Shown: positions 1 to 64,000 of the stretch, one piece after another
Position numbering within the stretch: the stretch's first letter is position 1
Layout of the letters: every line of letters starts with the position of its first letter
From: an uncultured Opitutia bacterium
Lineage (GTDB): Bacteria; Verrucomicrobiota; Verrucomicrobiia; Opitutales; Opitutaceae
Length of the DNA stretch: 64,000 bases
Reading direction: 5' to 3'
NCBI GenBank assembly: GCA_903896015.1
Contig: CAITWF010000059.1
Coordinates: 62,001 to 126,000, forward strand
The notes under the pieces: model-generated
The model's input: only the letters and a program-made list of their open reading frames with translations
Told to the model about the DNA's origin: nothing
The model's database searches: none
Program-made: the position numbers and the translations under genes

Positions 1-494
1 GTGACGAGCCGGCGCCAGCCGGCGCGCAGGGATTCGCCACTCAGCACTAGGAGCCCGACCGTCCACAGCGCAGCCTCGACGCCGACATTGTGGACGAGCA
101 GCACACCGCGGCTGTCCGGCCCCCAGATCCCCTCCATGATCGGCAGCGGCAGATAGCCGTAGTTGGTGATGCCGACGGCGAGCGCAAATGTTCGCAGCCC
201 CGTCCCCACCTGCAGCCCGATCATTTTTGCCACGATGAGCCCCGCGCGAATCCCGAGAAACGTGATTCCGAAACCGACGAGCGGCGGCAGCAGCAGGTTG
301 CCCGGCGTGCGCAGCGCGGCGTTGCCCGCGACCGACTCGAAGATGAGCGCCGGATAACACAGATTGACAACGAGCCGGATGAGACTCGTCTCCGCCTCGC
401 CCTCGATCCAGTGCACGCGCCGCACGACCACGCCGATCGCGATGAGCGCGAACACCGGCACGACGAGCGCGAGCAGTTGCCAATAGGACATCAT
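1..494 (-). CDS. AEC family transporter, C-terminus cut by window edge
   Basis: This is the first 164 residues of an auxin-efflux-carrier family membrane protein, reading out of the window at base 1. Two consecutive ATG codons (494 and 491) could start it. Four hydrophobic segments are visible: one begins SYWQLLALVVPVFALIAIG, another lies around NLLLPPLVGFGITFLG. The short motif GITNYGYLPLPIMEGIWG matches the family's conserved region after the third or fourth helix. AEC proteins export small organic anions or act as uncharacterised carriers; the substrate cannot be read from sequence. It is divergent from the gene at 599. A second, complete AEC gene lies at 38566-39498. Confidence 0.85.
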   Translation of the reverse strand, partial: MMSYWQLLALVVPVFALIAIGVVVRRVHWIEGEAETSLIRLVVNLCYPALIFESVAGNAALRTPGNLLLPPLVGFGITFLGIRAGLIVAKMIGLQVGTGLRTFALAVGITNYGYLPLPIMEGIWGPDSRGVLLVHNVGVEAALWTVGLLVLSGESLRAGWRRLV

Positions 495-598
495 CCGGCC
501 CGCACTCCAACGGTGCGCACCGTCCGCGTCGAGCCCGGCTTCCGTGATTTGCCACCGCAGGATTGCCCTGCGCGGAAATTCACTCAGCGTCCCGCTCC

Positions 599-2593
599 GT
601 GATCGTCTACGACAATTCGGAAGAATCCGGCAAAACCACCCCGCCCCTTTCCCACGACGTCCGCGAATACGAGCAGACGGCCCGCAAGTCCGCCTCGTCC
701 GGCCAGCTCCTCACCGCGATCGAGGTCGCGCGCGAAGGCATCAAGCGCTACGGCCAGAACCGGCTGCTCCAGCAGCAGCTCGCGCTCGCGCTCGCGCAGA
801 CGGGCGCGCTCGACGGCGCGCGCGAGGTGCTCAATGAGGTGATGGAGGAACCCGAGTCCGCGAAGGACGAGGAAACGCTCTCGCTGCTCGGCCGCGTCTA
901 CAAGGAACTCTGGCGCCGCTCCGGGGATCCCGCGATCGCGGCCGACGCGATCAAGCAGTCGGCCAAATTTTACGGCGACGCGTTCGCGATCAAGGAAGCG
1001 TATTATCCCGGCATCAACCTGGCCTTCACGCTGGCCGCGGCCGGCGACTTGAAGCAGGCGGTCGAAGTCGCGAAGAAGGTGGAGAAAATCTGCCGCACCG
1101 AGATCGGCCAGACGCTCGACAAGCCCGACGGCTGGATTTTCGCCACGCTGGCCGAGGCGCTTACGCATCAGGGCGCGACGGTGGCGGCCGCGGAGTATTA
1201 CAAGAAGGCGGCCGACATGTTCAAAGGCCGCTGGCGCGATCTGGCGTCGATGCGGAAACAGGCCCGCGAGATTATCGGTTTCGCCTCAAAATCCGAGGAA
1301 GGTACGCGCCACAACTGGTATGATCTCGCCTCGATTAAGAAGCGCGCGATGCGGATGACCGGCCGCAGCCAAGCGGGACAGGAGTGGCTGGACGCGTGTT
1401 TTTCGTTTCCTACGATCGTCGTCTTCTCCGGCCACATGGTCGATCGGCCGGGACGCCCCACGCCGCGCTTTCCCGCCGGGGCCGAGGCGCGCGTGCGCGA
1501 AGAAATCATGGCCTACCTCAAGAGCGTCAACGCCGGCTATGGCTACTCGTCGGCGGCATGCGGCGCGGACCTCATTTTCTGCGAGTGCCTGCTCGAGCTC
1601 GACGCGAAGATCAACATCGTGCTGCCCTGCCCGGTGCAGGCGTTCAAGAAGCAGAGCGTGTCGTGGGCCGGGCCGGAGTGGGAGCAGCGCTTTCTGAAAA
1701 TCCTCTCGCTCGCCAACTCTATCCTGATCGCAAGCCCCGCGGATTTCGTCGCAACGGACAACGATGTGGCGTCGACCATGGGGCTCGTCTACGCGAACAA
1801 GATCATCACGGGCCTCGCGGTGTTGCAGGCGCAGGCGCTCGACTTCGAGCTCCGGGCGCTCGCGGTGTGGGATGGCAAGGAAGGCACGAACGGCGAGAGC
1901 CGTGGCGGCACCGCCAGCGTCATCCACGAGTGGGAGGAACGGCAGCTCAATCCGCACCTCGTCAAACTGCGCCCGAGCGACGGCACGACCTCGGCGCCCG
2001 CCGACGCCACGATGCCCCCGATGCAGGTCGACAGCGGCTTCGATCACGAAATCAAGGCGATGGCGTTCGCCGAAATCATCAACCACCACAAAATCGGCGA
2101 GCGGCAGATGCCGGCCTTCGTGCGCAATTTCAAGGGTGCGATCGCCAAATTGATTACGGAGACGAAACTGTCGCCGCGCGTCGCGGAAAGCTGGGGCAAG
2201 TCACAGTCGTTCGTCTTTGACAGCCTGCAGCAGGCGGCGCTGTTTGCGCTCGCGCTGCGCGATCTGGTCGCCCGCACAAAATGGTCCGAGCAGGGCCTGC
2301 CCGCCGATCTCGGCGTACGGCTCGTGCTGCACGCCGGTCCAGTCTACACCTTCGAGGACCCGGTGCTGGCGCGGCAGACGTGCGCCGGGCTGCATCTCGG
2401 CCGCGCTGCGCGCATCGAACCGATCACGCCAGTGGGCCAGGTTTACGCCACGCAGGAGTTCGCCGCGCTGTGCAGCGCCGAGGATCTTTCGGCGGTGAGC
2501 TTCGAGTTTCTCGGCAATCTGCGCACCGCTAAACTCATGGAGGAAGCGCCGCTCTACCGGCTCGATCGCCGGCGGAAAAATTCCGCGACTTAG
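599..2593 (+). CDS. TPR (TRAFs-binding-like) / SLOG-like / degenerate class III cyclase fusion
   Basis: About 664 residues from the GTG at 599; an in-frame TTG at 563 is a longer alternative. Three regions are visible. Residues about 20-240 are helical TPR-like repeats (GQLLTAIEVAREGIKRYG, then LALALAQTGALDGAREVL) resembling the MAP3K TRAFs-binding family. Residues about 270-440 hold a Rossmann-like segment with FSGHMVD, SSAACGADLIFCE and INIVLPCP, resembling the SLOG nucleotide-binding superfamily. Residues about 470-650 align with class III nucleotide cyclases: AFAEIINHH sits where the first metal Asp motif belongs, WGKSQSFVFD where GDAxxAxF belongs, and LVLHAGPVYTFEDP where the IHTGPV strand belongs. 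The first metal Asp is Glu and the second is replaced, so ordinary cyclase activity is doubtful. It is soluble, with no signal peptide. Domain assignments are by eye; a signalling role is inference. Confidence 0.75.
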   Translation: MIVYDNSEESGKTTPPLSHDVREYEQTARKSASSGQLLTAIEVAREGIKRYGQNRLLQQQLALALAQTGALDGAREVLNEVMEEPESAKDEETLSLLGRVYKELWRRSGDPAIAADAIKQSAKFYGDAFAIKEAYYPGINLAFTLAAAGDLKQAVEVAKKVEKICRTEIGQTLDKPDGWIFATLAEALTHQGATVAAAEYYKKAADMFKGRWRDLASMRKQAREIIGFASKSEEGTRHNWYDLASIKKRAMRMTGRSQAGQEWLDACFSFPTIVVFSGHMVDRPGRPTPRFPAGAEARVREEIMAYLKSVNAGYGYSSAACGADLIFCECLLELDAKINIVLPCPVQAFKKQSVSWAGPEWEQRFLKILSLANSILIASPADFVATDNDVASTMGLVYANKIITGLAVLQAQALDFELRALAVWDGKEGTNGESRGGTASVIHEWEERQLNPHLVKLRPSDGTTSAPADATMPPMQVDSGFDHEIKAMAFAEIINHHKIGERQMPAFVRNFKGAIAKLITETKLSPRVAESWGKSQSFVFDSLQQAALFALALRDLVARTKWSEQGLPADLGVRLVLHAGPVYTFEDPVLARQTCAGLHLGRAARIEPITPVGQVYATQEFAALCSAEDLSAVSFEFLGNLRTAKLMEEAPLYRLDRRRKNSAT

Positions 2594-2595
2594 TT

Positions 2596-3834
2596 CTACT
2601 CCGCCATCGCCGAGCCCGCAAGCCAGCCGGTCGTCCACGCTGACTGGAAATTGAAACCGCCGGTCACGCCGTCGATGTCGAGCACCTCGCCGGCGAAATG
2701 CAGGCCAGGGCAGACGCGGCTTTCCATCGTCTTGAAATCGACCTCGGCGAGCCGCACGCCGCCGCACGTGACGAACTCGTCCTTAAACAGACTCTTTCCG
2801 ACGACGCGAAATTCCGCCGTCGTGATCTGGGTCGCGAGCGTGGCGAGCGCAGCATTGCTAATCCCGTTCCAGGGGGTCGTGGGCACCAGGCCCGCACCGA
2901 CGACGAGTTTCTCCCAGAGCCGCTGCGGCATCGCGAGCGGGCTCCACGTCGCGATCTGCTTGCGGAGGTTTTTTTCGCGGACACCGGTGAGTTCGCGGAC
3001 GAGGGAGTCGCGCGTGTGCGGCGGCGCGAAGTTTACACCGAGCGTGAACTCGTAGTTCGCCTCAGCGAGATCGCGTGCCCCCCACGCAGAGAGCTTCAGC
3101 ACGGTCGGACCGCTGAGACCCCAGTGCGTGACGAGCAGCGGGCCCTCGGCGCGCAGCTTGGTGCCGCGCACGGTCGTCACGGCGTGCTCCACGGAGACAC
3201 CGGAGATTCCAATCAGCCGCGCATCGTCGATATGAAACGTGAAGAGCGACGGAACGAGCGGCTCGATCGTGTGGCCGAGTTTTTCGGCGATCAGGAAACC
3301 GGCCGAGGAGCGATTGCCACCCGTGGCGAGGAGGAGTTTTTCGCAGCGCAGATTTGATCCGTCGGTGAGCGTGAGCCAGAAGCCGTCGCCTGCGCGCTCG
3401 GCGGTGCGCACGCCGAGGCTCGTAATCACGGTTACTCCGGCTTGTTCCGCGGCGCGCGCGAGGCAGTCGACGATCGTCGCGGAGTCGTCGGTCACGGGAA
3501 ACATCCGACCGTCGTCCTCGGTTTTCGTTTCGACGCCGCGCTCCGCGAGCCAGGCAATCATGTCGCGCGGTTGCCAGCGGTGAAACGCCCCGAGCAGTTC
3601 GCGACCGCCCCGCGGGTAGTGCTTCACGAGCTCGCGCGGCTCGAAGCAGGCGTGGGTGACATTACAACGACCGCCGCCCGACACCCGGACCTTTGCCAGC
3701 GGATGGGCCGTCGCCTCGTAGAGCGTGACTGAGCCCCGGCCGGCGAGCTTTTCCGCGCAGGCAATCGCGGCGAAATATCCGGCGGCGCCGCCGCCGACGA
3801 TCACCACGCGCTTAGGTTCAACATGCTCGGCCAT
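2596..3834 (-). CDS. NAD(P)/FAD-dependent oxidoreductase, HI0933/BaiN (YhiN) family
   Basis: A 412-residue flavoprotein. The N-terminal dinucleotide-binding motif VVIVGGGAAGYFAAIA, the family hallmark VSGGGRCNVTHA, the middle LLLATGGNRS motif and the C-terminal FAGEVLDIDGVTGGFNFQ all match HI0933-like proteins. I start at the ATG at 3834 (MAEHVEPKRVVIVGGG) because the GxGxxG motif then lies close to the N-terminus; the upstream extension is low-complexity and overlaps a terminator region. Members reduce diverse substrates (BaiN acts in bile-acid dehydroxylation), but most have no known substrate. It converges on the fusion gene ending at 2593, two bases away. The reaction here is unassigned. 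Confidence 0.9.
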   Translation of the reverse strand: MAEHVEPKRVVIVGGGAAGYFAAIACAEKLAGRGSVTLYEATAHPLAKVRVSGGGRCNVTHACFEPRELVKHYPRGGRELLGAFHRWQPRDMIAWLAERGVETKTEDDGRMFPVTDDSATIVDCLARAAEQAGVTVITSLGVRTAERAGDGFWLTLTDGSNLRCEKLLLATGGNRSSAGFLIAEKLGHTIEPLVPSLFTFHIDDARLIGISGVSVEHAVTTVRGTKLRAEGPLLVTHWGLSGPTVLKLSAWGARDLAEANYEFTLGVNFAPPHTRDSLVRELTGVREKNLRKQIATWSPLAMPQRLWEKLVVGAGLVPTTPWNGISNAALATLATQITTAEFRVVGKSLFKDEFVTCGGVRLAEVDFKTMESRVCPGLHFAGEVLDIDGVTGGFNFQSAWTTGWLAGSAMAE

Positions 3835-3886
3835 GTCTGCACGCTGCGGGCGTGACGCGCCGAGTCGAAGCGATTCCTCCAGACAC

Positions 3887-3923
3887 AAAAAGGGCCACCG
3901 CAGAGCTGCAATCCGCGGTGGCC
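3887..3923 (-). terminator. Rho-independent terminator of the Spy-like gene
   Basis: Perfect 9-bp arms GGCCACCGC (3893-3901) and GCGGTGGCC (3915-3923) with a 13-base loop. Read on the minus strand, the hairpin is followed by a run of five T (3891-3887). It lies 27 bases past the stop of the minus-strand gene ending at 3950 and before the oxidoreductase start at 3834, so it separates the two. Confidence 0.75.
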
Positions 3924-3949
3924 ACACCAACCCCTAACAAAGTGTCAGG

Positions 3950-4327
3950 TCAATTCTGCTTCTTTTTGCCTTTGCCGCCCATCGGCATGTCGTCGAACTT
4001 GGTCTGCTGATCGGGCGTGAGCACGGCGCGGACGTCCTTGCGGGCGGCCATCTGGATGTCGCGGCCCTTGGCGCGGTCTTCCGGCGCGAGCGCTTGGACA
4101 TCCTTTTGAGCCTTGTCGAGAATAGCAGTGATCTTGGTCTTTTGGTCGGCGGTGAGCGTGCCAACGGCCTGCTCGATGCGGTCGACGGTCAGACCGCCTT
4201 TGCCCTTGCCACCTTTTTTGCCGCCACCGTCGGCGGGGGGAGCGTCTTGAGCGCGGAGTGCTACGGGCGCGACGGCCACCAGGCCGAGCGCGAGAACAGA
4301 GAACAGAACTTTGATGAATGATTTCAT
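3950..4327 (-). CDS. Small exported Spy/CpxP-like protein (LTxxQ motifs)
   Basis: About 125 residues. A signal peptide is clear (MKSFIKVLFSVLALGLVAVAP, cleavage near LRAQ), which is why I chose the ATG at 4327 over an upstream start. The mature part has a Gly/Lys-rich linker, then two LTxxQ-type motifs, LTADQKTKI and LTPDQQTKF, as in periplasmic Spy/CpxP-like proteins, and a lysine-rich tail GGKGKKKQN. Family members are ATP-independent periplasmic chaperones or stress sensors. It is monocistronic with its own terminator. Similarity rests on the motif pair only, so the functional call is tentative; exported location is firm. Confidence 0.7.
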   Translation of the reverse strand: MKSFIKVLFSVLALGLVAVAPVALRAQDAPPADGGGKKGGKGKGGLTVDRIEQAVGTLTADQKTKITAILDKAQKDVQALAPEDRAKGRDIQMAARKDVRAVLTPDQQTKFDDMPMGGKGKKKQN

Positions 4328-4479
4328 GAGCTGAATCGGAGAGGGTTGAATCCGAGGTTGGGTTGAATACAGCACCGGGGAGGTGCCAGTTGTGCGGTTT
4401 GACGAACCAAGCAGGGAAGGGTTACGCAGTTTTTTCGGAAGTTGCGGCCGCGCCAGCCCGTGGCCAGCTTCGCGCCCTC

Positions 4480-5211
4480 ATGATTGAGGTGCTCGCGCTT
4501 GCCAAACGCTATGGTGACTTCCCGGCTGTCACTGACTTATCGTTTTCCGCCCGGCCGGGCGAGGTGCTCGGGCTCGTCGGCCCCAACGGCGCCGGTAAAA
4601 CCACCACGCTGCGCTGCCTCGCCGGAATCATCCCCGCCACGAGCGGCACCGTGCGCATCGCCGGCCACGATATCGCCACCGATCCGGTCGCCGCCAAACG
4701 CGCCCTCGCCTTCTTCCCCGACGAGCCGCGGCTCTTCGATTATCTCACGGTAAGACAGCATCTGAATTTCGTCGCGCGCATCTATGGCGTCGCCGACCAC
4801 GAGGTGCTCGCGCAACCGCTGCTCGAGGAACTCGAAATCGCCGACAAGGCCGACGAGCTGCCCGGCGCCCTCTCGCGCGGCATGAAGCAGAAACTCGCCA
4901 TCGCCTGCGGCCTCTTGCACTCGCCCCAGGTGATGTTTTTCGACGAGCCACTCACCGGCCTCGATCCGCTCGGCATCCGCCGGATGAAGGACTCGATTCT
5001 GAAACGCGCCCGGGCCGGCGCGACGATTGTGCTCAGCTCGCACCTGCTGCATCTGCTCGAGGAAGTCTGCTCGCACGTGCTGATCCTGAAAAAGGGCCGC
5101 AAGATCGCCGACGGCTCGCTCGCGGAGGTTTCCGCGCAATTCAGCAACGGCGAGGCGGACGTCAGCCTTGAGGAAATTTTCATCCGCGCGACCGGCGGCT
5201 CCGAAAACTGA
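4480..5211 (+). CDS. ABC transporter ATP-binding protein
   Basis: A 243-residue nucleotide-binding subunit. It shows Walker A GPNGAGKTTT, the signature LSRGMKQKLAIA, Walker B VMFFDEPLTGLDP and the switch histidine in LSSHLLH. The ATG at 4480 starts the protein right before the first beta strand (MIEVLALAKRYGDF). The next gene starts 7 bases after its stop and encodes the membrane partner, so the two form one exporter. The substrate is unknown. Confidence 0.93.
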   Translation: MIEVLALAKRYGDFPAVTDLSFSARPGEVLGLVGPNGAGKTTTLRCLAGIIPATSGTVRIAGHDIATDPVAAKRALAFFPDEPRLFDYLTVRQHLNFVARIYGVADHEVLAQPLLEELEIADKADELPGALSRGMKQKLAIACGLLHSPQVMFFDEPLTGLDPLGIRRMKDSILKRARAGATIVLSSHLLHLLEEVCSHVLILKKGRKIADGSLAEVSAQFSNGEADVSLEEIFIRATGGSEN

Positions 5212-5218
5212 TCCGACC

Positions 5219-7066
5219 ATGCTCGGCGCCCTGCTCTACCTGCGCTTCACGTCGCTGAAAAACTGGCTGCGCATGCGGCTGCTCCGGCTGAAGCAGCCGA
5301 AATACCTCGTCGGCGCGATCGTCGGCGTGGCGTATTTTTGGTTTTTCTTTTTTCGACGGAGTTTCGCCGTCGCCGGCCCTTCGCGCGAAGCGCAGCAGCG
5401 CGCCCTGCACAACGCCGGCCTGGCTCTTCAGGACGCCGGCGTCGCGCTCCCGCCCGATCTCGGCAGCGTGCCGCTCGCGATCGGTGCGGTTGTGCTGCTC
5501 GCGATCGTCACGCTCGGGTGGGTGTTCTCGCTGGAGCGCGCCTCGCTCGGCTTCACCGAAGCGGAGATCGCGTTTTTATTTCCTGCGCCGGTCACCCGCA
5601 GCGGGCTCGTCCACTTCCGGCTAGTCGACGCGCAACTGCGCAGCCTGCTCGGCGCTCTGTTCATGACGCTGTTTTCGAACCGCTGGTTTTTCGTCGGCGG
5701 CAGCCCGGTCATGCACGCGTTTGGCTGGTGGCTGATTTTCAGCGCGATCAACCTTCACCTGACGGGCCTGCGCTTCACGCTGACGCGATTGAGCGACGCC
5801 GGTTTCGGCACGTGGCGACGGCGCGGGCTCGTCCTGCTGATCCCCATTGCGGTGATCGCGATCACGCTCGCGTTGCTTCCCGCCGCCGAGCGCTGGATCA
5901 ATCCGGGGGCACACGACTTTCCTGTCACGCTTTCACACTGGTTTCTCAACCTCACGGGCAGCGCGCCGCTGTCGTGGCTGCTGGCGCCCGGGAAATTCTT
6001 GCTCGGTCCATTTTTCGCGGAGAACTGGGGCGCGTTTTTCCTTTCGCTCGGGCCGGCCGTGCTCGTGATCGGCGCGCATTATTTTTGGGTCGTGCGAAGC
6101 ATCGTGTCGTTCGAAGACGGCTCGATCGTGCGGGCGGAAAAGCGCGCGGCGGTCGTCGCGGCGATGCGTTCGGGCAAGCGGCTTGGCCGCGGACCGACGA
6201 AGGGACGCAAGCCGCCGTTCGCGCTCACGGGGGCGGGCCGGCCCGAGATCGCGTTTCTCTGGAAAAATTTGCTGGGCACGTGGGCGTGGCTGAATCCGCG
6301 CGCGTGGGCGTGGTGCGCGCTCGCGATCGTCGCCGCCGCCACCTGGGCGAAGTCGCAGCCGGAGTGGCGCTGGCTGCTCCTCGCGTATGGGCCCGTCGCG
6401 ATCATTATCGCCGGCTACACGCTGCTCGCCGGCCCGCAGCTCGCGCGGCAGGACATCCGCTCCGATCTGGTGAACGCCGACCTGCTGAAAACGTATCCCC
6501 TGCCCGGCTGGCAAATCGTGCTGGGGCAAATGCTCGCGCCGATCGCGATTCTCACGGGTGTGCTTTGGCTGCTCCTGCTCGCGGCGGCGGTGGCCTTTCA
6601 GCCGGGGCCGCACTCGCTGGATTTTCTCTCGCCGGCTATGCGCGATTTCGCGCTGGCGTGCCTCGCTCCGGCGTCGCGCGCGCTGCTGACCCTGTGCCTC
6701 GCCACGCTCGTGCCACCGGTCGTCGCCCTCCAGCTCTTCGTGCCCAATGCCGCAGCGCTGATCTTTCCGGCGTGGTTCCAGGCCACGCGCCAGCGCGGCG
6801 GCGGCGGCATCGACATCATGGGCCAGCGGTTGATCTTTTTCTTTGCGCAACTGCTCACGATGATCTTCGCCCTGCTGCCGGCGGTGTTTGCCGGTGCCTC
6901 GACGGTGGCGATGGCGAGTTTCTTTTTTTCGCTGCCGCCGATCGCCGGCGTGTGGCTCGGGGCGGCGGCCGTGCTCGCGGTGCTGCTCGGCGAACTCTGG
7001 GCCGGGCTCTGGTTTCTCGGCAGCCGGTTTGAGTGCATCGATCTTTCGGCGGAGCTTCGCGCATGA
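5219..7066 (+). CDS. Putative ABC exporter permease (ABC_export family)
   Basis: A 615-residue integral membrane protein with roughly ten or more hydrophobic segments, for example YLVGAIVGVAYFWFFFF near the N-terminus, FGWWLIFSAINLHLTGLRF and the C-terminal AGVWLGAAAVLAVLLGELWAG. The sequence resembles the 'putative ABC exporter' family paired with single ATPases. It starts 7 bases after the ATPase stop and its TGA overlaps the start of the zincin gene (ATGA at 7063-7066), implying one transcript and translational coupling. No substrate can be named. Confidence 0.85.
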   Translation: MLGALLYLRFTSLKNWLRMRLLRLKQPKYLVGAIVGVAYFWFFFFRRSFAVAGPSREAQQRALHNAGLALQDAGVALPPDLGSVPLAIGAVVLLAIVTLGWVFSLERASLGFTEAEIAFLFPAPVTRSGLVHFRLVDAQLRSLLGALFMTLFSNRWFFVGGSPVMHAFGWWLIFSAINLHLTGLRFTLTRLSDAGFGTWRRRGLVLLIPIAVIAITLALLPAAERWINPGAHDFPVTLSHWFLNLTGSAPLSWLLAPGKFLLGPFFAENWGAFFLSLGPAVLVIGAHYFWVVRSIVSFEDGSIVRAEKRAAVVAAMRSGKRLGRGPTKGRKPPFALTGAGRPEIAFLWKNLLGTWAWLNPRAWAWCALAIVAAATWAKSQPEWRWLLLAYGPVAIIIAGYTLLAGPQLARQDIRSDLVNADLLKTYPLPGWQIVLGQMLAPIAILTGVLWLLLLAAAVAFQPGPHSLDFLSPAMRDFALACLAPASRALLTLCLATLVPPVVALQLFVPNAAALIFPAWFQATRQRGGGGIDIMGQRLIFFFAQLLTMIFALLPAVFAGASTVAMASFFFSLPPIAGVWLGAAAVLAVLLGELWAGLWFLGSRFECIDLSAELRA

Positions 7067-7434
7067 AGTTTTCCAAGCTCACCGAGCTCGCCGCCACCGC
7101 CGTCGGCGCCGCGCAACGCTCGCTCCCGCCGGAGATCCGCGCGCTCGCCCGCGGCGTGCCCGTCCACTACGAGCAAAAGCCCGCGGCGGATGTGCTCGCA
7201 GAGGGCTTCGAGCCCGATATCCTTGGGTTGTTCACCGGCAGCCCGCACGGCGAGGAGCTTGCCACCGACCATCCCGCGCCCGCGCAAATTCTCCTCTACC
7301 TCGAGAGCCTGTGGGACTTTGCAGAGGAAGACGTGGAAATTTTCCGCGAGGAGGTCCGGCTCACCTACCTGCATGAGCTCGGGCACTACCTCGGCTGGGA
7401 CGAAGATGAACTGGCGGCCCGCGGGCTCGATTGA
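7063..7434 (+). CDS. Zincin-like metallopeptidase, DUF1025-type
   Basis: A 123-residue soluble protein with a zinc-protease core near the C-terminus: YLHELGHYLGWDEDEL, an HExxHxxGxxxxE/D pattern. The length and placement of the motif match the small 'metallopeptidase family protein' group related to minimal zincins. There is no signal peptide, so it acts in the cytoplasm. Its ATG overlaps the permease stop by four bases. Whether it processes an exported peptide of the ABC system or is merely co-transcribed cannot be told from sequence. Confidence 0.85.
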   Translation: MKFSKLTELAATAVGAAQRSLPPEIRALARGVPVHYEQKPAADVLAEGFEPDILGLFTGSPHGEELATDHPAPAQILLYLESLWDFAEEDVEIFREEVRLTYLHELGHYLGWDEDELAARGLD

Positions 7435-7528
7435 GGGTTTTTCGAGGGTGGAACACCCCGCACTCCGCGCTTTCCAAGTCCGCCAAGCCGTGCCTACATT
7501 GCCGGCTATTCAGCCTTTTCGCACCGAC

Positions 7529-8206
7529 ATGAAGAAACTTCTCGTTCTCTCCCTCCTCGCGCTCTTCAGCGCCGCCCTCGTGCGCGCCGAAGTCACCCGC
7601 GCCGATCTCGTCGACCGTGTCGAGACGTGCGAAGCGATCCTGCAGGAATTTCAGAGCCGGTCCGACACCGCCATCCCCGCCGCCGTGCTGCAAAAGGCCC
7701 GCGCGCTGATCATCGTGAACCAGTTCAAGGCCGGCATCTTCTTCGGCGTGAAGGACGGTTACGGCGTCATCCTCGTCAAAAAGCCCAACGGCCGCTGGAG
7801 CCTTCCGGTGCTGATTAGCGCTGGCGAAGCGAGCCTCGGTCTCCAAGCCGGCGCCACCGCGGTCGAGACAATCTACGTCATCACTGACGAAACCACACCG
7901 CGCCTGCTCTTCAACCACCGCTTCAATGTTGGCGTCGACGCCAAGGCGATTGCCGGTCCGCGAGCCGCCGAAGCGGAGAAATACAACGAGGAGATCCTGC
8001 GAACGCCGATGCTCGTCTACACGAAATTCGCCGGCCTCTACGCCGGGGCCACGATCAAGGCTGGCCACCTCTCGCGCAATGATTCCGCCAATGCCCTCCT
8101 TTACAGTACGCGCTACACGATGCCCGAACTGCTCTACAGCGACTGGGTCAAGCCCGCGCCCGAGGTCGAACCGCTGATGGCGCTCGTGCAGCGGATCGCC
8201 CCGTAA
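7529..8206 (+). CDS. Exported SYLF/Ysc84-type lipid-binding domain protein
   Basis: A 225-residue protein with a signal peptide (MKKLLVLSLLALFSAALVRA). The mature part carries SYLF features: KARALIIVNQFKAGIFFGVKDG, then GVILVKKPNGRWSLPVLIS and LQAGATAVETIYVI. SYLF domains bind phosphoinositides in eukaryotes; bacterial exported members are linked to envelope lipids but are poorly characterised. The glycine-rich IFFGVKDGYGV strand is typical. It is followed 7 bases later by a VOC gene on the same strand, probably co-transcribed. Confidence 0.88.
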   Translation: MKKLLVLSLLALFSAALVRAEVTRADLVDRVETCEAILQEFQSRSDTAIPAAVLQKARALIIVNQFKAGIFFGVKDGYGVILVKKPNGRWSLPVLISAGEASLGLQAGATAVETIYVITDETTPRLLFNHRFNVGVDAKAIAGPRAAEAEKYNEEILRTPMLVYTKFAGLYAGATIKAGHLSRNDSANALLYSTRYTMPELLYSDWVKPAPEVEPLMALVQRIAP

Positions 8207-8213
8207 GCCGCGC

Positions 8214-8624
8214 ATGAGCGCGCTGCTCTCCGGCTTTCACCACGTCTGCCTCAAGACCCGCGATTGGAATCAGACGCTGCGGTTTTACCGCGACGTCCTC
8301 GGCTGCACCGAAAAGATTGCGTGGCGGGCCGCCCCGCAGCGCGCCATCATGCTCGACACCGGCGGCGGCAACTATGTCGAAGTCTTCGAAGACCTCGCCT
8401 ACACGCCCGCGCCCGACGGCTCGATCGTTCACTTCGCCTTGCGCACGGAAAAACTCGATGAAGTCGCCGCGCGCGTCCGCGCCTTCGGCGCGAAAATCAC
8501 GATGGAGCCCAAGGATGTCACCATCGCGACGACCAACGGCGCCGGCCCCGTCCCGATCCGGATTTTTTTCTGCACCGGCCCGAACGGCGAAGTGATCGAG
8601 TTTTTCCAAAATTCGCTGACGTGA
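8214..8624 (+). CDS. VOC superfamily (glyoxalase/dioxygenase-like) protein
   Basis: A 136-residue single-chain vicinal-oxygen-chelate protein with the paired beta-alpha-beta-beta-beta folds: GFHHVCLKTRDWNQTLRFY opens the first and SIVHFALRTEKLDEVAARV the second. Likely metal ligands are the His in FHHV, the Glu in YVEVFED, the His in IVHFALR and the Glu in EVIEFFQ. Family members include glyoxalase I, isomerases and dioxygenases, so the reaction is open. It is cytoplasmic and downstream of the SYLF gene. Confidence 0.85.
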   Translation: MSALLSGFHHVCLKTRDWNQTLRFYRDVLGCTEKIAWRAAPQRAIMLDTGGGNYVEVFEDLAYTPAPDGSIVHFALRTEKLDEVAARVRAFGAKITMEPKDVTIATTNGAGPVPIRIFFCTGPNGEVIEFFQNSLT

Positions 8625-8657
8625 GGTTGCAGGGCGGGGTCGCCGAACCCCGGCGAC

Positions 8658-9152
8658 TCAGCGCACCTCGCTCAAAAACGCCACCAGTTCCGCCAGCGCC
8701 GCGTCCGCCACGATCGCCTGCGCCTGCGTGCGCGTCGCGTCCGGACACTCAACCCGCCCGTGTCGCAGCGAAAATTTCCCGCGCGCCCCACGCACCGCGA
8801 TCGCCCACCACGCAAACGGCACCGCCACGCCGTCCGCGGGCGAAGGCTCCGCGTAGCCCGTCGTCGCAACCGCGACGCCGGCGCCGAAAAGTTCGCACGC
8901 TCCCTGCGCCATCTGCTCCGCGACTTCGGCTGAGACACAATTCACCTTCTTCGCCGCCGCGCGATCGACACCGAGCAGTTTCACCTTCTCGTCGATCGAA
9001 TAGGCCGTGACGCCGCCGAGAAAATAAGCCGACGATCCCGAGACCGCAGCCACGCGCGCCTGCACATTTCCCGCCGTGAGGCTCTCCGCCACCGCGAGCG
9101 TGAGCTTCGGCGCACGCAACATCAGCGCTTTCAATTCCGCCGCTGCGCTCAT
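8658..9152 (-). CDS. CinA C-terminal domain (PncC-like) family protein
   Basis: A 164-residue stand-alone CinA amidohydrolase domain. The motif AVAESLTAGNVQARVAAVSG carries the catalytic Ser/Thr region, followed by SAYFLGGVTAYS. This family hydrolyses nicotinamide mononucleotide to nicotinate mononucleotide in NAD recycling. The later TGIAGP-type loop is altered to TGYAEPSPADGVAVPF, so activity on NMN is likely but not certain. Its ATG overlaps the stop of the exonuclease III gene (ATGA), giving a two-gene minus-strand operon. Confidence 0.87.
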   Translation of the reverse strand: MSAAAELKALMLRAPKLTLAVAESLTAGNVQARVAAVSGSSAYFLGGVTAYSIDEKVKLLGVDRAAAKKVNCVSAEVAEQMAQGACELFGAGVAVATTGYAEPSPADGVAVPFAWWAIAVRGARGKFSLRHGRVECPDATRTQAQAIVADAALAELVAFLSEVR

Positions 9153-9907
9153 TTGAGCTCCAACCCCACCGGACAATGATCGCTGCCCATCACCTCGGGT
9201 GAAATCCAGGCCCGCTTGAGCGCGGGCATGAGCGCCGCACTCGCGACGAAGTAATCGACGCGCCATCCGATGTTTCGTGCGCGGCAATTCATCATCTGGC
9301 TCCACCACGAATAATGACCGGGGCCTTTTTCAAACTCGCGAAACGTGTCCACGAAACCCTTCGCGAGCACCGTGGAGAAGTTGGTGCGCTCCTCATCGGT
9401 GAACCCCGCGTTGCGCCGGTTGGTCTTCGGGTTCGTCAGATCAATCTCCTCGTGGGCGACGTTGAGATCGCCGCAAAAAATCACCGGCTTCCTCTTCTCC
9501 AGCTTTTTCAGAAACGCCAGGAACGCCGGGTCCCACTCCTTGGTGCGGTAGTCGAGCCGCGTGAGCCCGCGCTGCGAGTTCGGCTGATAGACGTTCACGA
9601 GAAAAAAATCCGGAAACTCCGCCGTCATCACGCGGCCCTCGGTGTCGTGCTCGGCGACGTCAATATGGTTCGTGACCTTGAGCGGCTTCACCCGGGTAAT
9701 CATCGCGGTACCGCTGTAACCCTTTTTGTCGGCGCTGTTCCAGAAGGCCTCATAGCCTTTGGGCCAAGCGACGTGCTGCACGTCGCCCGGATGCGCCTTG
9801 GTTTCCTGCAGGCAAATCACGTCGGCCTTCACCGTCGTGAAATAATCCATCGCGCCCTTTTTCAGTGCGGCGCGGATGCCGTTGACGTTCCACGAGACGA
9901 GTTTCAC
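9149..9907 (-). CDS. xthA: Exodeoxyribonuclease III
   Basis: A 252-residue AP endonuclease/3'-5' exonuclease of the EEP fold for base-excision repair. Motifs: LVSWNVNGIRAAL at the N-terminus, ICLQETKA (metal-binding Glu), VNVYQPNS, FCGDLNVAH (catalytic Asp-Asn), GWRVDYF and the final GSDHCPVGLEL with the catalytic Asp-His. I use the GTG at 9907 so that the protein begins VKLVSWNVNG, the family's usual N-terminus; a TTG at 9943 would add 12 residues. It is translationally coupled to the CinA-domain gene. Confidence 0.95.
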   Translation of the reverse strand: MKLVSWNVNGIRAALKKGAMDYFTTVKADVICLQETKAHPGDVQHVAWPKGYEAFWNSADKKGYSGTAMITRVKPLKVTNHIDVAEHDTEGRVMTAEFPDFFLVNVYQPNSQRGLTRLDYRTKEWDPAFLAFLKKLEKRKPVIFCGDLNVAHEEIDLTNPKTNRRNAGFTDEERTNFSTVLAKGFVDTFREFEKGPGHYSWWSQMMNCRARNIGWRVDYFVASAALMPALKRAWISPEVMGSDHCPVGLELK

Positions 9908-9955
9908 GCGCGCGACTTCACGCGCCGCCCGCGCCGTGGGCAACTCGTTTCGCGC

Positions 9956-10381
9956 TCAATGCCAAGCCCCAAGCATCGCGCCTTGCAACGTGTAGAGCAC
10001 GACTTCGTGGCCCGCATTGATCAGCTGGAGCTGCAGGGAGCGTTTTTCGTAAACCCCGCCATTGCTCATCCGCATCACCGGGCCGAACAGCCCGACAAAC
10101 GCACCAAACGACGCGCCGTGTTTCCAGTTCGGCGTGCCGTGCGCCGCGATGAGTGCGGCCAGACCCACCGTGCCAAGCAGCGTGTAAATGAAACTCTTGA
10201 TGAAATAGCCCGCCATCCCGCCCTTCGCGCGATCGGCGGCAGCCATTTCCGGGGTGATTTTCATCTCGGCCATCCAGACTTTTCCAAACAGCACCGAATA
10301 CCACAGCGCGCCAACCATGAAGCCGGCGATCGCGACGACCAAGACGTGAACGTAATTCAGATGGGAAAGGACATCTCTCAT
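9956..10381 (-). CDS. DUF1761 family membrane protein
   Basis: A 141-residue integral membrane protein with about four helices: VHVLVVAIAGFMVGALWYSVLFG, FIKSFIYTLLGTVGLAALIA, GASFGAFVGLFGPV and HEVVLYTLQGAMLGAW. The short GALWYSVLFGKVWM segment is characteristic of DUF1761. No catalytic residues or partners are apparent and the function of the family is unknown. It lies 48 bases upstream of exonuclease III on the same strand. Confidence 0.8.
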   Translation of the reverse strand: MRDVLSHLNYVHVLVVAIAGFMVGALWYSVLFGKVWMAEMKITPEMAAADRAKGGMAGYFIKSFIYTLLGTVGLAALIAAHGTPNWKHGASFGAFVGLFGPVMRMSNGGVYEKRSLQLQLINAGHEVVLYTLQGAMLGAWH

Positions 10382-10440
10382 GGGATTTTTGGGGTAATGG
10401 ACGCCTCCGCACGTTAACCGCGAACGCGGAAAATCAAAGC

Positions 10441-10530
10441 CTGATGTTCGCCGCTACCTTGCGGGGAAATCCGCCGAGCCGGCCGCTGTCGCCACTGCCA
10501 AGGCGGATGACACGTGCTGACGCACCCCGC
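10441..10530 (+). promoter_or_regulatory. Leader with cobalamin-riboswitch-like sequence blocks
   Basis: The leader before the cystathionine gamma-synthase holds, in the order seen in cobalamin riboswitches, GGGGAAATCC (10463-10472), CCGCTGT (10483-10489), GCCACTG (10491-10497) and AAGGCGGATGACACG (10500-10514). The spacing is far shorter than in the full aptamer and the closing AGCCAGGAGACCTGCC-type box is not found. It could be a compact variant, a decayed relic, or chance. Confidence 0.3.
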
Positions 10531-10549
10531 CATTGCCATCGTCTTCCGT

Positions 10550-10580
10550 CTTTCAACTTTCACCTTTCAACCTTCAACTT
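10550..10580 (+). repeat. Short degenerate pyrimidine-rich repeat in leader
   Basis: Four imperfect copies of a TTTCAACC-like unit with a period near eight bases lie directly before the GTG start at 10589. There is no purine-rich Shine-Dalgarno sequence, so the ribosome must initiate without one. Confidence 0.5.
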
Positions 10581-10588
10581 AACGCATC

Positions 10589-12091
10589 GTGTCTGCCTTC
10601 ACCCACCTTCCGCTCGGTCAGCGCATTCCGGCGAGTCCGCATGCCGTTTCGTGCAGCCTGCCCACGATGCGCGCCGTCCGCGGCTACGAGGAAAAAGATC
10701 CCGCGATCACGCAGCACCTCACATCGGCCTATCCGCGGTTCGTCGTCCACCCCTACGCGAAGCAACTCGCCGCGCTCATCCTCCAAAAGCGATCGCTCGC
10801 CGGCCAGACGCTCTGGCTCACCTCCTCCACGCGCATGGCCGATGAGCTGCTCGCGCATCTGGGTCCGGCCACAGGCGCGAAACTCATCTCTGACGAGGGC
10901 GTCCACGGCGTGGCGCACCCCGAGTCTCCTGAACTTTTCGCGCGCGCGAAAACGTTTCTCCAAAACGTCGGCGGCTTCCTCTCCTCGCGCGAAGCCGAGG
11001 ATCAGCTCGTCCGCCGCGGCCCACTCGCCACCGCGCACGCTGAAGAGACTTTCGTCGGCGACGCCGCGGCCGAAATTCGCCGTCACCTCCGCCGCGCCAT
11101 GCCCGCCGCGAGAGACGCCGATCTGCTGCTCGCCCCGAACGGCATGAACGCGATCTACGCCACCTTCCGCGCGATCGCCCATCTCCAGGCCGCGCGCGGC
11201 CGCACCGTCTGGGTGCAGCTCGGATGGCTCTACCTCGATACGATCGCGATCCTTAAAAAATTCACGGCGACACCCGCGGACTACGTTTATGTCGGCGACG
11301 TGTTTGATGCCGAGGCGCTCGAAAATCTTTTTGCTGCCCACGGCGCCAAGCTCGCCGGCGTCGTCGCCGAGGTGCCGACCAACCCGCTGATCCAGACACC
11401 CGACGTCGCTGCGCTCGCCGCCCTCTGCAAAAAACACGGCGCCCGCCTCGTCCTTGATCCGTCGGTCGTCTCCGTCTTCAACCTCGATCTCCTCGCCTAC
11501 GCCGATGTCGTCACCTGCAGCCTTACGAAATACACCGGCAGCGAAGGCGATCTCACCGCCGGACTCGCCGCGATCAACCCGGCCGGTCCCGATGCCGCGG
11601 TACTGCGCTCCCGCATCGCGGATACCATCGAGCCGGTTTACGCGCGCGACCTCGCACGCCTCGCCTGGCAGATCGACCACACCGACGCTGTGCTCGCGCG
11701 CATCCACGAGAATTTGCCGCGCGTCGTCCGGTTTCTCGTGCAGCAACCAAGCGTCCGCGACGTGTTCTGGACGCTGCACCCCGACTCGCGCGACAACTAC
11801 CTCTGGCTCACCACTAAGCCCGCGTCCAACGGCGGCATGCTTTCTTTTTCCCTGCGGATGCCGATCGAGAAATTCTACGATCGGCTGCGCCTCCCGAAAG
11901 GCCCCAGCTTCGGCATGAAGACCACGCTGATTTGCCCGTTCATGTATCTCGCTCACTACGATCTGGTGACGACGGAGGCCGGTCGCGCCGAGCTCTTCGC
12001 CAGCGGCATCGATCCCGACCTGCTGCGTCTGTGCGTGGGCACCGAGCCGGCCGAAGAAATCATCGCCGCACTCGCCGAGGCGCTCGCTTGA
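10589..12091 (+). CDS. Long, fungal-type cystathionine gamma-synthase (PLP enzyme)
   Basis: A 500-residue Cys/Met-metabolism PLP enzyme, longer than the usual bacterial MetB (about 380-400). The N-terminal block HAVSCSLPTMRAVRGYEEKD followed by YPRFVVHPY resembles the extension of fungal cystathionine gamma-synthases. The PLP-binding lysine is in CSLTKYTGSEGD, preceded by LVLDPSVVSVF. It would condense activated homoserine with cysteine. The start is GTG and residues just after it match the conserved N-terminus, supporting it. metX and metW, which supply and regulate activated homoserine, lie 43 kb away in this window. A related PLP lyase activity cannot be excluded. Confidence 0.8.
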   Translation: MSAFTHLPLGQRIPASPHAVSCSLPTMRAVRGYEEKDPAITQHLTSAYPRFVVHPYAKQLAALILQKRSLAGQTLWLTSSTRMADELLAHLGPATGAKLISDEGVHGVAHPESPELFARAKTFLQNVGGFLSSREAEDQLVRRGPLATAHAEETFVGDAAAEIRRHLRRAMPAARDADLLLAPNGMNAIYATFRAIAHLQAARGRTVWVQLGWLYLDTIAILKKFTATPADYVYVGDVFDAEALENLFAAHGAKLAGVVAEVPTNPLIQTPDVAALAALCKKHGARLVLDPSVVSVFNLDLLAYADVVTCSLTKYTGSEGDLTAGLAAINPAGPDAAVLRSRIADTIEPVYARDLARLAWQIDHTDAVLARIHENLPRVVRFLVQQPSVRDVFWTLHPDSRDNYLWLTTKPASNGGMLSFSLRMPIEKFYDRLRLPKGPSFGMKTTLICPFMYLAHYDLVTTEAGRAELFASGIDPDLLRLCVGTEPAEEIIAALAEALA

Positions 12092-12110
12092 GTTCTGCCT
12101 CTGCTCGCCC

Positions 12111-12833
12111 ATGACGGAGAGCGTCCACCGATTTAGGAGCGAGCAGTTGGGCAACGAGCGCACGATTTGGGTTCGAGAACCAAACGATGCCGCCCGGCCT
12201 TCTCAGCTCATTATCTTCCTTGATGGTGAACTCTATCGCGAGCGCGTTGAGGCGATCACCGTGATCCACGAACTTGAAGCCGAATCGGCAATCGGCCGCA
12301 CGCTTGCTGTTTTCGTCTCAGTCGAAAGCTGGGAAGCGCGCTGGAAAGAATGTCCCTGCTTTCCGCCGTTTGCCCATTTTGTCAGCGACGAGTTGCTGCC
12401 TTGGATCGAAGCGCACTGGCCTGTGAGCAAAGGGCGCGGTGATCACGTTTTAGCGGGCTTAAGCTACACCGGCCTCGCGGCGGCGTTCGTCGCACTGAAG
12501 TCGCCGGGCAAGTTTGGCCGGATCATTGCCCAGTCGGGGTCGTTTTGGTCGGATAGCTGCTGGCTCGTCGGCCAGTTCGCGAATCTGGCGACCCCGCTAC
12601 CGACCGCCTTCTACCTCGACGTGGGCACGAGGGAAACCGCCACGAACGTTCAGCACCGCGAAGGCGTGCTTCAAGTGATGTCTCAAATCGACGGCGTCCG
12701 AAAATTTCGCGACGTGCTGATCGGCAAAGGGCATCCGGTGAAATATCTGGAATTTGATGGCGGCCACGATTTCGCCGCTTGGAAAAATACTCTCCCTGAG
12801 GCACTGCGTTGGGCACTGCCCGTGACGCATTAA
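12111..12833 (+). CDS. Putative alpha/beta-hydrolase esterase
   Basis: A 240-residue protein resembling the putative esterase (Fes/IroE-like) group. The nucleophile elbow is GLSYTGLAAAFVAL, the strand QLIIFLDGELY precedes it, and a C-terminal catalytic His lies in EFDGGHDFAAWKNTL. There is no obvious signal peptide. It starts 19 bases after the PLP enzyme, same strand, but nothing links the two functionally. Base composition from about 12120 to 12840 is less GC-rich than its neighbours. The substrate is unknown. Confidence 0.8.
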   Translation: MTESVHRFRSEQLGNERTIWVREPNDAARPSQLIIFLDGELYRERVEAITVIHELEAESAIGRTLAVFVSVESWEARWKECPCFPPFAHFVSDELLPWIEAHWPVSKGRGDHVLAGLSYTGLAAAFVALKSPGKFGRIIAQSGSFWSDSCWLVGQFANLATPLPTAFYLDVGTRETATNVQHREGVLQVMSQIDGVRKFRDVLIGKGHPVKYLEFDGGHDFAAWKNTLPEALRWALPVTH

Positions 12834-12871
12834 GTCACATAACGTTTGCTCGCGCCTATTTGTGTCCATCC

Positions 12872-13159
12872 GTGGCTAAGAATCCTGTGGCTGAAAATTC
12901 CTGCACGCTCGCGATCAAGGCGATCCCCAACGCCCCGCGCAGCGAGGTCGTCGGCTGGCTCGGCGCCGCGCTGAAAATCAAGGTTCACGCGCCTGCGCTC
13001 GACGGCCGGGCCAATGAGGCGCTGTGCGAATTCCTAGCAGGGGAACTCGGCCTCCCAAAACGCGCCGTCACCCTAGCCCACGGGGACAAGTCGCGCCAGA
13101 AACTCGTGCGCATCACCGGCCTCACGCTGGCCGAGGTCAAAACGCGCCTCGACGTCTGA
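12872..13159 (+). CDS. DUF167 (YggU) family protein
   Basis: About 95 residues. The core LAIKAIPNAPRSEVVGWLG, IKVHAPALDGRANEALCEFLA and LAHGDKSRQKLVRITGL match the YggU/DUF167 fold. GTG codons at 12872 and 12887 are both possible starts; neither has a ribosome-binding site. Function in the family is unknown. Confidence 0.8.
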   Translation: MAKNPVAENSCTLAIKAIPNAPRSEVVGWLGAALKIKVHAPALDGRANEALCEFLAGELGLPKRAVTLAHGDKSRQKLVRITGLTLAEVKTRLDV

Positions 13160-13264
13160 CCGCCGCTCCGGGCGGCCGCAAATGTAACGCCACCGTCACC
13201 GAAGTGCCGCCATTTTAGTGGGCAGCTCTGGGAGCCGTCTTCAGTGTGCTCCATCCCGACCGTC

Positions 13265-13963
13265 ATGCGAGTGCTGCTCGTCGAAGATTCCCTACGCCTC
13301 CAGGCCAGCCTGACGACCGCGCTCCAACGCTCCGGCTATGCGGTGGACGCCGCGCTCGACGGTGAAGAAGGCCTGTGGCGCGCAAAATCCGAGGACTATG
13401 ATGCGATGGTACTCGATCTCATGCTGCCAAAACGCGACGGCCTTTCGGTGCTCACCGCGTTGCGCCGGCAGGGCCGCACCGTCCACGTGCTCATCCTGAC
13501 CGCGCGCGACACCGTCGAGGATCGCGTGCGCGGTTTGCAAGCCGGCGCCGACGACTATCTCGTGAAACCGTTCGCGCTGGAGGAATTTCTCGCCCGGGTG
13601 CAGGCGCTCTGCCGCCGCCGCACCTCCGGCGGCCGCCAGACGCTTCTGGCCGTGGGTGATCTTGAGATCGATACGGTCGCGCACACGGTCCGGCGTGACG
13701 GCGCAAAAATCGCGCTCACGGCGCGCGAATACCAATTGCTTGAGTATCTCGCCGAACGCCGCGGCCACGTTGTCACCCGCGGTGAAATCGAGGCACACAT
13801 CTACGACGCCAAGGTCGACCCGATGAGCAACGTCGTCGATTCCGCCGTATGCGTGCTCCGCCGCAAACTCGCCGCGGGCGATGCGCCGCCGCTGATCCAT
13901 ACGCGTCGTGGCATCGGCTACCTGCTCGACACCGCGCCTACGCGCACCCCTGCGCCGCGATGA
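13265..13963 (+). CDS. OmpR-family response regulator
   Basis: A 232-residue two-component regulator. The receiver domain has the acidic pair in LLVEDSL, phosphoacceptor Asp51 in MVLDLMLPKRDG, the Thr in LILTARD and the Lys in DDYLVKPF. The C-terminal winged helix runs from about residue 130 (GDLEIDTVAHTVRRDG) through LTAREYQLLEYLAE and VVDSAVCVLRRKL to RRGIGYLL. Its stop overlaps the kinase start (ATGA at 13960), so the pair is coupled. It resembles QseB/PhoP-type regulators; targets are unknown. Confidence 0.95.
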   Translation: MRVLLVEDSLRLQASLTTALQRSGYAVDAALDGEEGLWRAKSEDYDAMVLDLMLPKRDGLSVLTALRRQGRTVHVLILTARDTVEDRVRGLQAGADDYLVKPFALEEFLARVQALCRRRTSGGRQTLLAVGDLEIDTVAHTVRRDGAKIALTAREYQLLEYLAERRGHVVTRGEIEAHIYDAKVDPMSNVVDSAVCVLRRKLAAGDAPPLIHTRRGIGYLLDTAPTRTPAPR

Positions 13964-15351
13964 AATCCATCCGCCGCCGGCTCGCGCGCGAGTTGCTGGG
14001 CGCGGCGCTCACCGTCTTCGGCGCTGGCCTGCTCGCGCTCTATTTCGCGGCGCGTCACACGGCGATTGCGCAGTTCGACGACGCGCTGCAGGTGAAAGCA
14101 CACGCCATCTGCACCATGACGCTGCCCACGCCGGCCGGCGTGAAGCTGTTTTTTTCCAATCGCTTCATGCGCGGTTTCGACAAGCGCACGCCCCACGATT
14201 TTTTCGAAATCTGGGATCACGGCTGCCCGCTCGCCCGCTCCGGCTCACTCGGGGAAGGCGCGCTGCCGCCAAACTTCGGCACGCTCGCCGCACCGCTCAT
14301 CTGGGATCTGCGGCTGCCGACGGGTGAGTCCGGACGTGCCATTGGCTTCACGTTCCGACCGCGTGATCCCGTGGCCGATCGGGTGGAGCAGCCAGAACTG
14401 CAAATCGTCGTGGCCGTCGAGCGGGCGCCGCTCGACGCCAAGCTGGTGCACCTGCTCTGGTTGGTCATCGCGTGCGCCGTCGTGCTGGCCGCAGCGACCC
14501 TCTGGTTCGTGCCGCGGGCACTGCGGCGCGGGTTGCGGCCGCTCCACCAACTCGGCGAACACGCAGCCCATATTGATGCCTGCTCGCTGTCCACGCGCTT
14601 CCCGACCCAGGGATCGCCCGCCGAGTTGCAGCCGATCACGGACCGCCTCAACGAACTGCTCGCGCGCCTTGAGGCCTCGTTTGAGCGCGAACGCCGGTTT
14701 AGCGCCGACCTCGCGCATGAGTTGCGCACGCCGCTGGCAGAGTTGCGCAGCCTCGCGGAATGCGCGCTCAAATGGCCGGACACGCGCAATGTCTCCACCG
14801 ACCGCGAGACCCTCGCGATCGCCCGGCAGATGGAGCAAATGGTGGCGCACATGCTGGCGCTGGCTCGCAGCGAGCACGGCCAGCTTACGGCGCAGGTGGA
14901 GCCGGTCGCGCTCGACGAGATTGCCCTTCGTGTCTGGCAAAACTGCACGGAGCGCGCGGCCGCCCGCCGCCTGCGCGTCACGGTTACGACTGTCCCCACC
15001 CCCAGCGAGGCCGATCCCGTGCTGCTTGGCTCGATCATCGCCAATCTCTGCGACAACGCGATCGACTATTCGCCGCCCTACGGTGAAATCGATGTTGCCG
15101 TCGCGGCGGTCGACGGTCGCGCCGCCCTGCGGATCACCAACACCACCGCGGATCTGGAGGCGGCCGATGTGTCGCGGCTGTTCGATCGGTTTTGGCGCAA
15201 GGAAAAGTCCCGCAGCGGGGGCACGCACCTCGGGCTCGGGCTGCCGATCGCCCGCACGTTTGCAGAGGCCATGGGCTGGTCGCTCACGGCGGCGAGCGAC
15301 CACTCGCAGCACCTGACGTTCACCCTCGCCTCGCCACTGAAGCCTTCGTGA
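13960..15351 (+). CDS. Sensor histidine kinase
   Basis: A 463-residue membrane kinase. Two transmembrane segments (LLGAALTVFGAGLLALYFA near residue 15 and LLWLVIACAVVLAAATLWFV near residue 170) bracket a periplasmic sensor of roughly 130 residues. A HAMP-like linker follows, then the HisKA box DLAHELRTPLAELRS with His253, the N box NLCDNAIDYSPP and the G2 box GTHLGLGLPIAR. It pairs with the regulator just upstream. Its last 32 bases overlap the 3' end of the convergent phosphatase gene. Confidence 0.95.
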   Translation: MKSIRRRLARELLGAALTVFGAGLLALYFAARHTAIAQFDDALQVKAHAICTMTLPTPAGVKLFFSNRFMRGFDKRTPHDFFEIWDHGCPLARSGSLGEGALPPNFGTLAAPLIWDLRLPTGESGRAIGFTFRPRDPVADRVEQPELQIVVAVERAPLDAKLVHLLWLVIACAVVLAAATLWFVPRALRRGLRPLHQLGEHAAHIDACSLSTRFPTQGSPAELQPITDRLNELLARLEASFERERRFSADLAHELRTPLAELRSLAECALKWPDTRNVSTDRETLAIARQMEQMVAHMLALARSEHGQLTAQVEPVALDEIALRVWQNCTERAAARRLRVTVTTVPTPSEADPVLLGSIIANLCDNAIDYSPPYGEIDVAVAAVDGRAALRITNTTADLEAADVSRLFDRFWRKEKSRSGGTHLGLGLPIARTFAEAMGWSLTAASDHSQHLTFTLASPLKPS

Positions 15352-16882
15352 TGTCGCCGGTCGGAGCCGTCAGGCGGATGCGATCGATCTCGTTGCCGCG
15401 CTCGTCAATCTGGCGAAGGAGGACTTCATCCCGCTCCACGTCGAAGATCGTGAGCGAATGGCGGTCGGACACCATCTGCGCGACGTAGCGGACGTTGCCG
15501 TCCTCTGGCAGCGACCATTTTTCCGGCGCGTTGTTGAACTCAGGATCATAGAGATATTTCCCTCCGGCTCCGGTCGTAATGTAGATCACGCCTTCCGCAC
15601 GAGTGGTTCTCTCGCCGTCGAAATTCCGATCAATCGTGAACTCACCAGCAATCAGCCGATCCTTAGAGTTCAAGTTCTTCGCCTTGGCCGTGTCCCTTGG
15701 TGCAAAGCGAAGCGGCTGGGTACGCTGGTAGTTGTGCTCGTGTCCGCTGAGGACGAAGTTCACCTGATGCTTCTCGAAGAGCGGGGCAAACATGCGCATC
15801 TGCTGCTCGTGCGAGTGATGCGCGCCGATGTTGAAGCAGGGATGGTGAAACGTGACGAACTTCCAGCGCGCATCCGTCGCCGCGAGATCGGCGTCGAGCC
15901 AGGCATGCAGCGTAGCATCCGTGGGGTCGATGTAGACGTTGGAATCGAGGCAGACGAAATGGGCGTCGCCGACGTCGTAGGAGTAGTTCGCCATCGTCGG
16001 GAAACGCGCCGCGGCGGCGGTCTTGAAGTTCGCCAGGCGTGCCTCCGGCCCGAAGAGGGTGGTCGCTTGTGCGGGCGCGGGCCCGTTGAGCGGAAAATGG
16101 AAATTTGTGTAGTAGGCGAGCGCGTCAGCGTTGAGGGCGAAGTTCGCACACGGTGTTTTTGTGTCGGGAATTACGCCCTCGACGTCGTGGTTCGCGATGA
16201 CGGTGTAGAAGGGAACTGAGCGGAGCAGCGGGGCTCCGATGCCGGGGCTCGCGAAATCGGCATTGTAGACGGGGAAAAAGTGCCGGCTGTATTCGGTATC
16301 GAGGCCGGATTCGTAGACGTTGTCGCCGGTGTTCTGGATGAAATCAGGGTTCGCGCGATAGGCCTGATAGGCGATCGCGCGCTCACCGGGTTCGCCAAAC
16401 GCATTGTCGCCGAACGCGGCGAACCGAATTTTCCGGCCGCGCGGTTGGCGCGTGGTGAAATAACCTTCGGCGATCGTCGTGGCGTTGCAGCGGACGCGGT
16501 AGCGATATTCGGTGCCGAGTTCGAGACCCGCGCAGGCGCTCACGTAGTTGTAGCGGCTGTCCTTGTCGCTCTTGCCGGCGTAGTCACGCGCACTGCGTTC
16601 GACAGCGGCGGTTCGGCCGTAGGTTTCGCCGCGGCCGAATTGCACCTCGAAGGCGGCGTCAGTCTTCAGCGTCTGCCAGGCCAGCCGCACGGTTTCGCCG
16701 CCCGGCACAAGGCCGCCCTCGGGTCCAGGCTGGACGTAAGGCAAGGCCGTGAAGATCGGCACGGCGAGCGACTTGATCGGGGAGATGGCGGCGAACAGCC
16801 CGCGACCGGTCGGCGCGAGCGCGAGAAAGGTGATGCCCCCGGCGGACCGGAGAAACTGACGGCGGGAAATCTGGGAAGTCAT
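15320..16882 (-). CDS. Tat-exported purple acid phosphatase-like metallophosphatase
   Basis: A 520-residue protein with a Tat signal (SRRQFLRSAGGITFLAL). A fibronectin-like N-terminal domain (about 55-150) precedes a calcineurin-like phosphatase domain with the metal motifs FGDNAFG, NTGDNVYESG, VIANHDVEG, FHHPCFN and LSGHEHNYQRT. Such enzymes hydrolyse phosphate esters at a di-metal centre, here in the periplasm or beyond. The ATG at 16882 is chosen because the twin-arginine motif then sits at residue 7. It is the third gene of a minus-strand run after the TonB receptor and a PepSY-like protein, spaced by 14 bases, suggesting coupled release and uptake of a phosphorylated ligand. Confidence 0.88.
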   Translation of the reverse strand: MTSQISRRQFLRSAGGITFLALAPTGRGLFAAISPIKSLAVPIFTALPYVQPGPEGGLVPGGETVRLAWQTLKTDAAFEVQFGRGETYGRTAAVERSARDYAGKSDKDSRYNYVSACAGLELGTEYRYRVRCNATTIAEGYFTTRQPRGRKIRFAAFGDNAFGEPGERAIAYQAYRANPDFIQNTGDNVYESGLDTEYSRHFFPVYNADFASPGIGAPLLRSVPFYTVIANHDVEGVIPDTKTPCANFALNADALAYYTNFHFPLNGPAPAQATTLFGPEARLANFKTAAAARFPTMANYSYDVGDAHFVCLDSNVYIDPTDATLHAWLDADLAATDARWKFVTFHHPCFNIGAHHSHEQQMRMFAPLFEKHQVNFVLSGHEHNYQRTQPLRFAPRDTAKAKNLNSKDRLIAGEFTIDRNFDGERTTRAEGVIYITTGAGGKYLYDPEFNNAPEKWSLPEDGNVRYVAQMVSDRHSLTIFDVERDEVLLRQIDERGNEIDRIRLTAPTGDITKASVARRG

Positions 16883-16896
16883 GGCAGAAAAATTTC

Positions 16897-17265
16897 CTAG
16901 TGATAAATCAGGAGCAGGAGTACGGGACCAAACGCCCCGGCGGCGAGGCAGAGGGCGACCGGGCGCCAACCGGCCGTGAAGCGGAAGGCCATCGCAATCC
17001 CAAGGACGGTCGTGATCACCATTCCGATCGCGGCCACAAGACTGAACCAACGCAGCGGAGCGTCGGCTTTGTTTGGCGTGCCCGGGAGGTGCGAGTGCTT
17101 GTGAATCGCCGCGAGGGCGGCGAGCGAAGCCGGCGCCGAGTAAGACCCGTCCCGGGCGTCTTGATGGAGACCGAATAACTGCCAGGCGCCGCTCGCTGCG
17201 AAAAAAATCAGGAGCGGCGCAAACAGCGTGCCGAGATAAAGGTGGAGCTGGCGGAGCCGCTTCAC
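16897..17265 (-). CDS. Small PepSY-like membrane protein
   Basis: A 122-residue membrane protein starting at GTG. Segments: LYLGTLFAPLLIFFAASGAW at the N-terminus, then WFSLVAAIGMVITTVLGIAM and VALCLAAGAFGPVLLLLI near the C-terminus. The opening RQLHLYLGTLFAP resembles PepSY-associated TM proteins found beside iron-siderophore receptors. It has a soluble loop with several His (LHQDARD, IHKHSHLPG) that could bind metal. It sits between the TonB receptor and the phosphatase. Confidence 0.7.
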   Translation of the reverse strand: MKRLRQLHLYLGTLFAPLLIFFAASGAWQLFGLHQDARDGSYSAPASLAALAAIHKHSHLPGTPNKADAPLRWFSLVAAIGMVITTVLGIAMAFRFTAGWRPVALCLAAGAFGPVLLLLIYH

Positions 17266-17284
17266 GGGAGGAGCTGGCGGCCGT

Positions 17285-19522
17285 TCAGAATTCGCCGGAC
17301 AGCGTGAGGAAGTAGTTGCGATCCGGCAGCACTGTGAACGACGGGATGCTCTTGGCGCTCAGCGAACTGATGATTTGCAGCTTCCGGTCCAGCGCGTTGT
17401 CGACCTGTAGCTTAACCTTCAGGCTGCGAATGAAGCTGTCCCGGGCGAGGCGATGACTGTAACCGATCGCAAGGTCGGCCAGCGTGTAGGCCGGCTGGAC
17501 CGTGCTCGCGACCAGCGTTGCGGCGATGTCAGGGTTCAGGCCGGACGCGTAGATTTTCTGCGCGCCAACGTATTTGTTGGAGACAGAGGCGAAGAACCCT
17601 CCGTTGTTGTAAACCAGTCCGAATGCCGCCGTGGATTTTGCGACCGACGGAAGGTCCAGCTTCGACTTCTTGAAGACCGCATGGTTAATCGAGCCGTTGG
17701 CGAACAGGCTGAGGCCGCCGCCAATCGAGTAAGTGCCCTCGGTCTCGATGCCGCTGTAGTAAGCGCCCTTGGCTAACGCATAGTAGGGCGTGTTGGTGAC
17801 GGTGTCGGTGATCGTGAGCGGGAAATTATTGTAGTTGATCCAGTAGGCATCGATGTCGCCGTTGAACCGCCCGCTTTTATATACTGTGCCGATTTGATAG
17901 TTGGTTGTCTCCTGCGGCTTCACGCTGTCCTTTGAAGGATCGGGGACGTAGAAAAGTTGAAGGTTCGGCGCCAGGTAACCTTTCGCGACCTGCGCGTAGG
18001 CGGTCCAGTTTTGCTCCAGGCGGTAGTTCGCGGCGATGCTCGGCATCGCGGTCGAGTCGGTGCGCTCGCCAAAATAGCGCAGGCGCGTGGTCTGGTTGAC
18101 CGGCGCCTCGATGTCGCGGTGAAAATGCGCATAGCGAAGCCCAGCGTTGATCGAAAGGTCGCGCGTGGCGTGCCATTCATATTCGGCGAAGCCCTGCAGC
18201 GTCTTCATGAAGTCGACCATGAGATAGGTCGTCGCAGCGAGCGTCCCGACGTCTTCAGGCGTGGTCGCTCGGTTGTAGTCGAGGGTGTGCCGGCCCAGCG
18301 TGTAATCGAGCAGGTATTGGTAGCGGGGGTTACGAATATACTCAGCCCAGAATCCCGTCTTGAACGTGCCCGTGCTGTCCTCATGCGAGAGCTGTGCGAT
18401 GTCGGTGTAGGCGCGGTAAGCGTTGAGTTGGTAGGTGCCGCCGATGTCGGTCTTGGAGGTCTTGGTGCCGAGCGTCGGTGTCTGATAGCTGCCGTTACGA
18501 TAGGAGTAAGTTCCGATCTTGTTGTTGAAGCGCCAGCCGCTGCCGAGGTCGGTATCGAGGGCAATATAATCAAAATCGGCCTGCTTGGTCTGATAGTTGT
18601 AGAGGGGCGAGAGGATGTTGTTCGGATCATTGACGAGGCCGAAGTTGCGGCCGTTGGCGTCAATCGTGGCCTGCGTCACCGAGCCGGGCGTGCCGAACTG
18701 AATCCAGTTGAAGGTGGTGAGGAAGGTGAGCGTCGTGTTCTTGCCGACCGGCTGGAGGTATTTGAAATACGTCGTCGTGCGGCGGAAGTAGGAGCCGGTG
18801 AGAAAACCGTCGGAGCTCATATATTGGTAGCTGCCAATCGCGGTGGCACCGTTGAGCTTTTCCAGACGGCCCGAGTTAGCCTCGATGTTGCCGACAAAGG
18901 TATTGAAGCTCCCGTAGCTGAAGGTCGGGATGACCTCGGCGACGGTGCGCGGATCCTTCGACTGCATTGCAATCGTGCCGCCGAACGTCGCCTCGCCAAT
19001 CGTGCTCGCGGTGCCCGGGCCGCGATCGACGGTCATGCGGCCGATGATTTTGGCGGGAAAATAGCTCGTCGAGTGGTGCGAGAAGGAATTGTTATCGCTG
19101 AACGGAATGCCGTCGTAGGTGACGTTGTATTGCCCGTCGGAGAAGCCACGCAGGATGTTCTTCGCCTCGCTGAGGCCGGGGCCGTTGGCTTGCACCGTCG
19201 TCACGCTGGGGGCGATGTTCGCCACCATCGTGTAGTCGGCGGAGGGCGCGATGCTGTTGGTAATGGTCGAAATATCGATGACCGACTGCGGCTGCACGAC
19301 ATCGAGGCGGCTCTCGGTGGGCGCTTGCGTGAGCGCGGAGGTGCGCTTCTCGGTGACCTCGATTTCCTCCAGGCGGATCGCCTTTTCATTTAAGGTGTCG
19401 TCCACGGTTTTCGCGGCCGCAGGTTTTGCCGCGTCGGCAGTGTTTTGGGAACGGATGGTCGGAGCGAAGGCGCAGGCGAACAAGCCGAGCGCGGCCGCAG
19501 TGGTGAGGTGGTGGGCTTTCAT
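17285..19522 (-). CDS. TonB-dependent outer-membrane receptor
   Basis: A 745-residue receptor with a signal peptide (MKAHHLTTAAALGLFACAF). A TonB-box-like IRLEEIEVTEK precedes the plug (about 70-200), which includes KNILRGFSDGQYNVTYDG and VDRGPGTASTIGEATFGG. The rest is a beta-barrel ending in the aromatic-rich RNYFLTLSGEF, the expected final strand. It imports a scarce ligand across the outer membrane using TonB energy. The downstream phosphatase and PepSY-like genes point to a phosphorylated or metal-bearing ligand; this is inference. Confidence 0.93.
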   Translation of the reverse strand: MKAHHLTTAAALGLFACAFAPTIRSQNTADAAKPAAAKTVDDTLNEKAIRLEEIEVTEKRTSALTQAPTESRLDVVQPQSVIDISTITNSIAPSADYTMVANIAPSVTTVQANGPGLSEAKNILRGFSDGQYNVTYDGIPFSDNNSFSHHSTSYFPAKIIGRMTVDRGPGTASTIGEATFGGTIAMQSKDPRTVAEVIPTFSYGSFNTFVGNIEANSGRLEKLNGATAIGSYQYMSSDGFLTGSYFRRTTTYFKYLQPVGKNTTLTFLTTFNWIQFGTPGSVTQATIDANGRNFGLVNDPNNILSPLYNYQTKQADFDYIALDTDLGSGWRFNNKIGTYSYRNGSYQTPTLGTKTSKTDIGGTYQLNAYRAYTDIAQLSHEDSTGTFKTGFWAEYIRNPRYQYLLDYTLGRHTLDYNRATTPEDVGTLAATTYLMVDFMKTLQGFAEYEWHATRDLSINAGLRYAHFHRDIEAPVNQTTRLRYFGERTDSTAMPSIAANYRLEQNWTAYAQVAKGYLAPNLQLFYVPDPSKDSVKPQETTNYQIGTVYKSGRFNGDIDAYWINYNNFPLTITDTVTNTPYYALAKGAYYSGIETEGTYSIGGGLSLFANGSINHAVFKKSKLDLPSVAKSTAAFGLVYNNGGFFASVSNKYVGAQKIYASGLNPDIAATLVASTVQPAYTLADLAIGYSHRLARDSFIRSLKVKLQVDNALDRKLQIISSLSAKSIPSFTVLPDRNYFLTLSGEF

Positions 19523-19623
19523 GGCACCGCCAAGCGAGGTAGGCCCACCGCAGACTACAACCCGCCCACGTCACGTTCCGGGGAAGAAAAGATTATGCCC
19601 GCGTAATGGAGGACGGACGAGCG

Positions 19624-19669
19624 GACGCCCCGACCACGTCAGTCGGGGCGTCACGAGCCTCACGCTCGT
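19624..19669. repeat. Two tandem hairpins between TonB receptor and HAD genes
   Basis: First hairpin: perfect 11-bp arms GACGCCCCGAC (19624-19634) and GTCGGGGCGTC (19642-19652). Second: ACGAGC (19653-19658) and GCTCGT (19664-19669). They lie in the 182-base gap upstream of the receptor and downstream of the minus-strand HAD gene, so they could end HAD transcription; no T-run follows. The paired form looks like a dispersed palindromic element. Confidence 0.55.
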
Positions 19670-19704
19670 AGGATGCAGCGCGCCGCTCGGCGTCCGAACG
19701 ATTT

Positions 19705-20418
19705 TTATTTCCGCGCGGACCAGCCTGCCACGATCGCGGGCAGCTCGGCCATCTTGCCCGCGGCGAAAAAGCGCCCTTCTGCGCCCGAGGGAGGAGTGGC
19801 GTGTTCCAGCTCCCACGTAATGTGATACGGAATGTGCACGCCCGCGCCCCCGAGTTCGACCACCGGCAGGATGTCGGATTTAATGGAGTTGCCCACCATC
19901 AGAAAGCGCTGCGGCGTAATGCGGTGCTGGCGCAAGATGGCGGCGTAGGACGCCGCGTCCTTCTCCGACACGATTTCGACGGCGCGGAAAAAGTCCGCGA
20001 GCCCGGACTTCGCGACTTTGCGCTCCTGGTCGCGTAGATCGCCTTTGGTGATCAGCACGAGCGGGTGCCGCGGCGCGAGCCCGGCCAGTATTTCCCGCAC
20101 TCCGTCGAGCAGCTCGACCGGATGCTCGAGCATGCTGCGTCCGAGTTCAAGCAGCTGCCGGATTTCCGTCGCGCCGATCTTGCCGTCCGTCAGCTGAATC
20201 GCGGTCTCAATCGCCGAGAGCGTAAACCCCTTCGCGCCGTAGCCGTAGAGCGGGATGTTGCGTTTTTCCGTGGCGAGCAGCGCGGCATCCACCGTCGCAG
20301 CGTCGTGGTAGTGAGCGAGCAAGGCGCGGTAGCGCTCGTGCACGCGCTCGAAATTCGTCTCGTTGTGCCAGAGCGTGTCGTCCGCATCGAAGCCAATCAC
20401 GAAGTCGTGGGAGTTCAT
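19705..20418 (-). CDS. HAD-superfamily hydrolase
   Basis: A 237-residue phosphatase-like protein. Motif I is IGFDADDTLWHNE (nucleophile and acid Asp), motif II LVLITKGD, and motif III/IV RFLMVGNSIKSDI with the conserved Lys before it in ERKVAKSG. The helical cap lies at about 20-95. These hydrolyse small phosphate esters. Its ATG overlaps the MATE stop (ATGA at 20418-20415), so it is translated from the MATE transcript. Confidence 0.9.
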   Translation of the reverse strand: MNSHDFVIGFDADDTLWHNETNFERVHERYRALLAHYHDAATVDAALLATEKRNIPLYGYGAKGFTLSAIETAIQLTDGKIGATEIRQLLELGRSMLEHPVELLDGVREILAGLAPRHPLVLITKGDLRDQERKVAKSGLADFFRAVEIVSEKDAASYAAILRQHRITPQRFLMVGNSIKSDILPVVELGGAGVHIPYHITWELEHATPPSGAEGRFFAAGKMAELPAIVAGWSARK

Positions 20419-21761
20419 GGAAAGTTTGATGTCACGGCGGGCCGGGTGAGCCGGGCGAATCGCATGCTCAACGCCACGGCCGCGAGCGCGAGTCCCGTCG
20501 CGATGCCGATCCACATGCCGGCCGCGCCGAGCGTCCCGCGCACACCGAGCGCGTAGCCCAGCGGAAGCGCCACCACCCAATACGCCACAAACGTGAGCAC
20601 TGCCGGCACCTTCACGTCAGTGATTCCGCGCAGGCACGCGGCCGCGATCACCTGCACGCCGTCGACGAATTGAAAGAGCGCCGCGACCGCGAGCAGCTGC
20701 GTCGCGAGGGCGATGACCACGCCATCGCGCACGAACCAGCCCGAGATCATGCGCCCACCGAAGGCAAAGAGCACCGCAAACGTCCCCATCGTCGCCAAGC
20801 CGATGAGATAAGCCGCAATCGCGATGGGGCGGCGGCGCTCGAATTCACCCGCCCCCACCGCTCGGCTGACTCGCATCCCCGCCGCCGTCGAAAGCCCGAG
20901 TGGAAACATGAAGGACAGCGACGCACAACTCAGCGCGATCTGGTGCGCGGCCAGCGGCACCGCACCGAGCCAGCCGATCATCACGCTCGAAAAAGCGAAC
21001 GCGGAGCTTTCAAACAACAGCATGCCCGACGCCGGCAATCCGATGTGAAGCATCTCGCGAAACCGCGCCCGCGAGTAACCGCCGAACCAGCGCCGCGGCC
21101 ACGCCGCGCGCACGGCCGCATCGCGCCGCAGCCAGAGAAAAATCACGAGCGCGCCGAGGGTGCGCGAGACCAGCGTGGAAATCCCCGCGCCCGTGAGGCC
21201 GAGCGCCGGCATCCCCAGATGGCCGTAGATAAAAACCCAGTTGAGCGCCGCGTTGAGCGCAACGCCCGCGAGCATGATGAACATCGGCGCCCACGGATGC
21301 CCCATCGCCTCCGCGAACTGCCGCAGCACAAGATAAACGAACACCGAGGTGATCGATCCGGCGATCAGCAGGAAAAACGGCGTCACGATCGCGAGCACCT
21401 CCGCCGGCTGGCCGAATCGCGCCAGCCCAAAGCTCAGCGAGCCCATTGCGAGCGTTTCCAGCACGCCGAAGAACAGCGCCAGCGCGAGCCCGTGCCGCAG
21501 GTATTCGCCACATTCGTCGGGCCGCTCTGCGCCGTGTGCGCGCGCCACAAAAATCGACACCGGCAGCATCAGCCCTATGCCGGCCACGAAAAACACCGAG
21601 AACACACTGCCGCCAAACGACGAGGCGGCGAGCGGCACGGTGCCGGCGTGTCCGATCATCACGCTGTCGGTCACGCCCATCAGCATCTGACTCAGCTGAC
21701 CGACGACGATGGGCGCGGCCAGGGTGAAGGTCGGTCGAAGCTCGGCAGTGACGCGCGACAT
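20415..21761 (-). CDS. MATE family efflux transporter
   Basis: A 448-residue inner-membrane protein with about twelve helices in two similar halves. The opening FTLAAPIVVGQLSQMLMGVTDSVMIG is typical MATE, and the second half repeats it as LHIGLPASGMLLFESSAFAF. MATE proteins exchange Na+ or H+ for cationic drugs or metabolites. The ATG at 21761 places the first helix about ten residues in. It is coupled to the HAD gene downstream. Confidence 0.92.
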   Translation of the reverse strand: MSRVTAELRPTFTLAAPIVVGQLSQMLMGVTDSVMIGHAGTVPLAASSFGGSVFSVFFVAGIGLMLPVSIFVARAHGAERPDECGEYLRHGLALALFFGVLETLAMGSLSFGLARFGQPAEVLAIVTPFFLLIAGSITSVFVYLVLRQFAEAMGHPWAPMFIMLAGVALNAALNWVFIYGHLGMPALGLTGAGISTLVSRTLGALVIFLWLRRDAAVRAAWPRRWFGGYSRARFREMLHIGLPASGMLLFESSAFAFSSVMIGWLGAVPLAAHQIALSCASLSFMFPLGLSTAAGMRVSRAVGAGEFERRRPIAIAAYLIGLATMGTFAVLFAFGGRMISGWFVRDGVVIALATQLLAVAALFQFVDGVQVIAAACLRGITDVKVPAVLTFVAYWVVALPLGYALGVRGTLGAAGMWIGIATGLALAAVALSMRFARLTRPAVTSNFP

Positions 21762-21868
21762 GGGCGCCCACGCTGAGCAACCCGCGGGCCGACGCACGCG
21801 CAATTTCGCGCGGCCCAGGTTTGCGGCCGACGGGTTGCGCCGGCGCGGGGTCACGCTAACTTCGCCGG

Positions 21869-22162
21869 ATGAAATCGCCGCGCTTCGAAATCGCCGTCCT
21901 CCTCGCCCTGCTGCTTGGCGCGATGGGTGCGTTTGTGTGGATGCAATGGCGCACGACCAAGGCGAAGGCACCCAAGCCCTCCGTCGCGATTCAGGACGGG
22001 AAGACGATCGATTTTTCGAGCGGCGTGCCGCTGATCAAGGACGACGCGAAACAAAAAGCCGCACTCGAAAAATCGCTGAAGGAAATGGAGGCGGCCGCCG
22101 CCCACATCACGTTTCCGCCGAGCGAACCGAAAAAGCAGGACGTGCCGCCCGCGAAGCCGTAG
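21869..22162 (+). CDS. Small membrane-anchored hypothetical protein
   Basis: A 97-residue protein with one N-terminal anchor (FEIAVLLALLLGAMGAFVWMQW) and a charged periplasmic part containing a short helix (KAALEKSLKEMEAAAAH) and a proline-rich tail. I do not recognise a family. It is divergent from the MATE gene and converges on the gene ending at 22169, six bases away. Codon use resembles neighbouring genes, which supports it being real. Confidence 0.6.
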   Translation: MKSPRFEIAVLLALLLGAMGAFVWMQWRTTKAKAPKPSVAIQDGKTIDFSSGVPLIKDDAKQKAALEKSLKEMEAAAAHITFPPSEPKKQDVPPAKP

Positions 22163-22168
22163 CGCGAA

Positions 22169-23032
22169 TCAGTTTTTCGCGGCGGTCAGCATGTCGGACA
22201 TGAGCGCGATCGCGGTCGCTTCGGTGATGTCGGCACTCGAGAATTGCCGGGCGATGTGGCCCGCCTGCATCCCCTTGCCGAGAATGTCGCTCGCGGCCGC
22301 CTGCCCCACGATCGCCGCGTCCTTTAAACGGATCGCCGTCGCTTGAATATCGGGCACCGTGAGCGTCAGGTCACCCGAAACTTGGGGGACGGTGAGTGCG
22401 CGGCTCGAAATCAAAATCTCGATCGCGATGTCGGCGATGTTGCCCAGCGCCTCGCGATCCTTTGTCCCGCGTTCACCGGCGAGATGGCCGCCGGGCTGGC
22501 CCGGCAGGAGCGCGGCCGCGACCTGTTGGTCGGCGAGCTGCGCGCCGGCGTTGCGGAAGACGCGGCCGAAGAGCCGCTCGATTTCCCGGACGGTCTGCTG
22601 ATCGGCGAGCGTGGGCGTGGGCGAGTCCTTCACCGCGTAGACATTCTCGCCACTGGTCTTGGTCGTTTTGTCCTCGGTGTAATATTTTTCCGTGTGGGCG
22701 GTGAGCTTGAAGCCGGAGTCGGTGTCGACGAGCGCCCGGTTGACATAGATGACAATGCGCGGGGCGTGATCGGTTTTGTAGACGCGCCGGAAATTTTCGA
22801 GGATGCCATCGGCCGTCTGACGGGAGATGAGCGTGTCGGCGGACGGGCCATAGATTTTTTGCGTGCTTCCGGCAGGCTGCGCGCGATCCAGGGCGCCCAT
22901 GGCGGGCGCACCGACAGCGGGATAGTTCTGCGCAACGACCATCGGCGGCGGCACGGGTGTTTCTGCGGACTGCGCGAGGAGCGGCGCGATGAGGAAGAAA
23001 AACGGAGCAAAGAGCGAAAAACGGGGATTCAT
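22169..23032 (-). CDS. Exported protein of unknown function in Lpo/YcfL cluster
   Basis: A 287-residue protein with a signal peptide (FSLFAPFFFLIAPLLAQS). The mature part has a proline-rich start, a strand-like segment PRIVIYVNRALVD near residue 90, then TVREIERLFGRVFRNAGAQLAD and a helical C-terminus (DITEATAIALMSDMLTAA). The arrangement recalls proteins that handle peptidoglycan-associated lipoproteins, but I recognise no family. It is the fourth gene after lpoB, the large lipoprotein and ycfL on the same strand, so it probably works with them in the periplasm. Confidence 0.75.
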   Translation of the reverse strand: MNPRFSLFAPFFFLIAPLLAQSAETPVPPPMVVAQNYPAVGAPAMGALDRAQPAGSTQKIYGPSADTLISRQTADGILENFRRVYKTDHAPRIVIYVNRALVDTDSGFKLTAHTEKYYTEDKTTKTSGENVYAVKDSPTPTLADQQTVREIERLFGRVFRNAGAQLADQQVAAALLPGQPGGHLAGERGTKDREALGNIADIAIEILISSRALTVPQVSGDLTLTVPDIQATAIRLKDAAIVGQAAASDILGKGMQAGHIARQFSSADITEATAIALMSDMLTAAKN

Positions 23033-23065
23033 GGCACGCGAGGTTTTGGGTGACGAATCAGCCAC

Positions 23066-23488
23066 TCACCGCGCCTGACGGACGCGGATGGTGTATTTTT
23101 TCGCGAGGGCGTTCATCGCAGTGAAACGGACGGCCTCGGTGGAATTTTCGGCGAGGATGAGCGTCTGGAACGGCGTTTCGTCACCGGTCGAGACCCCGAG
23201 ATCGTTTTTGAACACGCAGTTGATTTGGACCTGAATGCGGCGGGCTTCGCGGTTCTTCACGTTGGCCACGACTTCAAGGCGGCCGTCTTCGAGGACGCGC
23301 TCCTGCAGGCCGGTGCAGGTGACGGAATACTGCGCGGGCTGATCGAGGAGCACGAACTTGTCGGTGTTCTCGAGTGTGAATTTCGTGGTGTCGAGCGGGG
23401 CGAACGGGCCGGGAGGCGGCGTGGCGCACCCGGCAGCGAGCAGCAGCGCGGCGGTGGCGACGGAGAGGAAAAGCAGTTTCGAATTCAT
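23066..23488 (-). CDS. YcfL/DUF1425 family lipoprotein
   Basis: A 140-residue lipoprotein with lipobox LLLAAGC. The mature domain contains LEVVANVKNREARRIQVQINCVFKND and TPFQTLILAENSTEAVRFTAMN, the DUF1425 immunoglobulin-like pattern. In E. coli ycfL lies next to lpoB; the same association is seen here with one gene between. It is anchored in the envelope, probably the outer membrane since no Asp follows the Cys. Confidence 0.85.
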   Translation of the reverse strand: MNSKLLFLSVATAALLLAAGCATPPPGPFAPLDTTKFTLENTDKFVLLDQPAQYSVTCTGLQERVLEDGRLEVVANVKNREARRIQVQINCVFKNDLGVSTGDETPFQTLILAENSTEAVRFTAMNALAKKYTIRVRQAR

Positions 23489-23524
23489 GGTCGGCGAAAG
23501 GTCGGTGGGCGGTGAGACTGCGGG

Positions 23525-24754
23525 TCAGCGTTTAAGTTCGCTCAAAATTACAACGGTGTCGCGGGCGGGATCTTCGACGTGGAGGTTCACCCGGCGAGTG
23601 AGGTCCGCGATCGCGCGGCCCTCAGCGTCGAAGAACTGGAGAATCGCCGCATGATCACCGGCGGGGAGGCGGGTCGCGGAAAAAGAGAGGTATTGCGGGA
23701 GGTTGTCCCACGTGCGCGTGTCGGCGCGCGTCTGCGTGGCCGCCGAGGCGAGCTTGCTGATAAGGCCGAGCGCGCCAAGTCCGAGCGCCAGGTTTTCATT
23801 GCCCTGATCCTTTTCGACGTCGGTGACGACACGCTGGCGGCCATACTGGTCGGTGACGACGCGCTGCTTTTCCTTGTAGATGTTGTCCGCTGCGATGGCG
23901 GAGCCGGCGAGCGCGAGATTGCCAGCGACGTTGGTGGTTTTTTTGAAGACGGCCTTGTTGCCGAGGATGTAGTCCATTACGCGCCCACCGCGGGTGAGGG
24001 CCTGAAAATTCAAATTATCCCAAGGCGTGAAATAGAGATTCTGTTCGCCGAGGGAAAGCGAGGCGGAGCGCACGCGCGAGGCCGAGACTTGGAAGCGCAG
24101 CTGCTCGCCATACTGGCCGGTCGCGATCTTGCGCGGGCCGGGGCCAAATTCGAGGAAAACGAGGACGTTGGCCTGCGGATCGTAGGCGGGGAGCGGGTGC
24201 TTCGCGAGTTTCTCGGCACGCGCGAGGGCGTCGCTGCCATCGGCGGCGAGTTTCGACGAGGCGAGGCCGTCGAGGTAATCGAGCAGCACATAGTCGCTCT
24301 GGTAGGTTTTTTCCTCCGCATCGCTGTCGATGAACTCGGCGGAGCGGAAACACGCGCGCGCGTTGTCCGGCTGGCCGTCGCGCCAGTAGAGCAGGCCGCG
24401 ATAGTAAAACGCCATCACGCGCTCGTAGGGTTCGCCGATAAAGGTTTTCTCGCGCTCCGCGGTAAAGAGGCCGCGCGCCCGTCTGGCCGCCTCATCCGGC
24501 CCCGAGATGACCCCGCCGATGCGCAGAATCGCATCGTCGAGCAGTTTTTTCGCGTCGTCGAAGTTGCCTGCGCGCAGCGCAGTCGCCGCATAGCGATACT
24601 CGAAGAGCACGCGATCGCGCTCGGCGACGCCGGTGAAGCGCGGATCGCCGGCCGGTGCGCCGGGACGCGTCGACGGCTGGTCAGGCATGTCCACGCAGCC
24701 GGCGAGTGCCGACAAGGCGAGGAGGGCGGAAAAAATCTTGAAGCGTGCAAGCAT
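23525..24754 (-). CDS. COG3014-like lipoprotein with TPR-like region
   Basis: A 409-residue lipoprotein (lipobox LSALAGC). Residues 50-190 carry helical repeats (YAATALRAGNFDDAKKLLDDAI, then RVMAFYYRGLLYWRDGQPDNARACFRSAEF). The C-terminal half is beta-rich with NVLVFLEFGPGPRKIA and AGDHAAILQFFDAEGRAIAD. The overall pattern matches the COG3014 proteins often encoded with LpoB. The ATG at 24754 is used. It lies between lpoB and ycfL, likely one operon. Confidence 0.78.
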   Translation of the reverse strand: MLARFKIFSALLALSALAGCVDMPDQPSTRPGAPAGDPRFTGVAERDRVLFEYRYAATALRAGNFDDAKKLLDDAILRIGGVISGPDEAARRARGLFTAEREKTFIGEPYERVMAFYYRGLLYWRDGQPDNARACFRSAEFIDSDAEEKTYQSDYVLLDYLDGLASSKLAADGSDALARAEKLAKHPLPAYDPQANVLVFLEFGPGPRKIATGQYGEQLRFQVSASRVRSASLSLGEQNLYFTPWDNLNFQALTRGGRVMDYILGNKAVFKKTTNVAGNLALAGSAIAADNIYKEKQRVVTDQYGRQRVVTDVEKDQGNENLALGLGALGLISKLASAATQTRADTRTWDNLPQYLSFSATRLPAGDHAAILQFFDAEGRAIADLTRRVNLHVEDPARDTVVILSELKR

Positions 24755-24836
24755 GGACAAAAGGGCAATCGCTCAGGGCAGAGCCGGACAAGGGCGGCAC
24801 GGGCCACCTGAAAAATGGGCCGGCCACCACTCCGGC

Positions 24837-25472
24837 TCAACGATAGGCGGCGTCCTCGAGCCCCTGCTTCTTAATCTCGTAGGAGTCCTCCCAGACGATC
24901 TCGCTGGTGCGGGAGTTGGTCAGGCGAAAGCTGTAAAGGATGTAGTCGCCGGTGCCCTGCGAAGTGCGGGTGGCGAGTCCCTCGAGCTTGCCGGTGAGAA
25001 AGTAATCCGCGCCGCGAAACTCGACCACGCCCGGATCGGCACTCGCAGTGACCTGGCCAGACTGCTTGAGCGCGCGCTCGCGCTCGAGCGTCTTCATGAT
25101 TTCGCGATCGAGGAAGCTGACGCGACCGATGGCGTTTTTGTTCAGCTCGACGCGGATGCGCGTGAGAAACATGTCTTTGTTGATCGGGAAACGGGTGTTG
25201 TTCACGACCGGCTCGAGCACAATCTGCGGCTTCGTCTGCGCGCGCGAAATTTCCGGGATGCCGAGGATGCTGCGGGCCATCTTGTCGGTGACCGTGACGA
25301 GATCCTGCGACTCGACGCCGGTGCCGGCGACAAAGCCGCGTTCGTCCGGGCGCATTTCGGTCACGGGCACGCCGGACGGGTTTTTCACGCCCGGTGCGGT
25401 TTCGCAGCCGGCAAAAAATGCGGCCGTCGCGCAGACACCGGCGAGCAAAAGGAAACGGGAGGTGGTTTTCAT
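24837..25472 (-). CDS. lpoB: Penicillin-binding protein activator LpoB
   Basis: A 211-residue lipoprotein (lipobox AFFAGC). The mature domain includes QIVLEPVVNNTRFPINKDMF, LTRIRVELNKNAIGRVSFLD and the C-terminal DYILYSFRLTNSRTSEIVWEDSYEIKK stretch, as in LpoB. LpoB spans from the outer membrane to activate PBP1B transpeptidase and glycosyltransferase. No PBP1B gene lies in the window. It heads a four-gene minus-strand cluster of envelope proteins. Confidence 0.88.
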   Translation of the reverse strand: MKTTSRFLLLAGVCATAAFFAGCETAPGVKNPSGVPVTEMRPDERGFVAGTGVESQDLVTVTDKMARSILGIPEISRAQTKPQIVLEPVVNNTRFPINKDMFLTRIRVELNKNAIGRVSFLDREIMKTLERERALKQSGQVTASADPGVVEFRGADYFLTGKLEGLATRTSQGTGDYILYSFRLTNSRTSEIVWEDSYEIKKQGLEDAAYR

Positions 25473-25521
25473 GGTAGGTCGAAAAAAAGGGAGCGGAGGA
25501 AAATTACGGCAGGGCGCGCCT

Positions 25522-26151
25522 TCAGCGGCCGAAGAGCGAATTTGCCTGCGCCATCGGCGAGGCGTTGCCGTAGTAATTGTCGATGATGGTCACCGGCTGC
25601 GGCGCGAGCGTGGCGACGGGCTGAGTCGCGGGAGCAGCCACGGCGCGCGGGTAGGCATAGCCATAACCGTAGCCGCGATCGTAGCCATAGCTCGCATCAA
25701 AAATCGAGCCAAGCAGCCAGCCAGCGCCGGCGCCCCACGCGGCCCCGCGCCAGCCGTTGTGCCGCCAGCTGCCGCCGCTATTGTGGCCGATGATGCCGCC
25801 GGCGAGCGCACCGAGAAACACGCCATCGCGCGCATAACCGCCGTAACCGAAGCTGCCGCCGCGATAACCATCACGGTAAACGTAGCCGCCCGCTGGCATC
25901 GGCACGCCAGTGTCATAACGCGCCGCGTAGGACGTGTTTGCATCGGCCGAAGCGCCGAGGAGCGCACCGACTCCCGCGCCAATCGCGGCGCCCTGCCAGC
26001 CGTTGTGAGAGAGCGAGCCGCTATTGTGCCCGATCACGGCGCCGGCGATACCGCCGAGCAGCGCGCCGTTCACCGTGTTCGCGCCGAAAATCTGGGCACG
26101 GGCGGGTGCCAATGCGAGCAAGCCAAGGCCAAGCGTGAATAGGGTTTTCAT
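25522..26151 (-). CDS. Exported glycine-zipper protein with internal duplication
   Basis: A 209-residue protein with a signal peptide (MKTLFTLGLGLLALAPARA). Two glycine-zipper units of about 38 residues are evident: the first contains GGIAGAVIGHNSGS, SHNGWQGAAIGAGVGALLG; the second GGIIGHNSGG, RHNGWRGAAWGAGAGWLLG. A Tyr/Gly-rich segment (GYDRGYGYGYAYP) follows, then a Pro/Ala-rich tail. Such zippers insert into or pack against membranes. It lies 49 bases upstream of lpoB on the same strand. Confidence 0.8.
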   Translation of the reverse strand: MKTLFTLGLGLLALAPARAQIFGANTVNGALLGGIAGAVIGHNSGSLSHNGWQGAAIGAGVGALLGASADANTSYAARYDTGVPMPAGGYVYRDGYRGGSFGYGGYARDGVFLGALAGGIIGHNSGGSWRHNGWRGAAWGAGAGWLLGSIFDASYGYDRGYGYGYAYPRAVAAPATQPVATLAPQPVTIIDNYYGNASPMAQANSLFGR

Positions 26152-26183
26152 GGTAGTCAGGACAACGTGTGCGACACGGCACC

Positions 26184-26214
26184 GCGCGCAAGGTTTCACG
26201 CGAAACCTGCGCGC
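26184..26214. repeat. Hairpin between RND and glycine-zipper genes
   Basis: Arms GCGCGCAAGGTTTC (26184-26197) and GAAACCTGCGCGC (26202-26214) pair with one bulged A and a four-base loop. It lies 23 bases past the RND stop (minus strand), where a transcript end is expected, but no T-run follows, so termination is uncertain. Confidence 0.5.
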
Positions 26215-26236
26215 CCAAAAGCCCCGCGCTCTCGGC

Positions 26237-29200
26237 CTATTTCGCCATCACCGCATCACCCGGATGGGCCATCGCGGGGTTCTTGTGGCGCAAGCTTGAG
26301 GTAAACCGGTCCATGTAGACGTAGATCACTGGCGTGATATAGAGGGTCAGCAACTGCGAGACCATCAGCCCGCCCACGACCGCCAGCCCGAGTGATCGCC
26401 GTGAATCGGCGCCCGCACCCAGCCCGAGCGCGATCGGGACCGCACCTGCGAGCGCCGCAAACGTCGTCATCATAATGGGCCGAAAACGCACGATGCAGGC
26501 CTCGAAGATCGCCTGCTCGGCGTTGAAGGTGTTGCCCTGCTCACGCTCCTTCGCGATCGCGAAGTCGATCATCATGATCGCGTTTTTCTTCACGATGCCG
26601 ACGAGCAAGATCACGCCGACGTAACCCATGATATTCAGCTCCTGCTTGAACGCCCAGAGCGTCACCAGCGCGCCGAAGCTCGCCGCCGGCAGGCCGGACA
26701 GAATCGTCAGCGGGTGGATGAAGTCCTCATAGAGGATGCCGAGCACGATGTAGATCACGACGACCGCGAGGATGAGGAGGAGGCCCATGCCTTGGAGCGA
26801 CGAGGCAAACGCCTGCGCCGAGCCGACGAAGCTGTAACTGATGGTCGCGGGTAATTCCCGGCGGGCGAGTTCCTGGATCGCGCCGGTCGCATCTCCGAGC
26901 GAAACGCCCGGCTTGAGGTTGAACGAGATCGTCACGGCGGGCAGCTGGCCGAGGTGGTTGACGGTGAGCGGGCCGACATCGCGCCGGAGCGAGGCGACGG
27001 CGTCGAGCGGCACCAGCTTGCCGCTGCGCGAGCGCACGTAGAGAAGCGAAAGGGCGGAAGCGTCGCGTTGAAACTCAGGCGCGACTTCCATGATCACGAA
27101 ATACTGGTTGGTCGGCGTGTAGATCGTGGAGACCTGGCGCGTGCCAAAGGCGTTGTAGAGCGTGTCCTCAATATCCGCAGGCGTTACGCCCAGCGTGGCC
27201 GCCTTGTCGCGCGCGATGTCGACGCGCAGTTGCGGGCTCGTGATCTGGAGATCGGAGTTCACATCGACGAGCTGCGGGAGCGCCCGGAATTTCTGCTCCA
27301 TCGCGGCCGACAATGTGTAGAGCTCCTTCAGGTCGCTGCCGAACATCGTGAACTGGTAGAGCGCCTTCGTGAGCTGGCCACCGATGCGGATGCTCGGCGG
27401 AATCTGCGGGTAGGCGCGCAGTCCGGGGATGCCCCCGAGCTTCTTACGCAGATCGGAGAGGATGTCGTCGATCGGCGCGCGTTGATCGCGCGGCAGCAGC
27501 CGCATGAAGACGCGGCCCTGATTCGACGTGGAGTTGATGGCGCCGCTCGAGCCCATCGACGACATCATCGCCGCGACGTAGGGCTGCTGCGCGATAATCG
27601 AGGCGGCCGTCTGCTGGTGGCGCACCATCTCCTCGAACGAGATGTCCTGCGCCGCCTCGGTAAACACGAGCACGAAGCCCGTATCGTCCGTGGGGATGAA
27701 ACCCTGCGGCAGCTCGCGCCCGACGAAAACCGTCAGCACCGCCATCGCGATCGCCGTGGAGATGACGGCGAGGCGGTGCCGCATGCCGATGCGCAGCGTG
27801 CGCTCGTAGAAGCCCTTCATGCCCTCAAAGACGCCCTCACTCCATTCGTAGAACTTGCCGTGCGCGGTGTGAACTGCGCCGCCGTGCGGCTTCAAAAACC
27901 GGCTGCACAGCATCGGCGTAAGCGTGAGCGAGACGATGCCCGACACCAGAATCGACGCCGTGATCGTGACGGCGAATTCGTGCAGCAGCCGCCCGAGGAT
28001 GCCGCCCATGAACATCAGCGGGATGAACACCGCGACGAGCGACAGCGTCATCGAGAGGATCGTGAAACCGATCTCGCGCGAACCGCGGAAGGCCGCCTCG
28101 CGCACCGGCACACCGGCCTCGATGTAGCGGACGATGTTTTCGAGCATCACGATCGCATCGTCGACGACGAAGCCGACCGACAGCGTGAGCGCGAGCAGCG
28201 AGAGGTTGTCGAGCGAGTAGCCGAAAAAATACATCGCGACAAACGTCCCGAGCAGCGCCATCGGGATCGCCACGCTCGGAATCACCGTCGCCCAGACCGA
28301 GCGCAGGAAGAGGAAAATCACGAGCACCACGAGCGAGATGGAAAGGAGCAGCGTCGTCTGCACGTCGTGCACGGAGTCGCGCACGGCCTCGGAGTTGTCG
28401 CGCATGATGGCGAGGTGGACAGACTCGGGGAGTTGCGTGGCGAAGACCGGCAGGAGCGCGCGCACGCGCTGCACGACCTCGACAGTGTTGGTGCCGGGCT
28501 GCTTCTGCACCGCGAGCACAATCGCGCGCGACGGATCGAGCGGACCGTCCTTGTGCCGCTCGTCGAACCATGTGGCGACGCGCGCATCCTGCACGCTGTC
28601 GATCACCTGCGCGAGTTCGCCGAGGCGGACGGGCGCGCCGTTGCGGTAGGCGACGACGATGTTGGTGAACTCGGCGGCGTTGGCGAGCTGGCCGCTCGCG
28701 AGCACCTGCACCGACTGACGGTAGCCGTCGAGCAGGCCGGTGGGTTGGTTGACGTTGTGCGCGCTGAGCGCCGTGCGCACTTCATCGAGCGTGATGCCGC
28801 GGCTCGCGAGCAGCCGCGGATCGAGGCGAGCGCGCACCGCGTATTTCTGCGAGCCATAAACCTGCACCTGCGAGACGCCGTCCACCGTGGAGATGCGCTG
28901 TGACATCATGGTCTCGGCGTATTCGTCGACGACGGAGAGCGGGAGCGTCGGCGAATACAGTGCCATGAAGATCACGGGTTGATCGGCGGGATTGGTTTTC
29001 CTCAACGAGGGCGGCGCCGGCATGTCGGTCGGCAGGCGGCGCTGCACGGCAGCGATGGCCGCCTGCACGTCCTGCGCGGCGGCATCGATGTTGCGATCGA
29101 GGGTGAACTGGAGCGTGATCTGGGTGCTGCCGGTACTGCTCGATGAGGTCATTGAGTCGATGCCGGCGATGGTGGAGAACTGCTGCTCAAGCACCGTCGC

Positions 29201-29389
29201 GACCGCGCTGGCCATCGTCTCGGGCGTGGCACCCGGCAGCGCGGCGCTGACGACGATCGTGGGAAAGTCGACGTTAGGCAGATCGCTGACCGGCAGGAGG
29301 CGGTAGGCCATCACGCCGAACACGCAAACGGCCGCGGTGAGCAGCGTCGTCATCACCGGCCGCTTGATGCAGATTTCGGGAAGATTCAT
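26237..29389 (-). CDS. RND efflux permease (HAE1/AcrB-like)
   Basis: A 1050-residue inner-membrane proton antiporter subunit. It opens MNLPEICIKRPVMTTLLTAA, has VGFVVDDAIVMLENIVRY in TM4 with the paired Asp of the proton relay, and the second half repeats the fold (GYVGVILLVGIVKKNAIMMIDFA). The length and the GSTQITLQFTLDRNID segment match multidrug (HAE1) members of the MdtB/MexF type. It is last in the marR-MFP-RND operon, 9 bases after the adaptor stop. No outer-membrane factor is encoded nearby. Confidence 0.95.
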   Translation of the reverse strand: MNLPEICIKRPVMTTLLTAAVCVFGVMAYRLLPVSDLPNVDFPTIVVSAALPGATPETMASAVATVLEQQFSTIAGIDSMTSSSSTGSTQITLQFTLDRNIDAAAQDVQAAIAAVQRRLPTDMPAPPSLRKTNPADQPVIFMALYSPTLPLSVVDEYAETMMSQRISTVDGVSQVQVYGSQKYAVRARLDPRLLASRGITLDEVRTALSAHNVNQPTGLLDGYRQSVQVLASGQLANAAEFTNIVVAYRNGAPVRLGELAQVIDSVQDARVATWFDERHKDGPLDPSRAIVLAVQKQPGTNTVEVVQRVRALLPVFATQLPESVHLAIMRDNSEAVRDSVHDVQTTLLLSISLVVLVIFLFLRSVWATVIPSVAIPMALLGTFVAMYFFGYSLDNLSLLALTLSVGFVVDDAIVMLENIVRYIEAGVPVREAAFRGSREIGFTILSMTLSLVAVFIPLMFMGGILGRLLHEFAVTITASILVSGIVSLTLTPMLCSRFLKPHGGAVHTAHGKFYEWSEGVFEGMKGFYERTLRIGMRHRLAVISTAIAMAVLTVFVGRELPQGFIPTDDTGFVLVFTEAAQDISFEEMVRHQQTAASIIAQQPYVAAMMSSMGSSGAINSTSNQGRVFMRLLPRDQRAPIDDILSDLRKKLGGIPGLRAYPQIPPSIRIGGQLTKALYQFTMFGSDLKELYTLSAAMEQKFRALPQLVDVNSDLQITSPQLRVDIARDKAATLGVTPADIEDTLYNAFGTRQVSTIYTPTNQYFVIMEVAPEFQRDASALSLLYVRSRSGKLVPLDAVASLRRDVGPLTVNHLGQLPAVTISFNLKPGVSLGDATGAIQELARRELPATISYSFVGSAQAFASSLQGMGLLLILAVVVIYIVLGILYEDFIHPLTILSGLPAASFGALVTLWAFKQELNIMGYVGVILLVGIVKKNAIMMIDFAIAKEREQGNTFNAEQAIFEACIVRFRPIMMTTFAALAGAVPIALGLGAGADSRRSLGLAVVGGLMVSQLLTLYITPVIYVYMDRFTSSLRHKNPAMAHPGDAVMAK

Positions 29390-29398
29390 GGCAGGGCC

Positions 29399-30565
29399 TC
29401 AGGTTTTCTTGTCGGCCGTGGGCACTGCGGGCGTCATCGCGGCGGCGGCCGCGAGGTTTTTCGGCTCGGCGCGGGCACCGGGCAGAAGGCGGAGCTGGCC
29501 GTCAGTCACGACGGTTTCGCCACCCTTGATGCCTTCGGCGACGAGCACGTTGTCGCCGACGTTGCGCGCGATTTTCACATTGCGCAGCTCGACGGTCTGA
29601 TCGGATTTCAGGACGTAAATGGTCGAGCCCGACTGGCTCGTCTGCACGGCCGTCGCGGGCACAACGATCGCGGCACGATCGATGCCGACCTGGGTGCGGA
29701 CGTTGATGAAGCGGCCGGGCCAGAGGGCGTTGTCCTCGTTGGGGAAGACCGCCTTCAAGGTAATCATGCCGGTGGAGGCATCGACGGTGTTGTCGACGAA
29801 CTGGAGTTGGCCGTGGTCGCGCCGGAGACCGGACGTGCGCTCGGTCACGCCGACGTCGACGCGTTGGGCGGCGGTGGCCGCGCGGATTTCGTCGAGCGAG
29901 CTCTCGGGGACCGAGTAGGCGACCGCGATGGGCGCGAGCTGGTTGATCGTGACGATCGAAAAGCCGCTGTCGTTGGCCTTCACGAGGGCGCCTTCATGGA
30001 GAATCAGCTGGCCGGTGCGACCGGCGATCGGCGCGCGAATTTCGGTGTAGCCAAACAGAAGTTCGGCGTTGGCGACCGCAGCCTCCTTCGCGAGCACCTG
30101 AGCCTTCGTCGTCTCGGCCTTCGTGAGGATCTGGTTGAGCTGCTCCTTCGAAATCGCGTCCTTCTGGTCGAGGTGTGTGTAGCGCTCGGCATCGACCGCC
30201 GCCTGCGCGGCCTCGGCGCGGGCGTTGACGAGATCGGCGCGGGCGATGCGCAGGCTGTTCTCAAAGGGCCGGCGGTCGAGCGTGACGAGCGGATCGCCCG
30301 CCTTTACGTCGTCACCCTCGTGGAAATGAATCTCGGCAATGATACCGTCGACCTGGGACTTGATCGAAACCGTGCGCAGCGACTGGACGTTGCCGATCGA
30401 CTCGATCACGCGCGGCACATCCTGCTGGAGCGCGACGGCGACCTGCACCGGGATGGCTGCAGCGGCGGCGACCTTGGTGTCGGCGCTGCGCGTGCAGCCG
30501 GTGAGGGCGGCCAATGCGAGGGCGGGAAGCGCGAAGAGGAGGCGGCGGGAGTTTTTTTGTTTCAT
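29399..30565 (-). CDS. RND periplasmic adaptor (membrane fusion) lipoprotein
   Basis: A 388-residue adaptor. The lipobox is ALAALTGC; the lipoyl halves are VSIKSQVDGIIAEIHFHEGD and YTEIRAPIAGRTGQLILHEG, with a coiled-coil hairpin between them (about 110-180). The barrel and membrane-proximal domains end with NVGDNVLVAEGIKGGETVVTD. I start at the ATG at 30565, which overlaps the marR stop (ATGA), so the two are coupled. It links the RND pump to an outer-membrane channel. Confidence 0.93.
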   Translation of the reverse strand: MKQKNSRRLLFALPALALAALTGCTRSADTKVAAAAAIPVQVAVALQQDVPRVIESIGNVQSLRTVSIKSQVDGIIAEIHFHEGDDVKAGDPLVTLDRRPFENSLRIARADLVNARAEAAQAAVDAERYTHLDQKDAISKEQLNQILTKAETTKAQVLAKEAAVANAELLFGYTEIRAPIAGRTGQLILHEGALVKANDSGFSIVTINQLAPIAVAYSVPESSLDEIRAATAAQRVDVGVTERTSGLRRDHGQLQFVDNTVDASTGMITLKAVFPNEDNALWPGRFINVRTQVGIDRAAIVVPATAVQTSQSGSTIYVLKSDQTVELRNVKIARNVGDNVLVAEGIKGGETVVTDGQLRLLPGARAEPKNLAAAAAMTPAVPTADKKT

Positions 30566-31041
30566 TGGACGCGAGAGGTTTTTGTCGCGGCTGACTCCAA
30601 ACGAAGCAGGTTGGCTTTGATGTGGAGCAGGTCGTCGATCAGGGCTTGGCGCCGCGCGGGCGGCAGGCCCCGGAGATAGTCTTCGCGCAGGCGCGTCGCG
30701 ACCGCCGAGAGCCGCCCGATTAGACGAGTGGCCTTGGGGGAAAGTTGCAGGCGATAAGCGCGGCCGTCGGCCGCATGATCGCGGCGGACGATCCAGCCGG
30801 TGCGGAGCAGGCGCGTGGCTTGCCGGCCGACCGTGATTTTTTGCAGCTGCATGGCCTCGGCGAGCTCGGCCTGCGTGCAGCCGGGCGTGCGGGCCACATA
30901 GTAGAGAAACAACCATTGCGCGCGGGTGACGCGGAAGCGCCGCACGCGGCGGTCGAATTCCTGGCGCGAAAGCCGCGTGATGTCGGACATGACGAAGCCG
31001 AGGGTGCGTTCGAAATCGGGCAGAGATTGAGACGGGTTCAT
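30562..31041 (-). CDS. MarR family transcriptional regulator
   Basis: A 159-residue winged-helix regulator: VTRAQWLFLYYVARTPGCTQAELAEAM, recognition-helix region QLQKITVGRQATRLLRTGWI and wing RRDHAADGRAYRLQLSPKA with the conserved Asp-Gly-Arg. It heads the operon with the adaptor and the RND pump. A perfect 14-bp palindrome lies 14 bases upstream, a likely self-regulatory operator. MarR proteins usually release DNA on binding a small aromatic or on oxidation; this one has only a single Cys (GCTQAE). Confidence 0.93.
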   Translation of the reverse strand: MNPSQSLPDFERTLGFVMSDITRLSRQEFDRRVRRFRVTRAQWLFLYYVARTPGCTQAELAEAMQLQKITVGRQATRLLRTGWIVRRDHAADGRAYRLQLSPKATRLIGRLSAVATRLREDYLRGLPPARRQALIDDLLHIKANLLRLESAATKTSRVQ

Positions 31042-31054
31042 CCGGTTGCGATTG

Positions 31055-31068
31055 GTAAGCTAGCTTAC
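31055..31068. promoter_or_regulatory. Perfect palindrome, candidate MarR operator
   Basis: GTAAGCTAGCTTAC is its own reverse complement over 14 bases. It lies 14 bases before the marR start, in the divergent gap before the giant LysM gene. Size, symmetry and position fit a MarR-family operator. Confidence 0.6.
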
Positions 31069-31239
31069 TTTTTCGTGCAAGTCTCCCGATTTGGATTGTT
31101 GACACACCTGCGCCCGGTCGGGGCAGCAGCCGTGCGGCCGGCCGGCGCACAGCCGGTAAAAGTCGCGCAAAAGGCGCCGCGACCACTTCGCGTGTTGTGT
31201 CCGCGACGCCGATCCCTACGGTCGGAGCCATCTGACGCC

Positions 31240-34200
31240 ATGAAGCTTGTCCGCCTTGCGCCGTTCCTGTTTGTCTCGTTGCCGCTTTGCGCCGCGCCCG
31301 CTCCGGCCGCTCCGGCCGAATCCACCGAGGTCGCGTCGCTGCATGCCAAGGCGGAACGCGGCAACGCGATCGCCGAATACAACCTCGGCCTCGCCTACGC
31401 CCAGGGCCGCGGGGCGAAGGCCGATCCGGCGGAGGCGTTTGTCTGGCTGACGCTCGCGTCCGAGAACGGCAGCACCGGCAAGGCGCTCGAGACGCTGCTC
31501 GCCACGATCAATCTCGATCAACTAGCCGAGGGCCGCCGCCGGCTCGAATCGCTGCGCGCCACCAATCCCTACCTGAAGCCACCCGCTCCCGCCGCGGGCA
31601 AGCCGGCCCCGGCCACCACCCCCGCGAAGTCGGCCCCGGTCGCCGTGACCCCAAACCCCATGCCCGCTCCGGGCGAGGCCGTCCGCGACGCAGCCACCAA
31701 CTCCGCCGAGGCGAAAAACCTCTACGACCAGCTCAGCGCCGTCACCGACGAAAAGAAAAAACTCGCCGCCGATCTGGCCGCTGCGCGCAAGGAAATCGAT
31801 CGCCTCCAAGGCGACTCCACCGCGAGGGCCAAGCCGCCGGCCAGCGATTCCAACATGGCCGATCCCGCGAAGACGGCCGCGCTTGCCAAGGTGCAGGAAC
31901 TCACCACCGCGCTCGACGACACCCGCCGCGATCTCAGCGCGGCGCAGGCGCGAATCTCCACGCTGGCCGGCGAGACGGGCGCAAAGGCCGCCGCGCAAGC
32001 CGCCCTCACGAAAAACGAGGCCGCCCTCATCGCCCAGACCCGCGAACTCGCCACGGCCCGCGCGGAGGCCGAAAAAAATCGCGTCGCGCTTGCCGCCGCG
32101 CACGAAAAACTCGCTGCCGCCGAAGCCCGGCGCGAAGAACTCGAAGCCAAGTCCGCCACCGCGACCGAACTCGCCGCGAAGCTTTCCGCCGCCACCACCG
32201 AAGCCACCCAACGTGCGGAAACGCACGTCCAGGAAATCGCCGCGCTGCGCGGCCAGCTCGCGTCCGCCGAGACCGCGCGCGCCACGCTCGCCGCCCAAGA
32301 ATCCACGGGCGATCAAAGCACCGCGGCCGCGACCGAAAAACTTTCCAGCCTGTCCGCCGAGCGCGACGCCCTCGCCCGCGATCTCGCGGCGGCCAAGGGC
32401 CAAATCGCCGATCTCGCGGCGCGCGTTACGGCCGCGCAAGCCGCCCGCCCCGAGCCGGAGGCGCCCAAACTCCGCGCCGAAAACGAAGGGCTGCGCACCC
32501 AGTTGCAGCGCGTCACCGCCGACCTTGGGGAGACGAGAGCTGCGCTCGAAAAACGCGACGCCGCCGATCGCGCGCAGCGCGACCAGGCTGCCGCGCTCGC
32601 CCAGCAGCTTGCCGATCTGCGCGCCGCCAAAAAATCCGCCGACGATCTTGCGCAGCAGACCGCCACGGAAAAATCCGCCCTCGCCGCCCGCCTCACGACG
32701 GCGGAAGCCGCCGCACAAGCCGCGCAACAAAAGGCCGCCGCCTCCGACGCGGAGCTTGCCCGCGCCCAGACTCGTCTCACGGCCCTCGCGGCCGATGCGA
32801 GCGCCGCCTCTTCCGCGAGGACCGATGCCAGCGGCAAGGCCCGCGCCCTCGAGGAGGTCACACAGCAGCTCGACGCCACGCAGCGCCAGCTCGCGGACAC
32901 CGAGACAAAATTACGCGAAGCCACTGAAGCGGCACGCCGAGCCGAAGCGGCCGCAAAGACCACGATTGCCAGCGCTGAAACCTCCGCTTCGTCCACCGCT
33001 GAACAACTCGCACAAACGCGCACCCGCCTGCAGTCGCTTGAGTCCGAACGCGCCTCGCTTGCTGCCGAAAAGTCAAAAGCTGAAACCACACTCGCCAGCG
33101 CCCGTCGCGATCTCGAAGCCGCGGCGACGGAGAAGTCACGGCTGAGTTCCGATCTTGCCGCCCAAACCAAAGCGTTGGACGAAGCCAGGGCCGCACGCGA
33201 CGCCGCGGTGAAATCCGCCAACGCCGCGACCGATCAAATCGCCGCGTTGCGCAAAGACACCCAGGGGCTCGACACCGCGCGCCAGGAACTCGCCGCCGCC
33301 CGGGCCAAGTCGGCGGAGTTGTCCGCCCAAGCGAGCGCCTCCGCCGAGTCGCTCGCCAAGATTTCCGCCGACCGGGACGCTCTCGCCACGCGTGTCACGA
33401 AGGCCGAGTCCGCCGCGCTCACGAGCGGCGAAGCGCAAACGAAGGCTGCCAGCCTCGCGCTCGAACTAGCCGCTGCGCACAAGGAGATCGACGCGACCCG
33501 TGCCGCCGCCGCGCAAGCCGCCGCCAAGGCGGAGGCTCAGGCGCGCGATCTCGCCGCGCTTGAGCAAAAAGTTTCCGCGGCGCAAACCGCGCTCACCCTT
33601 GAGCGTGCCGCCCACGCGGCCGATCGCACGGCGCTCGAAAAGGAGCAGACGGCGCTCAACAGCGCGCACGCTCAACTCGCGGAATCCAAGGCCGGCTTCG
33701 CAACGCTTTCCGCCGAACACACGAAGCTTCAGGCCGAAGCCACCGCGCGCGCCACGCAAGCCAGCGCCGGCCGCGCCGAGGCCGCCGCCACGCTTCAAAA
33801 GCTCACCGCCGATCTCGCGTCCGCGCGCCGTGAAACCGAAGAAGCGAAGGCCGAGACCAAGCGTGCAACCGCCAGCATCGAGGGCACGTTGCGGGCCGGC
33901 GATGACGTGAACACGCGGCTGAAAAACGATCTGGCCGCGGCTCAGGTGAAACTCACCGATGCCACCCAGTCCGCGCAAAAATCGATCGAGGGGTTGCGCG
34001 CGCAACTCGCCGAAAAGACCTCCACCGGCGAGCGCGAGGCCGCCGAACTGCATACCAAACTCACCGAGCTCGAAAAGCAGCGCACCGAGCTTCTCGCGCG
34101 CGAAAAAGAGCTGGCGCGCGCGGCGGACCGCGAAGCCGCTCTCCAGAAAAAAGCCCGCGACACCGAGAACGCCCTCGCCGCCGCTGAGAAAAAGAATTCT

Positions 34201-35805
34201 GCCCTTGCCGGAGACCTCACCGCGAAAGGAGCCGCGCTCGACGAGACCTCCGCCCAAGCCGCGGCCAACGCCAAGGAGCTTTCTGCGCTGCGCTCAAAGC
34301 TCGACGCAGCGCAGGCCCAGCTCACCACTCACACCCAAGCGGAAACGGCAGCGCTCCAAGCAGCCAGGACCGCTGAAGCCGAGCTGGAAAAATCCCGTGC
34401 GGCGCTCGCCGCCAGCGAGAAAGCCCGCACTGATCTCGCGGCGCGCATGCAGTCGGCGGCGAAGAATTCGTCCGCGACCACCCAGCAGGTTGCCGCGCTC
34501 GAAGCCCAAAAAATCGAGCTTCAGCGCACCCTCACCAATGCGCAGGCCAGCCTCACGGCGCGCGAAAGCGATCTCAGGGAAGCGCGCAGCACCGCGGCCG
34601 TCGCCGCAAAATCCGCCGCGATCCTATCCGAGGCCAGCGTACGACTCGCCGCCGCAGAGACCGCGGCAAAAACATCAGACGCCGAACTCGTCCGCGCCCG
34701 CGCGCAGGTGCAGTCGCTTACCTCCGAGCGCACCGCGCTGGCCGACGAGAAATCCCAATCCGCCGCCGCGCTCGCGGAAGCCAAGCGTCAGCTCGCGGAA
34801 GCCCGCGCCGCCGCCGAACGTGCCACTAAGGCCGCGAACGACTCCGGCCAGTCCGCCGCCAGCTCCGCCGAGCGGATCACCAAGCTCACGGCCGCGAACG
34901 AAGCGCTCACCGCGCGGCTCGCGCTGACGTACACCGCGCTCGCGGCCGCGAAAGCCAACGCCAACGCCGCCACGGTTTCCGCGGCGAAGGATTCATCCGC
35001 CGCCGCCGAACGGGATGCCGCCCGCCGCACGCTGGCTGAGGCCCAGGCCCAACTCGCGGCTGCGACCAAGGAATTGCCCGCGCTCCGCACCCAAGCCGAC
35101 GCCGCGCGCGATCTCGACGCGCGCGTGCAACAGCTAGAGATCGAAAAGGAGGCGCTGGTGCGCCGCCTCGCGTCTGCCGGTCCCACCAAGGACGAGTTCG
35201 CCCAAGCGGTGGCCGCCCGCAAGGAAGCCGAGCAAAAGCTCGAGTTGACCGTGCGTTCCTACACCACGGTAACGAAAGAGCGCGACGAGCTCGCGGCAAA
35301 ACTCGCCAGCCTGCCCACCCCGACCGCTGCGCCGAAGGCCGATCCTGCGGAATTGATCGCGTTGCGCGACCGCATCGCACTCGCCGAGCGTCGCGCCGCC
35401 GATGCCCAATCCGAGATCGCCCGCCTCACCCAGGCGCTCGCCGCCGCCAGCGCCCGCCCGCCCGCGCTCGCCCCCGCCCCCGTGCAAGAACCCGCCGCTG
35501 TTGCGACCGCCACCCCGGTCCTGCGCGAACCCGCCCGGCCCGTTCCCACCGCACCCGCGCGGCCCGCCGCTTCGAGTCCCGCCCCCAACACCCGCACCAC
35601 CGCGGCCCCGGCCGCAAAACCTGACTCGCCCGCGCCCGCCGCCCCACCGCGTTTCCACACCATCGTGCTCGGCGACACGCTTTCGAAAATTTCGCTTCAA
35701 TACTACGGCACTGCCAGCCGCTGGCCGGAGATTGTCGCCGCCAACCGCGACATCCTCCGCGATGAACACAGCCTGATCGCCGGGCGTGTATTGCGGATTC
35801 CCTAG
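31240..35805 (+). CDS. Giant Ala-rich coiled-coil protein with Sel1-like repeat and LysM
   Basis: A 1521-residue exported protein. A signal peptide (VRLAPFLFVSLPLCAAPA) is followed by one Sel1/TPR-like unit (AEYNLGLAYAQGRGAKADP, residues about 30-80), a Pro/Ala linker, then some 1,200 residues of Ala/Glu/Lys/Arg-rich heptad-like coiled coil. A Pro/Ala-rich linker leads to a C-terminal LysM at about 1472-1520 (HTIVLGDTLSKISLQYYG, ending RVLRIP). LysM binds peptidoglycan, so the coil would reach far across or along the periplasm. The ATG at 31240 is chosen for the signal peptide. It is first of three LysM coil genes; function is unknown. Confidence 0.85.
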   Translation: MKLVRLAPFLFVSLPLCAAPAPAAPAESTEVASLHAKAERGNAIAEYNLGLAYAQGRGAKADPAEAFVWLTLASENGSTGKALETLLATINLDQLAEGRRRLESLRATNPYLKPPAPAAGKPAPATTPAKSAPVAVTPNPMPAPGEAVRDAATNSAEAKNLYDQLSAVTDEKKKLAADLAAARKEIDRLQGDSTARAKPPASDSNMADPAKTAALAKVQELTTALDDTRRDLSAAQARISTLAGETGAKAAAQAALTKNEAALIAQTRELATARAEAEKNRVALAAAHEKLAAAEARREELEAKSATATELAAKLSAATTEATQRAETHVQEIAALRGQLASAETARATLAAQESTGDQSTAAATEKLSSLSAERDALARDLAAAKGQIADLAARVTAAQAARPEPEAPKLRAENEGLRTQLQRVTADLGETRAALEKRDAADRAQRDQAAALAQQLADLRAAKKSADDLAQQTATEKSALAARLTTAEAAAQAAQQKAAASDAELARAQTRLTALAADASAASSARTDASGKARALEEVTQQLDATQRQLADTETKLREATEAARRAEAAAKTTIASAETSASSTAEQLAQTRTRLQSLESERASLAAEKSKAETTLASARRDLEAAATEKSRLSSDLAAQTKALDEARAARDAAVKSANAATDQIAALRKDTQGLDTARQELAAARAKSAELSAQASASAESLAKISADRDALATRVTKAESAALTSGEAQTKAASLALELAAAHKEIDATRAAAAQAAAKAEAQARDLAALEQKVSAAQTALTLERAAHAADRTALEKEQTALNSAHAQLAESKAGFATLSAEHTKLQAEATARATQASAGRAEAAATLQKLTADLASARRETEEAKAETKRATASIEGTLRAGDDVNTRLKNDLAAAQVKLTDATQSAQKSIEGLRAQLAEKTSTGEREAAELHTKLTELEKQRTELLAREKELARAADREAALQKKARDTENALAAAEKKNSALAGDLTAKGAALDETSAQAAANAKELSALRSKLDAAQAQLTTHTQAETAALQAARTAEAELEKSRAALAASEKARTDLAARMQSAAKNSSATTQQVAALEAQKIELQRTLTNAQASLTARESDLREARSTAAVAAKSAAILSEASVRLAAAETAAKTSDAELVRARAQVQSLTSERTALADEKSQSAAALAEAKRQLAEARAAAERATKAANDSGQSAASSAERITKLTAANEALTARLALTYTALAAAKANANAATVSAAKDSSAAAERDAARRTLAEAQAQLAAATKELPALRTQADAARDLDARVQQLEIEKEALVRRLASAGPTKDEFAQAVAARKEAEQKLELTVRSYTTVTKERDELAAKLASLPTPTAAPKADPAELIALRDRIALAERRAADAQSEIARLTQALAAASARPPALAPAPVQEPAAVATATPVLREPARPVPTAPARPAASSPAPNTRTTAAPAAKPDSPAPAAPPRFHTIVLGDTLSKISLQYYGTASRWPEIVAANRDILRDEHSLIAGRVLRIP

Positions 35806-35866
35806 TGGGTAATTCCCGCGCGTTTGGAGATTGCGCCGATTTCATAGCCCTCTTCTCTCTTCGCTC

Positions 35867-37396
35867 ATGCGTCTCCGCCGCATCGCCCCTTTACTTTTAG
35901 CCGCCACCGCGCTCTTCGCGTTCAACGGCTGCGGTTACGTCCACTTCGGAAAGCCCCTCGACGCATCGCCCGTCGCTGCGCTCGGGGACGAGCAGTTGCT
36001 CAAGGAAAACGCCAGCCTTCGCACCGAGAAGAAAATTCTCCAGCAGGAGCTCGCTCTCACCCGCGCCCAGGGCGACGCCCTCCGCACGGCCGTGGAAAAC
36101 CGAACGGCCGACGGGGACACCTCAAAGCGTCTCGTCGAAAAACTCAACCAGACGACCCGCGAACTCGCTACGCTCCGCGCCGACTACGCCAAGCTCCAGG
36201 CCGATCGCGCCACCGCGCCGACTGCCCCCGCGGAAATCGCCGACCTCAATTCGAAGCTCGGCTCCACCGAGGAGAAGCTCGCCTCCTCCCTCAAGAATTA
36301 CACGCAGCTGCAGGAGGAGATCGGCCGCCTCCGCACCGACCTCGACCAGACCCGCGCGGAAAACACGACGCTCACCGCGCAGGTGAAAGTCGTCACCGCG
36401 AAAAACGAGGAGGCCCAGGTCGCCCTCGCCCAGCTCAACTCCGATCTCCTCTCGCAGAAAAATCTCCGCGCCGCCGCCGAGCAGGACGCCGCCACCCTCC
36501 GCACCCAGCTCTCCACCGCCAATACCCAGCTCTCCGCCCTCGCCCGCCAGCGCACCGCGCCCGCCGCCGAAGCCAAGGCGATCGGCGCCACGGAGTCGCC
36601 CGAACTTCGCACCCAGCTCGACGCGTTGCGCAAGCAGGTCTGGAGCCTCGAAACCGAGCGCAACGAGCTGCAGCAAAAACTCGCCGCCGCGGAAGCCGTC
36701 GCCAAGACCCCTAACCTTGCCGACGTGCGCGCCCGCGCCGAAGCCGAGGGTAAACTCGCTGCCGCCCTCGAAAACGCGAAAATGCTCCGCGACGAAAACG
36801 ATCACCTGAAGGCCAGCACGAACGAACTCGCAAAAACCAAAACCGATCTCGAAAGCGAACTCGCCAAAGCCCGCGCCACGCTCCCGCTTGCCGCCCAAGC
36901 CCAGACGCTCCGCGATCAACTCGCCCTTGCCCAGGCCCAGGCCACGTCGCTCGCCGACGAAAACACCAAGCTCAAGGCCCGTCTCGCCCTCGTCGGCGGC
37001 GGCAACTCCCGCCCCGCCGGCCCGATCGCCGTGCTCTCCGATTCCCCGCCCGCATCCGTGACCACCCCGGCGAACGCCTCCCCGGCCCCGGCTTCCGCCG
37101 CTCCCGCCACACCGCCGGCCGCGAAGCCCGCCGGTGCCGTCACCGCAACCTTCGTCACCAGCGTCGCCGGAGGCACCTCCGCAAACCCCGCGGCCGCTTC
37201 CCCCGGCGTCACGAAAACCAACGCAGCCGGCACGCCGCTCCGCTTCCACACCGTGACCTCCGGCGACACCCTCTCAAAAATCTCGAACCTTTATTACGGC
37301 ACCCCCGCACGCTGGGCCGAAATCCTCGTCGCCAACCGCGATATCCTCGGCGAAGACAACAATCTCGTCATCGGCCGCACGCTTCGCATTCCGTAG
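35867..37396 (+). CDS. LysM coiled-coil lipoprotein
   Basis: A 509-residue lipoprotein: lipobox FAFNGC followed by GYVHFGK, then a coiled coil from about residue 35 to 380, a Pro/Ala/Thr-rich linker, and a C-terminal LysM at about 459-508 (HTVTSGDTLSKISNLYYG, ending RTLRIP). The LysM is closely similar to that of the upstream giant. The combination of lipid anchor, coil and LysM suggests tethering of an outer membrane to peptidoglycan. It lies 61 bases after the giant gene. I recognise no named family. Confidence 0.85.
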   Translation: MRLRRIAPLLLAATALFAFNGCGYVHFGKPLDASPVAALGDEQLLKENASLRTEKKILQQELALTRAQGDALRTAVENRTADGDTSKRLVEKLNQTTRELATLRADYAKLQADRATAPTAPAEIADLNSKLGSTEEKLASSLKNYTQLQEEIGRLRTDLDQTRAENTTLTAQVKVVTAKNEEAQVALAQLNSDLLSQKNLRAAAEQDAATLRTQLSTANTQLSALARQRTAPAAEAKAIGATESPELRTQLDALRKQVWSLETERNELQQKLAAAEAVAKTPNLADVRARAEAEGKLAAALENAKMLRDENDHLKASTNELAKTKTDLESELAKARATLPLAAQAQTLRDQLALAQAQATSLADENTKLKARLALVGGGNSRPAGPIAVLSDSPPASVTTPANASPAPASAAPATPPAAKPAGAVTATFVTSVAGGTSANPAAASPGVTKTNAAGTPLRFHTVTSGDTLSKISNLYYGTPARWAEILVANRDILGEDNNLVIGRTLRIP

Positions 37397-37456
37397 TCTG
37401 CGAGATTTTTCGCAGAAAGTTTGCTTGCCGCGCCGAACGCGTCTTCATCGCGCCCC

Positions 37457-38477
37457 ATGCGAATTTTTCGTGCGTTCCCCGCGCTGATCGCCCTGCTAAT
37501 CCTGAACGGCTGCGGCTACGTTCACTTCGGCAAGCTGCCCGGCACGATCCGCCTCCGAAGACTCGATGGAGGCCGCTTATGCCGGCCTAGGCACGCAGAA
37601 CAAAATGCTCCAGCAGGAGCTCGCGCTCGCCCGCAAGGAGGGCGACGCCCTCCGCGCCGCGCTCGACGGCCGCGCCGACAGTGCCGCCTCCACGCAACTC
37701 ACCCAGCGCCTGAGTGAAACTGCTCGCGAACTCGCCGCGCTCCGCGCCAGCTACGCCAAGTTAATCGCCGCCAAATCACCCGATAGCTCCGCGCCCGCCG
37801 CCGATCCGGAAATCGCGGCCAAACTTTCAGCCACAGAGGAAAAACTTGCCGCCTCGCTCCGCAACTTCACGCAGCTTCAGGAGGAAAACGCCCGCCTCCG
37901 CACCGACCTCGACCGGACGTCGGCCGAAAACACCACCCTCACCGCGCAGGTGAAAACCATCACCGCTCAAAACGAGCAGGCCCAGTCCGCGCTCGCCCAG
38001 CTCAATACCGAACTCCTCGCGCAAAAAGACGCCCGTGATCGCGCCGAGCAGCAGACCGCTGCCGCGCGCGCCCAGCTCAGCGCCGTAATCGCCGCACGCG
38101 ATTCCGCACCCGCCACGCTCACCAGCGCCCGCCAGAGCGCCGCCGACAGCACCGCGACGCTTAAACTTGCCGACGCCCCGCCCACCGACAAACCCGCCAC
38201 CGCCGAACTCCGCACGAGCCCCGATCGGCTCCGCGCGAAAGCCGAACAAGCCGTCACCGTGAACACCTCACCGGCGCCGGCTCCCTCCGCTGCGTCCACC
38301 GCGGCTCCCACGCCGCGCATCCACGTCGTCGTGGCGGGCGATACCCTGGAGCGCATCGCCAAAAAATACTATGGCGATCCCGGCAAGTGGAACCTGATTT
38401 ATTTCGCCAATAACGCCCAACTCAGCGGCGGTCGCCCCTTGAAACCCGGCATGGAGCTGGAGATTCCCGGGAAGTAA
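37457..38477 (+). pseudogene. Frameshifted third LysM coiled-coil lipoprotein
   Basis: The leader MRIFRAFPALIALLILNGCGYVHFGK-type start (ATG 37457, lipobox ILNGC, then GYVHFGK as in the preceding gene) is in one frame; the body from about 37540 (NKMLQQELALARKEGDAL, coil, LysM HVVVAGDTLERIAKKYYG, end MELEIPGK) is in the next frame. The whole span is 1021 bases, one base more than a multiple of three. The slip most likely lies at 37531-37545 around CTGCCCGGC. Removing one base restores a 339-residue lipoprotein parallel to its neighbour. An internal ATG at 37566 could express the body without a signal. A sequencing error, a recent mutation or programmed slippage are all possible. Confidence 0.75.
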
Positions 38478-38501
38478 ATTCCGCCGAAGAGCGAAGGGTC
38501 C

Positions 38502-38524
38502 CCCGCGCCTGCTTTTGGCGCGGG
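38502..38524 (+). terminator. Likely terminator after the LysM genes
   Basis: Perfect 8-bp GC-rich arms CCCGCGCC (38502-38509) and GGCGCGGG (38517-38524) with a T-rich seven-base loop, 25 bases past the LysM stop. Only a short TTT follows, so efficiency is uncertain. Confidence 0.5.
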
Positions 38525-38565
38525 CGTTTCCCCGGCCCCCCTCCGGGACCGAAGTGTTCCGATTC

Positions 38566-39498
38566 TCAAAAGATCCCCACGATCGCCGCCAAGGCCACGA
38601 GTGATGTGAAGACGCTCAGTACGATCGTCCCGGATGCCAGCGTGTCATCGCCCTTCATCTCGATCGCCATCGTGTAGCTCACGACCGCCGTCGGCGTCGC
38701 CATCAGAATCATGATGAGCTTTGTTTCGACCGCCCCGAGCCCAAGCCAGCGGCCCACGAGCCAGCCGAGGGCCGGTGCCACGATCGTTTTCATAAGCGCC
38801 GCGCCGAGCGCGGGCCGCCACGCCTCGCCCAGCCGCGCCGTCATGATCGAGCCGCCGACGCCGAGCAGGCCAAGCGGTAGCGCCATCTCGCCCAGCGCGG
38901 CGAACGTCTTGTCCACCGCCGGCGGCAGCGTCCAACCCGCAATCGTACACCCGATTCCTGCGAGCGTCGCGATCAGTGGCGGCGTGGTGGCGAGTTGCTT
39001 TAAAAACGGCCGCGCCATTTTCAGACTAAGTGGATGCTGGCTCAACAGCAGCACCACCACGGCGCCCACGTTGTAGGCAACCATCATCGGTGCGACGGTG
39101 ATGACCGCCGCCGTGCGCGCCGACAGCCCGCCTACGATCGCGGCGTCGGGCAGCGCGTAGATAATCGGTAGGCCGACAAACGCGAGATTCCCGCGAAACG
39201 CGCCCTGCGCAAATGTCCCGAGCACCGCGCCCGGCACACGCAGCGCCCAGGCGACGATATACGCTGCGAGGATTACGAGCCCGGTGGCTGCGGCCATCGC
39301 CGCGAGCATCGGCTTTGCGCCGCCTGCCTCATGAAACGAACCGGCGAGCTGCGAGAAAAGGAGCGCCGGCAACCCGAGCCAGTAGGTCACGCGGTTCGCC
39401 TCGCGCAGAAAATTCACCGACACGAATCCGCTCCGCTGCATGATCGCGCCAATCGCGATCAGGAGAAAGACCGGCGCGAGGGTGTTGAGGATGAGCAC
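38566..39498 (-). CDS. AEC family transporter
   Basis: A 310-residue membrane carrier with about ten helices. It opens MLILNTLAPVFLLIAIGAIM, and contains FRGNLAFVGLPIIYAL and the second-half GEMALPLGLLGVGGSIM, matching auxin-efflux-carrier (AEC) proteins. It is the last gene of a minus-strand run after a thioredoxin-like gene (12-base gap). The substrate is unknown. Confidence 0.9.
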   Translation of the reverse strand: MLILNTLAPVFLLIAIGAIMQRSGFVSVNFLREANRVTYWLGLPALLFSQLAGSFHEAGGAKPMLAAMAAATGLVILAAYIVAWALRVPGAVLGTFAQGAFRGNLAFVGLPIIYALPDAAIVGGLSARTAAVITVAPMMVAYNVGAVVVLLLSQHPLSLKMARPFLKQLATTPPLIATLAGIGCTIAGWTLPPAVDKTFAALGEMALPLGLLGVGGSIMTARLGEAWRPALGAALMKTIVAPALGWLVGRWLGLGAVETKLIMILMATPTAVVSYTMAIEMKGDDTLASGTIVLSVFTSLVALAAIVGIF

Positions 39499-39510
39499 GC
39501 GGCAGCCGGC

Positions 39511-40356
39511 TCAGGATTTCGCCCGCGGATTTTTCCGGCGGTAGTCGCGCAGGATTTTCCACGTGTCGTCGAGCACCGCATCGGGCCCGACGTAACGGCC
39601 CCAGCGGTTCGTGTCCGACAAAACCTTCCCGTTTTCATCCACGAGCACGAGGCACGGGATGCCGTTGCCGCAGTAGCGCGTGATTTCGCGCGCGCCGGAG
39701 ATGTCGCTGAAGTTCAGCGCCGGCCACGCCATGTGATCGTCGCGCATGTAGGCGAGCATTTCGCCCGCGGAGTGATCCCAGTTGACCAGTACAACCTCAA
39801 ACTCCGGGTAGAGCGCGCGGATTTTCCCGTAGGCGTCGACGAGCCCCGGCGTAAACTCGCGGCAGGGCGCGCACCAGCTCGCGGAATAATACAGCGCGTA
39901 AAACTTCACACCCGCCAGCCGCGCGTTGTCGACCGGCCGCAACGCGCCGTTGTCGAGCCGCACGAGCTTGTCGGCCAGCGCGCGCTCGAGGGCGTTGGCC
40001 GGTTGGTGACGCGCCTCGACGATCGGCGTGGTCGGCGCGTCGGGCGGCGTCGCCGCCTCGTTCCGCGCGAAACTCGGAAGCGCGGGCGCCGCGGGCGTCG
40101 GTTCCGTCCGCGGCAAATCGGTGTGATCGATCGGGACGCGGCCGTTGACGTTGCGAAAACGCACCAGCGCGTAGTCGCCCGCGGTGTCGATCAGATCCAT
40201 TTTCTGGCCGGCGCCGAGCGCGATCGATCCACTGACCTTGTCGCCGCGCATCAACTCCAGACGCGCAGGCGCAGTGAGCGTGATTTGCTCGGGCAGACCG
40301 GCCCGAGCGAGTCCGGCGATTCCCAGCAGGCCCGTGGCGAGCAGGAGAGCTCGCAT
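39511..40356 (-). CDS. Exported thioredoxin-like protein
   Basis: A 281-residue protein with a short signal peptide (MRALLLATGLLGIAGLARA). Residues 25-90 look like an SH3-type beta domain (MDLIDTAGDYALVRFRNVNG). The thioredoxin fold starts near 150 and has the redox motif SASWCAPCREFTPGL, later GIPCLVLVDENGKVL with the cis-Pro region. The fold resembles nucleoredoxin/TlpA-like reductases. It would act on periplasmic disulfides. It starts 29 bases after the PAP2 phosphatase stop. Confidence 0.85.
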   Translation of the reverse strand: MRALLLATGLLGIAGLARAGLPEQITLTAPARLELMRGDKVSGSIALGAGQKMDLIDTAGDYALVRFRNVNGRVPIDHTDLPRTEPTPAAPALPSFARNEAATPPDAPTTPIVEARHQPANALERALADKLVRLDNGALRPVDNARLAGVKFYALYYSASWCAPCREFTPGLVDAYGKIRALYPEFEVVLVNWDHSAGEMLAYMRDDHMAWPALNFSDISGAREITRYCGNGIPCLVLVDENGKVLSDTNRWGRYVGPDAVLDDTWKILRDYRRKNPRAKS

Positions 40357-40385
40357 TGCCAGCGGGAGAATCTGCCCGGGAGAGC

Positions 40386-41123
40386 TCACGCCGCCTTTTT
40401 CGCCGTGAGGCCCGCCGCTTCGGCGCGGCACTTTTCCACTGCGGCGCGAAACGCCTCGCTCTTCCTCAGCTCCGCCACAATCGCCTCGGCCATGAGCTGG
40501 CCGCCGATCAAATCGGTGGGATAGTGCACGCCGGCCAGCACGCGGCCCCATGCGGCACGGTGAGCGCGTTCGAGGAGTTCGGCGCGTTGGTCAGGAAAAA
40601 TTTCCGCGAGCACGAGTGCCCAGGTGAACGCCCGCGTCACGTGCCCGCTCGGATAACTCGCCGTCGGCGGCACGGCGACGAGCGGTTGCACGCGCGGCTC
40701 GATCTGCGAGGGTCGCGCCCGCGCGTAGAATGCCTTCGTCAACGCGCCGACGGCATTTGCGTCCTCGGTCACGTCGGCGAGAAATTTCGCGGTCACGGGC
40801 AGCTTCTCCTTCGTAAACCACGCGCCGAGCACGCTCGCGTGATTGAACGCGTTGTCCTTGTCGATGAACTTTGCCCACTCGGCCTCCTCGGGCGTGCGCC
40901 ACTGCTGCGCGCTCAGCACGACGGCGATGTCGGCCCGCTCCGCGAGCGAGCCGGCGGCCGGCGGTGGCGGCAGGATTTTCGGGATGTCGAACTGCGCCGG
41001 CGTGATGAAGTGCCCGCCCTTCGCGACGGCGGCCGCACTCATCATATTTTCCTGCGCATGCGTGCACGGCCCGGCCAGCGCGGCAAAAAACACAAGGATC
41101 GAGGGAACGAAAACCCGGTTCAT
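40386..41123 (-). CDS. PAP2-type (class A) non-specific acid phosphatase
   Basis: A 245-residue exported enzyme with signal peptide (FVPSILVFFAALAGPCTHA). The phosphatase signature is complete: KAFYARARP (KX6RP), YPSGH, and GRVLAGVHYPTD (the SRX5HX3D region with Gly in place of Ser). Class A acid phosphatases (PhoN-like) hydrolyse diverse phosphomonoesters in the periplasm through a phospho-His. It is first of a three-gene minus-strand run. Confidence 0.92.
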   Translation of the reverse strand: MNRVFVPSILVFFAALAGPCTHAQENMMSAAAVAKGGHFITPAQFDIPKILPPPPAAGSLAERADIAVVLSAQQWRTPEEAEWAKFIDKDNAFNHASVLGAWFTKEKLPVTAKFLADVTEDANAVGALTKAFYARARPSQIEPRVQPLVAVPPTASYPSGHVTRAFTWALVLAEIFPDQRAELLERAHRAAWGRVLAGVHYPTDLIGGQLMAEAIVAELRKSEAFRAAVEKCRAEAAGLTAKKAA

Positions 41124-41234
41124 CCGCGCAAACGTGCCGGGTCAGTCCGGCGCGGCAATGACATTTTAGACCCCGCCGGAACATGATTAACCGAGTGCTT
41201 GCCTCGCTGCGCGCCGCCACTTCACCCTCGCCCC

Positions 41235-41564
41235 ATGTCCTCGCTCCCCGCGCAATTCGCCGGCGTCACCGTTGTGACGAAGGCCAACGTTTACTTCGAC
41301 GGCAACGTCGTCAGCCATAGCGTCCTCTTCGCCGACGGCGCAAAAAAAACGCTCGGGCTTATCCGCCCCGGCTCCTATCACTTCGGCACCAAGGCCGCGG
41401 AGCGCATGGAGATCGTCGCCGGCGCCTGCTCGGTCACGCTTGACGGCACGACCGCAGCGAAGGCCTACGCCGCGGGCACCTATTTCGACGTGCCGGCCAA
41501 CAGCGGCTTCACGATCGCGGTCCAAGCCGGGCTCTGCGAATATATCTGCTCGTTCCTGTCCTGA
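41235..41564 (+). CDS. ppnP: Pyrimidine/purine nucleoside phosphorylase PpnP
   Basis: A 109-residue cupin-fold enzyme. The pattern VVTKANVYFDGNVVSHSVLF, KTLGLIRPGSYHFGT and EIVAGACSVTLDG with the closing AGLCEYICSF matches the YaiE/PpnP family. It cleaves nucleosides with phosphate to ribose-1-phosphate and base. The ATG at 41235 gives the usual short N-terminus. It stands alone. Confidence 0.92.
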   Translation: MSSLPAQFAGVTVVTKANVYFDGNVVSHSVLFADGAKKTLGLIRPGSYHFGTKAAERMEIVAGACSVTLDGTTAAKAYAAGTYFDVPANSGFTIAVQAGLCEYICSFLS

Positions 41565-41581
41565 GCGACGCGGGACCCGCG

Positions 41582-42022
41582 TCAGCCGACAACTGAGGCC
41601 GACAGTTCGGTCGGCGCCTCGGTCGGCAGCGAAGAACGGACGCGAGTTACAGCGAGCTGGTTCGCTGCCTCGCGTTTCCACGAGCGGAGTTCGTTTTCAA
41701 ACCGGCGCGCGATGCCCGTGTAGCTGCTGGAATAAGCGGAGATTCTCCGAGAGGTGGTTCCACCACCCCCGAGCGCGGCCTCCAGCACCGCGGCGGCTTC
41801 CCGGTGAAAGTCAGCGTGCAAGCCGCGCACGCATTGCCAGCGGGGCGTCACCTTGATCGACTCGTCCAACCCATGCAGCCACTGGCCCAGCCTGCAGCGG
41901 TCATCCCGGCAGAGCCCGGCCACCGTGTGATGCGACCGCCCCGTAGCGAGCGCGGTGCGCAAATCGTCCTTGAGTCGATAATGAAAGGCGATCGCATCGG
42001 ATATTTCTTCTTCCAGAGGCAT
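41582..42022 (-). CDS. Stand-alone CZB (chemoreceptor zinc-binding) domain protein
   Basis: A 146-residue soluble protein. The CZB core is complete: His14 (AIAFHYRLK), Cys43 in CRLGQWL, and His68 and His72 (LHADFHREA), the four expected zinc ligands. No methyl-accepting, GGDEF or membrane domain is attached. CZB domains sense zinc or hypochlorite in chemoreceptors and diguanylate cyclases. The C-terminal 40 residues are unremarkable. No chemotaxis gene lies nearby. Confidence 0.8.
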   Translation of the reverse strand: MPLEEEISDAIAFHYRLKDDLRTALATGRSHHTVAGLCRDDRCRLGQWLHGLDESIKVTPRWQCVRGLHADFHREAAAVLEAALGGGGTTSRRISAYSSSYTGIARRFENELRSWKREAANQLAVTRVRSSLPTEAPTELSASVVG

Positions 42023-42189
42023 TGCCTACCTCTCGTCACACTTTCCCGCTAACTTCACCTCAAAGCGACGGGTAGATCCACGGAGAGCGACCCTTGCGCC
42101 TCGGGCCGAAGCCGGTCACCGGCCGGCCCCGCGCGTTCGCCGCTAGAGTTTCGTTGTCGCGCTGCCGTGAGTTGTGCAGCGTCGCCGAC

Positions 42190-43326
42190 ATGAATCGCCT
42201 CGTCGCCTCTCTACTCGCCGCTTTCGCCTTCACCGCTTCGGTGCGGCTCGCCGCCGCCGACTCCGCGCCGCTCCCCGACGGTCTTTACGCCGAGATCACC
42301 ACTCCCCGTGGCGCGATCACCTGCGATCTGTTTTTCCAGAAAGCGCCGCTCACCGTTGCCAGCTTCGTCGGCCTCGCCGAGGGCAAGCTCGGCTCTTCGA
42401 AGCCCGCGCCATTTTTCGACGGCCTCACGTTTCACCGTGTCGTCCCCGGTTTTGTCGTCCAAGGCGGTGATCCGCTCGGCAACGGCGACGGCGGCCCCGG
42501 CTACACGTTCCCCGATGAGATCGTGCCCGGCCTCCGCTTCGATGACGTCGGCGTGCTGGCGATGGCCAACAGCGGCCCCGACACCAACGGCTCACAATTT
42601 TTCCTCACCCTCGCACCCACGATCCGGCTCGACTACCTGCACACCATCTTCGGTCGCACAGTTCGCGGGAAGGACCTGCTCCTAAAAATCGTTCAAGGCG
42701 ACAGGTTCAGCGTGAAAATCATCCGCGTCGGTGCCGCTGCCAAGGCGTTTCACGCCGACGAAACAGCCTTCACCGCGCTTGCCGCGAAAATGAAAAAATA
42801 CAACGGTGCCGCTGATCCCGGTCCCACCGCGCCCTTCGACGATCCCGATCACCTCCTGCCCGTCGAACCGCCGCGCGCCAAGGCGTTCAACTTCAAACTC
42901 GCCAACTTCGAACGCGTGACCGGGGTGAAGATCTACGCCCGTCTCTTTGCGAAATCGCCCAGCGCCGCCGACGACGCCAAGCCGGGCCAGTTCATGCGCG
43001 GCCTCGCGGATAAATTGGGCACCACGAAGCGCGGTGCCATCGCCGCTTACTTCGCCGACGAGAAAGACTGGCGCGTCTGGATCGGCGAGGAATCGACCGC
43101 CGCCTTCCTCGGCCACGCCCCCTCACCCGCCGATCTCGTCGACGAAGGCCCGATGCACATCGCCAAGACCGCCTTCCTCGAAGCCGCGCAAAAGCAGGGC
43201 GACGACAATTTCGCCGCGCAGAAAAAAGCCGCCCCCGCCGACAAACCCGTCGCCCCCGCGCAACAGCTCAAGCTCCAAACCGACGCGATCCTCGACAGCC
43301 TGATTTCCAAGCTCGAACCGAAGTAA
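42190..43326 (+). CDS. Exported cyclophilin-type prolyl isomerase with C-terminal extension
   Basis: A 378-residue protein with a signal peptide (VASLLAAFAFTASVRLAAA). The cyclophilin domain (about 30-185) has FHRVVPGFVVQGGDP with the catalytic Arg and Gln, MANSGPDTNGSQFFLTL and the later DYLHTIFGRTV. An additional region of about 180 residues (from AAAKAFHADETAF) follows and matches nothing I know; it includes FERVTGVKIYARLFAKSP and GPMHIAKTAFLEAAQ. The enzyme would speed folding of exported proteins. Confidence 0.88.
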   Translation: MNRLVASLLAAFAFTASVRLAAADSAPLPDGLYAEITTPRGAITCDLFFQKAPLTVASFVGLAEGKLGSSKPAPFFDGLTFHRVVPGFVVQGGDPLGNGDGGPGYTFPDEIVPGLRFDDVGVLAMANSGPDTNGSQFFLTLAPTIRLDYLHTIFGRTVRGKDLLLKIVQGDRFSVKIIRVGAAAKAFHADETAFTALAAKMKKYNGAADPGPTAPFDDPDHLLPVEPPRAKAFNFKLANFERVTGVKIYARLFAKSPSAADDAKPGQFMRGLADKLGTTKRGAIAAYFADEKDWRVWIGEESTAAFLGHAPSPADLVDEGPMHIAKTAFLEAAQKQGDDNFAAQKKAAPADKPVAPAQQLKLQTDAILDSLISKLEPK

Positions 43327-43331
43327 ACCAT

Positions 43332-43351
43332 CCCGGGCTTAAAAGCCCGGG
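43332..43351 (+). terminator. Strong hairpin between cyclophilin and M20 genes
   Basis: Perfect 9-bp arms CCCGGGCTT (43332-43340) and AAGCCCGGG (43343-43351) with a two-base loop, followed by CTTTG. It is 6 bases after the cyclophilin stop and 10 before the M20 start, so it could end transcription or hide the M20 start region. Confidence 0.5.
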
Positions 43352-43360
43352 CTTTGACAC

Positions 43361-44698
43361 ATGAAATTCCGCCACCTCCTGCTTACCGCCGCGCTGCTGG
43401 CCACTCCCGTCTTCGCCGTCGACGCCGCCCTCCGCGAGCTCGTCGCGAAGAAAATCGCCGCCGACTACCCCGCGCTCGAAAAATTCTACATCGATCTCCA
43501 TCTGCATCCCGAGCTTTCGCTGATGGAGGAGCAGACCTCCGCGAAGGTCGCCGCCGAGTTGCGGGCGGCCGGGTTTGAGGTGACCGAAAAATTCGGCGGC
43601 TACGGTGTGGTAGCCATGTTGAAGAACGGCCCCGGCCCGACCGTTCTCATCCGCAGCGATCTCGATGGGCTGCCCGTCGCGGAGGAGACCGGCCTGTCCT
43701 ACGCGAGCACCGTCGTCACCAAGGATCTCAGCGGCACCTCGGTGCCCGTGATGCACGCCTGCGGCCATGATATCCACATGTCATGCCTCGTCGGCACGGC
43801 GCGCGTGCTCGCCGCGTTCCGCGATCGCTGGAGCGGCACTGCAATCCTGATCGGACAACCGGCCGAGGAACGCGTGCTCGGCGCTCGTGCCATGCTCGCA
43901 GCCGGACTCTATACAAAGTTTCCCAAACCCGACTTCGCCCTCGCGATTCACGACAGCGCCACGCTTCCCGCCGGGACCGTCGGCACGACGGAGGGTTTCA
44001 TCATGGCCAACGTCGACACCGTTGACGTCACCGTCTTCGGCCTCGGCGGCCACGGCGCCGCCCCGCACACGACCAAGGATCCGATCGTGCTCGCCTCGCG
44101 CATCGTCGTCGCACTCCAAACGATCGTCAGCCGCGAAATGCGCCCGACCGATCCCGCAGTCGTCACGGTCGGTTCGTTTCACGGCGGCACCAAGAACAAC
44201 ATCATCCCGAACGAGGTTAAACTCGGGATTACGCTCCGCTCGTATTCCGACGAGGCGCGCGTCCACCTTGTCGAAGCCGTGAAGCGCATCTGTCGCGGCG
44301 AGGCGATCGCCGCCGGCCTGCCCGACGACAAAATGCCGCTCGTCACCGTGTCACCCGAAGGCATGAGCTCGACCTACAACGATCCCGCACTCACGCAGCG
44401 CGTGCACGGCGCGATCGCCGGCTGGCTTGGTGCCGATGCCGTGAAATCGATCGAGCCCGACATGGTGAGCGAGGATTTTAGTTTATTCGGACGCACCGCC
44501 GAGCGCGTGCCAATCTGCCTGTTCCGCCTCGGCGCCATCGCGCCGGAGAAGGTCGCCGACAGCGCGCGCACCGGGATGCCGCTGCCGTCGTTGCACTCGA
44601 GTAAGTTTGCCCCCGTGCCCGAACCCACGATCAGGACGGGAATCACGGCCATGACGGCCGCGGTGCTCGATCTGCTGGTCAAAAACGAGCGAACCTGA
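43361..44698 (+). CDS. Exported M20 family metallo-amidohydrolase
   Basis: A 445-residue protein with signal peptide (FRHLLLTAALLATPVFA). The di-zinc motifs are LHLHPELSLMEEQT, LIRSDLDGLP, MHACGHDIHM and GQPAEE, with the dimerisation insert around VFGLGGHGAAPHTTKDP. Family members hydrolyse N-acyl amino acids or hippurate-like amides. The catalytic Cys-His pair HACGHD is intact. It follows the strong hairpin at 43332. Confidence 0.92.
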   Translation: MKFRHLLLTAALLATPVFAVDAALRELVAKKIAADYPALEKFYIDLHLHPELSLMEEQTSAKVAAELRAAGFEVTEKFGGYGVVAMLKNGPGPTVLIRSDLDGLPVAEETGLSYASTVVTKDLSGTSVPVMHACGHDIHMSCLVGTARVLAAFRDRWSGTAILIGQPAEERVLGARAMLAAGLYTKFPKPDFALAIHDSATLPAGTVGTTEGFIMANVDTVDVTVFGLGGHGAAPHTTKDPIVLASRIVVALQTIVSREMRPTDPAVVTVGSFHGGTKNNIIPNEVKLGITLRSYSDEARVHLVEAVKRICRGEAIAAGLPDDKMPLVTVSPEGMSSTYNDPALTQRVHGAIAGWLGADAVKSIEPDMVSEDFSLFGRTAERVPICLFRLGAIAPEKVADSARTGMPLPSLHSSKFAPVPEPTIRTGITAMTAAVLDLLVKNERT

Positions 44699-44750
44699 GG
44701 GCGGTTTCTACCCACCCTATAGACCGCCCGACCGCTGATTATAGGCGGGC
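44699..44750 (+). promoter_or_regulatory. Possible alternative RNA hairpins before the pilin gene
   Basis: GGGCGGT (44699-44705) can pair with ACCGCCC (44723-44729); the same middle segment can instead pair through CCGCC with GGCGG (44743-44747 region). The first begins right after the M20 stop. The layout could be an attenuator or just overlapping terminators. Confidence 0.3.
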
Positions 44751-44808
44751 TTACGTGGGACGGATGTGCAGTATCACCCCCGGCTGTTTTTTAACCCAGC
44801 CGTTTATC

Positions 44809-45186
44809 ATGCATACCTCATCCGTCAGTGGTTATGGTCAGAATGTCCGCGTCCTCCGAGGGTTTACCCTCGTCGAAATCATGATCGTGGTTGTCATCAT
44901 CGGCATGTTGGCCGCGATGGCGATCCCGGGATTCCAAAAAGTCCGCAATGCCTCGCAAGACAAGGCCGTGCTCAACAATGCCCGACAGCTGGCCGCCGCC
45001 GCCGACCAGTATTTTCTGGAAAACGGCGTCACAACGGTGGACCAGACGGGCTTGGTGGGTTCGACCAACTATGTGAAGTCACTCAACCTCGTCGCCAACG
45101 AGACCTATCCGAGTGCGTTCACGCAGGCCGTGGCGATTACGGTGACGGGCATTGCGGGCTCGCGCACAATTACCTACGGTCTGTAG
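44809..45186 (+). CDS. Type IV pilin / type II secretion pseudopilin-like protein
   Basis: About 125 residues from the ATG at 44809 (an ATG at 44764 is an alternative). The prepilin cleavage motif is VRVLRG/FTLVEIMIVV, with the conserved Glu5 after the cut, followed by a hydrophobic helix (IVVVIIGMLAAMAIPGF). The globular part has ARQLAAAADQYFLENG. A prepilin peptidase would process it. No other pilus or secretion gene is in the window. A strong terminator follows, so it is transcribed alone. Confidence 0.9.
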   Translation: MHTSSVSGYGQNVRVLRGFTLVEIMIVVVIIGMLAAMAIPGFQKVRNASQDKAVLNNARQLAAAADQYFLENGVTTVDQTGLVGSTNYVKSLNLVANETYPSAFTQAVAITVTGIAGSRTITYGL

Positions 45187-45210
45187 TCTCCGCGACCCCG
45201 TTTCAAACTT

Positions 45211-45248
45211 CGCCGCCGACCCGTCTTGGGTCGGCGGCGTTTTTTTTC
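45211..45248 (+). terminator. Strong Rho-independent terminator of the pilin gene
   Basis: Perfect 12-bp arms CGCCGCCGACCC (45211-45222) and GGGTCGGCGGCG (45228-45239) with loop GTCTT, followed by eight T. It starts 25 bases after the pilin stop. Confidence 0.95.
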
Positions 45249-45317
45249 GCGACGCCCCGTCGTCTCTCCGGGTTTGCAAATCGCGGCGTTCCGCGCGTGA
45301 TTCGGCCTTCGTCTCCC

Positions 45318-45851
45318 ATGCGCAGTTTTTTCTATTTGCTCCTGCTCGGTGTCATCCTCGCCACGGTCGCGATCGTTGTGCGCTCCGGAATCATCGCGCG
45401 CAAGAATCCCGGCCGCCCCATCAACAGCGCGATGCGCGAGGCGATGAACGCAGACAACCCCCAGTGGACCGGCGATGACGCCCTGCTGATCGCGCAAACC
45501 TACCCGACTGCCCACAAGCTTTCTTCCGGCCTGCGCTACGTCGTCCGCGCCCCCGGCGAGGCTACCCTCACCCCGCAAATCGGCGACGAGGTTATCTGCA
45601 ACTACGCCGGCCGGCTCCTTGACGGCACGACGTTCGACAGCTCTTACACGCGCGGCGTGCCGTTCACGTTTCGCGTCGGTGCCGGCAACGTGATCAAGGG
45701 CTGGGACGAGGCGTTTCTCCTGATGCACAAGGGCGAAAAACGCACGCTCATCATCCCCTACTGGCTCGGCTACGGCGAAAAAGGTCAGCCGCCGAAAATC
45801 CCCGGCAAGGCCACGCTCATCTTCGAGGTCGAGCTGCTCGACTGGCGCTGA
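45318..45851 (+). CDS. Membrane-anchored FKBP-type prolyl isomerase
   Basis: A 177-residue protein: an N-terminal anchor (FFYLLLLGVILATVAIVV), then one FKBP domain from about residue 75. The family pattern is clear: GDEVICNYAGRLLDGTTFDSS, FRVGAGNVIKGWDEAFLLM, GEKRTLIIPYWLGYGEKG and the closing LIFEVELLDWR. It would catalyse proline isomerisation in periplasmic proteins. The ATG at 45318 gives the anchor directly. Confidence 0.92.
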   Translation: MRSFFYLLLLGVILATVAIVVRSGIIARKNPGRPINSAMREAMNADNPQWTGDDALLIAQTYPTAHKLSSGLRYVVRAPGEATLTPQIGDEVICNYAGRLLDGTTFDSSYTRGVPFTFRVGAGNVIKGWDEAFLLMHKGEKRTLIIPYWLGYGEKGQPPKIPGKATLIFEVELLDWR

Positions 45852-45858
45852 TCTGCGC

Positions 45859-46083
45859 TCACTCGTGGTGGCGCGTGAGCGGCGCGCGCAGCCGATCGAT
45901 CAGCCCACTGTCGAACAACCGCTTCTTCTCGCCGACTTCCACCGTGTCGAGTTGCGCGGTGACAATCGTCATCGCAAGCAACGTGCCCTGCGCCACACGG
46001 CGGGCCAGCACGCGGCCCTTCACTTTTTTCGGCACCGACGCCTTGACGGCAGCGGAGATAATTTTGACGGCGCGACGCGGCAT
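45859..46083 (-). CDS. Small basic hypothetical protein
   Basis: A 74-residue basic protein from the ATG at 46083 (46167 is a longer alternative). Pattern: RAVKIISAAVKASVPKKVKG, a short hydrophobic segment (GTLLAMTIVTAQL) and EVGEKKRLFDSGLIDRL. I do not recognise it. It lies tail-to-tail with the FKBP gene, 7 bases apart. The reading frame on the other strand is also open, so support is moderate. Confidence 0.5.
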   Translation of the reverse strand: MPRRAVKIISAAVKASVPKKVKGRVLARRVAQGTLLAMTIVTAQLDTVEVGEKKRLFDSGLIDRLRAPLTRHHE

Positions 46084-46167
46084 GACGGCGAAGAGTCCGA
46101 CCCATCGCCCGCGCGTTTGCTCCTCAAAAATTATTAAATCGCGGTGACGCCGCCGCCCAACCGTCAC

Positions 46168-47823
46168 TCACTTTGCCGGCACGACCGGCATCGCCGGCTT
46201 CGCGATGATTGGCGGCGCGTCGTCGGTCGCGCGCGGCCGGCGATAATTCACCCCGAGCCGATCGAAGCGTGCGAGCAGCGCGGGCAGCCGCGTCTTGAAA
46301 TCCGCATAGTCGCGCTTCTCGCGCGGCGACCACATCACCTCGGCGAGTGCGCTCAGCCGCGGCCAGGCGCGAAACTCCACTTTCGGCCAGCCCTGCAACT
46401 GCTCGCTCCACAACTGCCCCTGCGCGCCGAGCACATGCGCCTGAAACTGCGGTTCCAGTTCGGCCGGCACCGGCTCGAACGAATAAACTTTTTCCAGCTT
46501 CAGCGGCCCGCGTCCGATCTTTTCGCCCTCTTCCTCGGTCGTGCCTTCGTTGTAGTCGAAATACGTGTGCGAGGTCGGCGTCATCACGACGTCGTGGCCC
46601 TCGCGCGCCGCGCTGATCGCCCATTTTACGTCACGCCACGCCATCATCGTCGCGCTCGGCGCGAGGCCGCCCTCCTGAATTTCATCCCAGCCCACCAGCC
46701 GCCGGCCATGCGCCGCCAAATATTGCTCCGCGTGCCGGATGAAGTAGCTCTGCAACTCGTGCGCGTCCTTCAGGCCGTTCGCCTTGATGAAGGCCTGCGC
46801 TGTGGGCGACGCCTCCCACTGATCTTTTTTCGCCTCGTCGCCGCCGATGTGGACGAACCCGCCCGGGAACAGCGCGAGCACCTCGCCGAGCACCTCATCG
46901 AGAAACTGAAACGTCGCCGGCTTCGGCGCGTAGAGATACGAAAACACGCCCCACTTGATTTGCACCGTCGGCGCGAACCCCGGCGCATCGTCGTTGCCGA
47001 GCGCCGGATAACTCGTGATCGCCGCGGAGCTGTGCCCGGGCAGTTCGATCTCGGGCATCACGCGGATGAACCGCGCCGCCGCATAGGCCACGATCTCGGC
47101 AACTTCGTCCTGCGTGTAGAACCCGCCGTGCGGGATGCCGTCGTCGATCTTGTTGCCGCCGGAGAGCGGCGACGAGGCCCGCCACGCGCCGATCTCCGTG
47201 AGCTTCGGATATTTCTTAATCTCGATCCGCCAGCCCTGATCCTCGGTGAGGTGCCAGTGAAACACGTTGAGCTTGTGCAGCGCCATTTCGTCGAGGAACC
47301 GCTTCACCTCCGCGACCGTGAAAAAATGCCGGCCCACATCGAGCAGCGCCCCGCGCCAGCCGAACCGCGGCCGATCGGTGATTTCCAGCGCCGCCACTTC
47401 GGCGCGTCCACTCGCCGCGCGAATGCCACCGTGCTCCAGGTCCGGCGGCAGCAACTGCCGCAGCGTCTGCATGCCGTAAAACACGCCCGCCGCCGTCGCG
47501 CCCCGAATCGTCACGCCGCCCGCGTTGCTTGAGAGCTTGTAGCCCTCGTCGCCGAGTTCATCTTTCAGCGCCGCCTCGATCGCGAGCGTGATGCCGCCGG
47601 TGCCCGTCGTCGCCACTTGCAATCCGCTCCAGCGTGCGAACCAGCTCGCAATCGGCGTGGTCGCCACATCGGCATGAAGCTTCGTCTCCGCCGTGACCAC
47701 GAACGGCGCGCCCTCCGTCAACGTCAGCGCGGCCGGCGCCGGAATAATCGCGGGCGCGGCGATTAGATTTTTCGCGAGCGCGAGGGACAGCAGCAGGAAT
47801 GTTCGGAGCAGCGGTGTTTTCAT
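46168..47823 (-). CDS. Glycoside hydrolase family 20 beta-N-acetylhexosaminidase
   Basis: A 551-residue exported enzyme (signal peptide KTPLLRTFLLLSLALAKNLIA). The N-terminal GH20b domain (about 25-145) precedes the barrel, which contains RGALLDVGRHFF, LNVFHWHLTEDQGWR, MPEIELPGHSSA and the catalytic Asp-Glu in VHIGGDEAKKD, then GWDEIQEGG. It releases terminal GlcNAc/GalNAc, as from chitin oligomers, glycans or peptidoglycan, by substrate-assisted catalysis. It stands on its own. Confidence 0.95.
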   Translation of the reverse strand: MKTPLLRTFLLLSLALAKNLIAAPAIIPAPAALTLTEGAPFVVTAETKLHADVATTPIASWFARWSGLQVATTGTGGITLAIEAALKDELGDEGYKLSSNAGGVTIRGATAAGVFYGMQTLRQLLPPDLEHGGIRAASGRAEVAALEITDRPRFGWRGALLDVGRHFFTVAEVKRFLDEMALHKLNVFHWHLTEDQGWRIEIKKYPKLTEIGAWRASSPLSGGNKIDDGIPHGGFYTQDEVAEIVAYAAARFIRVMPEIELPGHSSAAITSYPALGNDDAPGFAPTVQIKWGVFSYLYAPKPATFQFLDEVLGEVLALFPGGFVHIGGDEAKKDQWEASPTAQAFIKANGLKDAHELQSYFIRHAEQYLAAHGRRLVGWDEIQEGGLAPSATMMAWRDVKWAISAAREGHDVVMTPTSHTYFDYNEGTTEEEGEKIGRGPLKLEKVYSFEPVPAELEPQFQAHVLGAQGQLWSEQLQGWPKVEFRAWPRLSALAEVMWSPREKRDYADFKTRLPALLARFDRLGVNYRRPRATDDAPPIIAKPAMPVVPAK

Positions 47824-47851
47824 GCGGGAATTTTGATTGGGGCGAAAACGA

Positions 47852-48637
47852 TCACAGGCCGACGAGCGCGCCGTTGCGTTTGATCCAGTGCTCGGCGTCG
47901 CGCCAGCCGGGGCACACCTCCTCGACGCGCTCCCAGAAGCGCGCGGAGTGGTTCATTTCCCGCAGGTGCATCAGCTCGTGATAAATGATGTAGTCGCGCA
48001 CGAAGTCGGGCGTCTGCACGAGCCGCCAGTTCAGCGAAATCGTGCCGCCGGCCGAGCATGATCCCCAGCGCGAGCGCTGGTTGCGCACGCTCACTTGCTT
48101 CACGTCCATGCCGGTGAGCGCCGCGAGCTCCCACGTGCGCGCCGGCAGTTCGATCCGTGCGCGCCGCGCAAACTGCGCCTCAAGCGTAGGACGCAAATCG
48201 CCGTCGAGCCGCGCGGCGCGAAACACATCCGCCGCGACGCACACGTGCGGTTTCGGGCCCACCGTCGCCACGCGAATCTCCGCCAGCTCGCCACGCCACA
48301 ACACGCGCGTGCCAATCGTCCAGACTTCGGCGGCACGCGGCCGGTGCCGCTGGCGCTCGCGCGCGCGCTCGAGCCAGTCGGTATGTTGCGCGACAAAACG
48401 CTCGGCCTCGCGCACCGAGCCGCGCACCGGAATCGTCGCGACCGCGGTGCCGTCGCGGCGCAACGTGAGCCGATAGCGCCGCGCCCGCGGACTGCGTTCA
48501 AACACGATCGCGGGGTGGACGGACACCGGCGTCACCGCGCGCGCGGCACCCGCCGCGTGCGCCGGCGGCGGTGAATGGTGCACGCCGGAGGCCGGTGAAA
48601 AAAGTCCGAACAAATCCTGTTGTTGCTCCACGCCCAT
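47852..48637 (-). CDS. YgjP/SprT-like M48-related metallopeptidase
   Basis: A 261-residue soluble protein. The zinc motif YIIYHELMHLREMNHSARFW and the preceding QRSRWGSCSAGGTISLNWRL block are diagnostic of the YgjP (DUF45) family. The N-terminus contains RRYRLTLRRDGTAVATIPVRG, also typical. The function of the family is unclear; members accompany restriction or stress loci elsewhere, but not here. It lies 28 bases upstream of the GH20 gene. Confidence 0.9.
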   Translation of the reverse strand: MGVEQQQDLFGLFSPASGVHHSPPPAHAAGAARAVTPVSVHPAIVFERSPRARRYRLTLRRDGTAVATIPVRGSVREAERFVAQHTDWLERARERQRHRPRAAEVWTIGTRVLWRGELAEIRVATVGPKPHVCVAADVFRAARLDGDLRPTLEAQFARRARIELPARTWELAALTGMDVKQVSVRNQRSRWGSCSAGGTISLNWRLVQTPDFVRDYIIYHELMHLREMNHSARFWERVEEVCPGWRDAEHWIKRNGALVGL

Positions 48638-48647
48638 GAAATCGCAG

Positions 48648-49088
48648 CTAGATTCGCACCGTCTCCCAACGCGTCAACTTTCCATCTGCCACCGTGAGCC
48701 AGGCCCAGCTGGCCGCACCTTCACGCGGACGCGAGATGGCGCCGGGGTTGAGCCAGCGCACGCCGCGGATCGTTTCGTCGCGGGCCACGTGCGTGTGGCC
48801 GTGCAGCACGACCTGTGCGTTCGCCGGCACGTGTTCGCTGGCGGGCGGGATATGCGTGAGAAAAAAATTCACGCCGCCGCGCTCCAGCTCGAGCGCGAGC
48901 GGCCAGGCGTCATTCGCGTCGCAGTTGCCGCGGACGACGCGCACCGGCGGCCCGAGCTGTTCGAATTCGACCAGCACGTCCGGCGAGCACACGTCGCCAA
49001 GGTGCCAGATTTCGTCCGCCCCGTGCAGCCGCTCCGGAAGACGCGGCGGGACCCGGTCATGGGTGTCGGAGATCACGGCAATGCGCAT
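48648..49088 (-). CDS. YfcE/MJ0936-type metallophosphoesterase
   Basis: A 146-residue single-domain phosphoesterase. Metal motifs in order: VISDTHDR, WHLGDVCSP, VRGNCDAND, LTHIPP and LHGHTHVA. The length and motif spacing match YfcE, a phosphodiesterase of unknown physiological substrate. It is divergent from the Y-family polymerase (66-base gap) and 10 bases upstream of the YgjP-like gene, probably co-transcribed with it. Confidence 0.92.
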   Translation of the reverse strand: MRIAVISDTHDRVPPRLPERLHGADEIWHLGDVCSPDVLVEFEQLGPPVRVVRGNCDANDAWPLALELERGGVNFFLTHIPPASEHVPANAQVVLHGHTHVARDETIRGVRWLNPGAISRPREGAASWAWLTVADGKLTRWETVRI

Positions 49089-49154
49089 CGCCCAAGGTTA
49101 GACGCAGCCGCGCGGCATTTGACAGCGGTTTTTCGCGGACAAACATCTGCCGCC

Positions 49155-50447
49155 GTGCCTCTCGCCCTCCGCAACCTCGCGATCGATTTCGATTCGTTCT
49201 TCGCGTCCGTGGAGCAGCAGGAGCGACCCGCCTTGCGCGGCCGGCCGGTCGGTGTGGTGCCCGTGATGGCGGAGACGACGGGGCTCGTCGCGATCAGCCT
49301 TGAGGCGAAGCGGCTCGGGCTGAAGCGCAACGCCCGCGTGTCCGAAGCGCGCCAGCTCTGCCCCGGCATCGCGATCGTCGAGTCGCGGCCGGAGGTTTAC
49401 ATCGACTACCACCGCCGCCTGAAAGCCGCCGTCGAGCGCTGCATCCCGGTCAAAAAGATCCAATCGATCGACGAATTCGAGTGCGAGTTGACGAAGGATT
49501 TTGCCGAGGCGCCCGAGCGCGCCCGAGCCCTCGCCCGCCAGATCAAGACCGCGATCGCCCGCGACGTCGGCGAAATCGTGTGGTGCTCGATCGGGATCGG
49601 ACCGAATTGGTTCATCGCGAAACTCGCCTCCGACATCGACAAGCCCGACGGCCTGCTTGTCCTCGGCGAATCGGATCTGCCGGGAAAGCTGATCGAGCGA
49701 AACCTGAAGCTCGCCGACTTCACCGGCATCGGGCCGAACATGGATAAGCGCCTCCGCGCCGCCGGCATCGACACGATTGAAAAACTTTACGCCGCGAGCA
49801 GCGGCCAGCTCCGTGCGATCTGGGGCAGTGTCGAAGGCGCGCGGTTTCACGCGTGGATGCGCGGCGAACCCCAGGAGCGCGCCCAGACTAAGCACAACAC
49901 GATTGGCCACGGCCACGTGCTTCCCCCTGAGGGTCGCAACCACGCGACCGCGCTCGCCGTGCTGCACCGCCTGCTGCAAAAAGCCGCGATGCGCCTGCGT
50001 CACACCGGCCACTACGCCGGCAGCCTGAACGTGTCGGTGCGTTACCGTGACGACGTGGAGTGGCGCGCCGATCGGCACTTCAACGAGACACAGGACACGC
50101 TGCACTTCACGCACGTGCTCAACGAACTCTGGGCCGCCCGCCCGCGCGAACACCAGCGCCGCGTGCCGCTGCAAATCAGCGTGATGCTCGGCCGCCTCCT
50201 CGAAAGCAGCGCCCACACCGGCGACCTCTTCGATCAAAAAACCGAGACCACGCGCGGCCGCCTCCACTCCGCGATCGACGAACTCAACAAGACGTTCGGC
50301 AAGAATTCCGTCTACTTCGGCGGCGCCCACGGCGCGACCGACTACGCCCCGATGCGCATCGCCTTCACCCGGATCCCCGAGCCCGAGCTGGAGGAGATCG
50401 ACGCGTCGCGAAAGGGCCGGCTGAAACCGAAGAAGGAAACAGGCTGA
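49155..50447 (+). CDS. Y-family DNA polymerase
   Basis: A 430-residue translesion polymerase starting at GTG. The palm has Asp11 in LAIDFDSFFASVEQQ and Asp106-Glu107 in QSIDEFECELT; SIGIGPNWFIAKLASDIDKPDG is the SxGIxxNK-type stretch with Trp in place of Lys. An HhH-like segment follows (LADFTGIGPNMDKRLRAAGI), then the little-finger domain. All catalytic carboxylates are present, so it should be active, unlike ImuB. No LexA-like box or ImuA/DnaE2 partner is visible nearby. Confidence 0.92.
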   Translation: MPLALRNLAIDFDSFFASVEQQERPALRGRPVGVVPVMAETTGLVAISLEAKRLGLKRNARVSEARQLCPGIAIVESRPEVYIDYHRRLKAAVERCIPVKKIQSIDEFECELTKDFAEAPERARALARQIKTAIARDVGEIVWCSIGIGPNWFIAKLASDIDKPDGLLVLGESDLPGKLIERNLKLADFTGIGPNMDKRLRAAGIDTIEKLYAASSGQLRAIWGSVEGARFHAWMRGEPQERAQTKHNTIGHGHVLPPEGRNHATALAVLHRLLQKAAMRLRHTGHYAGSLNVSVRYRDDVEWRADRHFNETQDTLHFTHVLNELWAARPREHQRRVPLQISVMLGRLLESSAHTGDLFDQKTETTRGRLHSAIDELNKTFGKNSVYFGGAHGATDYAPMRIAFTRIPEPELEEIDASRKGRLKPKKETG

Positions 50448-50472
50448 CGCACGCTGCGCCTCACGGGTCTCG

Positions 50473-50952
50473 TCAACGCCCGCGCTTCGCCGCGATCGCC
50501 TTCAGCTCCTTCACCGCCAGCAAATCCTTCTCCCGCCCGACCGCCTCCTTCGCCGTGATCAAATCCTCAAGGGAAATCACGGGGCACTTCCGCCCGAACA
50601 GCGGGATTTCCACCGCGGTGCGCCGCAGTCGCGCGTAGTCTCCGACACCGAGAATACTGGAGAGCACATCCACAATTCCCCCGTCGGTTTCCAAGCAGAG
50701 ATTATCGATCGGCGTGCCGGCCGCCGGGTGTTCGAGGAAGGACAGTTTTTTGTGCGTCATGCGATGCACTGGGTGCAAATCCGCCAGCACCATTCGTAAT
50801 TTTTCCACATTCTCCAGTGAGAGCACCGCGCACACATCGAGATCGTTTGTGACCAGCGAAGAGCCGTGCATCACGCCGGCGTAACCGCCGACGACGACAA
50901 ACTCGAAGCCGGCGTCAGCGAACCTCTGAAGCAACAGGTGCAAGCTTTGCAT
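50473..50952 (-). CDS. Nucleotidyltransferase-fold protein (AbiEii/MNT-like)
   Basis: A 159-residue protein with a minimal nucleotidyltransferase pattern: FVVVGGYAGVMHGSSLVTNDLDVC holds the GG...DxD active site, and VDVLSSILG the third carboxylate, followed by PVISLEDLITAKEAVGR. Such proteins act as toxins or antitoxins, or modify tRNA. Its start overlaps the small upstream gene by 38 bases in another frame, as in toxin-antitoxin pairs. The context is housekeeping. Confidence 0.82.
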   Translation of the reverse strand: MQSLHLLLQRFADAGFEFVVVGGYAGVMHGSSLVTNDLDVCAVLSLENVEKLRMVLADLHPVHRMTHKKLSFLEHPAAGTPIDNLCLETDGGIVDVLSSILGVGDYARLRRTAVEIPLFGRKCPVISLEDLITAKEAVGREKDLLAVKELKAIAAKRGR

Positions 50953-51112
50953 GGGCGGCTCCGGCCTCTCTCAGGGCCAGCACGAGTTCCAACGCAGATG
51001 CGTGTCGCAGCGCGCGCTCCTCCGGTGACAGCGCGAGGTTCGAATCCAGCAAATCCAGATCGAATCCCGCTCGGCAGGCCGCTTCGACGTCAGGATCGAT
51101 CGGCTGATTCAT
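50915..51112 (-). CDS. Small protein paired with the nucleotidyltransferase
   Basis: A 65-residue acidic protein from the ATG at 51112 (MNQPIDPDVEAACRAGFDLD). Helical stretch ERALRHASALELVLALREAG. It overlaps the nucleotidyltransferase start by 38 bases on the same strand, so the pair is translationally linked. Its size and order suggest the antitoxin-like partner. I recognise no named family. Confidence 0.65.
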   Translation of the reverse strand: MNQPIDPDVEAACRAGFDLDLLDSNLALSPEERALRHASALELVLALREAGAAHAKLAPVASEVR

Positions 51113-51197
51113 CCCGGATATGGTTGGCCAGCCTTGCGCCGGCGGCAAAGCATAATTCGGGCAAAGCGTGTTCCTGTGCCCCGCCAAAACCCCGCCC

Positions 51198-51226
51198 TTG
51201 ACACCCCCCGGTCCGGCGGGCACCAC
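51198..51226 (+). promoter_or_regulatory. Possible rpmH promoter (-35 box)
   Basis: A perfect TTGACA (51198-51203) lies 48 bases before the rpmH ATG. The expected -10 position (51221-51226) reads CACCAC, a poor match, so only the -35 is supported. Confidence 0.3.
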
Positions 51227-51250
51227 TGACCCTCTTTTTCTTCAAAAGTC

Positions 51251-51388
51251 ATGCAACCCACATTCCGCCCGCACCGCAAAAAGCGCGCCCGTAAGATTGG
51301 TTATCGCGCTCGTATGGCCACCAAAGGCGGCCGCAAAGTCATCCGCGCCCGTCGTCTCAAAGGCCGCAAGCGCCTGACGGTCGTCTGA
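51251..51388 (+). CDS. rpmH: 50S ribosomal protein L34
   Basis: A 45-residue, highly basic ribosomal protein. The translation opens [19 protein letters not shown], then [20 protein letters not shown], the universal L34 pattern. It is followed by rnpA, yidD and yidC as in most bacteria. No Shine-Dalgarno sequence precedes it; the leader is pyrimidine-rich (CTCTTTTTCTTC). Confidence 0.97.
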
Positions 51389-51438
51389 GGTCGTCCGCTG
51401 CCTCGCGCGGCCGCGACGTTTCGCCCAGCCACGGTCCC

Positions 51439-51825
51439 ATGCGTTTCCGCCCTGAGCAGCACCTGCGCCGCCAGAGCGACATTCGTGCCGCGCGCGAACA
51501 GGGACGCCGTGTGGACTGCCGCGCCTTTACGATTTGGTGGAAACGCCGCGAAACGCCCGCTGAAGGCGCAACGGTTTCCACTGCGCCGCGAGTCTGCGTG
51601 ATCGCCTCAACGGCCGCCGTCGGCCACGCTGTCCGGCGCAACCGCGCCAAGCGCCGCCTGCGCGAAGTTTTCCGCGCCCAGCAAAACTTCGTGCCCGCCG
51701 GCTGCGATCTTCTGCTCATCGCCCGCGCCGCCGCCACCGATCGACCGATTCCGGAGCTCGCCCAGAAGTTTTCCGACGCGTGCCAGCAGATGGCCGCCGC
51801 GGCCAAGTCCGCCTCGTCCTTGTGA
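51439..51825 (+). CDS. rnpA: Ribonuclease P protein component
   Basis: A 128-residue RNA-binding subunit that assists the RNase P ribozyme in tRNA 5' maturation. The family signature [17 protein letters not shown] is present, with the N-terminal [16 protein letters not shown] and central [10 protein letters not shown]. It follows rpmH, and its TGA overlaps the yidD GTG start (GTGA at 51822-51825). Confidence 0.95.
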
Positions 51826-52133
51826 GCGAGTTCGCCGCCAACCTCTTCGCCTTCCTCGCGTCGCTGCCCGCCCGGACGCTGCTCGCCGCGATCCGCATTT
51901 ATCAGCGCACCCTCTCGCCCGCGCTCCCGGCGCTGTTCGGGTCGGCCTGCGGCTGCCGTTTTACGCCGACCTGCTCGCACTATGCGGCCGACGCCGTACG
52001 TAAGCATGGCGCGATCTTCGGCGCCTGGCTCGCCGTGCGCCGCCTGGCAAAATGCACGCCATTCCACCCCGGCGGCTTTGATCCGGTGCCGGCGCGTCGC
52101 GCACCGCCGCGCTGTGCTCGCGTGACCGCATAA
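51822..52133 (+). CDS. yidD: Membrane protein insertion efficiency factor YidD
   Basis: A 103-residue protein from the GTG at 51822. The YidD core [19 protein letters not shown], then [21 protein letters not shown], with the conserved Cys pair and TCSxYA, and [15 protein letters not shown] are all present. It is a small peripheral membrane protein aiding YidC/Sec insertion. It is translationally coupled to rnpA, and yidC follows 52 bases later. Confidence 0.95.
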
Positions 52134-52185
52134 TTTTCCGCTCTCGCTTTCGTTTCGCTCCCGACCTTTTCCCACTCTTTCGTTC

Positions 52186-54000
52186 ATGGACAAAAAGAAT
52201 ACCGTCATTGGCGTGCTCCTCATCGCAGGGGCGTTTGGCGCACTTTATTTTTCGCCTAAGCCGCCGCCCGCGCCGAAGCCCGCCGTCGCCCAAATCGCCG
52301 CACCCGCCGCCTCGTCTGCGACTAACCACGTCGCCTCGGACGCAACACCCTCCTCACCCGCCGCGATCGCTGCCGCCAGCAACACGGCCTTCGCCATCGC
52401 CGCCGCTGATTCATCCGCCGCGCAGATCACCAAGCTCGCGAATGACTTCGTCGAAGTCTGCTTCACCGATTTCGGCGGCGCTGTCCGCGATGTCGCGCTG
52501 CGCACGCGCGACGCCAAAGGCAACCTCGTCTATCCTGCCCAGCTCGGCGGCAAGTTGCCCTACGTTTTCAACGCCCTGCACGCCGACCCGATGCTCGCGT
52601 TTGTCGACTACCCGGGCCTCGATCGGCGCACGCGGTTCACGCGCGTCTCGCAGACCGCGACGGAAGTCGTCTATCGCGCGGTCCTCGACGGCAACCTTGA
52701 GGTCACGCGCCGCTATACGCTCGCGCCCAACACCGGCGAGACCACCGATCCCTACCAACTCCACCACGAGACCACGTTCAAAAATCTTACCGAGAAGACC
52801 GCGGTCGTCCCGCGCATCGCGCTCAGCATCGGCACCTCGACCCCAACCAGCGCCCGCGATCTTGGCGATCAGATCACGAGCGGCTACTCGACCGGCAAGG
52901 ATCAGGCGTTCACCGCGCGGGCGAAGCTTGAGCAGAGCAACGGCCTCTTTGGCCTCGGTGCGAGCGACCAAAAGCCCTCGATCACGAGCCCCGGTCCCCT
53001 CACGTGGACGACCGTCAGCAACCAGTTTTTCACCACCATCCTTACGCCCGATGAACCTGCCGCCGGCCTCGTCACGCGTCGCGTAAAACTTTTCCCCGCA
53101 CTCCCCGACGAAGATCGCAACGCCTACGGCCTCACCGCCGCCGCGCAGTTCGACGTCAAACCGCTCGCCGCCCACGGCGAAACGAAGATCGCCGCCAACT
53201 TCTACGTCGGACCGAAGGAATACCGCCGCCTCGCCAACGGCGCCGTCTTCAAGGCCGATCAGGACAAGGTCATGCAGTATGGTTTCTTCAAGTTCTTCAG
53301 CGCGCTGCTCGTGACGCTGATGAACTGGATGCACGGCCTCGTCCCGAACTGGGGCGTCGCGCTCATCTTGAGCACGTTGCTGCTCAAAGTCGTTTTCCTC
53401 CCGCTCACCCTCAAGGCGACGCGCTCGATGAAACGTATGGCCAAACTCCAGCCGCTGATGACGGCCATCCGCGAGAAATACAAAGACAACCCCGCGAAGC
53501 AGCAGACCGCGATGATGGACCTCTACAAGGAGCACAAAGTGAACCCCATGGGCGGCTGCCTCCCGATGCTGATTCCGCTGCCCTTTTTCATGGGCTTCTT
53601 CTCCATGCTCCGCAGCACGGCCGAGCTCCGCTACGCGTCGTTCCTCTGGGCCAGCGATCTCGCCTCGACCGACACCGTCGGCCATGTCTTCGGCATCCCG
53701 ATCAACATCCTCCCGCTGCTCTTCACCGGACTGACGTTTTTCCAGATGCGGCTCACGCCCACGCCCAACGCCGATCCCGCGCAGGCGAAGATGATGCAGT
53801 TCATGCCGCTCATCTTCCTGTTTATCTACTACAGCATGCCCGCGGCGCTCTCGCTCTACTCCGCCGCCAACGCCCTTTTCACCATCGGCCAGCAGCTCGC
53901 AATCAACCGGCTCAAAGACGATGGCGATCCCACCAACCATCCGATCGCCACGGGCCCCGGCGGCAAAGTGATCAAGAACGTCACGCCGAAAAAGAAGTAG
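52186..54000 (+). CDS. yidC: Membrane protein insertase YidC
   Basis: A 604-residue inner-membrane insertase. An N-terminal anchor (NTVIGVLLIAGAFGALYF) is followed by an Ala/Pro-rich linker, the periplasmic beta-sandwich (about 85-355) and the conserved five-helix core: FFKFFSALLVTLMNWMHGLVP, WGVALILSTLLLKVVFLPLT, MGGCLPMLIPLPFFMGFF and the last YSMPAALSLYSAANAL. A basic tail (NVTPKKK) may bind ribosomes. It is the Gram-negative long form, fitting an outer-membrane-bearing cell. Confidence 0.97.
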   Translation: MDKKNTVIGVLLIAGAFGALYFSPKPPPAPKPAVAQIAAPAASSATNHVASDATPSSPAAIAAASNTAFAIAAADSSAAQITKLANDFVEVCFTDFGGAVRDVALRTRDAKGNLVYPAQLGGKLPYVFNALHADPMLAFVDYPGLDRRTRFTRVSQTATEVVYRAVLDGNLEVTRRYTLAPNTGETTDPYQLHHETTFKNLTEKTAVVPRIALSIGTSTPTSARDLGDQITSGYSTGKDQAFTARAKLEQSNGLFGLGASDQKPSITSPGPLTWTTVSNQFFTTILTPDEPAAGLVTRRVKLFPALPDEDRNAYGLTAAAQFDVKPLAAHGETKIAANFYVGPKEYRRLANGAVFKADQDKVMQYGFFKFFSALLVTLMNWMHGLVPNWGVALILSTLLLKVVFLPLTLKATRSMKRMAKLQPLMTAIREKYKDNPAKQQTAMMDLYKEHKVNPMGGCLPMLIPLPFFMGFFSMLRSTAELRYASFLWASDLASTDTVGHVFGIPINILPLLFTGLTFFQMRLTPTPNADPAQAKMMQFMPLIFLFIYYSMPAALSLYSAANALFTIGQQLAINRLKDDGDPTNHPIATGPGGKVIKNVTPKKK

Positions 54001-54071
54001 CGATAAGCGGTAAGCGTTAAGCTCGAAGCTCCGAATCGCTTTTCCCCGCTTACCGCCCAAAGCTTATCGCT
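53999..54071. repeat. Long inverted repeat between yidC and yebC
   Basis: AGCGATAAGC (53999-54008) pairs with GCTTATCGCT (54062-54071), and GCGGTAAGC (54007-54015) pairs with GCTTACCGC (54048-54056). The whole 85-base gap forms one branched hairpin. It may stabilise the yidC transcript or end it; no T-run follows. Confidence 0.6.
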
Positions 54072-54085
54072 CAGAGCTTCCCCGC

Positions 54086-54811
54086 ATGGCCAAGCACAAC
54101 CGGTGGTCCAAGGTGAAACGGCTCAAGGCCGTCACTGATTCCCGCCGCGGAAAAATTTTCTCCCGCCTCTCGCGCGAAATCACCCTCGCCGCCAAAGCCC
54201 GTGGTGGTGACTTGGACGGCAACGCCCGCCTCCGCACCCTTGTGCTGAAAGCCCGCGAAGCCAACATGCCCGCCGACAACGTCGATCGCGCGATCAAGAA
54301 AGGCACCGGAGAACTCCCGGGCGTCGTCTACGACGAGATCACTTACGAAGGCTACGGGCCGGGCGGAGTGGCTTTCGTCGTGCAAGTCACGACCGACAAC
54401 AAGACTCGCGCCGCGAAGGACGTGCGCGCGGCGTTCGCGGCGTTCGGCGGCAACCTCGCTGGCAGCGGCGCGGTGGCGTTTCAGTTTCTGCACGCCGGCC
54501 AGTTCCTAATCGCGAAGGACAAGACGACCGAAGACACGTTGATGGAGCTCGCCCTCGCTGCCGGCGCCGACGACGTCATCACGACCGACGACGGCTTCGA
54601 GGTGCGCTGCGCATTGCACGCGTTCGACAAGGTCGCGCTCGCGCTGGAGAAAAACGGGATCAAGCCCGACAGCGCCGAACTCGCCTACATTCCGACGACC
54701 ACCGTGCCGGTCACGGATCCGGGCATCGTGGAGGCGCTTGAAAATCTCCACATCGCGCTCGAGGAGTTCGACGACGTGCAGCAAGTTTTCTCCAACGAAG
54801 AGACGGAGTGA
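54086..54811 (+). CDS. YebC/PmpR family protein
   Basis: A 241-residue protein. It opens MAKHNRWSKVKRLKAV (family usually GHSKW...), then GGDLDGNARLRTLVLKAREANMP, NVDRAIKKGTGE and YEGYGPGGVAFVVQVTTDNK, the YebC hallmarks. Members act as transcriptional regulators or, as recently shown for some, relieve ribosome stalling at proline runs. The acidic C-terminus (LEEFDDVQQVFSN) is typical. Confidence 0.94.
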   Translation: MAKHNRWSKVKRLKAVTDSRRGKIFSRLSREITLAAKARGGDLDGNARLRTLVLKAREANMPADNVDRAIKKGTGELPGVVYDEITYEGYGPGGVAFVVQVTTDNKTRAAKDVRAAFAAFGGNLAGSGAVAFQFLHAGQFLIAKDKTTEDTLMELALAAGADDVITTDDGFEVRCALHAFDKVALALEKNGIKPDSAELAYIPTTTVPVTDPGIVEALENLHIALEEFDDVQQVFSNEETE

Positions 54812-54895
54812 ACCGCGCGCGGTCCGCGCGGCCGCGTCATAACTATTACCTCACCCTTGCGTCGCATGCGTCGTGCGGGTTAGCTGTTCCATCCC

Positions 54896-56092
54896 ATGAC
54901 GGACGACCTCGCAGTCGCGACCTCCACCGACTCTGCGCCGCGCCACCTCGCGCCCGGCGACGTTGGGCTAGTTTCGCCCCGCGACTTTGTCCACGCCGCG
55001 CCGTTCACCTTCAAAAGCGGGCAGACCATCTCCGGCTTCACGCTGCGCTACGAAACCTACGGCCGCCCCAACGCCACCCGCGACAACGCCGTCCTCATCT
55101 GCCACGCCCTCAGCGGCGATCATCATTGCGCCGGCTGGCACTCGCCGAATGACAAGAAACCCGGCTGGTGGAACAACCTCATCGGCCCCGGCAAGGCCGT
55201 CGACACGAACCGTTTCTTCGTCGTCTGCGCCAACGTCCTCGGCGGTTGCCAAGGCTCGACGGGCCCGTCGTCGATCAATCCCGACACCGGCCGGCCCTAC
55301 GGGATCGCGTTTCCATTCGTGACGATTCGCGATATGGTGCGTTCGCAAAAGATGCTGCTCGATCATCTCGGCGTCACCGAATTGCACGGCGTGATCGGCG
55401 GCTCCATGGGCGGGATGCAGGCCCTGCTCTTCGCGATCGAATATCCGCATTTCACCCGGCGCGTCCTCGCGATGGCCACGACCGGCCGCGAGAGCGCCCA
55501 GGCGATCGCGTTCAATGAGGTCGGCCGCCAGGCGATCATGCAGGATCCCGCGTGGAATCACGGCGACTACCCACGCGAGGGGGGCCCGCGCGTCGGACTC
55601 GCGATCGCGCGCATGATGGCTCACATCACTTACGTGTCCGATGCGAGCATGGATCGGAAGTTCGGCCGCAAGAAAAAGGAAACCGCCGCGGGCGACGCCT
55701 ACACGTTTGACATGCAGTTCGAAGTTGAAAGCTACCTGCGCCACCAAGGCCAGAGCTTCATCAACCGCTTCGACGCAAATTCCTATCTCTACATCACGCG
55801 CGCCCTCGATCAGTTCGATCTCGCCCAGGCCTATGGCTCGCTCGAGGCGGCGTTCGCGCCCGTCGAGGCCGACACCCTCGTCGTCGGTTTTACGAGCGAC
55901 TGGCTTTTCCCGCCCGAGCAGAACCGCGCGCTCGCGCTCGCGCTGCTCCGCGCCGGCAGGCGCGCCAGCTACGCGGAACTCTCCACCGATCTCGGGCATG
56001 ACTCGTTCCTCCTGGAGAGCGAGCAGCTCTACACGCTCGTCCGCGGCTTCCTTGAGCGCGACCAGCTCTACACGTTCGACTACGCGATCTGA
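54896..56092 (+). CDS. metX: Homoserine O-acetyltransferase
   Basis: A 398-residue alpha/beta-hydrolase acyltransferase that activates homoserine for methionine synthesis. Motifs: AVLICHALSGDHH, ANVLGGCQGSTGPSSINP (oxyanion region), nucleophile Ser170 in IGGSMGGMQALLFA, and the catalytic Asp and His in VGFTSDWLFPPEQ and DLGHDSFLLE. Acetyl versus succinyl specificity is not certain from sequence. metW starts 2 bases after its stop, so the two are one operon. Confidence 0.95.
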   Translation: MTDDLAVATSTDSAPRHLAPGDVGLVSPRDFVHAAPFTFKSGQTISGFTLRYETYGRPNATRDNAVLICHALSGDHHCAGWHSPNDKKPGWWNNLIGPGKAVDTNRFFVVCANVLGGCQGSTGPSSINPDTGRPYGIAFPFVTIRDMVRSQKMLLDHLGVTELHGVIGGSMGGMQALLFAIEYPHFTRRVLAMATTGRESAQAIAFNEVGRQAIMQDPAWNHGDYPREGGPRVGLAIARMMAHITYVSDASMDRKFGRKKKETAAGDAYTFDMQFEVESYLRHQGQSFINRFDANSYLYITRALDQFDLAQAYGSLEAAFAPVEADTLVVGFTSDWLFPPEQNRALALALLRAGRRASYAELSTDLGHDSFLLESEQLYTLVRGFLERDQLYTFDYAI

Positions 56093-56094
56093 CC

Positions 56095-56697
56095 ATGCCG
56101 CTCGTCGCCAAACGCACCGTCGACATGGAGATCATCGGGGATTGGGTGGAGCCCAGCACCCGCGTGCTCGATCTCGGCTGCGGCGACGGCGCGCTGCTCG
56201 ACTATCTCGTGCAGCAGAAAAAAATCTCCGCCGTCGGGGTCGACCTCGACTTCAACAAAATCACCGCGTGCGTCCGCCGCGGCCTCGCCGCCTACCAGGG
56301 CGATCTCACCCAATTCCTCCGCGCGGTCCCCGACCGCCATTTCGATCGCGTGATCTGTTCGCGCACGGTGCACGAGCTCGCCAATCCCACCGAGGTGATC
56401 AACGAGGCGCTGCGCGTCGGCCGCACGCTCACGGTCGGATTCGTCAACCACGGCTTTTGGAAAAACCGCGTGCACGCGCTCCTGCACGGACGAAAAATCC
56501 GCAACGAAGTTTACAAGACCGAGTGGTTCGACAGCCGGCCGGCCAATCCTGTTTCTGTGGCCGACTTCGAATCGTTCTGCGCCGCAAAAAACATCCGCAT
56601 CGCGCGCCGGGCGCATCTGGCCGGCGACTGGCGCACCCCGTGCCGCACGCTGCCCAATCTGCTCGCCGGTTTCGCCCTCTACGATCTCGCGCGCTGA
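56095..56697 (+). CDS. metW: Methionine biosynthesis protein MetW
   Basis: A 200-residue methyltransferase-fold protein. The nucleotide-binding glycine loop is VLDLGCGDGALLDYL, followed by GVDLDFNKITACVRRG, and the family's VNHGFWKNRVHALLHGR and YKTEWFDS(R)PAN-type region. MetW binds and stimulates MetX in several bacteria. It is downstream of metX, and converges on arsR (12-base gap). Confidence 0.94.
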   Translation: MPLVAKRTVDMEIIGDWVEPSTRVLDLGCGDGALLDYLVQQKKISAVGVDLDFNKITACVRRGLAAYQGDLTQFLRAVPDRHFDRVICSRTVHELANPTEVINEALRVGRTLTVGFVNHGFWKNRVHALLHGRKIRNEVYKTEWFDSRPANPVSVADFESFCAAKNIRIARRAHLAGDWRTPCRTLPNLLAGFALYDLAR

Positions 56698-56709
56698 CCC
56701 GGCGCCCGC

Positions 56710-57042
56710 TCAGCGACCGAACACCCCGGCCTGCTTCGTGAGCTGCTTTTCCAGGCTGCCGCAGACCAGTTCGCACAGCTTGTAAATCGACGGATCGGCA
56801 ATCGAGTAAAAGACCTGCAGGCCGTCTTTGCGCCGTCCGAGAATGTGCGCCTGCGTCAGAGTCTGGAGATGGCGGGAAATGTTCGCCTGCGTGCCGCCCG
56901 TTTCTTCCACGAGCGCGTTCACGTTCATTTCACCCTCGAACAGCGCCTGAATCAGCCGCAGGCGCATCGGCTCGGCCAGCACGGCAAAGCGCCGCGCCAC
57001 CAGCGCGAGGGCGTCGTCAGTGAGCGGAAGTTTCTTGGCCAT
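56710..57042 (-). CDS. ArsR/SmtB family transcriptional regulator
   Basis: A 110-residue winged-helix repressor from the ATG at 57042. The helix-turn-helix is VNALVEETGGTQANISRHLQTL, the wing HILGRRKDGLQVFYSI, and the dimerisation helix IYKLCELVCGSLEK carries Cys90 and Cys94. The metal sites of ArsR or SmtB (CxCxxC in helix 3) are absent, and the Cys pair of BigR/YgaV/SqrR-type persulfide sensors is not in its usual place. A palindrome overlaps the divergent promoters. It likely represses itself and the operon starting at 57126. Confidence 0.92.
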   Translation of the reverse strand: MAKKLPLTDDALALVARRFAVLAEPMRLRLIQALFEGEMNVNALVEETGGTQANISRHLQTLTQAHILGRRKDGLQVFYSIADPSIYKLCELVCGSLEKQLTKQAGVFGR

Positions 57043-57062
57043 TCGAGCCAGCAAACACGGGC

Positions 57063-57107
57063 TTGACATCATTTCAAGTATATGAGTATATGCTCATATT
57101 AAGTCAA
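57063..57107. promoter_or_regulatory. ArsR operator overlapping two divergent promoters
   Basis: Inverted repeat ATATGAG (57080-57086) and CTCATAT (57093-57099) with a 6-base spacer. On the plus strand, TTGACA (57063-57068) is followed after 17-18 bases by GTATAT/TATATG. On the minus strand, TTGACT (57107-57102) is followed after 17 bases by CATATA (57084-57079). Both promoters run through the repeat, so one bound repressor would block both. Confidence 0.7.
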
Positions 57108-57125
57108 TCCCGATCTACCTCCTGC

Positions 57126-57356
57126 ATGAAAACTGAATCTCTCGTCCGCCTCCTCGCCGGCTCGGTTTGCGTGGTGGGCACACTGCTCGCCTGGCGGGTC
57201 AGCCCTTGGTGGCTGCTGCTCACCGGGTTTGTCGGGGTAAACTTGATCCAGTCAGTCTTCACCGGCTTCTGCCCGCCTACGCTCATCCTCGAGAAACTCG
57301 GCTGGGTGGACGAAAACCGCGTCATCCACTGGGGTGGCATGAAGAAAAAGGAGTAA
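57126..57356 (+). CDS. YgaP-like (DUF2892) small membrane protein
   Basis: A 76-residue membrane protein from the ATG at 57126: VRLLAGSVCVVGTLLAW and WWLLLTGFVGVNLIQSVFTGFCP are two helices, with a Cys in FTGFCPPTLIL as in the DUF2892 membrane half of YgaP. In E. coli YgaP this unit is fused to a rhodanese domain; here the rhodanese is a separate gene at 62581. First gene of the ArsR-controlled operon. Confidence 0.87.
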   Translation: MKTESLVRLLAGSVCVVGTLLAWRVSPWWLLLTGFVGVNLIQSVFTGFCPPTLILEKLGWVDENRVIHWGGMKKKE

Positions 57357-57364
57357 ACGTTTCC

Positions 57365-58393
57365 GTGCGCCCTTTCTTATCATGCCTGGCGGCGTCGCTT
57401 GTCGTCACAATCCTGTTGGGTTGCTCCCGCGAGTCCACCGGCTCAACCGCGTTAATACCCCCGCCCCCCGTGCAGGTGCAGATCGCCCCCGTGCAGCGTG
57501 AAGTCTCCCCTGGATTCGTTGAAATCCCCGGCGTGGTTCGACCGGTGGAGCGAGCAACGATCGCGGCAAAAATCTCAGGCACGATCGATTCACTCCCCAT
57601 CATTCTGGGCCAGACCGTGCGGCGGGGTGATCTCTTGGCCCGGGTGGCCGCACCGGAATTGAATGCCCGCCTTGCTTACAACCGGGCCCAACTCGACCAG
57701 GCGGAGCGCGAGGAAAAGCGCGATCGTGCACTCGCAGCCACCGGCGCAGACACGGCCGACGCCGCGCGTGCTTCCGTTGAGCGGCTCCAGGCCGCGCGCG
57801 CCGCGGTCGCCGAAGCCGAGGCCATGCTCGCCTACACGGAAATCCGCGCCCCCTACGACGGAAGGATTGCCCAGAAGCTGGCGTATCCTGGCGATTTCGC
57901 CGTGCCCGGTTCTGCGTTGCTCTCACTAGAGCGCTCCCCTGCTCTGCAAATCGAGACGGCCGTGCCCGCTTCACTCGCGCCCACTCTCACCCTCGGCGCG
58001 GAATTGGCCGTCCAAATCTCCGGCCTTACTCAACCGACGATCGGCCGAGTTGCGGAGATTGCCTCAGCCGCCGACGCCGCGACGCATACGGTGCTCGCGA
58101 AACTCGATCTGCCCGCCCCTCAACCGTCGTGGTCCGGCCGTGCGGTGCGAGTGCAGCTGAGCGGCGACGCTTCCGAGGCCCTCCTTGTGCCGACGGCCTG
58201 CGTCTCGAGGTTCGGCCAAATGGAGCGGGTCTTCGTTCTTGCTGCCGGAAAAGCGCAGCTTCGCCTCGTGAGAACCGGCGCCGTGCGCGGCGACCGTATC
58301 GAACTGCTCAGCGGAGTCACCTCCGGCGAAAATATCGTGGTCGCGCCGCCCGACAACCTGCGCGACGGCCAGCCGATCGCGATCACTCCATGA
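57365..58393 (+). CDS. RND periplasmic adaptor lipoprotein (second pump)
   Basis: A 342-residue adaptor starting at GTG, with lipobox TILLGC. The lipoyl halves are [19 protein letters not shown] and [21 protein letters not shown], with a short hairpin between (about 105-145). It ends [19 protein letters not shown]. Eight bases separate it from the DUF2892 gene; its TGA overlaps the RND ATG (ATGA at 58390). It differs clearly from the adaptor at 29399. Confidence 0.92.
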
Positions 58394-61300
58394 GTGCGAC
58401 GCCGGCCAACACGCCGCGCGGGATCGCCGGCCGGCTGGCCGCAGCGTTTATTCATTCCCGCCTCACTCCGCTCGCGGTCATCGCCTCCCTGCTGCTGGGC
58501 GCATTTGCCGTGCTGCTCCTGCCGCGCGAGGAGGAGCCGCAGATCAAGGTGCCGATGATCGACGTCATCGTAGCGATGCCGGGGGCCACCGCGCACGAGG
58601 TCGAGAACCGCGTCACCCGCCCGATGGAGAAACTTCTGTGGGAGGTTCCCGGCGTCGAATACGTCTATTCCACGTCGCGCCCGGGCAACGGCCAGACGAT
58701 CGTGCGGTTCAACGTTGGCTCCGACCTTGAGCAGAGCTTGGTGCGGCTGAACCAAAAGCTGCAGCAGCACTTCGATCTCATCCCGCCGGGCGCAAGCCAA
58801 CCCATCGTGAAACCGCGCGGCATCGATGACGTCCCCATCCTGGCGCTCACGCTGCATAGTCGCACGACTGATCACTTCACGCTCCGCCGCCTGGCCGCGC
58901 AACTCGACGACGCGATCAAATCCCTGCCCGAGGTTGCGGAAACCAATCTCATCGGCGGCACGCGCCGGCAAATTCGGATCGAGCCAATGCCCGCCGCCCT
59001 CGCCGCCCACAGCATCACGTTCGAATCGGTTGTCACCGCCCTCGCCGGCGCCAATGCCCGCGCTCAGGCGGGCGCAGCCGCCAACGCCAACCGCTCCGTG
59101 CTGGTTGAAACCGGCCCGTTTTTGCGTGATGCGCGCGAAGTCGGGGCCGTCGTGGTCGCCGTATCAAATTCCAAACCGGTCTACCTTCGCGATGTCGCCG
59201 CGATTCTTGATGGGCCCGAGGAGCCAAACGATTACGTGCTCTTCGGCCTCGCCGGCACCGGCGGGACCGATGACGAGGCTGCCGTCACGCTCAGCGTGGC
59301 AAAGCGCCCCGGCGCCAACGCCGTTACCGTCGTCGAGCGCGTCCTGCACAACGTTGCCGCCATGCGTGGTGCGCTACTCCCGGCCGATGTGGCGATCACC
59401 CTCACGCGCAACTACGGCGCGACCGCCGCGGAAAAATCCAACGAGCTGCTCCTGCACATGGGCATCGCGGTGTTCGGCGTCACGTTGCTCATCCTCGTAT
59501 TTCTCGGCTGGCGCGAGTCGCTCGTCGTGTTGCTCGCGATCCCCGTGACGCTCGGGCTCACCCTACTGGTCTTCTATCTCTACGGCTACACGCTCAACCG
59601 CATCACGCTTTTCGCGCTGATTTTTTCCGTCGGCATCCTGGTGGACGACGCGATTGTCGTCGTCGAAAACATCGTGCGCCACCTGCGCCTGCCGTCATCG
59701 CGCGGCCAGCCGTTGCACGACATCGCCGTCGAGGCGGTCGAGGAAGTCGGCAATCCCACCATCGTCGCCACGTGGGCCGTGATCGCCGCGGTGCTGCCGA
59801 TGGCATTCGTCGGCGGACTCATGGGTCCCTACATGCGGCCCATTCCGATCGGTGCAAGCGCGGCGATGATATTCTCGCTCGCGGTGGCCTTCGTGATCAC
59901 GCCGTGGGCCGCGTTGCGCGTCCTCGACCGTCGCCCACCGCCTGCGGCCGGCGCACAACTTGCGGAACTCGACAAGCGCGAGCCCGACACGTTTTTCACG
60001 CGCCTCTATCATCGCATTGTGGGGCCGCTCATCGCGCAGCCGCGCGTCCGTTGGATTTTTCTTGGCGTGGTCGCGCTGCTCACACTCGGAGCGTTTGCGC
60101 TCGTGCCCCTCCGGCGCGTGCAGGTGAAGATGCTGCCGTTCGACAACAAGTCCGAATTCCAGCTGATCCTCAATATGCCGGAGGGCAGCACGCTCGAGCA
60201 AACCGCGGCAGTCGCGCACGAGCTCGCCACCGCCATTCGCACCGAGCCAGAGGTGCGCGACTACCAAATCTACGCAGGCACGGCGGCGCCGTTTAATTTT
60301 AACGGGCTCGTCCGTCACTATTTTCAGCGCCGCGGGGCGAATGTCGCCGACGTGCAGGTGAACCTGCTGCCGAAGGACGAGCGACGCGCGCAAAGCCACG
60401 AGATCGCCAGGCGCGTGCGCCCGCGTCTCGCCGCGATCGCCGCCCAGCACGGCGCGCGGATCGCGGTCGCCGAGGTGCCGCCCGGTCCGCCGGTCTTGGA
60501 GACGCTCGTCGCCGAAATCTACGGCCCGACCGAGGAGGCGCGCCTCGGCCTCGCGACCCGCGTGCGCGACCTGTTCAAATCCACCCCGGGGATCGTCGAC
60601 ATCGACTGGTATGTCGAGGAGGAGCAGCCCACCGTCCAGTTCGTCGTCGATCGTGCGCAAGCCGCGCTCCACGGCATCAGCACCGAAACCATCGCGCGCA
60701 CGGTCCAGACCGCGCTCACCGGCCAGCCGATTGGTTTGCTTCATGCACCCGCCGAACGGGAAGACGTGTCACTCGTCCTCCAATTGCCCCGCACAGCCCG
60801 GGCGCGACCCGAGGATCTGCTCGCGATCCACGTCCGCTCTGATCGCGATCCCGCGGCTCCTTTGGTGCCGCTGCGCGAACTCGTCTCGGTCGAGCACACG
60901 AAAGGCGAGCGCAACCTCTACCGCAAAAACCTCCACCCGGTCATCTACGTGACCGCGGATGTCTCGGGTGCGTTCGAAAGTCCGGTGCCCGCCATTCTTG
61001 CGATGAACAGCTCGCTCGCCAAAATCGACGCGCGTGAATTTGGCGGCTCTGATGCCAGGCTGCAGGTGTTCAACCTGGATCTACCCGCCACCGACCTCGC
61101 GCCCGCGCTGAAGTGGGATGGCGAGTGGCAGGTCACGCTCGAGGTGTTTCGCGACATGGGCATCGCGTTCGCCGCGGTGTGCATTCTGATCTACATGCTC
61201 ATGGTTGGGTGGTTTAAGAGCTACGTGACGCCGTTCGTCATCATGGCGGTGATTCCGCTCTCGCTCATCGGCATCCTCCCGGCGCACTGGCTGCTGGGCG

Positions 61301-61638
61301 CGTTTTTCACGGCGACCTCGATGATCGGTTTCATGGCCGGCGCGGGCATCGTCGTGCGCAACGCCATCATCTTGGTCGATTTCATCGAACTGCGCCGCGC
61401 CCAAGGGCGGCCGCTTGCTGAAGCGGTCATCGAGGCGGGCGCAGTGCGATTCCGACCGATGCTGCTCACCGCCCTCGCGGTGATCGTTGGCGCGAGCGCC
61501 ATTCTCGGCGACCCGATCTTCCAGGGTCTAGCACTCTCGCTTATGGCTGGCGAAGTGGCCTCTTTGCTTGTGTCACGATTCGCGGTGCCGGTGCTATACT
61601 TCATGGCGTTCAGCCCCCGACCCCTGATTCGAACATGA
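58390..61638 (+). CDS. RND efflux permease (second pump)
   Basis: A 1082-residue inner-membrane permease. The N-terminus ([32 protein letters not shown]) and [19 protein letters not shown] in TM4 with paired Asp are clear; TM10-12 include [23 protein letters not shown]. The opening resembles the group of RND pumps often next to ArsR and DUF2892 genes in sulfur-handling bacteria rather than AcrB. The substrate is unknown. Coupled to the next gene by an ATGA overlap (61635-61638). Confidence 0.94.
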
Positions 61639-62315
61639 AAACTCCCCTGTTGCTCGCCTTGTCACTCGCCGCTGCCACGCACTCCCTGGCGCAGTCTTCC
61701 TCCGCCGTTGCACCTCCCGCTCAACCCGCGCCGCAAATTGTTTTTGTTGATCCGGACGGCCCTGAGGCTGCGGAGATCCGCCGCATCGGCGAAAGCGCGA
61801 TGAACCGCCTTTCGTTCACGATGGTGAGCGAACTCAACACGGCCATCGCCAAGGGCGGGCTCGAGGCCGCGGTCGACGTCGCTCATCTGACTCACCTCAA
61901 GTGGGTGAACAGCCGCCTTGAGAATTGGCCGCAAATCACCGCCGCCAAGCTCACCAGTCTTCGCCTGCGCACGCCGCTCAACTCCCCGGATGCCGCCGAC
62001 AAACTCGCGCTCGACCGCATCAAAGAGGAACTCAGCTCCAGTCCGAGTCCATCGTCGGTCCTGGTGCAACGCATCGGCCCTGCCGGCGGAACACCCGAGT
62101 GGCGCGTTTATCGCCCAATCGGGGTCGCGCCCGTTTGCATTCGTTGTCATGGCAACGCGGAGAACCAATCCGCCACGTTGCACGCGAAACTGATGGAACG
62201 CTATCCGGTCGACAACGCGACCGGCTTTGAGGCCGGCCAATGGCGCGGCCTCATGCGCGTGACCGTTGATCTCACGCCGCCGCCGTCGGCGAAGCCCGCG
62301 ATCAAACAGCCCTAG
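61635..62315 (+). CDS. Exported c-heme Tll0287-like (DUF3365) protein
   Basis: A 226-residue protein with a signal peptide ([18 protein letters not shown]). The body resembles the Tll0287/DUF3365 sensor fold: [33 protein letters not shown] and [18 protein letters not shown]. The heme-binding CxxCH is Cys168-Cys171-His172. Such periplasmic domains sense redox or small ligands through heme c. It overlaps the RND stop by four bases, so heme, pump and rhodanese are made together. Confidence 0.87.
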
Positions 62316-62362
62316 CCCGGGAAAACTTTTGTCCGCACCCCATCCCTGAAAAACCAAGAATC

Positions 62363-62563
62363 ATGAAAGCAAACATTGGCAGCATTGACCGCACCTTCCG
62401 CGTTATCGTTGGTCTCGGCATTCTCGGCGCCGGGTACTATTTCAAGAGCGCATGGGGTCTAATCGGTTTGGTTCCCCTGGCGACGGCCGTCGTTCGCTTT
62501 TGCCCCGCCTATCTCCCGTTCGGCCTCAGCACCTGCGAAAAGAAGCCCGGTCAGCATTCCTAA
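62363..62563 (+). CDS. DUF2892 family small membrane protein
   Basis: A 66-residue protein of the common DUF2892 type: NIGSIDRTFRVIVGLGILG, then GLIGLVPLATAVVRFCPAY and the ending FGLSTCEKK. Two helices and two Cys (RFCP and STC) are typical. It follows the heme gene by 47 bases and precedes the rhodanese by 17. Second DUF2892 gene of the operon. Confidence 0.9.
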   Translation: MKANIGSIDRTFRVIVGLGILGAGYYFKSAWGLIGLVPLATAVVRFCPAYLPFGLSTCEKKPGQHS

Positions 62564-62580
62564 ACCCATCGGTGACGACC

Positions 62581-62982
62581 ATGAATCTCCGCTCGCTCCT
62601 TCCTTCATTTTTCATCACCGCGTCGATGGCGCTCGCCGCCGACGTCCCCAAAATCGCGCCGGCCGCGGCCGCCAAGCTCGTGGCCGACGGCAAGGCGGTG
62701 CTCGTCGACGTCCGCGAAGCCAACGAGTGGGCCGAGTCCGGCGTCGCGGCGCCCGCGGTGCTGCTCGCCAAGAGCGATTTTGACGGTGCGCAAAAAGACT
62801 GGAAACCGTTCCTCGATAAAAACGCCGGCAAGGAAATCATTCTCTACTGCCGCTCCGGCAAACGCGCCGGCACCATCGCCGCGGCGCTCGCGGAAAAAGG
62901 CGTTAAGGTCGCCAACGCCGGCGGCCTTAACGACTGGACTGCCGCCGGCCTGCCCGTGCGCCCGTTCACCGACAAAAAATAG
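62581..62982 (+). CDS. Exported rhodanese-domain sulfurtransferase
   Basis: A 133-residue protein with a signal peptide (LRSLLPSFFITASMALAA). The rhodanese fold is intact: AVLVDVREANEWAESG, ILYCRSGKRAGTIAAALAEKG with active-site Cys in the CRSGKR loop, and NAGGLNDWTAAGLPV. It would carry persulfide in the periplasm. As last gene of the ArsR operon, it completes the parts that make up YgaP (DUF2892 plus rhodanese) but as separate exported pieces. Confidence 0.92.
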   Translation: MNLRSLLPSFFITASMALAADVPKIAPAAAAKLVADGKAVLVDVREANEWAESGVAAPAVLLAKSDFDGAQKDWKPFLDKNAGKEIILYCRSGKRAGTIAAALAEKGVKVANAGGLNDWTAAGLPVRPFTDKK

Positions 62983-63050
62983 CCGTGAACGGCGGCGGGT
63001 GGTTGAGGTTTGCCTCCCGCTTGCTCCCCGACACCGTGGGCGAAATCCTT

Positions 63051-63069
63051 CCGCCAGTTGGCGGCGGGT
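63051..63069 (+). terminator. Weak hairpin between rhodanese and M28 genes
   Basis: CCGCC (63051-63055) pairs with GGCGG (63060-63064), loop AGTT, followed by CGGGTTT. It may end the operon that starts at 57126, but the stem and T-run are short. Confidence 0.35.
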
Positions 63070-63082
63070 TTAACGCTTCTTC

Positions 63083-64000
63083 ATGAAAAACACCGGGTGG
63101 TTGGGTTTGATCTTCGTGATCGCGGGCGGCTTGTTCGCCCAGGCGGACAATCCGCCGGCGCTCTTCGCCCTCCGCGAGGCCGACCTGAAGCGCGACGTCT
63201 ACGCGCTGGCCGACGTGCACTTCAATGGCCGCCGGGCCGGCACGCTCGATGAGTTGAAAGCCGCCGCCTGGATCGCCGAACAATACAGGACGATCGGCCT
63301 GAAGCCGCTCGGCGACGATGGGACATATCTTCAGTTCTTCACCCTGTCGCGCAACCAGCTGAGCGAGCGCTCCTCGATCGCAATCAACGACACGCCCCTG
63401 ACAATCTGGAAGGACGTTGCGGTTGCGCAGCTCGCGCACGTCGCCCTCAACGCGCCGATCCTTTACCTCGGCACTGCCGCCAATGTCGATCTGAGCACCG
63501 TCGAAGTGGCCGGTCGCGTGGTCGCAATGGAAGCGAACCCCAAGGAATTTGCCGCCGAGAAGTCGCTGCCGAAACGGCGCTATGCGATGAGCCAGCAGAC
63601 CAAGTATGGCCTGCCCCTCCTGCGTCGCGGCGCCGCGGCCATTATCTTCATCAACGACGCAATCGGCGAAGATTTGTGGGACTACACGGTCGAAAACGGC
63701 CGTCCCGGCACCTATGCGCTCGAAGGGGAAGCCAACGCCACCGTCACGGCCACTGCGCCCATCCTCTGGCTGCGGGCGAGTGCCAAGGCCCTCGTGCAAG
63801 ATGGCAAGGCAACCCTCAAGGCGAACCTGTTCGTCGACCACTTTCCCTACCCTTCCGCCAATATCGTCGGAAAAGTCGCCGGCACCGACCCAAAGCTCGC
63901 GACGGAATACGTGCTCTACAGCGGTCACATTGATGCCGACGGGGTGCGCAACCCGATCAACGGTGAAACCATTTACCGCGGTGCCGACGACAACGCCACC
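63083..64000 (+). CDS. M28 family metallopeptidase, cut by window end
   Basis: The first 306 residues of an exported peptidase (signal peptide MKNTGWLGLIFVIAGGLFA). A helical start (DVYALADVHFNGRRAGTLDE) leads to a PA-type insert (about 95-235), then the zinc-peptidase domain begins with ATEYVLYSGHIDADGVR, the HxD metal motif, and YRGADDNAT. The rest lies outside the window. Members cleave N-terminal residues from peptides. Confidence 0.88.
   Translation, partial: MKNTGWLGLIFVIAGGLFAQADNPPALFALREADLKRDVYALADVHFNGRRAGTLDELKAAAWIAEQYRTIGLKPLGDDGTYLQFFTLSRNQLSERSSIAINDTPLTIWKDVAVAQLAHVALNAPILYLGTAANVDLSTVEVAGRVVAMEANPKEFAAEKSLPKRRYAMSQQTKYGLPLLRRGAAAIIFINDAIGEDLWDYTVENGRPGTYALEGEANATVTATAPILWLRASAKALVQDGKATLKANLFVDHFPYPSANIVGKVAGTDPKLATEYVLYSGHIDADGVRNPINGETIYRGADDNAT

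Follow-up and report, generated by a model that had tools for sequence, protein, structure and literature searches.

The window, a 64,000-nucleotide stretch of DNA on contig C59 from a genome of 4.96 Mb whose closest named relatives belong to the Opitutaceae, encodes a protein in which a TPR-S scaffold, a YpsA-like SLOG domain and a class III cyclase homology domain are fused. The cyclase domain has lost its metal-binding aspartates throughout a clade of Opitutaceae proteins and is nevertheless under purifying selection, and the gene family travels with TIR-domain genes. The whole protein belongs among TIR-linked sensor proteins and is not a new category. We propose, with about even confidence, that it acts as a receptor or adaptor in the TIR-linked NAD signalling of Opitutaceae, with the pseudo-cyclase as its output.

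Architecture of the protein

The gene and its parts are located as follows.

599–2593, + strand: TPR-S / SLOG / pseudo-cyclase gene (GTG start, 664 amino acids, full-length homologues)
656–1288, + strand: helical TPR-S (ASK1-type) scaffold, residues 20–230 (PF20308 and PF13281; pLDDT mostly 80–97, all-helical)
1382–1972, + strand: YpsA-like SLOG domain, residues 262–458 (GHM, SAACGAD, VLPCP and WDG..GGT motifs kept)
1973–2035, + strand: disordered, fast-evolving linker, residues 459–479 (pLDDT below 50 at 461–477; dN/dS 0.43–1.75)
2036–2578, + strand: degenerate class III cyclase homology domain, residues 480–660 (Z 18–20; hhalign; dN/dS 0.05–0.29)

The stop codon of the open reading frame ends at 2593, and a TTG at 563 is an alternative upstream start. 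Its genome carries a single copy of the gene. Full-length homologues are found in 10 other Opitutaceae proteins (79–48% identity) and beyond (24–37%), and the three-domain architecture is conserved across Verrucomicrobiota. A search of the genome contigs returned two close loci only, and no relative of the protein was found in the phage records and viral contigs searched. The AlphaFold2 model of the whole protein, built from an alignment of 26 homologues from which one plasmid relative was left out, has a mean pLDDT of 82.6 and consists of three ordered blocks: a helical block (residues 21–230) and two alpha/beta blocks (270–456 and 482–657). Residues 232–255 and 461–477 are poorly predicted and probably disordered.

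Searched alone against Pfam, NCBIfam and PADLOC, the protein is matched in its TPR part only, with nothing past the first 230 residues in Pfam; the PADLOC models gave no match for the window protein or for two relatives. The SLOG and cyclase assignments are drawn from family alignments and structure. By profiles and structure matches, all three domains named in the preliminary description (TPR/TRAFs-binding, SLOG and class III cyclase-like) are confirmed.

The N-terminal region matches TPR-S (PF20308; E 9.8e-21, 74.7 bits against a Pfam cut-off of 27.6) and MAP3K_TRAF_bd (E 1.2e-10), and PF20308 is matched by all 21 family members, with E values up to 0.01. The family profile reaches the ASK1 structure 5ulm (E 6.7e-5). 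The scaffold is thus like that of the TPR-S family and the central regulatory region of the human stress kinase ASK1 (MAP3K5), being detectably related to ASK1 5ulm/8qgy, but where those have a kinase or a different output, it is joined here to SLOG and cyclase-fold domains. Recognition of NAD-derived signals by TPR-S is reportedly a published prediction. On a Paraburkholderia plasmid (L075:8923-11044), a lone SLOG gene converges on a neighbouring TPR-S gene whose N-terminal domain is a different one, an arrangement that amounts to the fusion taken apart.

Predicted in isolation, the SLOG domain reaches a pLDDT of 90.5. Its best PDB match is YpsA (2nx2; Z 17.8, rmsd 2.1, 152 aligned residues), followed by weaker matches to DprA (Z 12.4), LOG-type proteins (Z about 10) and part of TRPM4. 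In a five-sequence search, the SLOG profile A4 matches (i-E 2e-13 to 5e-7) the N-terminal parts of proteins from L023, L050 and L073, the C-terminal parts of which fit SLATT_1 or DUF4231; such a partnership is typical for SLOG. The Pfam SLOG models gave no relevant match among 23 members. Because these models cover only some SLOG families, this lowers the naming of the domain, not its fold assignment.

Sensors of cADPR are among the members of the YpsA-like SLOG clade, and Thoeris ThsA recognizes a variant cADPR through its SLOG domain (PMC9503650). The window domain is closest in fold to YpsA; ThsA, however, has a SIR2 NADase joined to its SLOG domain, whereas the window protein has no SIR2 match. 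In the LOG clade, SLOG relatives cut the bond between base and ribose (PMC9503650). This activity, together with the high conservation of the motifs, would fit a SLOG domain that itself works as an N-glycosidase on NAD-derived or other nucleotides, in which case the protein would remove a signal and not sense it. We consider this quite improbable, given that the structure is nearest to YpsA and not to LOG (Z 17.8 versus about 10) and that the window sequence, RGGTASVIHEW, does not have the LOG catalytic motif PGGxGTxxE.

A cyclase-fold domain without its metal site

Three codons mark the changes discussed below.

2072–2074, + strand: codon of E492, first metal-binding Asp position (Glu in 11/11 clade members, Asp in 14/14 metal-site-intact relatives)
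2186–2188, + strand: codon of E530, purine-selecting position (Glu in 11/11 clade members, Asn or Arg in the 14 compared relatives)
2198–2200, + strand: codon of K534, second metal-binding Asp position (Lys, Arg, Gly or Ala in the clade, Asp in 14/14 compared relatives)

The C-terminal region does relate to cyclases, as profile searches and structure prediction of the three regions show: the model of this domain matches class III cyclases with a Z score of about 20 over 170–179 residues. Pfam cyclase models do not match the window protein alone; they match 8 of 21 family members, several of them through PF00211. Proteins with the degenerate domain (the pseudo clade) and metal-site-intact relatives, a term by which we mean that both metal-binding Asp are kept in the sequence and which says nothing of activity, align from end to end (hhalign 100%, E 1.1e-59). 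The domain therefore has the fold of class III adenylyl/guanylyl cyclases (PF00211) and is directly homologous to them via the relatives that keep both Asp, but the pseudo clade has lost both and carries an invariant Glu at the first-Asp and at the purine-selecting positions.

In the window protein, the change of both Asp that had been read from the motifs FAEI and WGK is confirmed, with E492 and K534 each standing in place of D. Position 530 aligns with the purine-selecting Lys of adenylyl cyclases and with the Glu of the guanylyl cyclase 3et6, and L073, a divergent plasmid relative outside the 14 compared, also has Glu there. The transition-state Asn-x-x-x-Arg pair is incomplete, with G601 at the Asn position and Arg605 kept; across the pseudo clade the Asn position is occupied by G, S, N, T, L or Q.

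Eleven Opitutaceae proteins, including that of the window, form one clade with a support of 100/100 in a 28-row tree. Both metal-binding Asp are absent from all 11 and kept in every other full-length row but L084, a very divergent relative from another family in which both were also lost, apparently independently, and which was excluded from the comparison of intact and pseudo proteins. Nine residues are invariant and specific to the clade: E492, E530, A547, G572, R592, E620, C625, F637 and R654.

The dead cyclase domain is under purifying selection. For the closest pair, its dN/dS is 0.047, whereas the other two domains have 0.08–0.09 and the linker has 0.5; its values in six wider pairs, in which synonymous sites are partly saturated, are 0.09–0.29. 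The cyclase-fold domain has the lowest value of the domains in 5 of 7 pairs and is otherwise near the others, and linker values range from 0.43 to 1.75 across pairs. Such low values (0.05–0.29 overall) indicate that the domain was repurposed and is not decaying and, together with the residues invariant in the clade only, that it is maintained for something besides ordinary two-metal catalysis. The loss of both Asp, and in the window protein of the transition-state Asn as well, is what a decaying pseudodomain without function would also display; with dN/dS well below 1 and many new invariant residues common to the clade, we rejected this reading as barely credible.

RyR-fused relatives (L048 and L050) present the converse of the window clade, with the cyclase metal sites kept and the SLOG motifs lost, so the SLOG and cyclase modules degenerate independently of each other. 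In both, the RyR domain is N-terminal and ABC-transporter-like genes adjoin the gene; a subtilisin-family protease gene also adjoins that of L048.

Association with TIR genes

Among 100 Opitutaceae genomes, 16 carry the family gene. TIR proteins are present in all 16 of these, compared with 38 of the 84 others (P 1.6e-5), and the median number of TIR genes per genome is 8 with the family gene and 0 without it. The pseudo clade taken alone gives the same picture (TIR in 11/11 genomes, P 5e-4). The co-distribution is not fully independent of phylogeny: counted by genus, which is a genus-level treatment and no full tree correction, TIR is present in 10/10 versus 22/39 genera (P 0.009). A control family, type I restriction specificity, goes the other way (2/16 gene-bearing genomes versus 40/84 others), which argues that the pattern does not come from a general excess of defence genes.

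Physical linkage is also found. In 4 of 21 genera, against an expectation of 0.08, a TIR domain lies at most 600 nt from the family gene (P 7e-7); for a distance of 5 kb the count is 7 of 21, against an expectation of 0.51 (P 1e-7). The expected values were derived from the TIR count of each genome with TIR genes placed at random, and the P values are approximate since TIR genes cluster. TIR repertoires can be very large, often in tandem clusters, with 24 TIR_2 matches in the window's own genome and up to 50 in genome G043.

That no partner gene is visible and that the protein may act alone, as suggested previously, is not supported. Two TIR genes (C59:55792-58263 and 58263-61043) precede the first base of the window (62001) on its own contig, the nearer ending about 1.6 kb before the family gene and the other, a TIR-cyclase gene, about 4.3 kb upstream of it. 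TIR linkage recurs in relatives. Downstream of the closest sister (79% identity, genome G043), at a distance of 135 nt and in the same orientation, lies a TIR-TPR gene, found by genome search and six-frame scan. Among metal-site-intact relatives, three genomes of one genus have a TIR gene within 67–85 nt downstream (a TIR-FGE-sulfatase in L043, the one scanned of that genus), L076 has a TIR-TPR gene 47 nt downstream, and three genomes of another genus have divergent TIR genes at 234–516 nt. The TIR neighbours match PADLOC TIR effector models. Other relatives neighbour a DUF4062-NACHT-TPR gene (L042) or nSTAND1-WD40-FGE-sulfatase and SIR2-TIR genes (L080), and a relative on a Caballeronia plasmid shares its region with TIR and SLOG-SLATT genes. 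In L083:356-10651, the family is split into two genes, TPR-S/SLOG overlapping a separate cyclase, with a TIR-TPR gene alongside. A second split version (L082:5978-9938) sits in a cluster with an HD-domain protein and a GAF-like protein, and the clusters of both split versions include subtilisin-like proteases.

The TIR, nSTAND1, DUF4062-NACHT, SIR2-TIR and SLOG-SLATT genes beside relatives support a signalling or conflict context, and the homologues surveyed are not confined to non-variable metabolic loci devoid of sensor partners. Within the pseudo clade, no TIR gene was seen around 9 of 11 members over the flanks covered (up to some 8–10 kb on each side), and the TIR link there accordingly derives mostly from co-distribution. 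These nine members, the AEC transporter and FAD oxidoreductase genes that adjoin the gene in several clade members and look housekeeping-like, and the failure to find a relative in phages would all suit an ordinary Opitutaceae housekeeping regulator, the TIR link being inherited from the wider family or from TIR-rich genomes. We regard such a regulator as unlikely: the distribution is patchy (16/100 genomes) and the neighbourhoods change, the gene's co-distribution holds for TIR and not for the type I restriction specificity family, and the closest sister directly adjoins a TIR gene.

Proposed function of the pseudo-cyclase protein

Because the family travels with TIR-domain genes, the protein probably belongs to their NAD-based signalling network. 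In the receptor or adaptor role that we favour, a TIR-domain enzyme elsewhere in the cell would make an NAD-derived small molecule, which would be bound by the YpsA-like SLOG domain, the TPR-S scaffold or both; the NAD-derived ligand and the SLOG domain as its sensor are inferred from known families. The change on binding would be relayed across the flexible linker to the cyclase-fold domain at the C-terminus. Where both metal-binding Asp are kept, as in most relatives, the product of this domain would be a cyclic mononucleotide. For the clade of the window protein, the usual two-metal reaction would be impossible and the domain, judging by its residues, has most likely been rebuilt as a non-catalytic output. 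As for the binding partner and output of the pseudo-cyclase, we can only speculate: most likely it would be a nucleotide-triggered or protein-binding dimerization module, and it might regulate catalytic cyclase domains, for example that of the upstream TIR-cyclase protein.

As a whole, the protein does not warrant the label 'undescribed' that was first attached to it: TPR-S is a family of sensors with a name of its own, the cyclase metal sites survive in most relatives, several relatives adjoin TIR genes, and inactive cyclase domains in conflict systems have already been reported as a class (PMC7159879). In that work, Kaur et al. (2020) considered inactive cNMP cyclase domains as possible nucleotide binders or dominant-negative regulators (PMC7159879). 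The present family likewise has inactive cyclase domains, in its case with relatives that adjoin nSTAND1, FGE-sulfatase, NACHT and TIR genes; it differs in its TPR-S/SLOG/cyclase architecture and in that no MoxR-vWA core was noticed among the selected neighbours scanned. In the literature covered, which does not extend to the likeliest source, Burroughs and Aravind 2020 (J Bacteriol), we found neither this architecture described nor a clade-specific, selectively maintained pseudo-cyclase with an altered purine-site residue; the fusion itself may have been described before.

Three modules each known on its own from immunity (ASK-type TPR-S, YpsA-like SLOG and class III cyclase) are here tied to TIR genes statistically, beyond resemblance. 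The family also provides a natural experiment, in which a group with intact metal sites can be set against a clade in which catalysis has apparently been lost and selection on the domain kept. Comparing the two would reveal the ligands of TPR-S/SLOG receptors and tell whether signalling below bacterial TIR enzymes normally ends in a cyclic nucleotide.

For the output of the pseudo-cyclase, the invariant Glu530 leads to a specific guess, guanine-nucleotide binding. The protein would then be a TIR-linked immune receptor whose cyclase has become a non-catalytic switch that reads guanine nucleotides through Glu530, integrating a TIR-made NAD signal, received by SLOG/TPR-S, with the nucleotide level; in this full form we hold the proposal to be improbable.

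The main alternative is that the pseudo-cyclase regulates a cyclase domain that is catalytic. In mammalian adenylyl cyclases the purine pocket comes from the C2 half; the C-terminal domain could contribute one likewise and so still be part of an active cyclase, paired with the catalytic cyclase domain of another protein. Candidates exist in the genome, which encodes five other cyclase-domain proteins. One of them, encoded upstream at C59:55792-58263 (L052:3792-6263), is an 823-residue protein with TIR, class III cyclase (PF00211, E 3e-7) and TPR regions, the motifs of which (FTDAVGYS, KSTGD and GVNLAAR) look intact and carry the adenylyl-type Lys/Asp. Such a pairing would suit two features of the domain: the Glu at purine-selecting position 530, which does not vary in the clade, and the Arg of the transition-state pair, which the window protein retains as Arg605. 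Unlike a C2-type half, however, the domain in this clade does not retain the transition-state Asn, and no TIR-cyclase gene was seen beside other clade members in the stretches examined; we rate C2-like pairing as a rather doubtful alternative to the receptor or adaptor with a non-catalytic output proposed above.

The TIR-TPR gene that follows the TIR-cyclase gene (C59:58263-61540, L052:6263-9540) may shift frame near its 3′ end, where it is overlapped and extended by a second open frame (L052:8491-9540), through either a frameshift or an assembly error.
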